DNA of 34,082 bases, taken from assembly GCA_012510855.1 (NCBI GenBank), contig JAAZHE010000207.1, positions 1-34,082 on the forward strand, read 5' to 3'. Below the pieces are notes generated by a model that saw nothing but the letters and a program-made list of their open reading frames with translations, was not told the origin of the DNA and made no database searches. Positions 1 to 34,082 of this stretch are shown in pieces. The translations under genes were made by a program, and so were the position numbers. The first letter of the stretch is position 1; every line of letters begins with the position of its first letter. The stretch is from Bacillota bacterium (GTDB taxonomy: Bacteria; Bacillota; Limnochordia; DTU087).

Positions 1-23
1 ACCAATTCTCTGTAACAAGACTA

Positions 24-557
24 CTATGGGGCTTCATCGGTATCCACAGTCAAGGCCTCCGCTGAGGCTGAACCGGGATGAGAAGCGCTGGCAGCTTCCT
101 CCTTGGAATCATCTTCCTTGGGCAGCATACGTACCTGTTCTAAAATCTGCAGAAGCTGCATCTCCAACTGCCGTCTGACCCTAGAGCGAAAAACAAGGGC
201 TTCCCTGGCCTGCTGAATCTCATCGGCCACCTCCCGCCGGGCATTCTCCAGGATGCGGGCCGCTTCCCGCTTGGCATCCTCGATGATCCGGGCAGCAGTC
301 TCCTCTGCTGCTTCCTTGAGCTCCCGGGATGACTGTCTAACGAACTCCAGGGTCTCCTGCAGCGTTCCTTCGAGGCCGTTATACCGGCTGGCTTGTTGTT
401 TGAGCTCTTCTATCTGCTCTTCAAGCTGCTGCTTTTGTTTGTAAAGCTCTTCGTACTCGCTTACTATCTTGGTGACAAACTCATCTACTTGTTCTCTATC
501 ATATCCTCGGAAAACTTGCTTAAACTCCAGATTATGAAGATCGATCGGCCGTAACAC
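24..557 (-). CDS. divIVA: DivIVA domain cell-division protein
   Basis: N-terminus MLRPIDLHNLEFKQVFRGYDREQVDEFV is typical of DivIVA, followed by coiled coil; lies in the sepF-yggT-ylmH cluster; ends TAG TAG. Confidence 0.95.
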   Translation of the reverse strand: MLRPIDLHNLEFKQVFRGYDREQVDEFVTKIVSEYEELYKQKQQLEEQIEELKQQASRYNGLEGTLQETLEFVRQSSRELKEAAEETAARIIEDAKREAARILENARREVADEIQQAREALVFRSRVRRQLEMQLLQILEQVRMLPKEDDSKEEAASASHPGSASAEALTVDTDEAP

Positions 558-569
558 TGACCCACCCCC

Positions 570-1373
570 TCAGATATATCGCCTCAAAAGCAGATTCATG
601 CGGCCTTTGCGGGTCACACCCAGTTTTTCTGCCACCTCCAACCGTCCCTTCCCCCGGACAGATATCACATCCCCAACCTCAATGCTTCGGGCTGGATTCT
701 CAACGGCTTTCCAATTCACCTTCACCTTACCGGCCTTGATGTCCCTCACCATTTGGCTACGGGATGTACCGAATCCAGCGCTGGCCACCGCATCTAGCCG
801 CAGGGAAGCAACGGTTGCCCTAATCTCTCTAACCTGCTGGGCTACCGGTTGCAGCTGTTCCAGGTCGATTTCCGTCACATAGACTGGCACCTTCTGTACT
901 GCCTGCAGGTTGTGAACAACTGCCGGCACCATCTCAGGTGTCATAACCACTTGGGCGCCATGTTCCGTCAAGATGATGTCGCCGATTTTCTCCCGCCTGA
1001 TCCCGCACCCCAACACCGCTCCCAACACATCCCGATGGCCTACTTGGGAAAAGTCCCCTGCCCCGTCTAGGTTAACGGCAGCCAGGGGTATTTCCACCCG
1101 TTCTCTGGGATAGTAGTCTGGGAAAACCGCCAGCCTCTGCCGTTCGGCTCCCCGAAAGCCTCCGTAAGACTGGTAAGCCAGGGATCCAACTCCCCTTACG
1201 ATACTGACAGCAATTTCTTGCCCTCGGGGATCGAGAAAATCGCTGTAGGCCGGCTCATTTTGAGTGTAGGCCTGGGCAGCGATGTCCAAGATGCGGCTGC
1301 CTAGTTGTCTTTCTTCACCTTCTAAATGGCTCAAGAAATGGTCTTTATCAAAAACTACCACGGATCCACTCAC
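570..1373 (-). CDS. ylmH: YlmH-like S4-domain RNA-binding protein
   Basis: C-terminal S4-like segment (RSQMVRDIKAGKVKVNWKAVENPARSIEVGDVISVRGKGRLEV); position between yggT and divIVA. Confidence 0.93.
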   Translation of the reverse strand: MSGSVVVFDKDHFLSHLEGEERQLGSRILDIAAQAYTQNEPAYSDFLDPRGQEIAVSIVRGVGSLAYQSYGGFRGAERQRLAVFPDYYPRERVEIPLAAVNLDGAGDFSQVGHRDVLGAVLGCGIRREKIGDIILTEHGAQVVMTPEMVPAVVHNLQAVQKVPVYVTEIDLEQLQPVAQQVREIRATVASLRLDAVASAGFGTSRSQMVRDIKAGKVKVNWKAVENPARSIEVGDVISVRGKGRLEVAEKLGVTRKGRMNLLLRRYI

Positions 1374-1376
1374 ACC

Positions 1377-1640
1377 CTAGATACTGATCAAAAGCTGTAT
1401 TAAAACCCTCCGCACGAAGTCCAGTACTAAGAAAGCCAGGATGGGAGAAAAATCGATCCCCCCTACTGTAGGCAAAAGCCGCCGAAAAGGTGCCAAAACC
1501 GGCTCTGTAGCGTTGTATATAAATCTCACCATGGGGTTATAGTAATCTACATTTGGCAGCCAAGACATAATGATCCTGGCAAAGATTATCCATCGATAGA
1601 CAGTAAATGCAATGTCAACCAGCCAGATAAGCCAATACAA
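1377..1640 (-). CDS. yggT: YggT family membrane protein
   Basis: 87 aa, two hydrophobic segments, 'RIIMSWLPNVDYYNPMVRFIYNATEPVLAPFRRLLP'. Confidence 0.93.
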   Translation of the reverse strand: MYWLIWLVDIAFTVYRWIIFARIIMSWLPNVDYYNPMVRFIYNATEPVLAPFRRLLPTVGGIDFSPILAFLVLDFVRRVLIQLLISI

Positions 1641-1654
1641 AGGTCTCCTCCATC

Positions 1655-2461
1655 CTATTGTTCCCTTTGAATCTCCTTTGAACGGGCGGCGGCTGCCAGG
1701 ACAGCTTCAATCAAGGCTCCCCTGATGCCGCTGCTTTCTAGTTTTCGTAACCCGGCCGCAGTAGTACCTGCCGGAGAAGTAACCATATTCTTGAGCACCG
1801 CCGGATGCTGACCTGACTGAGCTGCCATCTCCACTGCCCCCAAAACGGTCTGAATTGCCAGACCCCGGGCATCTCCATGGCTGAGGCCGGCGGCTACACC
1901 TCCATCAATCAATGCCTCCAAGAACAGGTATACATAAGCAGGGCCGCTGCCCGAAAGGCCGGTAACGGCATCCATTTGCGCCTCAGGCAGTACCCAGACC
2001 TTTCCCGTCTGCTGGAAAATCTCTACCGCCGTATCAAGCTGCCCTTGGCTCACATGGGCATTCGGACTAAGTACAACTGCCCCTTGTCCGACGAGGCACG
2101 GGGTATTGGGCATTGCCCGCACCACAGGCTGGGATTCCCGGGTGCCTTGGGCCAAGGCTTTTAAAGAGACGCCAGCGGCCACCGAGATCAAGAGATGTTC
2201 TGGGGTTAGCTCCGCTTTTAGCTCCGACAATACCTCCAATACCTGGTGCGGCTTAACAGCAATGATTACAGTATCGCACATCGCTGCCAGCTCTGGAATG
2301 CCTGCCCGCCTGGCACCCAACTCTTGCGCCAACCGCTCTACATGCTCTTCTCGCTTATCTGCCAGGATAATAGCCTCGGGGGAAATCTTCTCCCAAGCGG
2401 TCAGCCGACGGGCTAATGCACCCCCCATGGCTCCTACGCCTATAATCCCTAAACCTCTCAC
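1655..2461 (-). CDS. proC: Pyrroline-5-carboxylate reductase
   Basis: N-terminal GIIGVGAMGGALARRL; 'RAMPNTPCLVGQGA', 'GLSGSGPAYVYLFLEALIDGGVAAGL'. Confidence 0.96.
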   Translation of the reverse strand: MRGLGIIGVGAMGGALARRLTAWEKISPEAIILADKREEHVERLAQELGARRAGIPELAAMCDTVIIAVKPHQVLEVLSELKAELTPEHLLISVAAGVSLKALAQGTRESQPVVRAMPNTPCLVGQGAVVLSPNAHVSQGQLDTAVEIFQQTGKVWVLPEAQMDAVTGLSGSGPAYVYLFLEALIDGGVAAGLSHGDARGLAIQTVLGAVEMAAQSGQHPAVLKNMVTSPAGTTAAGLRKLESSGIRGALIEAVLAAAARSKEIQREQ

Positions 2462-2488
2462 CTAATAAGCCCCCTCCAGGCATTGCCG

Positions 2489-2944
2489 CTACACATGTGT
2501 AACACTGCCTGTTACCCACGACATCTTCTTTTCCCGCACGTCTATCGACGGATCCACCTCTACCATTATGTGGGCCGGGGTAAACAGGAACACTCCGTCG
2601 GCAATCCGCCGCACCGTTCCATCGAGGGCGAAGGTAGCTCCGCTCATGAAATCGACAATTCGCTTGGCCAGGTCCCGATCGATTTCGTCCAGACACGCGA
2701 TAACAGCCCGTCCACCTTTTAGGTAGTTGGCTAGTTCTTCTACAGCTTCATAGCTGGTAGGAGCCGTGACCATCACCCGGGTTTGGGTTTGCCTGCCGAT
2801 GCTGACCAGCTGTCCCCGCCTCTTGCCCGCCGGAGCCTCCTGCACCTGGGGTGTTTCCTGCTTCTCCTGGGTTTCGACCTCCAACTCCGTCTCCTCCTCA
2901 AAACCCATAAAGGACAACATCTTGTCCATAAATTTGGCTGCCAT
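2489..2944 (-). CDS. sepF: Cell division protein SepF
   Basis: '[18 protein letters not shown]', '[44 protein letters not shown]'; start moved to internal MAAKF. Confidence 0.95.
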
Positions 2945-2978
2945 GTTTTCCCCCCTCTCGGCCAAGAATCAGAAGCTT

Positions 2979-3674
2979 CTACCTATGCCCAAAGATCCCA
3001 CTACCGATCCGCAGAAGATTGGCACCTTCCTCTACCGCGATGTCAAAATCGTTGGTCATTCCCATTGACAGGTATTTCATCTCAAAACCTGGAAATCCCT
3101 TCTGCTCCAGCTTTTCGCCCAAAAGCCGGAGTCTCCGGAAAACCGGACGAGTCCTTTCCGGATCCTCCTCAAAGGGTGCCATGGTCATCAGACCTTGGAT
3201 AACTACCCGTTGGCAGGATACAGCTTCTTCCAGTACTTTGGGCACCTCACTGGGAACAAACCCAAACTTGGTATTCTCCTCGCTCACATTCACCTGCAGC
3301 AGCACCCGCACCTGGTCCAAATCCATGGCCTCGGCGCGGCGGTTAATTTCCTGCAGCAAGCGGAGGCTATCGACAGAATGAATCAAATCTGCTATCTCAA
3401 GACACTGCTTCACCTTATTTGTCTGCAGATGTCCTATAAAATGCCATTGGATTTGATCCCGCCAATCGGCAGCGGCATACTTGGCTCGGGCTTCCTGCAC
3501 CCGATTCTCGCCGATGGCGGCGATGCCGCCCTTGATCAGGGGAGAGATGACCTCCACAGGTACACCCTTAGTCACTGCCACAACCTCAATCGCATCCGGC
3601 GAACGACCGCTTCGCTGGGCGGCCTCGGCTATTCTGTCTTGGACAGCTCGCCAGTTGGCCAGAACATCGACCAT
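2979..3674 (-). CDS. yggS: YggS family pyridoxal-phosphate-dependent protein
   Basis: '[11 protein letters not shown]', '[12 protein letters not shown]', '[13 protein letters not shown]', '[28 protein letters not shown]'. Confidence 0.95.
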
Positions 3675-3740
3675 TGCTTCGACAACTCCTTTATAACCTG
3701 CTCACAGGATGGATTCTAGCTCAAATTCCAGGTTCCTGCC

Positions 3741-4610
3741 CTAATGCCCATTTCTCTTGGAAAACTCTCCCGCCATCAATAGGCCGGGTCTCGTCACGAT
3801 TTTTTCCCCCACATTGAGACCTTCCACAACGGCATCACCGCCGGCCTTATCCAAGACCACAACCGGCCGAAACTCATAGCTCCCCCGGCCAACTACAAAT
3901 ACTCCATCCCGTCCTCCTCGCTTGACTATGGCCGCCGCCGGCACCCGAATACCCCTGGGCCCTTCCATCCTCACCGTGACAGATAAGGTCTCCCGCTGCA
4001 GCCATGCCCAAGGAAACTCAGTCAACCGCAGTCTGGGTCCGCCGTTCCCCTCTGCCATGACTTCCGCAGGATACCACGGCCTGTTAGCTGAGGCACCACC
4101 TGAGGCTATCTCCCTTACCTGTACCTTAGCCGACCTTTCCAAAGCAGCTTTCCGAAGACTCAACGGCTCGAGTTCCAGACCAAGGTAAAGAGAGTTGGGA
4201 CGGACTATCCGGACAAAGGCCTTTCCCGGCAGCACCACTTCTCCATCGCGAACCGTCTGGCGGCGGGGTTCCCCCCTCGTTTCCAATAGCGCTATACCGC
4301 CGGAGGGAGAGTAGACCACCTCTGTCTCGCCAGTTGATAAGGTTATTTCCGCCAGAATGGACCCAGGTGCCACCCATTGACCGTTTTGGACTAAAATGGT
4401 GATCTTACCCTCCTGCGGTGCCATGACCAGCCTTTCTTCAGGAATGACCACCACTTCGCCCTGCCATTCCCCCTTGAGCCGCACTGGCTGTTCAACTTCC
4501 ATGGTGAAGAGACGGCAGGCTGCACTGGGGATCACCCACCGCCATAGGACCCATGTTAAGAAAAAACCCACCAACAATAGGCAAATTCTCCCCGGCATTC
4601 TATTTGCCAT
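3741..4610 (-). CDS. HlyD-like periplasmic adaptor / membrane-fusion-like protein
   Basis: N-terminal TM segment, biotinyl-lipoyl-like hairpin ('MAPQEGKITILVQNGQWVAPGSILAEI'), barrel-like C-terminus; sits beside yggS-sepF; start likely MANRMPGR. Confidence 0.7.
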   Translation of the reverse strand: MANRMPGRICLLLVGFFLTWVLWRWVIPSAACRLFTMEVEQPVRLKGEWQGEVVVIPEERLVMAPQEGKITILVQNGQWVAPGSILAEITLSTGETEVVYSPSGGIALLETRGEPRRQTVRDGEVVLPGKAFVRIVRPNSLYLGLELEPLSLRKAALERSAKVQVREIASGGASANRPWYPAEVMAEGNGGPRLRLTEFPWAWLQRETLSVTVRMEGPRGIRVPAAAIVKRGGRDGVFVVGRGSYEFRPVVVLDKAGGDAVVEGLNVGEKIVTRPGLLMAGEFSKRNGH

Positions 4611-4748
4611 GGTTCTTGCCCCCAACTCTCGGCTTTTTTTCGTAGAATTTGCCCAAGGTGCCACCAAAACCCTCTATATACCAAGAGGACAGTGTCAAAG
4701 TCTATCTCAACACTGCCCCACCCAGAAATCAGCTGCTTGTCCGCCTGT

Positions 4749-6074
4749 CTATTCCGGCTTCACATCCGACAAGCAAACCACTGCAGTCTCTAGTCTTCGC
4801 TTCCTGATCTTTGTCACCTTAATGATCAATCCATAGGCCTCAAGTTCCGGTGTGCTGCCGTCATCGGGCACAGTCCCCAGGAGGCCAAACACAAAACCGC
4901 CAAAGGTATCGTAGTCCTCGTCAGGAAGCTTTACCCCGAGCTGCGCTGCTACCTCATCCAGTGGTGCTATGCCTCGGATCCGCCAGGTCTGTGAATCGAT
5001 CCGCTCGATGGGCGGCAGCTCCCTAGGAGCTGAATGATCATCGTCCAGATCCCCCACCAAGAGTTCAAGCAAATCGTTCATGGTTATAACGCCGCTCATT
5101 CCCCCATAGTCGTCTACCACTACGGCAAAATGATTCTTGGTTTTCTGCATGTTGCGGAATAAGACATCGGCCCGTACCGATTCGGGAATGAAGAACGGCG
5201 GATGCACTGCTTTTTTCATCACATTCTCACGGCTGCGGTCCCTGAGCCTCAGATAGTCCTTTGCCTTCAAGACACCGACAACATGATCGGGACTTTCACC
5301 GCAGACGGGGTACGCAGAATACCTGGTTTCAGTGATGGTCTGTTCCCACTGTTCATCGGTTTCATCGAGCCACAGAATCGAGACCTCAACCCGATGGGTC
5401 ATGATCTCTTCCGCGGAAATATCGTCAAACTCAAAGATGTTGCGAATCATACTCCGTTCAGTTGGCGGTAGGCTTCCCTTTTCCTTGGCAGCATCTAGTA
5501 TCATGCGAATCTCTTCCTCGGCACTTTCATCCCGCTGGCTGTTGGGATCAATACCCATGAGCCGTAGAAGGCCATTGGTGGATACAGTAAATAGCCACAC
5601 AGCCGGTGTGAATACCCTGGCCACCAGGTAGATGAGCCGTGACATCCGCAAGGCGATCTGTTCAGCCTTCTCCATAGCCAAGCGTTTGGGAATCAACTCG
5701 CCCAAAAGTACAGTGAAATAGGTTAGGAGAAGGGTTATGCCGCCAACCGACAAGACCTTGACAAGAAGAGGAGGTGCATTGAGGCCGATGCCCACCAGCC
5801 AATTCACTAGCCGATCGGAGAAGTTGGCAGTAGCTACGGCACTGCTCAACAGGTTGATTAAAGTGATGCCAACCTGGATGGTAGCCAAAAAACTTGCCGG
5901 CTGCTCGGTCAGTCTACTGAGAATTAGAGCCCGCTTGTCTCCCGATGCCGACAGCTGGACAAGTCTGTTCTTGTTCAAAGTGAGAACAGCAATCTCGGCA
6001 CTGGCAAACAAGGCATTTAGAACAATAAATGTAAACTGCAGCAGGAACAACCATAACAAGGGACTGTCGGTCAA
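4749..6074 (-). CDS. CNNM/HlyC/CorC family transporter (DUF21 + CBS + CorC_HlyC)
   Basis: DUF21-like N-terminus 'NALFASAEIAVLTLNKNRL', CBS region 'VEVSILWLDETDEQWEQTITETRYSAYPVCGES...', C-terminal CorC-like domain; TTG start at 6074 preceded by AGGAGGT at ideal spacing (ORF track starts at 6131). Confidence 0.9.
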   Translation of the reverse strand: MTDSPLLWLFLLQFTFIVLNALFASAEIAVLTLNKNRLVQLSASGDKRALILSRLTEQPASFLATIQVGITLINLLSSAVATANFSDRLVNWLVGIGLNAPPLLVKVLSVGGITLLLTYFTVLLGELIPKRLAMEKAEQIALRMSRLIYLVARVFTPAVWLFTVSTNGLLRLMGIDPNSQRDESAEEEIRMILDAAKEKGSLPPTERSMIRNIFEFDDISAEEIMTHRVEVSILWLDETDEQWEQTITETRYSAYPVCGESPDHVVGVLKAKDYLRLRDRSRENVMKKAVHPPFFIPESVRADVLFRNMQKTKNHFAVVVDDYGGMSGVITMNDLLELLVGDLDDDHSAPRELPPIERIDSQTWRIRGIAPLDEVAAQLGVKLPDEDYDTFGGFVFGLLGTVPDDGSTPELEAYGLIIKVTKIRKRRLETAVVCLSDVKPE

Positions 6075-6157
6075 AATAACAACCTCCTGAATTACAGTTG
6101 ATATCTTTGACTCCGGCAAAAGCCGTGACAATCCACTGCCATCACCTCAATAAAAAA

Positions 6158-6204
6158 ACACACATTAAGGAGGACAATATACAATTGTCCCCGATAATGT
6201 GTGT
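6158..6204 (-). terminator. Strong intrinsic terminator in the 5' leader of the CNNM/CorC gene
   Basis: ACACACATTA-tcgg-GGACAATTgtatATTGTCC-tcct-TAATGTGTGT hairpin followed by TTTTTTTA on the minus strand. Confidence 0.85.
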
Positions 6205-6319
6205 ATAATACCTAAAACCTATGGGCCGGTTTCTTAATGGCCTCAGTCTGAAATGCCGCTGCTCAGACGCCTCTGGATCAGAACTGTCACTCATTCTAGC
6301 ATTCCAACCTTTCAAGGCC

Positions 6320-6349
6320 ATGATATACCAAATTAAGCCTAATTGTCAA
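6320..6349 (-). promoter_or_regulatory. Putative sigma-A promoter for the CNNM/CorC leader transcript
   Basis: minus strand TTGACA (6349-6344), 16 nt spacer to TATATC or 18 nt to TATCAT. Confidence 0.65.
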
Positions 6350-6406
6350 TAACTGGGCAGTTCTGAGTCGGTCCTTCACTCATCTCGCTTTAGCTTAATA
6401 CTCCGG

Positions 6407-7111
6407 CTATGCCCCAAGATACGCTTCCCTCACTTGCTTGTTGGCTGCAACCTCCCGGGCTGGACCTGAGAACACGATTCTGCCGGTTTCCAACACATAG
6501 GCAGTATCGGCTACAGACAGGGCCATATGGGCATTCTGCTCCACCAAGAGAATAGTCATGCCGGCAGCGTTGATCTGCTTAATGATCTCAAAAATCTCCC
6601 GCACCAAGAGGGGAGCGAGACCCATGGATGGTTCATCCAGGAGCAGTAAGCGGGGATGCGACATAAGTCCGCGGCCGATGGCCAGCATCTGTTGCTCTCC
6701 CCCGCTGAGGGTGCCGGCCAGCTGCTGCCGCCGCTCCGCTAGGCGAGGAAACAGCTCATAAACCCATTCCAAATCCCGCCTGATGCCCTCTTGATCCCGG
6801 CGGTGATAAGCACCTAAAGCTAGATTCTCAGCTACTGTCATGTTGGAGAAAACCCGGCGCCCTTCCGGTACGTGGCAAAGACCATCCCGGGCTATAATAT
6901 GGGCTGGTGTAGAGGAGATCTCCTGATCTTGGTAGCAGATGGTGCCGCTTCGAGCCCGCACCAATCCTGAGATCGTCTTGAGGGTGGTGGTCTTTCCTGC
7001 GCCATTGGCTCCAATGAGGGTCGCAATCTCCCGCTGCCGTACCTGGAAGGAGATCCCCTTCAGAGCGTGAATGCCGCCGTAGTATACGTTCAAGTTTTCG
7101 ACTGTCAGCAT
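6407..7111 (-). CDS. livF: Branched-chain amino acid ABC transporter ATP-binding protein LivF
   Basis: Walker A GANGAGKTTT, LSGGEQQ, LLLLDEPSMGLAP; last gene of the liv operon; start at MLTVENL. Confidence 0.95.
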   Translation of the reverse strand: MLTVENLNVYYGGIHALKGISFQVRQREIATLIGANGAGKTTTLKTISGLVRARSGTICYQDQEISSTPAHIIARDGLCHVPEGRRVFSNMTVAENLALGAYHRRDQEGIRRDLEWVYELFPRLAERRQQLAGTLSGGEQQMLAIGRGLMSHPRLLLLDEPSMGLAPLLVREIFEIIKQINAAGMTILLVEQNAHMALSVADTAYVLETGRIVFSGPAREVAANKQVREAYLGA

Positions 7112-7112
7112 T

Positions 7113-7880
7113 CTACAGTGCCTCCTCCCCCAGATACGCCTCAATCACCTGAGGATCGTTTTGAATCTCTTCCGGCGTACCTTCGGCAATAGTAATGCCA
7201 TAATCTAGAACCACAATCCGCTCACAGAGCCTCATGACCAACCGCATATCGTGCTCAATGAGGAAAACGGTGAGATCAAACCGCTCCTTCACCCACCGGA
7301 TCAGATTAGTCAACTCTTCTGTCTCCTGGGGGTTCATGCCAGCCGCCGTCTCAGCCAGCAGGAGAATGTGCGTATTGGTGGCTAAGGCTCTGGCGATTTC
7401 AAGCTGTCTCTGTTCTCCATAGGGCAGACTGCTGGCAATCTCATTCCTGTGTTCGTACAGGCCGAAGATTTCCAACAGCTCCTCGGTTTTCTCAAGAATC
7501 TCCCTTTCCTCTTTGGCAAACTGCGGCGACCGAAAGACAGCGGCGGCCAAATTGTACTTGCTCTGATTGTGAAATGCGATGCGAATATTGTCGTATACGG
7601 TGAGCTGCCTAAACAGCCGGATGTTCTGAAAGGTGCGGGCCATGCCCAGCTTAGTTATCTCATAGGGATGGAGACCATCGATTCTCTGACCGGACAAGAG
7701 AATCTCGCCGCTGGTAGGAGCGTACATACCGGTGAGGCAGTTAAAGACCGTGGTCTTGCCGGCTCCGTTGGGGCCAATCAACCCTACGATATCTCCCTCA
7801 CTGAGAACCAGGTTAAAACGATTTACCGCGGTCAGGCCCCCAAACTGCATTGTTAGGTTTCGAACCTCTAAGAGACTCAC
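7113..7880 (-). CDS. livG: Branched-chain amino acid ABC transporter ATP-binding protein LivG
   Basis: Walker A GPNGAGKTT, 'SLPYGEQRQLEIARAL', 'FLIEHDMRLVM', C-terminal 'VIEAYLGEE'; Walker B is atypical (LLLLAETAAGMNP). Confidence 0.94.
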   Translation of the reverse strand: MSLLEVRNLTMQFGGLTAVNRFNLVLSEGDIVGLIGPNGAGKTTVFNCLTGMYAPTSGEILLSGQRIDGLHPYEITKLGMARTFQNIRLFRQLTVYDNIRIAFHNQSKYNLAAAVFRSPQFAKEEREILEKTEELLEIFGLYEHRNEIASSLPYGEQRQLEIARALATNTHILLLAETAAGMNPQETEELTNLIRWVKERFDLTVFLIEHDMRLVMRLCERIVVLDYGITIAEGTPEEIQNDPQVIEAYLGEEAL

Positions 7881-8908
7881 CTGCCGTCACCCCCATGGCT
7901 CTTCAAGACTCCGGCCGCGGGCTGCTGTGCCTTTACCCAGCGAACCCGTTCTATTCCAAGGAAGTCCCTGAGTTCCCTGGTGCCAAACAGCCCCTGGGGC
8001 CGCACCAACATGAGGCCGATTAACAAGATGGCATAGACGATCATTCTGTACTCTGCCATCCCCCTAAGGGCCTCTGGCAAGATTGTCAGCACAATAGCGG
8101 CGATGATGGAACCAGTGATACTTCCCAGCCCACCCAGTACCACCATAACCAGAATCTCGATGGATCTCTGGAAGGTAAAGGACCGGGGATCGATAAACAT
8201 CTGATGATGGGCAAAAAGCCCGCCAGCAACACCCGCAAAGGCTGCACCGATGGTAAAGGCTAGCACCTTGTATACGGTAGTATCAATGCCCATAGCCTCC
8301 GCGGCGATTTCATCCTCCCGCACGGCGATAAAGGCTCGGCCGTGGGAAGAGCGGATGATGTTCCCGATCACAACGATTGTGAGGACCGCCACTAACTCTG
8401 CCGAGAAAAAGGTCGTCTTAGGGAAAATCCCACCTAGCCCCCGGGGGCCGCCGGTGATATCCAGATTCAACAGGACAACCCGCACGATCTCCCCAAAGCC
8501 CAGGGTGGCGATGGCCAGATAGTCCCCCCGAAGCCGCAAGGTCGGCAATCCGATGACAAACCCTAACACCGCCGCCACCAGGGCTGCAATCATCAGCACC
8601 ACTGGAAAAGGCCAGTTGAGGTGGATGGTTAAGAGACTGCTAACATAAGCCCCTACCGCCATAAAACCGGCATGACCCAGGGAAAACTGACCGGTAAAAC
8701 CATTAATCAAATTGAGGCTCACGGCCAAAATCACGTTGATCCAGGCAACCACCAGGACACCGGAAAAGTAGAAGTCGATGGTGCCCCGATAAACCCCTAT
8801 ATTGACGGCTAGAAGTAGTAGTCCCACCAAGCCTGTCGCCAGCCAGGTAAGTTTTTGCCTCAATGAAGTCCCAAAGGAGGGCAATGTCCTTTCCTTCTTC
8901 ATCGTCAT
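7877..8908 (-). CDS. livM: Branched-chain amino acid ABC transporter permease LivM
   Basis: 'NLINGFTGQFSLGHAGFMAVGAYVSSLL', 'LRLRGDYLAIATLGFGEI'; ATG at 8908 overlaps the livH stop. Confidence 0.95.
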   Translation of the reverse strand: MTMKKERTLPSFGTSLRQKLTWLATGLVGLLLLAVNIGVYRGTIDFYFSGVLVVAWINVILAVSLNLINGFTGQFSLGHAGFMAVGAYVSSLLTIHLNWPFPVVLMIAALVAAVLGFVIGLPTLRLRGDYLAIATLGFGEIVRVVLLNLDITGGPRGLGGIFPKTTFFSAELVAVLTIVVIGNIIRSSHGRAFIAVREDEIAAEAMGIDTTVYKVLAFTIGAAFAGVAGGLFAHHQMFIDPRSFTFQRSIEILVMVVLGGLGSITGSIIAAIVLTILPEALRGMAEYRMIVYAILLIGLMLVRPQGLFGTRELRDFLGIERVRWVKAQQPAAGVLKSHGGDGR

Positions 8909-9795
8909 TACACCTTCTCTCGCACTTGTCGACCCAAGAGACCGGCGGGCCTCACCAATAAGATCACGATCAGAATGGCAAAGGCTACAGCATCCTTCCA
9001 AGTAGACGCAGTTAAGGCCACCACCGCTACCTCAGCAACTCCCATTACCAGACCGCCTAGCATCGCTCCGGGAATCACCCCGATGCCTCCCAGCACCGCT
9101 GCCACAAAGGCCTTGAGTCCCGGCATCGTGCCCATGGTGGGATCGATGCGGTTATAGTAAATCCCCACCAGTACACCGGCGGCAGCTGCCAGCGCCGATC
9201 CCAGGGCAAAGGTAAAAGAAATCACCCGGTCCACGTCAATACCCATCAGGCGCGCGGTATCGGCATCCAGGGATACAGCCCGCATAGCTCTACCAATCTG
9301 GGTGTAATTGACAATATAGTGGAGAACCACCATCAAGACCAAGGCGACGCCCAAGATCGCAATCTGCCTGTTATCTACATAGACGCCGGCGAGTTCATAA
9401 GTCCTAAGAGGAAAAACATCGGGGTACGACCGGGGATCCGGCGTCCATGCCAAGAGTGCTGTATTTTGGATCAAGAATGAAACGCCGATGGCAGTAATGA
9501 GGGCGGCAATCCTGGTAGAATTCCTCAGAGGTCTATAAGCCAGTCGCTCGATGACCATACCCAACACTGCCGATATTGCCATGGCAACCAGCAGGGCCGG
9601 CAGAAACGATAGCTTAAAGGTTCGAATGGCAAAATAACCGACGAAAGCGCCGATCATGTATATATCTCCATGGGCAAAGTTGATCAGCCTGATGATGCCG
9701 TAGACCATGGTGTAACCCAATGCAATCAGCCCATAAATACTGCCCAAAGAAATGCCGTTCACCAGCTGCTGGACAACTTCCTGCATTACCTCCAC
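8908..9795 (-). CDS. livH: Branched-chain amino acid ABC transporter permease LivH
   Basis: 'NGISLGSIYGLIALGYTMVYGIIRLINFAHGDIYMIGAFVGYF'. Confidence 0.96.
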   Translation of the reverse strand: MEVMQEVVQQLVNGISLGSIYGLIALGYTMVYGIIRLINFAHGDIYMIGAFVGYFAIRTFKLSFLPALLVAMAISAVLGMVIERLAYRPLRNSTRIAALITAIGVSFLIQNTALLAWTPDPRSYPDVFPLRTYELAGVYVDNRQIAILGVALVLMVVLHYIVNYTQIGRAMRAVSLDADTARLMGIDVDRVISFTFALGSALAAAAGVLVGIYYNRIDPTMGTMPGLKAFVAAVLGGIGVIPGAMLGGLVMGVAEVAVVALTASTWKDAVAFAILIVILLVRPAGLLGRQVREKV

Positions 9796-9906
9796 ACCTA
9801 CTCACCTTCCCCACAAACAAATGCGCCCAAAAACACGATGACGCAACAGGCCCACTGCCCGCTGCCCCGTAAAAAAACCGCTGCAATCCGGCATCCCACG
9901 TCAATG

Positions 9907-9937
9907 GTCATGGGCGACTAAGCCAGCCGCCCATGAC
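9907..9937 (-). repeat. Perfect inverted repeat in the livJ-livH intergenic region (likely mRNA 3'-end stabiliser or attenuator)
   Basis: GTCATGGGCG / CGCCCATGAC, 10-bp perfect stem with 11-nt loop and no U-tract on either side. Confidence 0.75.
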
Positions 9938-9982
9938 TAACTCTGACTCCTAAGCAACTACCTAATTTATGTCACTACGGTA

Positions 9983-11140
9983 TTACGGTTCGACTCGCTC
10001 CACAAACTCATATCCGCCTTCAACAACCTTGAGGATCACTGCACTCTTGACCGGATTGCGGTTCTCATCCAGGGTGAGTACACCGGTGACCACATGCAGG
10101 TCCTTGGTCTGGGCCATTGCATCCCGGATGGCGGTCCGAGCTGCGGCGATATTCCGAGAGGCAGCAGCATCCCCTGCCCGCTCGATGGCATTAAATAGTA
10201 TCATAGCTGCATCATAACCCAAAGCGGCGAAACCATCGGGATCCTTGCCGTACTTTGCCCGGTAGTTTTCCACGAACCGCTGAGAAACCTCGTCTCCTGC
10301 ATCAGGATGATAGTGGTTGGTAAAGTAGCTACCGTAGACTGCATCTCCGCCGATTTCAAACAGCTTGGGAGAATCAAATCCATCGGGACCGAGGATGGGC
10401 TGATCCATTCCCAGCTGCCGCATCTGCTTAGCAATCAAGCCTGCTTCTGTGTAATAGCCCGGCACATAAATTGCCTCCGGCCTCTGGGCCCTGATCTTGG
10501 TCAGCTGAGCCCTGAAGTCCTGGTCACCCTCGCTGTAGGACTCCTTAGCCACGACCTTGCCGCCTAGGCTTTCAAAGGTCTCAACGAAGACTTCCTCCAG
10601 GCCTCCGCTGTAGTCATTGGTCCGGGCAGTGAGGACTGCAACTTCCCTAACGCCTAAGGAGTTATAGGCAAAATTAGCCATGATCCTGCCCTGTACCGGG
10701 TCGATGAGACATGCTCGGAAAACGTAATCGCCGGCCTGGGTAACCTTTTCTGCTGTGGAAGTGGCGGTGATCATAGGCACCTTCATCATCTGGGCAATCT
10801 GGCCGCCAACGATGCTGTTGGCTGTTACTACTGCCCCGATGATGGCATGGACCTGATCCCTGGAGATTAGCTTCCGGAAAGCATTGTTGGTTTCAGTGGC
10901 ATCAGCCTTGTTATCTTCGATGATCAGCTGGACTTCCCGACCGAGGATGCCGCCCTTGGCATTGACTTCCTCAGCAGCCATAACCACAGCGTCAATCACC
11001 GATAGACCATAGGTAGCTACTGGACCGGTTGTAGGACCTACTACCCCAATCTTGAAGGGTTCAGCCGCCCCCACCCCCAGTGCCGCGGTCATCACCATTA
11101 CCGCAGCTAGTACGATTGACAGTACTCTTGATTTCGACAC
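9983..11140 (-). CDS. livJ: Branched-chain amino acid ABC transporter substrate-binding protein
   Basis: signal peptide, 'FKIGVVGPTTGPVATYGLSVIDAVVMAAEEVNAKGGILGREVQLIIEDNKAD'; first gene of the liv operon. Confidence 0.95.
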   Translation of the reverse strand: MSKSRVLSIVLAAVMVMTAALGVGAAEPFKIGVVGPTTGPVATYGLSVIDAVVMAAEEVNAKGGILGREVQLIIEDNKADATETNNAFRKLISRDQVHAIIGAVVTANSIVGGQIAQMMKVPMITATSTAEKVTQAGDYVFRACLIDPVQGRIMANFAYNSLGVREVAVLTARTNDYSGGLEEVFVETFESLGGKVVAKESYSEGDQDFRAQLTKIRAQRPEAIYVPGYYTEAGLIAKQMRQLGMDQPILGPDGFDSPKLFEIGGDAVYGSYFTNHYHPDAGDEVSQRFVENYRAKYGKDPDGFAALGYDAAMILFNAIERAGDAAASRNIAAARTAIRDAMAQTKDLHVVTGVLTLDENRNPVKSAVILKVVEGGYEFVERVEP

Positions 11141-11216
11141 TTCAACCCCTCCGTTCTTCCCCCAGGGGCGTGCCAGATTGTGCAGTTCATCCCTGGGCCG
11201 CAGATATTTACTGCCG

Positions 11217-11245
11217 ATTATAGCTCAGCAACCGTCGGGTGTCAA
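11217..11245 (-). promoter_or_regulatory. Consensus sigma-A promoter for the livJHMGF operon
   Basis: minus strand TTGACA - 17 nt - TATAAT, exact match to both hexamers and spacing. Confidence 0.93.
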
Positions 11246-11270
11246 GCACAAAATGGCGATTTCCTCACTT

Positions 11271-12086
11271 CTAATGTAAAAAATGTGTCAAAATCAACAC
11301 GAGGATGCCGACTGCCCACGTATAGTACGAAAAAACCCGGAGGGAATAGCGTTTGACCATATTGATCAGTCCTCGGATCGCAGCAAACCCAGACAGGGCC
11401 GCGGCCAGGGTTCCAATCAAGATCGGTCCCCATGTCCCTCGGTTCCAGGCATTAAGCAAATCCCCAACCTGCAGCAAAACGGCTCCGGCAATCACCGGCA
11501 CCGACAGCAGAAAGGAGAACTTGGCCGCATCCTCTCGGGTAAGCTTCCGGGATAGACCAGCACTGATGGTAGTTCCAGACCGGGAAATGCCGGGCACTAG
11601 AGCCAAGATCTGCCAGACACCGATATACAGTGCATCCTTTGGTCTCATCTTGTCCATGGTCTTGGCACCTTCCATCCGGCCTTCCGCCCACCAAAGGAGC
11701 CCTCCCGTTATCAAGAGGGCAATTCCTACGACGCTGACGGAAGAGAAAAGCTCTTCGATGAAATCCTGGGCCAAGAACCCCACAATGCCAGCGGGTAGGG
11801 TTCCGACAATCAGCAAAAAGATCAACCGTCTGCCCGCCTTGACCGGTTCCCCATGGGGCCCTGACCCCACCGGCTGCAGCCCTGCAAAAAGCAGCGCAAC
11901 TTCATTCCACAACGCCGTAATTACAGCAATTAGGGTGCCTAGATGAACCATGACATCAAATGTGAGATTGGGCTCCTTTAGGCCAAATAATTGGCCGAAA
12001 AGGACAAGATGTCCCGAAGAGCTCACTGGGAGAAACTCGGTTAATCCCTGTATAACTCCTAATATAATGGCTTCCCAGATACTCAT
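11271..12086 (-). CDS. uppP: Undecaprenyl-diphosphatase
   Basis: 'GVIQGLTEFLPVSSSGHLVL', 'PGISRSGTTISAGL'. Confidence 0.97.
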   Translation of the reverse strand: MSIWEAIILGVIQGLTEFLPVSSSGHLVLFGQLFGLKEPNLTFDVMVHLGTLIAVITALWNEVALLFAGLQPVGSGPHGEPVKAGRRLIFLLIVGTLPAGIVGFLAQDFIEELFSSVSVVGIALLITGGLLWWAEGRMEGAKTMDKMRPKDALYIGVWQILALVPGISRSGTTISAGLSRKLTREDAAKFSFLLSVPVIAGAVLLQVGDLLNAWNRGTWGPILIGTLAAALSGFAAIRGLINMVKRYSLRVFSYYTWAVGILVLILTHFLH

Positions 12087-12145
12087 CTTTGACAGCGGCC
12101 TAGATAACCGCCCTCACCCCTCTTTCTGTGTTCTTGCTTCCCAGC

Positions 12146-13072
12146 TCAACTTGGGATCAACCGCCTGACCATCCGGGCTAAGTACTTTATGCACGGCAGG
12201 GCAATCAAGGCGGTAGTCATATTGAACAATGCATGTCCGTTAGCTATTTGGCGGACCACATCTTGAGAGCCAGCCTCGAGCAGCCGCAGGAACAAGTCCA
12301 TTACAGGCAGTACCGCCATTACCCCCAAGCAGTTGAAGAGCAGGTCGCCAACGGCAGTCTGCCTAGCCTCTGGGATAGTGCCAATGCTGGCGATTAATGA
12401 AGTCAATACTGTGCCGATGTTACTCCCCAGGACTACGGCGATCCCACCGGAAAGCCCCAGGAACCCTTCCCCCGCCAGGGCCATGACTAAACCGATGGTG
12501 GCACTGCTGCTTTGCAAGATAACTGTAAGTATTATCCCTGCCAGTATACCAGAATAAATGCTATTTTCCCACTCCAAGATGAGATTAGCCAAATACGCCA
12601 AATGGGTTAGAGGCCTTACAGCTGCAGATACAAGTTCTATCCCCCAAAGCAGCCCCCCTGCTCCAGCAACGATGCACCCGACGGCTCCCCACCGGGTGTT
12701 GCGACCGAGGAGGAAGATAACAACCCCCAGGCCAATGGCCCAGGGGGCTCCATTCACCCACCGAAAGGAAATAAGCTGGGCGGTCAAAGTCGTGCCGATG
12801 TTGGCTCCGAGGATAATCCCCAAGGCCTGTTCGAGGCTGAGCAGCTTTGCATCCACCAATCCTACAGCCGCGGCAATGGTAGCGCTGCTGCTTTGGGTAA
12901 GGGCTGTAGCTACTGCCCCTGTGATGAGTCCCCGTGCTGGACTAGCTGTAGAGCGCTCCAGGATCCAGCGGAGCCGCTTTCCAGCAGCTATCCGCAGGCC
13001 TTGAGTCATTGTCTTAAGGCCAACGAGGAAGATCAGAATCCCGAGCACCATGCCTACTGCTGTGCCAACCAT
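12146..13072 (-). CDS. Na/Pi cotransporter family protein
   Basis: duplicated 'TALTQSSSATIAA' / 'VILQSSSATIGLVMALAGEG' motifs with 'GANIGTTLTA' / 'GSNIGTVLTS'. Confidence 0.93.
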   Translation of the reverse strand: MVGTAVGMVLGILIFLVGLKTMTQGLRIAAGKRLRWILERSTASPARGLITGAVATALTQSSSATIAAAVGLVDAKLLSLEQALGIILGANIGTTLTAQLISFRWVNGAPWAIGLGVVIFLLGRNTRWGAVGCIVAGAGGLLWGIELVSAAVRPLTHLAYLANLILEWENSIYSGILAGIILTVILQSSSATIGLVMALAGEGFLGLSGGIAVVLGSNIGTVLTSLIASIGTIPEARQTAVGDLLFNCLGVMAVLPVMDLFLRLLEAGSQDVVRQIANGHALFNMTTALIALPCIKYLARMVRRLIPS

Positions 13073-13145
13073 ATCACCGCCTCCTGGCCCATCCTATGCA
13101 AGGGTCGGACCAAGCAGAACAAAGCTGACAGGGCAGCAACGCGAA

Positions 13146-13171
13146 AGGACGGTGGTTTCACCCACCGTCCT
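13146..13171 (-). terminator. Putative terminator hairpin after ylzJ
   Basis: AGGACGGTGG / CCACCGTCCT, 10-bp perfect stem followed by TTTCGCG on the minus strand; short U-tract. Confidence 0.55.
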
Positions 13172-13191
13172 GGACGCTCGAGCTTAGAGAT

Positions 13192-13413
13192 TTACTGCTT
13201 CCTAGGGAGTAGATTAATGATACTGCCAGGTGCAAGTTCCGGCCTGAGAAAATCCTTCGGATCAGTACTTAAGAGCCTCACAATTCTTCCTTGGCCAAAC
13301 TGCAAGGGTTCAACCAGCATCTGTACCCCCTGCCATTCGAGCTCCATGATGTCTTTGGGCTTTTCTTCTACACCTTCCCAGACAACCTCTGGAGGAATAA
13401 TTGTCCACATCAT
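13192..13413 (-). CDS. ylzJ: YlzJ-like protein
   Basis: '[14 protein letters not shown]', immediately downstream of tepA as in Bacillus. Confidence 0.85.
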
Positions 13414-14384
13414 TGCTCTCCGCCTCCTGGACACGGCACGTTCACTTCATGGGAAAAGCTCTGTCCCTGCGGCGGAATCAGCGGCCACACCGTTGGCGAC
13501 GGCCGCTGGTTAGGAGGGCCTTCATCAACCTCTAAGCGAATCATTTCCTCCAGCTTGCTCAAGGCTTGAGCCAAACCGCCGACTTCATCGATCAGACCCA
13601 CCCTCACTGCCTCAGCACCAATGAGAACGGTACCGATATCCCGCATCAGGTCCCCTGTCCGAAACATCAGCTCCCGCAGCTTATCCTCGGGGATAGAGCT
13701 GTTCTCTACAATGAACCGGACCACCCGATCCTGCATCTTGTCCAGGTATTCATAGGTTTGGGGAACTCCCACCACCAGGCCAGTCAACCTGATGGGATGG
13801 ACAGTGATGGTGGCTGATTCAGCGATAAAACTATAGTCAGCGGCTACGGCAATGGGAGCTCCAATGGAATGTCCGCCTCCCAATACCAAAGACACACTGG
13901 GCTTGGACAACCCCTTGATCATCTCGGCGATGGCTAATCCGGCTTCAATATCACCGCCTACTGTATTGAGTATGATCAAGACTCCCTTAATCTCCGGACT
14001 CTGCTCCACAGCCACCAGCTGCGGTATGATATGTTCGTACTTAGTGGTCTTATTGCGGGGCGGCAGCAAAATATGACCCTCAACCTGCCCCACTATGGAG
14101 ACGCAGTGAATGCGGGATACCTCGGGGGCCGGCACTGCCACCTGTCCTACCTGCCTGATGTTCTCCAGTGCAGCCTTCTGCGCCTGGACGGCTGCTTCAT
14201 CCGGCACTTCGGGGCCCGGCTCGATTTCCGGCATCCACGGCTCTTCACTTTCGACCTGCGGTCCCAGACCACCGCAGCCAGAAATATCCATACCCAATCG
14301 GCCTACATCTTTGCCTTCTCCCAGCGGCTTGTCCACCCAGTTCATCCTTCCCGTCATCCGAAATCCACACTGACCATGGGACAT
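13410..14384 (-). CDS. tepA: ClpP-family translocation-enhancing protease TepA
   Basis: '[23 protein letters not shown]', '[48 protein letters not shown]'; exact start uncertain. Confidence 0.92.
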
Positions 14385-14440
14385 CTAGGCATAGAACTCC
14401 CCATTAGTATAACTACCGCTGGATTTTTTATGACCCATCA

Positions 14441-16108
14441 CTAGACTTCCATGATGATGGGCATGATCATGGGCCGGCGCTTTGTCCTTTGATAAAGCAT
14501 TTGGGTCAAACCATCCTTGACGTTACCTTTAATCAGGTTCCACTCGGTGATCCCTTCAGCTTCACACTCTTTGAGAATCCGCTTAACTTCTTCCCTTGCT
14601 TCATCGATGAGCTTTTCCGATTCCCGCATGTAAACAAAGCCCCGGGAGATAATGTCCGGCCCCGCTACAACAGTCCCCGACTGCTTGTCTATGGTAGTAA
14701 CAACAATGAGGATACCATCTTGGGCCAGCTGTTTTCTATCCCGCAGTACGATGTTGCCCACATCGCCAACACCCAAGCCGTCCACCAGCACCTGACCAGC
14801 GGGCACCTTGCCCGTCTTGACAATTCCATCGGAGCGGATTTCGACCACATCACCGATATCGCACAGCAAAATGTTTTTCTCTGGAATGCCCACCATCTCC
14901 GCCAGCTCTGCATGCCGGACCAGCATCCTGTACTCTCCATGGATCGGCATGAAATACCGGGGGCGGCACAAATTGAGCAGAAGCTTTAATTCTTCTTGGC
15001 TGGCATGACCGGATACGTGAACTCCAGAAACAGCCTGATAAATCACCCTTGCCCCCTGCCGGAACAGATGATTGATGGTCTTGCCCACCAACTTCTCGTT
15101 GCCAGGGATGGGCATGGCGGAAATAATTACCGTGTCACCGGGGATGATGTCCACTTTCCGGTGCTCTGCCATGGCCATGCGGGTCAGGGCTGCCATAGGT
15201 TCCCCCTGACTGCCGGTAGTGATTATTACCACCTTGTTGGCTGGATACTTGTCCAGCTCATCAATATCCACCATGATCCGAGGCGGAACCTTGAGATAGC
15301 CGAGCTCACTGGCAATGCTGACAGTATTGATCATGCTACGACCGACGATTCCCACCTTCCGCCCGTGTTTGGCTGCAGCGTCGATGATTTGCTGGATGCG
15401 ATGGATATTGCTGGAAAAGGTAGCTACCAGTATCCTACCCGGTGCTTCATCAAAAACTTGGTCAAAGGCCTGGCCTACCACCCGTTCCGATAGTGTGTAG
15501 CCAGGCCTCTCAGCATTGGTACTGTCGGACATAAGCAGCAAAACACCATCGCGACCAAGCTCAGCAAATCTGTGCAAATCCATTACCGGGCCGCCGATGG
15601 GCGTTTGGTCCAGCTTAAAATCGCTGCAATAGACGATGACGCCTTGGGGAGTGTGGATAGCCATGGCAACCACATCAGCTATACTGTGATTCACATGGAT
15701 AAATTCAACCTTTAAGGCGCCGACTTTAACACTGCCTCCAGCCTTGACCTCCCGCAGGTCCGCGGTGGAAGCCAAGCCGTGCTCCTCAAGTTTCCCCTGC
15801 AACAGCCCCAAGGTCAGGCGGGTACCGTAGATGGGAGCATCGAGCACCTGCAGCACGTATGGTACGGCACCGATGTGGTCTTCGTGACCGTGGCTGAGGA
15901 AAATTCCCCTAACCCGGTGTTTATTCTCCATCAAATAGGTAATATCAGGTATCACTAGATCGATGCCCAGCATTTCCTCCTCCGGAAACATCACCCCGGC
16001 ATCGATTACGATAATGTCATCTTCATACTCCAAGACCCACATATTCTTCCCTATTTCCCCAACACCCCCCAAGGGAATTAGGGAAACCGGTTCCTTCTTA
16101 TTTCCCAA
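14441..16108 (-). CDS. rnj: Ribonuclease J
   Basis: 'LIPLGGVGEIGKNMWVLEYEDDIIVIDAGVMFPEEEMLGID', 'LSHGHEDHIGAVPYVL', 'VSGHASQEELKLLLNLCRPRYFMPIHGEYRM'. Confidence 0.97.
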   Translation of the reverse strand: MGNKKEPVSLIPLGGVGEIGKNMWVLEYEDDIIVIDAGVMFPEEEMLGIDLVIPDITYLMENKHRVRGIFLSHGHEDHIGAVPYVLQVLDAPIYGTRLTLGLLQGKLEEHGLASTADLREVKAGGSVKVGALKVEFIHVNHSIADVVAMAIHTPQGVIVYCSDFKLDQTPIGGPVMDLHRFAELGRDGVLLLMSDSTNAERPGYTLSERVVGQAFDQVFDEAPGRILVATFSSNIHRIQQIIDAAAKHGRKVGIVGRSMINTVSIASELGYLKVPPRIMVDIDELDKYPANKVVIITTGSQGEPMAALTRMAMAEHRKVDIIPGDTVIISAMPIPGNEKLVGKTINHLFRQGARVIYQAVSGVHVSGHASQEELKLLLNLCRPRYFMPIHGEYRMLVRHAELAEMVGIPEKNILLCDIGDVVEIRSDGIVKTGKVPAGQVLVDGLGVGDVGNIVLRDRKQLAQDGILIVVTTIDKQSGTVVAGPDIISRGFVYMRESEKLIDEAREEVKRILKECEAEGITEWNLIKGNVKDGLTQMLYQRTKRRPMIMPIIMEV

Positions 16109-16149
16109 ACAACAACCACCCCTTCGCTAATCACTTTTCCTGCCCTAGG

Positions 16150-17031
16150 TTACACTAAGTTCATTTCTTCCAACACCTTGCGGATGGCTTGAGCTTCTGC
16201 TTCACCGGCTTCAACCAGGGGCAGACGGACACCCCCTACCGGACAGCCCACCATTCTCAGGGCGAGTTTCACCGGGACAGGATTTGTTGTGATAAACAAC
16301 ACTTTAAACAGTGGCAAAAGCTCTGCATTGAGTTTGGCAGCCGTGGCCACATCGCCCTGAAAATACGCTTCCATCATCTTCTTAATCTGGCGGCCAACCA
16401 CATGGGAAGCAACACTGACAACACCACTACCCCCTACGGATAGGATGGGAAGTGTCAAGCTGTCATCGCCGCTGTAGATGGCAAATTCCTTGGGAAGAAG
16501 CCGCCGCAGTGCGGCAGCCTGCTCTAAATTGCCGCTGGCTTCTTTAATAGCCACGATATTGGGAATCTCCGCCAAGCGGGCCATGGTTTCCGGCTGTATA
16601 TTAACTCCAGTCCGACCGGGAATGTTGTAAATCATGATGGGCAGTGAAGTAGACTCAGCCACCGTGCGGAAATGCTGATAAAGACCTTCTTGGCTCGGTT
16701 TATTGTAATACGGCGCTACCAGCATGATGCCATCTACGCCCAGCCGCTGCACTGCCTTGGTTAGTTCTACTGTCGCGGCTGTGCAGTTGGAACCGGTCCC
16801 CGCCAGCACGATTGCATCGCCGCCGACGGTATCTACCACTACCTGAATCAGTTTGAGTTTCTCCTCTGTGGTGAGGGTAGGCGATTCACCGGTAGTCCCA
16901 CAGACAACTAGACCGTCTGAGCCTCCTTCACAGAGCTTTTTGGCAAGCTCAGCCGCCTTATCATAATCTACCTCCAGCTCGCTGGTAAACGGAGTCACCA
17001 TTGCTGTAAGCAATCGTCCAAACTGCGCCAT
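16150..17031 (-). CDS. dapA: 4-hydroxy-tetrahydrodipicolinate synthase
   Basis: '[15 protein letters not shown]', '[16 protein letters not shown]', '[11 protein letters not shown]', 'AIKEASGN'; start likely MAQFGR. Confidence 0.97.
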
Positions 17032-17048
17032 TGCTGTCTCACACTCCC

Positions 17049-18269
17049 TCAAGTTTCTGGCCTGCTCAGCTGAAATTCACTGTGCAGGGCGTGCACTGCA
17101 GCTTCCACATCCGTTTCCCGCACTAAGCAAGAAATGTTGGCATGGGAGTCAGTGGTCTGATAGATGGTCACCCCTGCTTGTTGGAGGGCAGATACAACCC
17201 TGGCCATCACACCCGGCACTCCCCGCATTCCTGCCCCCACAGCTGACACCTTGGCCATGCCATGCTCAATCTGAACTCCCACTGGAAAATTCCGCAGGAT
17301 ATTCTCTGCCTGTTCTGCCCATTGTTGTTCCAGGATGAAAGAGATCCGATTAGGCGATACATAAATCATATCTAGACTGATCCCTGCTTTAGCCAAACCT
17401 TGAAAAATGGCCAATCCCAGCTCTGATCGGTTAAAATCCGATACCGTTTCCAGCTGGACTTGAACCATGCCGCCTACGTGGGCAATCCCGGTAACCACCC
17501 GGTCGCCCCTGATCACCACTTGACTGGCCGCACTGTGAACTAAAGTCCCGGGGCTGCTGGACCCCGTTGCCCGGATCCTCAAGGGGATATGGCCTTCCAT
17601 GGCGATCTCCACTGCCCGAGGGTGGATCACCTTTGCCCCCAGATGGGCCATTTCCGCAATCTCCCGGTACGTAACGGTCTCCAATCTCCTGGCATGTGGT
17701 TCTACCCGAGGATCAGCTGTCATTAGACCATCGACGTCGGTGTAGATTTCCACCATCTCGGCCCGCAGTGCTACTCCCAAGGCAACAGCACTGGTATCGC
17801 CACTGCCCCGTCCCAAGGTGGTGATTTCACCCTCCCGGGTTGTTCCCTGAAACCCCGCTACAACGGGAATTACACCTCTATTCAAGTATTCCAGGACTCT
17901 GTCGGGCTTCACCTCGATGATCCTCGCAGTGCCGTGGACATCATCGGTTAAGATCCCTGCCTGGCCTCCAGTCAGCACTGCAGCTCGCTGCCCCGCCCTG
18001 ATCAGTTCAGATACCAAGACCGCAGCGGAAATAATCTCGCCACAGGACATCAGAAGATCCAAATCCCGGGGATCCATACCCTTACCGTGATCCACCAGTT
18101 GAAGTAGAGTATCGGTAGCGTAGGGTTCTCCTGATCGTCCCATGGCGGAGACCACAACAACGATTCTGTATCCAGCTGCCTTTGCTTCCTTGATATGTCC
18201 GATGACGAGCTCCCGTCGGGCAGGTGTAGCCATGGAGGAACCGCCAAACTTCTGCACCAGGATATTCAT
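17049..18269 (-). CDS. dapG: Aspartate kinase (DapG/LysC type)
   Basis: '[16 protein letters not shown]', '[16 protein letters not shown]', ACT domains; operon position between asd and dapA. Confidence 0.95.
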
Positions 18270-18348
18270 ATCCCGGCCCCCTTTTCCGATACTGAACTAA
18301 CCACTCTTAGCTTTCCAAGAGTATAGTACTGCTCAGTCTCGGAAATTG

Positions 18349-19383
18349 TCACACCAGCCCCCGCTTAATGAGTTCTTCCGCAATCTGTACAGTGTTTAGG
18401 GCCGCTCCCTTCCGAATCTGATCCCCTACGACCCAAAGATTAAGTCCAGAGGGAACAGTGAAATCCTCCCGGATCCGGCCCACCCACACCAAATCACCAC
18501 CAGTGGTAAGGATCGGCATGGGGTATTCCTGCTCAGCGGGGTCATCGTACACCTTTATGCCGGGGGCATTTTCCAGAATCTTCCGGGCCTCAGCAGGTGT
18601 AATGGGGTTATCAAATTCCACGTTAATGGACTCAGAGTGGCTTCTCATTACCGGCACTCTGACCGTGGTAGCGGTGATCTTAATACTATCGTCGTGCAGG
18701 ATCTTTTGGGTCTCCCGCACCATTTTCCACTCTTCTTTAGTGTATCCCCCTTCTTCGAAAACATCGATATGGGGTATCAAGTTGAACAACATGGGATACT
18801 TCTTCGCCGCTGAAGGCGAGGGGAATGTCTTAGCTGTGATCTCTTCTCCCCCTTGATACTGAGCCACCTGGTGCTTGAGGTCATCGATGGCGGCCGCGCC
18901 GATGCCAGAAACAGCTTGGTAGGTAGATACCACCACCCGCTTAATCCCAGCCGCGGCATGAAGGGGGGCCAATGCCATCACCGCAATAGTTGTTGAACAG
19001 TTGGGATTAGCAATCAATCCCTGATGCTTTTCCAAATCATCACCGTTGACCTCTGGCACAACTAGAGGTACGTCGTCATCCAAACGAAAAGCACTGGAGT
19101 TGTCAATGACTATTGCTCCATGGTCCCAGGCAGCAGGTGCAAACTGCTGGCTTACCGAACCTCCAGCCATGAAAAAAGCCAGGTCAACGCCGGCAAAACT
19201 CTCTGGGGAAACCTCCTCCACCACCAAGGGCTCTCCCCCAATCTCCATGACCCGTCCCGCGCTGCGGGCTGAAGCCAGCAGTTTCAGGGACTTAATGGGA
19301 AACTGCCGCTCCAGCAAAATATCCACTAGCTCCTGGCCGACAGCACCAGTCGCACCCAAGACTGCAACATTATAGGTTTTCAA
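18349..19383 (-). CDS. asd: Aspartate-semialdehyde dehydrogenase
   Basis: 'NVAVLGATGAVGQELVDILLERQFP', 'NPNCSTTIAVMALAPLH'. Confidence 0.97.
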   Translation of the reverse strand: MKTYNVAVLGATGAVGQELVDILLERQFPIKSLKLLASARSAGRVMEIGGEPLVVEEVSPESFAGVDLAFFMAGGSVSQQFAPAAWDHGAIVIDNSSAFRLDDDVPLVVPEVNGDDLEKHQGLIANPNCSTTIAVMALAPLHAAAGIKRVVVSTYQAVSGIGAAAIDDLKHQVAQYQGGEEITAKTFPSPSAAKKYPMLFNLIPHIDVFEEGGYTKEEWKMVRETQKILHDDSIKITATTVRVPVMRSHSESINVEFDNPITPAEARKILENAPGIKVYDDPAEQEYPMPILTTGGDLVWVGRIREDFTVPSGLNLWVVGDQIRKGAALNTVQIAEELIKRGLV

Positions 19384-19405
19384 GGCTCATCCCCACTCTC
19401 TAGTT

Positions 19406-20029
19406 TTATCTGACTTTCAGCACTTCTCTCCGATCAGCCGCAGAACTTACGGGGACCAGCAGAGGTTGAATCTGCTTACCCTCCAGGGCCAAGCCGGCTG
19501 CTGGCAGAATCAATGTCATGTCTGCCACTAGGGAACGACTCTTACCAAAGGGATCGTCCTGGCCGAAGGGAACCATATAGACATGCTTCCTGTTCAGCAA
19601 CATACCCAGGTTTTTCGCGTTATTGCTCAGACCGTCATTGGTTGAAATAGCTACAAGGACCGGACGCTCATTACGAAGCTGAGCCTTGGCGGCCATCAGC
19701 ACAGCTGAATCTGTAATCCCATTGGCAAACTTAGCCAGAGTATTCCCCGTACACGGTGCGATAATCATCAGATCCAAGAGCTCTTTGGGACCGATGGGCT
19801 CTGCTTCCACCATGGACTGAATGACCTTGTGTCCCGTCATTTTCTCGATCTGCTGGATAAAATCCTCCGCCTTGCCGAATCGGGTATCTAACTTCGCCGC
19901 CGCCTCAGACATGATGGGAATTATAATTGCACCGGCCTCCATCAGGCGCTGCATTTCCGGAAGTACAGCGGCAAAAGTGCAAAAGGAGCCGGTGAGGCCG
20001 AAGCCTATTCTTTTCCCTTTCAACTCCAC
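19406..20029 (-). CDS. dpaB: Dipicolinate synthase subunit B (SpoVFB)
   Basis: 'GKRIGFGLTGSFCTFAAVLPEMQRL', 'MIIAPCTGNTLAKFANGITDSAVLMAAKA'. Confidence 0.95.
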   Translation of the reverse strand: MELKGKRIGFGLTGSFCTFAAVLPEMQRLMEAGAIIIPIMSEAAAKLDTRFGKAEDFIQQIEKMTGHKVIQSMVEAEPIGPKELLDLMIIAPCTGNTLAKFANGITDSAVLMAAKAQLRNERPVLVAISTNDGLSNNAKNLGMLLNRKHVYMVPFGQDDPFGKSRSLVADMTLILPAAGLALEGKQIQPLLVPVSSAADRREVLKVR

Positions 20030-20088
20030 TACTTAGCACCTCTCACCATTGGGATTGGTACTAAGACTCTGGTGTTGGCGTTTCGCTT

Positions 20089-20994
20089 TCAATCCTTGGA
20101 AAGGACACTGAGAATCAGCCTCGGCAGGCACCTCCCCAGGATTCTCCCAGCCGTTACCGGTGCAGCCTTTCCCGGCAGCCCAGCAGCTAAAATAGCCTTG
20201 ATGCCTAAGTCGGCAGCTCCTTGGAAGTCTACCCCGCCCGGCGAAGAGGCAATGTCGATGATCAAAGCTTCTTGCGGCATCTTCTGCAGGAGCTCCCTGG
20301 TTAACACCAAGGCAGGTATGGTGTTAAAGACAACATCTACATCCGGAAGGACTTCACCTAGGTCTTCCAAGTGAATAGCTTCCGCCCCCATCTCTACCGC
20401 CCGGGCCAGCTGCGCCTCGTTTCTAGCAGCAGCTGTAACTTTAGCTCCCAGGCCTTGCAGAGTCCGCACAAGGGTGAGCCCGCACCTACCCAGGCCCAGG
20501 ACCAGGCTCCGGGAACCGTGGACCGTGATGCTCAGTTCTTCCATAGCTATTTGAATCGCACCCTCAGCCGTGGGTATTGAGTTCAATATGGCAATCTCAT
20601 CATCTTCTGCAGTTTCAAAAAGCCGCATGCCCCGCCTTAGTGCTGCTTCCCTGACTACCGGCACCGCCTTGCCGATGAACAGCGGTGTACCAGGTGGGAA
20701 TTTCTCCAACAGCACATCATCCAGCCGAATGGTCACACCATCCTCCGGCACTGCCCGCACCTTACCAGTAGAATCGGTATAACTCATGGGGGCAATGACC
20801 ACGTCCACCTCCGGCACTGTCTCTGGGAACGGACCCATACTTTCTACCTGACGGATATTGGCATACCCTGGATACGGGCCATGACCAACGGTGTAGATCT
20901 CTCCCCCTTGCTTTGCCAGGCACCTGACCATCTCCACTTCTCTCCGGTCTCCGCCCAGCACGAGGATGCGAATTCCAGCTAAAGTCGCCTGCAA
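20089..20994 (-). CDS. dpaA: Dipicolinate synthase subunit A (SpoVFA)
   Basis: 'ILVLGGDRREVEMVRCLAKQG', 'VLGLGRCGLTLVRTLQGLGAKVTAAARNEAQLARA'; likely TTG start at 20994 preceded by AGGAAAGGGGA (ORF track starts at 21066). Confidence 0.93.
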   Translation of the reverse strand: MQATLAGIRILVLGGDRREVEMVRCLAKQGGEIYTVGHGPYPGYANIRQVESMGPFPETVPEVDVVIAPMSYTDSTGKVRAVPEDGVTIRLDDVLLEKFPPGTPLFIGKAVPVVREAALRRGMRLFETAEDDEIAILNSIPTAEGAIQIAMEELSITVHGSRSLVLGLGRCGLTLVRTLQGLGAKVTAAARNEAQLARAVEMGAEAIHLEDLGEVLPDVDVVFNTIPALVLTRELLQKMPQEALIIDIASSPGGVDFQGAADLGIKAILAAGLPGKAAPVTAGRILGRCLPRLILSVLSKD

Positions 20995-21130
20995 CTCGGC
21001 TTCCCCTTTCCTAAGCGATATACAGCCACCAGCCTTCCTAGTACAGTAACAGTATATGAGCCCCAAGAGAAGGTGGTGCGAAGGCCCTCGGCAGGTGGGC
21101 TCCAGGTTGCAGACGCTTTAGTCCTCCTTA

Positions 21131-21955
21131 TTAGAACAGCAGCTTGTCCAGGCCGTACAGAACCCCCTTGTTCTCTTTGACTCGGCGGATCCCCATAAGT
21201 ACCCCAGGCATAAACGACTCCCGGCTAGTGGAATCGTGGCGCAGAGTCAAAGTCTGACCTGGCAATCCGAAAATCACCTCTTGATGGGCGACAAATCCAG
21301 GCAACCGGACACTATGTATATGGATTCCCTCCAGCCTCCCGCCCCTGGCACCGGGGAGGCTCTCCCATTCCTCCACAGACCGGCTGCGGTGCCTGTCGTC
21401 TTGGTCCAGCCCTTGGCTCTCCCACACTTTGGCAATCAGCTGACCCGTCTTCAGGGCCGTACCCGAGGGAGCATCCTTCTTTTGGTCATGATGCAGCTCA
21501 ATGATCTCCACATGGGGAAACCAGCGGGCCGCCTCCTCGGCAAACCGCATCATAAGACAAGCGCCGATGGCAAAGTTAGGCGCCACCAGCACCCCCACAC
21601 CCTTAGCGGATGCCGCTCGATCTATTTCATCTAAGTCAGCCTGACTAAGTCCCGTGGTTCCCACAACTGCGTACACTCCCGCTCGAATGGCTGTATGTAC
21701 ATTATTTACTACACTGCCCGGCTCGGTAAAATCCACCATAACTTCAGCGCCCGTGCGCTCAAGAAGCTCTTCAAGGCCTGTTTCGATCTTGATCCCCAGG
21801 GGGCCGACTCCCGCTATCGTACCGGCGTCTTCACCAACAGCTGCCCGATCGCAGGCTCCGACGAGGGTCAGATCGGCAACTTGGGTCACAGCCTTTACTA
21901 CTTCCCGACCCATCTTACCAGCCGCTCCATTTACCACTACCTTGATGGTTGTCAC
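21131..21955 (-). CDS. dapB: 4-hydroxy-tetrahydrodipicolinate reductase
   Basis: 'VVNGAAGKMGREVVKAV', 'VMVDFTEPGSVVNNV', 'ELHHDQKKDAPSGTALKT'. Confidence 0.97.
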   Translation of the reverse strand: MTTIKVVVNGAAGKMGREVVKAVTQVADLTLVGACDRAAVGEDAGTIAGVGPLGIKIETGLEELLERTGAEVMVDFTEPGSVVNNVHTAIRAGVYAVVGTTGLSQADLDEIDRAASAKGVGVLVAPNFAIGACLMMRFAEEAARWFPHVEIIELHHDQKKDAPSGTALKTGQLIAKVWESQGLDQDDRHRSRSVEEWESLPGARGGRLEGIHIHSVRLPGFVAHQEVIFGLPGQTLTLRHDSTSRESFMPGVLMGIRRVKENKGVLYGLDKLLF

Positions 21956-22089
21956 ACATCAGCCCCCCGCATCTTCCCCGTATCTTCCTTCATTAGTTCC
22001 TATTCTCCAGTACAAACCTGATTTTGTCAAGCAAGAACGCAGCTCTACAGTGTCTAGCCCGCGACCGGAGGAGCTGCTGTTAAACACGA

Positions 22090-22111
22090 AAAGGGCTGCC
22101 TTAGGCAGCCC
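22090..22111 (-). terminator. Intrinsic terminator downstream of the YflT-like gene
   Basis: GGGCTGCC-taa-GGCAGCCC hairpin followed by TTTTCGTG on the minus strand. Confidence 0.7.
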
Positions 22112-22138
22112 AAAGCTTACGGTCAAGCTATGGTCTTT

Positions 22139-22618
22139 TTAGTGGGTTTCTACGTCGGCAGCGCCGTTATCCCGCATAATTCTAGCAGCATCCTCCACCA
22201 TATCGGCCTCGGTATCGATGACTGCTAAGAAGCGGCCCTTTTTCACCTCCTCTTCAAAATACCGGCTTCTGTCCTCAGGAATCCCCAGATCCAAGAGTCC
22301 GCCTGCTACACCGCCGGTGACTGCCCCCGAAAGTGTAGCAGCCAAGGGGCCTGCCGCGACGATGGGGCCGATACCAGGAATGGCCAATGCCCCCACTCCA
22401 GCCAAAAGGCCCGCGGCTCCACCGAGGACACTGCCCCAGGCAGTACCTTCACTGGCGTTTCCCATGGCGCCCATATCGCCACCGACTTCAACGTCATCCT
22501 TCTTACCGCCCTTAGCAATGACTGAAATCTCGTCTTCAGTAAATCCTCGGTCCCGCAAGGCCCGGACTGCTTTCTCCGCCTGTTCTCGAGATGAAAAGGT
22601 ACCGATAACTGTACTCAC
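22139..22618 (-). CDS. General stress protein 17M/YflT-like, glycine-rich membrane-associated protein
   Basis: 'STVIGTFSSREQAEKAVRALRDRGFTEDEISVIAKG', then Gly/Ala-rich hydrophobic segment; GTG start at 22618 preceded by AAAGGGGA. Confidence 0.8.
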   Translation of the reverse strand: MSTVIGTFSSREQAEKAVRALRDRGFTEDEISVIAKGGKKDDVEVGGDMGAMGNASEGTAWGSVLGGAAGLLAGVGALAIPGIGPIVAAGPLAATLSGAVTGGVAGGLLDLGIPEDRSRYFEEEVKKGRFLAVIDTEADMVEDAARIMRDNGAADVETH

Positions 22619-22742
22619 GCACAATCCCCTTTCTTGGGCCAAAGCCGGCATTAAGGACGGCAAAATGCCTCGGCCAGCTTTGCATATTGTCACTCTTCCC
22701 AAGATAGGGTACCCTCAGGAGGGGATAAGCATACATTATGAG

Positions 22743-23015
22743 CTAGCCCTCTAGGTCCAACTCCCGCAAGTACTTAGCCTCATCCTCCATAGTGCTTAGG
22801 TCCACAATAATCAAGTCGTGGCCGATCTTCTTAATGCCGTGAAAGGGGATAACCAATGTGCGCCTCCGCAAAAAGGTACCCCGATTGGGCACTATTAGAG
22901 AGCGAATCGTTCCCGACTCTGTATCGATCACCAAATCGGTTTCACTGATAATCCCCAGGCGGGCCCCTTCATCAATGGAGATAACCTCCTTGCCTGCCAA
23001 TTCACTGAATCGCAT
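22743..23015 (-). CDS. ymxH: YlmC/YmxH family PRC-barrel protein
   Basis: 'MRFSELAGKEVISIDEGARLGIISETDLVIDTESGTIRSLIVPNRG'; syntenic with Bacillus ymxH. Confidence 0.92.
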   Translation of the reverse strand: MRFSELAGKEVISIDEGARLGIISETDLVIDTESGTIRSLIVPNRGTFLRRRTLVIPFHGIKKIGHDLIIVDLSTMEDEAKYLRELDLEG

Positions 23016-23029
23016 ACCTTGCCTCCTGA

Positions 23030-24493
23030 CTAGAAATACCGCCCCACTTTGATACTTATCCGGGGCTCCTCCTGCCAATACCAATCTACTCGCCCTTGAT
23101 CCGATTTTCCCCAGGCTACCTCCCAGTAGCCCTGCTCCATCTTATGCCGCAGAGCCAGATATGTATAATTCTCACCTGGCCTTTTCTTGTAGATTATTTC
23201 TCCCTCCCACGGCATCAGCCGCTGCCGGAGGGATTTTGCTCCATCAATTTTAACTCCGCTCCTCCAACAGGCCTCTGCCGGCTGCCAGCGGATATCTGCT
23301 GTCACCATAGGATGGAGCTGGAGGCGGCTTTGAAGTTGAGCTGGGTTCTTGCCGCCCAGCCGACCGCCCAACTGAAGCCTTCTGGAGGGCCAGTTGGTAT
23401 CCCAGATAATCTCCAGGCTATCTTGACTGGAGTCCCTTTCCCAACCAAGTCCCAGTCGGTAAGTGAGTAGAGGCAACCGGCGGCGAAAGGTCAGCCCTAC
23501 TTCCGACCGCGGCTCTGTCGGTTGGAAACCCATAGCTGCCTCTCCCTCCCACCCCTTGATTTCCGGTACCGGCTGCTCAAAGCGGAGAGAAAGTCTCAGA
23601 GATTCGTTTCTGTGGCGGCTTTGGGTCAAGCGAAGGCCAAACCCCGTGACTCCCGCACCCAGGGAATCGCTATCCCCTGTTGCCAGGAGAAAACCGGGAT
23701 TGGAGCGGTAAAGATCTACCCCCCAGTTTAGGCTACCCAGCAGTCCTTCCATCCTAGATATGACCGCAAACCCTTCTAGGTCCCTACGGTATGTCCTGGT
23801 CACATCAAAGCCCGATAGTATTGCCGCTTGGCCGGAAAGCCGGAGGCCAGATCCAAAAGACCACATTCCCACCAGTGAATGTATGGTGCGTGCAGTCCGA
23901 GTAGCGTAGGGACCGGTCTTGGGATACCGCCACTGCCAGTTACTATCATGGGTAAGGTATATATATCGGTACTTTCCGCCCTTTCCCATGGGGGGCAAAG
24001 ACATATCTAGGAGAAACAGGGGGCCGTTATCTCCAGTGTTTTCGATTTCACTAACCCACAGTCCCCGGCCGCTCCAAGTCCCCAATCGCCCACTTACTTC
24101 CACTCCTCTGGCACCTTCTGCCCGCCGGGAAGATGCCAGCAGCCTGATGGGATCCAAAGTGCTGCGAAAACCGGCATTCTGGAACAGCCGAAGCTACACC
24201 TCACCGGACCTTAGCCTCAGCTGGCCCTTTGCCAGTGTGGGACTATCCTCGACTGTCTTCTCCAACTTAACCTCAAAGGCCGCCGGCAGCCTGAGCTGTC
24301 CCATCTGCCCCTGCCAGCTAACATTTTGAACAACCTCTAGCCCTGACCGATCATCCCCAATCGCCCTGGGCCACGAGAGCTCCACTTCCACTTTCCCCCT
24401 CGCCGATGCAACCTCCACGCCTATAAAGCAGCACAAGACGCCCGTTAACAGTACAGCTGAGACTGTCAGCAGCACCGTAAACGCCGGCCTCAC
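23030..24493 (-). pseudogene. Putative secreted beta-barrel-like protein interrupted by one in-frame TAG (24194-24196)
   Basis: ORFs 24194-24493 (signal peptide) and 23030-24157 are in the same frame, separated by one TAG plus 12 sense codons (GEV*LRLFQNAGFRSTLDPIRLL); whole product is beta-rich and ends ISIKVGRYF. Confidence 0.7.
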
Positions 24494-24520
24494 CCACTAT
24501 GCACTCCTTTCCGGCCGGTG

Positions 24521-24577
24521 AAAGACAAACGCCCGGTGCGGCTGGCAAAGCTTAACTTGCCCAGCCCCAACGGGCGT
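24521..24577 (-). terminator. Long hairpin, putative terminator between the MazG-like and beta-barrel-like genes
   Basis: ACGCCCG...CGGGCGT outer stem with inner GGCTGG(G)C/GCCAGCC stem, then TTGTCTTT on the minus strand. Confidence 0.55.
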
Positions 24578-24636
24578 CCTGGGTAGGTGTATTCTAGGTA
24601 TATTATTACATTATCAACTGTCCTTGACAAGTACTC

Positions 24637-25023
24637 CTAATCTGCCGCCAGTTCCTTTATTGCATACCCTTTCTTATCGGAAAGTCCAGCCTGGCGCCGG
24701 AAGTTCTCCCGATTCTTCTCCAGATATCCCTGATATATCTCCCCAGCGTCAAATCCTGCTTTGAGACACATGCTGACAAAAAAGTGAAGAATATCCACCA
24801 GCTCTTCCTTGACAGCATCCCGGTTCACCGGCTGGGGATTTTTCCACCACTTGAAATTGACTTCTGCCAAGAGCTCCCCGAGTTCAGCTACGATTGCCAA
24901 AATCTCCCGCTGAATCCAGATCTCAGGGGTTACATCCTCCAGCTGCCTCTGCCTAGTAAGTTCTTCGTCAAAGGCCGCCTGCAGTGCGAAAATATGCTCC
25001 AGCTTGTCCACTTTTTCTGTCAT
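24637..25023 (-). CDS. MazG-like / dimeric dUTPase-like all-alpha NTP pyrophosphatase
   Basis: 'WIQREILAIVAELGELLAEVNFKWWK...AVKEELVDILHFFVSMCLKAGFDAGEIYQGYLEKNRENFRRQ'; start at MTEKVDKLEHIF. Confidence 0.85.
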   Translation of the reverse strand: MTEKVDKLEHIFALQAAFDEELTRQRQLEDVTPEIWIQREILAIVAELGELLAEVNFKWWKNPQPVNRDAVKEELVDILHFFVSMCLKAGFDAGEIYQGYLEKNRENFRRQAGLSDKKGYAIKELAAD

Positions 25024-25036
25024 GCTTCTCCCCCTA

Positions 25037-26296
25037 TCATGCGATTTCAAAGGCTGCCTTCTCCATGAGCTCCTTCTTGGGTATGGGCCCCACAACCGCC
25101 AAAGAAAAGGGCTTTTCGGCGAAGAGGCGGTGTGCGACCCGCTGTACATCACCAAGACCAACGGCATCGATCTCGGCAATCAGCTCTTGGGGTGTGAGCA
25201 GTCTCTCATTATACAGCTCCGCCTTGGCTAGACGGCTCATTCGGGTCCCCATACTCTCCAGCTCCAAGAGCACGCTGCCTTTGAGCTGTTCCTTGGCACG
25301 CATGAGCTCTTCTGGCCGTAGTCCCTCCTCGGCTACCCGCCGGCACTCCTCCCTGAGCAGCTTAATGACTTGAGAGGTATTCTTAGGGCTTGTACCGGCA
25401 TACACCGCCATGGTCCCCACCTCTTCATAGCAAGTGTGGTAAGAAAATGTGGAGTATACTAGACCCCGCTCCTCCCGGAGAGTCTGAAACAGTCGGGAAC
25501 TCATCCCGCCCCCCAAGGCTGTATCTAGAACGTGTAGGGCATACTTGTCTTCATCCTTCCGGGAAAACCCCGGCACTCCCAAACAGATATGGGCCTGCTC
25601 TGTATCTTTTATTCTAAAGTACTGACCGCATCCCCGGGGCCGGGAGTTGCTGTGCTTTTGCAGCCTTTGCCCCCTCCAGTGGGAAAAGTGCCGGGCAACA
25701 CACTCTACCACTTGTCCATGCTCTATGTTGCCCACCACCGCTACAATAAGATTTGATGGTACGTAGTGTTGGGCATAATAGGTCAAAAGATCCTCCCTCT
25801 GGAGGGAGCGAACTGTCTCCCTGGTACCCAAGATCCCCCGGCTAACGGGATGGGGCTTCAGTAAACTCTCCAGCAAACCCTCATGGACCAAATCTTCAGG
25901 TGAGTCCTCATACATGCGGATTTCTTCTAGGATTACGCTCTTTTCCTTTTCCAATTCTTGATCAGCAAATGCTGAGTTAAGCAGCATATCGGCCAAGACC
26001 TCGATTAGGAGGCTGAAATGCTCATCGGGCACCTTCCCGTAATAGCAGGTATACTCCTTCTCTGTGTAGGCATTCAACTGTCCCCCGGTGGCATCGATGG
26101 TTTCCGCTATCTCCCGGGCTGAACGACTAGTTGTACCTTTAAACATCATATGTTCAATCATATGGGAAATCCCCAGCTGCTCATCAGCTTCGTCCTGGGA
26201 ACCGACCTTAAACCAGAACCCTACGGTGGCTGAACGAACATAGGGGATAAACTCAGTCACAATCTTGATACCATTCTCCAGTGTGGTTTTTTGCAA
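25037..26296 (-). CDS. mlpA: M16 family zinc metallopeptidase (MlpA/YmxG-like)
   Basis: HxxEH motif 'GISHMIEHMMFKGT', 'GGQLNAYTEKEYTCYYGKV'; located near ymxH. Confidence 0.95.
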   Translation of the reverse strand: MQKTTLENGIKIVTEFIPYVRSATVGFWFKVGSQDEADEQLGISHMIEHMMFKGTTSRSAREIAETIDATGGQLNAYTEKEYTCYYGKVPDEHFSLLIEVLADMLLNSAFADQELEKEKSVILEEIRMYEDSPEDLVHEGLLESLLKPHPVSRGILGTRETVRSLQREDLLTYYAQHYVPSNLIVAVVGNIEHGQVVECVARHFSHWRGQRLQKHSNSRPRGCGQYFRIKDTEQAHICLGVPGFSRKDEDKYALHVLDTALGGGMSSRLFQTLREERGLVYSTFSYHTCYEEVGTMAVYAGTSPKNTSQVIKLLREECRRVAEEGLRPEELMRAKEQLKGSVLLELESMGTRMSRLAKAELYNERLLTPQELIAEIDAVGLGDVQRVAHRLFAEKPFSLAVVGPIPKKELMEKAAFEIA

Positions 26297-26458
26297 TCAC
26301 CATTCCCCCTCGGAGCCACTATACCGCTGTGTCCAATTCCTGTCAAATGTGGATCTAACCTTTCCTGGAGAATACCGGGAAAGTCCGATATAATGGCGGT
26401 TGTAGCGGCAGGTGACCTTGTAAGTTTGCCCGTTTTTTCTCTATGAAAGGAGGCCACC

Positions 26459-27739
26459 ATGTCACAAAGCGTGATCGTTATTTTGCTCAGCCTCATGCTG
26501 TTTATTTCCAACCTGTTTGGGGGCCCTTCAGATATCGCCACACCAAAGGGCCAGCTGCCCAGTCAGCACGAGATTAATACCGCAACTGGCCAGATCCGCA
26601 AATCTCCAGCCACCTTGTATGAAAGCCCCAGCACCGAGAGCAAGCGCATCGCTACTGGGCAGCCCAATACATCGGTATCCATATTGGCCGAAAGCGGCGA
26701 TTGGTACAAGGTCCAGCTGCCAGATGGAACCACCGGCTGGGTTCTCAAAATTATGGTGAGTACATCGGGAAGCACCGGCTCCTTAGGGCTTTTGACCAAA
26801 GAGGTCTATGGTTACTTCGTCCAAAATGCCAATCTTCCTTCCCAGCCGTCGCTGGCGGCCAACTACAACAAGATGACCGGTATCGTACCGTGGGCCTTTA
26901 GTGTCGATGCCCGGGGCAATGTGCATAACCAGATGAATCCTGAGACTCTGGCCGAGACTTTGGCCTTTGCCGGCCAGCGGAGACTCAAGACGCTAGCTTT
27001 GATCAGCAACTACGACAAAGCCACCGAGAGTTTCAGCGGCAAAATCGCCCATGAGCTCCTGGGCAGTACAGCCAACCGCCAGCGGGCTGTAGAAAACATC
27101 TACAAGACTGCTATCGACTGGGGGCTCAGCGGCATTAACTTAGATTTCGAACACGTCTATCCCTCGGACCGCGAGTACTACTCCCAGTTTCTCCGGGAAT
27201 TGAGCAATCGCCTCAGACCCGCAGGAATCATGGTTACCGCAGCCATACCGGCCAAAACCTATGATGATCCGTCATCAAGCTGGTCGGGCGCCTTTGACTA
27301 TAAAGCTATTGGCCAAGCGGTTGACAGGGTAGTGCTCATGGCCTACGATCAGCACTACGCCGGCGGGTCCCCAGGCCCCATTGCCTCCGCGGACTGGGTG
27401 GACCGGGTGCTTAAATTTGCGGTATCCCAAATCCCCAAGGACAAGGTGATCTTGGGAATACCCGGCTACGGCTACAGTTGGAAGGGACCGGGCAATGCCC
27501 ACTCGGTGAGCTACCAAAGGGCTGTTGAACTGGCAGCCCAAGGCAGCGGTGTCCGTTGGGATGCGACCCACAAGGCTCCTTATGCCACTTACAATGGCCG
27601 GGAAATGTGGTTTGAAAACGCCGCCAGCATCAGTTACAAGCTGGAGCTGGTGAAGAAATACGATATCCAAGGGATTGCCCTTTGGCGGCTGGGGCAGGAA
27701 GATCCCCAGCTGTGGCAGCTGGTAGCCAACAAGTTCTAA
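26459..27739 (+). CDS. GH18-family glycoside hydrolase with SH3 domain (spore cortex/YaaH-SleL-like)
   Basis: signal peptide, SH3 region 'ATLYESPSTESKRIATGQPNTSVSILAESGDWYKVQLPDGTTGWVLK', catalytic 'LSGINLDFEHVYPSDR'; AAAGGAGG SD 5 nt before ATG; only plus-strand gene in the window. Confidence 0.93.
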   Translation: MSQSVIVILLSLMLFISNLFGGPSDIATPKGQLPSQHEINTATGQIRKSPATLYESPSTESKRIATGQPNTSVSILAESGDWYKVQLPDGTTGWVLKIMVSTSGSTGSLGLLTKEVYGYFVQNANLPSQPSLAANYNKMTGIVPWAFSVDARGNVHNQMNPETLAETLAFAGQRRLKTLALISNYDKATESFSGKIAHELLGSTANRQRAVENIYKTAIDWGLSGINLDFEHVYPSDREYYSQFLRELSNRLRPAGIMVTAAIPAKTYDDPSSSWSGAFDYKAIGQAVDRVVLMAYDQHYAGGSPGPIASADWVDRVLKFAVSQIPKDKVILGIPGYGYSWKGPGNAHSVSYQRAVELAAQGSGVRWDATHKAPYATYNGREMWFENAASISYKLELVKKYDIQGIALWRLGQEDPQLWQLVANKF

Positions 27740-28521
27740 GAAACCCCTACTTTCGCTCCATCCATCTCCTCCAGCAGCTCACCTACCGGCAACAGGCTAA
27801 ACCCTTTTTGTCTAAGCCCTTCTATGATTCTTGGAAGGGCTTTTACTGTATTCACTTTGGGGTGCATTAGAACGATGCCTCCGTTTTGCGCTTTGTTCAT
27901 CACCCGGGCGATGGTGGTTTCAACACTGGGCTCCTGCCAGTCGATGGTATCAATAGTCCACATGATGGTCCGGTAACCCAAGGCATCGGCGGCGGCCACC
28001 ACCCGCCGGTCCACCTCTCCATAGGGAGGCGCAAACAAGAGGGCAGGTTCACCTACAAGGGTCTTTAGCAGGTTGTGGTTTTCTAAGATCAACATAGTCA
28101 AATCCCAATCGGAAAGCTGAGTCGGGTGGGCATGGCGCATACCGTGATTGGCCACTTCATGGCCTTCCCTGGCCATCCGCTTGACAAGCTCTGGGTACTG
28201 TTGGGCCCAATGGCCTGTCACAAAAAAAGTGACCCTAACTCCATGTTCCCGCAGGGTATCTAGCATGTCAGGCAGAACCTCTTGCCCCCAGTCCACATTG
28301 ACGGTTAGACTCATCAAAGGTTTGTTTGGGTCTCCCCGATACACTGGATTTGTTGCATTGTCGAGACCCAACACATCTATACTGCCCCGCCAATAGGGCA
28401 AAGCAGCAGCAAAGACGAGGCTGGCCAGCCAAACGGTAAGCAAGGCAACGACACCGAGTCGTTGCCGTAAGGCCCCGACACTAATACACAGAAAGACAAA
28501 CCGCCTTGTGGCCCTGGTCAT
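27736..28521 (-). CDS. ylxY: YlxY-like polysaccharide deacetylase family protein
   Basis: NodB-fold signature 'RVTFFVTGHWAQQYPELVKRMAREGHEVANHGMRHAHP', 'LFAPPYGEVD'; adjacent to M16/ymxH region as in Bacillus. Confidence 0.88.
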   Translation of the reverse strand: MTRATRRFVFLCISVGALRQRLGVVALLTVWLASLVFAAALPYWRGSIDVLGLDNATNPVYRGDPNKPLMSLTVNVDWGQEVLPDMLDTLREHGVRVTFFVTGHWAQQYPELVKRMAREGHEVANHGMRHAHPTQLSDWDLTMLILENHNLLKTLVGEPALLFAPPYGEVDRRVVAAADALGYRTIMWTIDTIDWQEPSVETTIARVMNKAQNGGIVLMHPKVNTVKALPRIIEGLRQKGFSLLPVGELLEEMDGAKVGVS

Positions 28522-29345
28522 TGGGCTTTCCCTCCCTTGACGGAGGCTTCTGACTGCGGCTTAAGCTGGGGCAGTTTCAAGGGGCGCTGGAGTCCTGAAT
28601 GCTGCTCAATATAATAGTTGTCCCGGTAGATTAATTCAGAAATGGGCACTATCTCATACCCCCGGGCCTTCAGCTCCGGCAGGAAATGGGCTAAGGCCTC
28701 TGCTGTATGCTTGCCGTTATTGTGCATCAGCACAATCTCGCCGGGACCCGCCTGACTTAGGATCCGATCCACGATGAACTGGGCGGAAACATCTTTCCAA
28801 TCCAGGGAATCGATACTCCACTGAATGGTATAATACCCTAGCTCTTGGGCGACCTCGATGACCTTATTGCTGTATTCTCCAAAGGGAGGGCGAAACAGAA
28901 AGGGATCGGTGCCCGTGATGGCCTTGATGTTGTTGTGATTGCGCTCAAGCTCTTGGCGGATGGCGGCTGGGCTCAGATTATTGAGATGCGGATGTGAATA
29001 AGTGTGGTTCCCGATTTCATGACCGGCAGCGACGATCTTCTTCACATATTCGGGGTATTTTTCTACCCAATAGCCCCCTAAAAAAAAGGTTGTGCGGACA
29101 TCGTTTTCTGCCAGAATCCTCAATAGCTCATCTGTGTAGTCCACTCCCCACATGGCGTCAAAGGAGATGGACATCCGCTGATCGGGGACATCCACTTTGT
29201 AGATCGGCACCAAGCGGGACGCCAGCATGGTGGACACGGTAGTGATGGCCATTTCCGACAGCCAATGCATGACGGTAAAGACCGCAAAAGCCAAGACCAC
29301 CATCACAACCTAGCTCCACGTGCCCCTAATATAGAATACCCGCAT
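28518..29345 (-). CDS. PdaB/PdaA-like polysaccharide deacetylase; predicted full frame contains an in-frame TAG at 29310-29312
   Basis: 'MSISFDAMWGVDYTDELLRIL', 'EIGNHTYSHPHL', 'LFRPPFGEYSNKV'; ATG at 29345 has SD GGAGGAGG and is in frame with the track ORF (29306) through one TAG. Confidence 0.85.
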
Positions 29346-29358
29346 AGCTATCCTCCTC

Positions 29359-29407
29359 CGCAGGTAAAGAGCATAACCCCTCTACTGTGGCATTCTATTC
29401 ACCTGCG
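29359..29407 (-). promoter_or_regulatory. 5'-UTR inverted repeat whose 3' arm abuts the SD of the polysaccharide deacetylase gene
   Basis: CGCAGGT ... ACCTGCG 7-bp perfect stem extended by imperfect pairing; the 3' arm runs directly into GGAGGAGG. Confidence 0.5.
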
Positions 29408-29444
29408 TTCCGGGATAGAAGCGGGCAGTCTCACTTAATAAAGA

Positions 29445-29467
29445 GGCAGCTCCCCCGGGGAGCCGCC
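29445..29467 (-). terminator. Intrinsic terminator downstream of the Hsp20 gene
   Basis: GGCGGCTCCCCGGGGGAGCTGCC followed by TCTTTATTA on the minus strand. Confidence 0.7.
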
Positions 29468-29492
29468 TAGATCGGTCTTGAGCCTGTTCTTG

Positions 29493-29921
29493 TTAATGGA
29501 TATCTATCCGCCGGCCACTGGACATGCCCGGCTCCTTCTTGGGGATCCTAACTGATAGAATCCCGTCTTTATACTCCGCCCGGGCCTGATCGGGCTTGAC
29601 CTCCACCGGCAGAGGAATTGTCCGGGCAAAGCTCCCTAAGTGCCTTTCAGAGCGGTAGACGTGTTCATCCTTAAACTCTTGGCTCTGCTTCATCTGGCCG
29701 CTTAGTCTAAGGGAGGTTTCATCAACATACAGCTGCAGGTTCTCTTTACTCACTCCGGGAACCTCAGCGTCGACAATCACTTCAGAATCTGTCTGATAAA
29801 TGTCTACCTTGGGAATCCTGCCTTCGCCCCAATAGGGGAAGGAACCGCGCTCCAAAAGCTCCCACATGTCCCTGCTGAGCTCCCGCAAAGGGCGCCACGG
29901 CATGAGGCTCATCCCAATCAA
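29493..29921 (-). CDS. Hsp20/alpha-crystallin family small heat-shock protein
   Basis: 'VIVDAEVPGVSKENLQLYVDETSLRLSGQ', 'GSFARTIPLPVEVKPDQARAEYKDGILSVRIPK'. Confidence 0.95.
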   Translation of the reverse strand: MIGMSLMPWRPLRELSRDMWELLERGSFPYWGEGRIPKVDIYQTDSEVIVDAEVPGVSKENLQLYVDETSLRLSGQMKQSQEFKDEHVYRSERHLGSFARTIPLPVEVKPDQARAEYKDGILSVRIPKKEPGMSSGRRIDIH

Positions 29922-29980
29922 TCACCTCCTCTACCCACGGCAGTTTGATACAAGCGTAGTTTTCCCAGACTTAACAGCGG

Positions 29981-32179
29981 TTATGAGCCGGCCAGCCACT
30001 GGCGGATGGAGGCTAGAGTCTCTTGGCGGGATCTAACGGTGGTGGTGCATTCGGGAATAGACCTCAGGAATGTAGCTCCATAGGATTTGGTCAGGAGCCT
30101 CGAATCACAGACAACTATGACGCCGTGATCCGAGGTCCGCCTGATGAGCCGTCCAAAGCCCTGTTTGAACCGAATCACTGCCTGAGGCAGCATATACTCG
30201 AGAAAGGAATTGCGGCCCATCTCCTCGAGGCGGCGGATGCGAGAGGCCACCACCGGGTGGTCCGGAACCTGGAAAGGCAGTTTAGTGAGAATTACACAGG
30301 ATAGAGCCTCTCCCGGTACATCAACTCCTTCCCAGAAGCTACTGGTGCCGAACAAGACCGACCTTGTATCCCTTTGGAAATGCTCCAGCAAGAGGCTCCT
30401 GGCAGCTGTTCCCTGACAGAGGGCGGTTATACCTGCCTCATCCAATGGTTCCCGGCAGTAGCTGTAGACCTCCCGCAGCAGGCGGTAGGAAGTAAATAGA
30501 ACAAAGGCGCGGCCTGCGGTAGCCAGAAGCACATCCTTCACATACTCCGCCAGGTCACTTCCGTAACAACTGGATTTTGGTTCTGGGATATCTGTTGGAA
30601 TACACAAAAGCACCTGCCGTCGGTAGTCAAAGGGAGAGGCGATGAGCTCCTCCAAGACCGGCTGTCCTAAGCAGTGATCCTGGGTGATGTCTATTTGGTC
30701 CAGACCGAGGCGCCGGCGGATGTGGCCAAACCCGCGGTCAATGGCCAGGGTCGCTGAAGTCAAAACCACCGCGGCTAGGTTCCGGTAGACTCCCTGTCTC
30801 AGCACCTCGGCCACCTCAATGGGAGCTGCATGGAGACTGGGCTCGTTTCGGTTGCCGCTCAGTTCACCCCAATAGACGTAATCCGGGGGCGGCTCCCCCA
30901 TCATAGATTCAAGGATTGTCCGACTTTGACTGAGGCGATTCTCCACAGCCCCCAGTTCAGCTTTGTACATCTCCCATTCTTCACCTTCCGCCGTACTTAG
31001 GCGGTCTTTAAGGCTTCGTAAAGCCCGCTCTAGATTCTGGAGACTCACCACAAAATCCCAGCTTTCCCGTGACAGAGCCTCCCCAAGCTGGATGCCGCCG
31101 GGGGTGGGCCAAAGGGGTGCAGCCCCCTCACCACCCCTTGCCTTAATGAGAGCTGCCGCTCCGTCGAAGAAGGTGTTGCAGGTTGTTTGGGAACGCTCCA
31201 ACGCGGGAAGTAGTTCACGGGTCAGCTCAACAACTGCTGACTCCGCCCTGGACTGCGCCGTGCCGGGGCCCTGTTCAAGCAGTGTTTGGATCTGCGGCAG
31301 CAGCCCTACTGTTCTTCCGTGCCTGGTGCGCTGCAGGCGGCCAAGGAGGCGGCTTACGCCTACCTTGCTGAGACTGAATCCAAAGTGTTCAGTAGCCACA
31401 TCTTCTACGTGATGAGCTTCATCCAGAATTACATAGCGGTACGGTGGCAGCACCGAGCGCTTGGTATCAAAACCCAACACCTGCCGAATCGCCAAATCGG
31501 CGAACAACAAATGATGGTTGACAATGATCATATCAGCTGCAAAGGCCTGGTTCCGCTCTTTAAAATAGAAGCAGTCTTGGATATACGGACAGCGGGTCCG
31601 CAGACAAACATCACTCTCGGCACAGACCTCCCACCAGGTCTCCTCACTGAGAGGAAAATCCACCTCGCTTCTAGACCCAGTCCGGCACCGGGTGAGCCAT
31701 TCCCCTAAGGCACTTAGCTCCTCTTCTCTCCAAAGACTGACTTGACCGTGCTGCCCCAGGGTTTGGAAACGGTGAAGGCAAAGATAATTGCTCCATCCCT
31801 AAATAACCGCCACCTGCAAGTCGTTGTTGATCACACTCTTCAATAACGGAACATCTTTGTTGATCAGCTGTTCTTGGAGATTGATGGTATTGGTGGAGAT
31901 AATCACCTTCTCCCCGGAAAGGGAAGTCCAGAAACTTGCCGGAATCAAATACGCTAGAGACTTACCAGTTCCCGTTCCGGCTTCAATCAAAGCAATCCTT
32001 CCCTCCCAAAGGGCCCTGGCCACCGTCTTGGCCATCAGGAGCTGCCCTGGTCTTTCTTCATAGCCGTCAAGCCGCTGGGAGATAGCTCCTCCTGGGGTGA
32101 AAACTGCCTCGATCTGGCTTTCCATCTCACGAAAGCTCAGCTTTTCTTGGCCTGCTTTGTTCCCTTCTCCACCGTTCAT
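29981..32179 (-). pseudogene. dinG: DinG/XPD-family ATP-dependent helicase interrupted by one in-frame TAG (31799-31801)
   Basis: ORFs 31799-32179 (Walker A 'EAGTGTGKSLAYLIPA') and 29981-31663 ('VILDEAHHVED', 'FGTSSFWEGVDVPGEALSCVILTKLPF') are in the same frame; the gap translates as *GWSNYLCLHRFQTLGQHGQVSLWREEELSALGEWLTRCRTGSRSE, including the conserved SNYLCL segment. Confidence 0.85.
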
Positions 32180-32244
32180 GCAGACTGGCTCCTCTACTTC
32201 TCAATCCTTCTAACACTTCTCTTTCAAGGAGCCGCTACCTGCTC

Positions 32245-33117
32245 TCATGGTCCCTTCCGCCCCCAAAGATCAAGCCGGTGAAGCAACCAGTGATTCTCAA
32301 TTATTTCTGTGAAGGAGATGCGCTCTGCCAAGAGGTGGAGCAAGATGAGGAGAACGAGAAAAGCCAGCCGGGCAGGCAGCGCCAGGGCATAACAGCTGGC
32401 CAACCCAAGGAGGCTGCCTAAGGCGTTGGATCCGACATCGCCCATCATCACCTCTCCTCTTAGGTCATAGGGAAGGTAGCCAAGAAGGCTTCCCAACCAG
32501 GGGAGTAATACCAAGGAGACTGGATTTCCCCTCAACAAGACGAAACTGTACCCCATGAGGAAAACCTTGCCGGCCCGCCCAGGCCTCAGATCGAAAAGAT
32601 TGAGGGTATTGGCCGCTGCGGCGATCAAGAGGCCGTCCACCGCTACTGCTGAAAGGCCATCTGCCCAAGGAGCCTCCGAAAAACCTCCCGGAGCCAATCG
32701 GTATGCTGCCAAGAGCAGCCCTAGGGCAGTACCGGCGGCAGCCTTGACAGCACCGGTGGTCAGCTGCCCACCGAGCAGAGCCCTGCCGTGACCTAGAAGG
32801 CCCGTTTGCTTACGGGTTCCCACCAGGTCATCTAAAAGGCCCAGGAGGCCATATCCCAAGGCAGCTGCTGCCAAAAGTGTTGAAGGCCTGGCCGCCTGTC
32901 CCAACCCCGTGGGGATCCAAGTCCAAGGCTCTGTCAGCCCCAGCAATGCCCCCATCACTGAACCGATCCAGATAAATAAGAACCCGCCTCCCACCGGCAC
33001 ACTATCTTGCCTGTAATTCTTCCTAAGGGCACCGTCCTCTTTGAGGAGTTCAAGAAAAGCCGGCATAGCCAAATACGTCCCTAAGCCTGCCAAGATCGAG
33101 AACAAGAGGATCTGCAT
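32245..33117 (-). CDS. MraY/WecA-like phospho-sugar transferase family membrane protein
   Basis: multi-TM; 'LLDDLVGTRKQTGLLGHGRALLGGQ', 'NTLNLFDLRPGRAGKVF', 'GEVMMGDVGSNALGSLLGL'. Confidence 0.88.
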   Translation of the reverse strand: MQILLFSILAGLGTYLAMPAFLELLKEDGALRKNYRQDSVPVGGGFLFIWIGSVMGALLGLTEPWTWIPTGLGQAARPSTLLAAAALGYGLLGLLDDLVGTRKQTGLLGHGRALLGGQLTTGAVKAAAGTALGLLLAAYRLAPGGFSEAPWADGLSAVAVDGLLIAAAANTLNLFDLRPGRAGKVFLMGYSFVLLRGNPVSLVLLPWLGSLLGYLPYDLRGEVMMGDVGSNALGSLLGLASCYALALPARLAFLVLLILLHLLAERISFTEIIENHWLLHRLDLWGRKGP

Positions 33118-33139
33118 ACACTCGTTCCCCCTACAGCCT

Positions 33140-33811
33140 TCAGCCGAGGAGCCAGCGCCAATGACGAAGGATCGTTATAAATACGTGAAGGAACTGCCGG
33201 CCCCGGTGAACCATCCCCCGGAAGTCTCTACCGGTCCGCCGATGGGTCATAGCTACTGGCACCTCCACAACCCGGTACCCCATGCGGTGGACTCCCATCC
33301 CCAAGGCAGTTTCAATACCGAAGCCATAGCCAACTCCCAGCTTCTGCCAGACTGCCCGCTTCATGGCCCGCTGACCGGAAAGAGGTTGATTAAGGAGAGG
33401 GCCGCCACTCCTTTTGATAGCCCATCGGGATAAGCCTTGAACCAAGCCGAAACCACCTTCTCCTGCGGTCAGGGGAAATACCGCGATGGACATATCTGCC
33501 TCTCCTGCCATCACGGGCTCCAGGAGCACGGCCGCCTCCCGGGCAGTGTCTCCCAGATCGGCATCCAGGAGCAGCAGGATATCCCCCTCGGCCAGAGCGC
33601 ATCCTACAGCCAGAGCTTGTCCCTTACCGCAGTTGGCCGCTAGAGAAAAGGTGAACGCCCCCGCCTCCCGGGCAGCCTGGAAAGTCCCGTCTTGGGAACC
33701 ATCATCGATGACGATGACCTCATTGATTGCTTCAACTGCTTCCAGAGCCCGGACAGTCTTGGCGATGGTCGCTTCTTCGTTGTAGGCCGGAATAACAGCC
33801 GATACCTTCAT
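33140..33811 (-). CDS. Glycosyltransferase family 2
   Basis: 'VSAVIPAYNEEATIAKTVRALE', 'EVIVIDDGSQDGTFQAAREAGA', 'DILLLLDADLGDT'. Confidence 0.95.
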   Translation of the reverse strand: MKVSAVIPAYNEEATIAKTVRALEAVEAINEVIVIDDGSQDGTFQAAREAGAFTFSLAANCGKGQALAVGCALAEGDILLLLDADLGDTAREAAVLLEPVMAGEADMSIAVFPLTAGEGGFGLVQGLSRWAIKRSGGPLLNQPLSGQRAMKRAVWQKLGVGYGFGIETALGMGVHRMGYRVVEVPVAMTHRRTGRDFRGMVHRGRQFLHVFITILRHWRWLLG

Positions 33812-33825
33812 CGCCTATAGCCTTC

Positions 33826-34082
33826 CTAACGGCCGTCTTCACCGCCGCCCACTAGAGTCCAAGGAGGCTTAGCGTGCCTGCCTACGCCGTAGTAGCCTGA
33901 TTTCTGCTTGGAAAGACCCATAACCAAGGCGATCCTGCCCACAGCATCATTTAGATTATCCAGGGCCAGGGCAACGATCCTGGCTAGCTCGTGAAGGTGG
34001 TTTTGCATCTCCGCCGTTCCAATCACAGCAATACCCATGCCGGCATCCTTCACCTGTGCTGCCAGCTGTTTCTCCCACTCCG
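33826..34082 (-). CDS. C-terminal fragment of MctB/SteB-like 'copper transporter' family protein, cut by the window edge
   Basis: frame open to the window end; 'LDNLNDAVGRIALVMGLSKQKSGYYGVGRHAKPP' resembles the SteB/MctB C-terminus; upstream of GT2. Confidence 0.55.
   Translation of the reverse strand, partial: EWEKQLAAQVKDAGMGIAVIGTAEMQNHLHELARIVALALDNLNDAVGRIALVMGLSKQKSGYYGVGRHAKPPWTLVGGGEDGR

Follow-up and report, generated by a model that had tools for sequence, protein, structure and literature searches.

An in-frame TAG in a dinG-type helicase gene of a draft Bacillota genome: probable sequence error or recent mutation rather than recoding

The dinG frame and its single TAG

The in-frame TAG inside the dinG gene of this draft genome most likely reflects an error in the sequence, or else a very young mutation, rather than recoding. 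Judging from the sequence comparisons below, its probable cause is one wrongly substituted base in the MAG consensus. Apart from the TAG, dinG is an unremarkable DinG/YoaA-type helicase gene, present in one copy and under purifying selection, and stray stops of two types (TAG and TAA) are spread over the MAG, normally essential genes included. Consensus error gains weight because the stray stops found elsewhere in the MAG are both TAA and TAG and include those in the sole thrS and in polC. These stops would have been made by wrong base calls or consensus errors where coverage is thin, and the real organism most likely still has a Lys codon at position 127 of an unbroken dinG.

The dinG frame lies on the minus strand (32179..29981) of the window, by which we mean the whole stretch of DNA analysed, 34,082 nucleotides in length. 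It has 732 codons including the TAG, encodes a DinG/YoaA-type helicase and is broken once, at codon 127 (31801..31799, minus). A sequence-only reading had described one gene split by a single in-frame TAG, and this was confirmed, as the N-terminal open reading frame (32179..31799) and the stretch after it (31798..29981) share one frame and their joined translation has 732 residues with an X at 127. The N-terminal part (31799..32179, minus) has 126 amino acids from its ATG, carries the Walker A motif (EAGTGTGKS) and ends in the TAG. The C-terminal part (29981..31798, minus), with 605 codons, a cysteine cluster, a DEAH box and Helicase_C_2, ends in a TAA. The NF005981 model is matched at positions 234-342 by the N-terminal piece, at 398-929 by the C-terminal piece and at 235-929 by the joined protein, which also matches PF00270 (on the Walker A side), PF06733 and PF13307. 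With both halves in one frame, the joined protein gave E = 3.1e-177 against NF053712 and 3.5e-158 against NF005981. Its scores were under the curated equivalog cut-offs (591 compared to 680 for YoaA, and 528 compared to 789 for NF005981) and, therefore, it is labelled DinG/YoaA-type and not as one equivalog. No other gene of this type was found in the genome.

The TAG is located 7 residues ahead of the cysteine of the NYLC motif, which we take to be the first Fe-S ligand, and a further cysteine cluster follows NYLC in the sequence. The split would thus part Walker A from the predicted Fe-S domain and the DEAH box. Were the base real, the product would be a 126-residue fragment that has Walker A, lacks the Fe-S domain and is inactive.

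Orthologues of dinG in the same genus are 74-83% identical, and all four same-genus genomes, as well as more distant relatives, are open at the TAG site. Lys had been expected at this position from family knowledge, and the alignment of homologues bore this out. Among 26 readable relatives (row L020 was left out), the residue is Lys (AAA or AAG) in 24, Met (ATG) in the congener G003 and Arg in the distant G020, and a stop at codon 127 was found in none of the 26. The Met of G003 suggests that codon 127 tolerates this residue in one congener. In the dinG matches of L014 and L018, each TAG is the final codon of the match and was rejected as an interruption. Separately, the match in a distant genome of the same class, G022 (L016, G022:C321), has a TGA at position 468.

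Compared to the nearest congener, dN/dS (NG86) was 0.14 over the 126 codons that precede the TAG and 0.11 over the 605 that follow. Values against the two nearest congeners were 0.10-0.14 on either side, resembling those of intact congener pairs. The codons after the TAG, which the sequence-only reading had taken to encode DinG-like sequence, are indeed conserved as coding, the NYLC cysteine included. The similar dN/dS on both sides suggests that the break is very recent, is an artefact, or is read through or otherwise without effect.

Stray stops elsewhere in the genome

The window comes from a 2.27-Mb MAG in 248 contigs that is 85% complete with 6.5% contamination. For a base-by-base scan of stops, 619 kb was taken, of which 588 kb, about one quarter of the genome, was readable. 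In the 588 kb, mid-gene stops besides that of dinG numbered nine (six TAG and three TAA), and the total with dinG was seven TAG, three TAA and no TGA. Two lie in the window on the minus strand. One is a TAG at 24194..24196, at a position that is Glu in three congeners. The conserved gene that holds it (about 24493..23030, some 490 amino acids) begins with a signal-peptide-like stretch, matched neither Pfam nor NCBIfam and was found in three congeners. Another TAG, at 24499, was dropped as an interruption because it lies shortly upstream of the GTG that opens the signal-peptide-like stretch. The second is a TAG at codon 12 of a pdaB-like polysaccharide deacetylase gene (29310..29312), with the Shine-Dalgarno sequence and ATG intact upstream and Lys in most relatives.

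The other stops lie on other contigs of the MAG. A TAG replaces a conserved Tyr of threonyl-tRNA synthetase (thrS; L156:4650-4652, G000:C178); one copy of thrS was found in this genome, and six relatives searched were clean. PolC is essential in Bacillota, and a TAA lies 42 codons short of the end of its gene (L198:19321-19323, G000:C33). recN has a TAG at Gln510 (L209:1963-1965, G000:C45), which is CAG in three congeners. The remaining cases are a TAG in an MtaD/TRZ-ATZ-type deaminase gene (L163:3029-3031, G000:C242), where the lost residue is presumably Glu, as in the family, a TAA in a GntR/FCD regulator gene (L226:7182-7184, G000:C62), a TAA in the gene of an oligopeptide-binding protein (L154:1813-1815, G000:C214), and, in a sugar-binding-protein-like gene (L185:860-862, G000:C20), a TAG close to the C-terminus. 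Family models span the stop in all of these except the last, whose match ends short of the TAG and which was counted from the appearance of what follows the stop.

The TAGs in the pdaB-like gene, the gene at 24493-23030 and recN were found by comparison with same-genus proteins, and that in the MtaD-type gene came from an unblinded list. In addition, 180 in-frame stop junctions were listed with the stop type hidden, and those cutting a continuous protein were picked by eye, which gave six TAG and three TAA upon unmasking. The blinding was partial, as dinG, the pdaB-like gene, the gene at 24493-23030 and recN were known and thrS, the sugar-binding-protein-like gene and the GntR/FCD regulator had been seen in earlier lists; the TAAs in polC and the oligopeptide-binding protein gene were truly unseen before unmasking. 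Stops on shadow ORFs were discarded, and only non-overlapping genes were kept. Scans for coding potential were too weak, one of them recovering just recN from four known cases. Applied to 517 kb from sister genomes, chiefly G003, this listing turned up one clear mid-gene stop, a TAG in a very large adhesin-like gene of G003 (460 + 1288 codons; L235:1383-1385, G003:C9). The counts for both the MAG and the sister sequence are approximate, having been made by one reader from picks by eye.

Given this genome's codon usage, random single substitutions are expected to give 0.48-0.51 TAG, 0.25-0.30 TAA and 0.21-0.24 TGA. The TAG share of 7/10 is, therefore, in keeping with the 0.49 or so expected by chance (binomial P about 0.16). 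If perhaps 60% of such stops were detected, the ten would correspond, very roughly, to a base error of about 0.1%, a plausible value for a MAG of thin coverage.

Among congener-invariant sites, replacements unique to this genome were enriched beside the TAGs, at 13 of 105 sites lying up to 15 codons away compared to 76 of 1799 elsewhere (p = 0.0009). In the control for clustering, unique replacements in relatives gave 0.103, compared to 0.124 near the TAGs and 0.050 otherwise in this genome. Since those of relatives cluster similarly, we regard the excess beside the TAGs (13 sites) as supporting but not strong, and it could reflect patchy constraint. That possibility was counted against error, as was the finding that none of the ABC_tran domains listed for this genome, roughly 60 of its 81, has an internal stop. 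Three of the ten stops are within one 8-kb stretch of the window, and this also counts against error because uniform error does not predict clustering.

Mutation, readthrough or restart

A very recent nonsense mutation, a consensus error and amber readthrough had been put forward as the options for the TAG by the sequence-only reading. The first of these stays as the rival to consensus error, and readthrough by pyrrolysine or a suppressor is unsupported. With a genuine nonsense mutation, the sampled strain or the dominant variant of the population would have a broken dinG and a functionless 126-aa fragment, which we consider possible though rather unlikely. One substitution is enough to turn AAG into TAG, DinG is dispensable in model bacteria, and the equal dN/dS before and after the TAG fits a young break. 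The recN, pdaB-like and transporter genes could be lost as well, but the stop in the single-copy thrS and the truncation of polC are left unexplained. Moreover, the nonsense codons come without accompanying frameshifts, none of which was found in 83 kb aligned with same-genus proteins, and this is unlike real gene decay. Of the six TAGs with a clear ancestral codon, five would require a transversion (Lys, Lys, Glu, Glu and Tyr codons) and one a transition (CAG), a spectrum more like uniform error than natural mutation.

If UAG were decoded at a useful level, through leaky termination or by a suppressor tRNA that escaped assembly, full-length DinG would be made. This first looked possible from a pattern of TAG-only interruptions among the stray stops found at the outset. 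In its favor, TAG accounts for seven of the ten mid-gene stops, with one of them in thrS, and purifying selection persists downstream. Low-dN/dS in-frame stops have also been reported in many bacteria, with readthrough argued as the cause (Belinky et al. 2021; PMC7918605). The TAG-only pattern was rejected after new TAA cases came out of the listing with hidden stop types and the TAG share was seen to fit chance. The TAA in polC and the TAG in the sole thrS take away the basis of the recoding reading.

The searches for decoding machinery likewise gave nothing. PylSn was absent from the 41 genomes searched, with the positive control found in Methanosarcina only; the best match to PylSc in this genome scored 23.6 bits compared to a cut-off of 178; and MttB, the sole methylamine methyltransferase searched, was absent from 12 genomes. 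Pyrrolysine decoding is, therefore, without support, as is loss of RF1, which is intact in this genome. ARAGORN found no CUA anticodon on the tRNA loci, using models that fit canonical tRNAs on a genome that is 85% complete. A genome-wide pattern of a CUA anticodon loop and T arm, which again fits canonical tRNAs, had 11 matches, which are other tRNAs or non-tRNAs, compared to 23 in the reversed control. A suppressor tRNA is thus without support in the assembled genome. TAG is an ordinary terminator here and is not avoided, ending 178 of 476 ORFs (37%) compared to 115 of 342 in G003. The residues lost at the in-frame TAGs are Lys, Glu, Gln and Tyr, so that decoding of UAG as any one amino acid would not bring them all back, and readthrough of UAG leaves the three TAA interruptions (polC, the oligopeptide-binding protein and the GntR/FCD regulator) unexplained. 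The missing 15% or so of the genome and the lack of a tRNA-Tyr among the tRNAs recovered favor a hidden suppressor to some degree, but altogether we find readthrough improbable. The narrower case of a lineage that carries its suppressor tRNA in the unassembled part, that is, a bacterium with ambiguous UAG and no pyrrolysine in which UAG is tolerated in essential genes such as thrS while TAG is still a common terminator, seems more improbable again.

It is scarcely credible that an active helicase forms from two proteins, the 126-aa piece and a C-terminal one made by restart, both open and conserved, as the 45 codons after the TAG contain no start codon, the earliest possible restart is the GTG at 31661..31663 (minus), the intervening codons, with the NYLC cysteine, are conserved as coding yet would go untranslated, and no relative is split at this site. 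The remark in the earlier reading that no convincing Shine-Dalgarno sequence precedes this GTG was correct, as no such run was seen upstream (...CTAGAAGCGAG-GTG).

Comparison with known systems

The biological weight of a consensus error at one base of one draft genome is small. If the stops are real, the cases in essential genes matter most, with thrS foremost. As a lesson of method, an in-frame TAG at a conserved Lys mimics recoding until stray stops are counted by type across the genome. The likeness to bacterial pyrrolysine decoding of UAG consists of an in-frame TAG inside a conserved gene, whereas here no PylSn, no PylSc over the cut-off, no MttB and no CUA tRNA were found. To our knowledge, DinG is not a known Pyl protein. 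All bacterial changes of the code known before the work of Shulgina and Eddy reassign UGA, and the same study describes false code inferences from in-frame stops in pseudogenes and from contamination (Shulgina and Eddy 2021; PMC8629427).

In-frame stops are widespread in bacterial genes and have four sources, namely annotation artefacts, sequencing errors, pseudogenes and premature stops in functional genes (Belinky et al. 2021; PMC7918605). The dinG stop shares with the stops of that study a single nonsense codon, a conserved gene and dN/dS well below 1 on both sides. In contrast, it is limited to one genome, with orthologues that have no stop at the same position and, thus, their conservation argument does not apply to it. 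Compared to the XPD-like Fe-S helicases of the DinG/YoaA type (NF005981, NF053712 and PF13307), the gene differs by its TAG at codon 127, by scores below the equivalog cut-offs and by the absence of the N-terminal exonuclease domain, but it covers the helicase part of NF005981 and is intact in its congeners.
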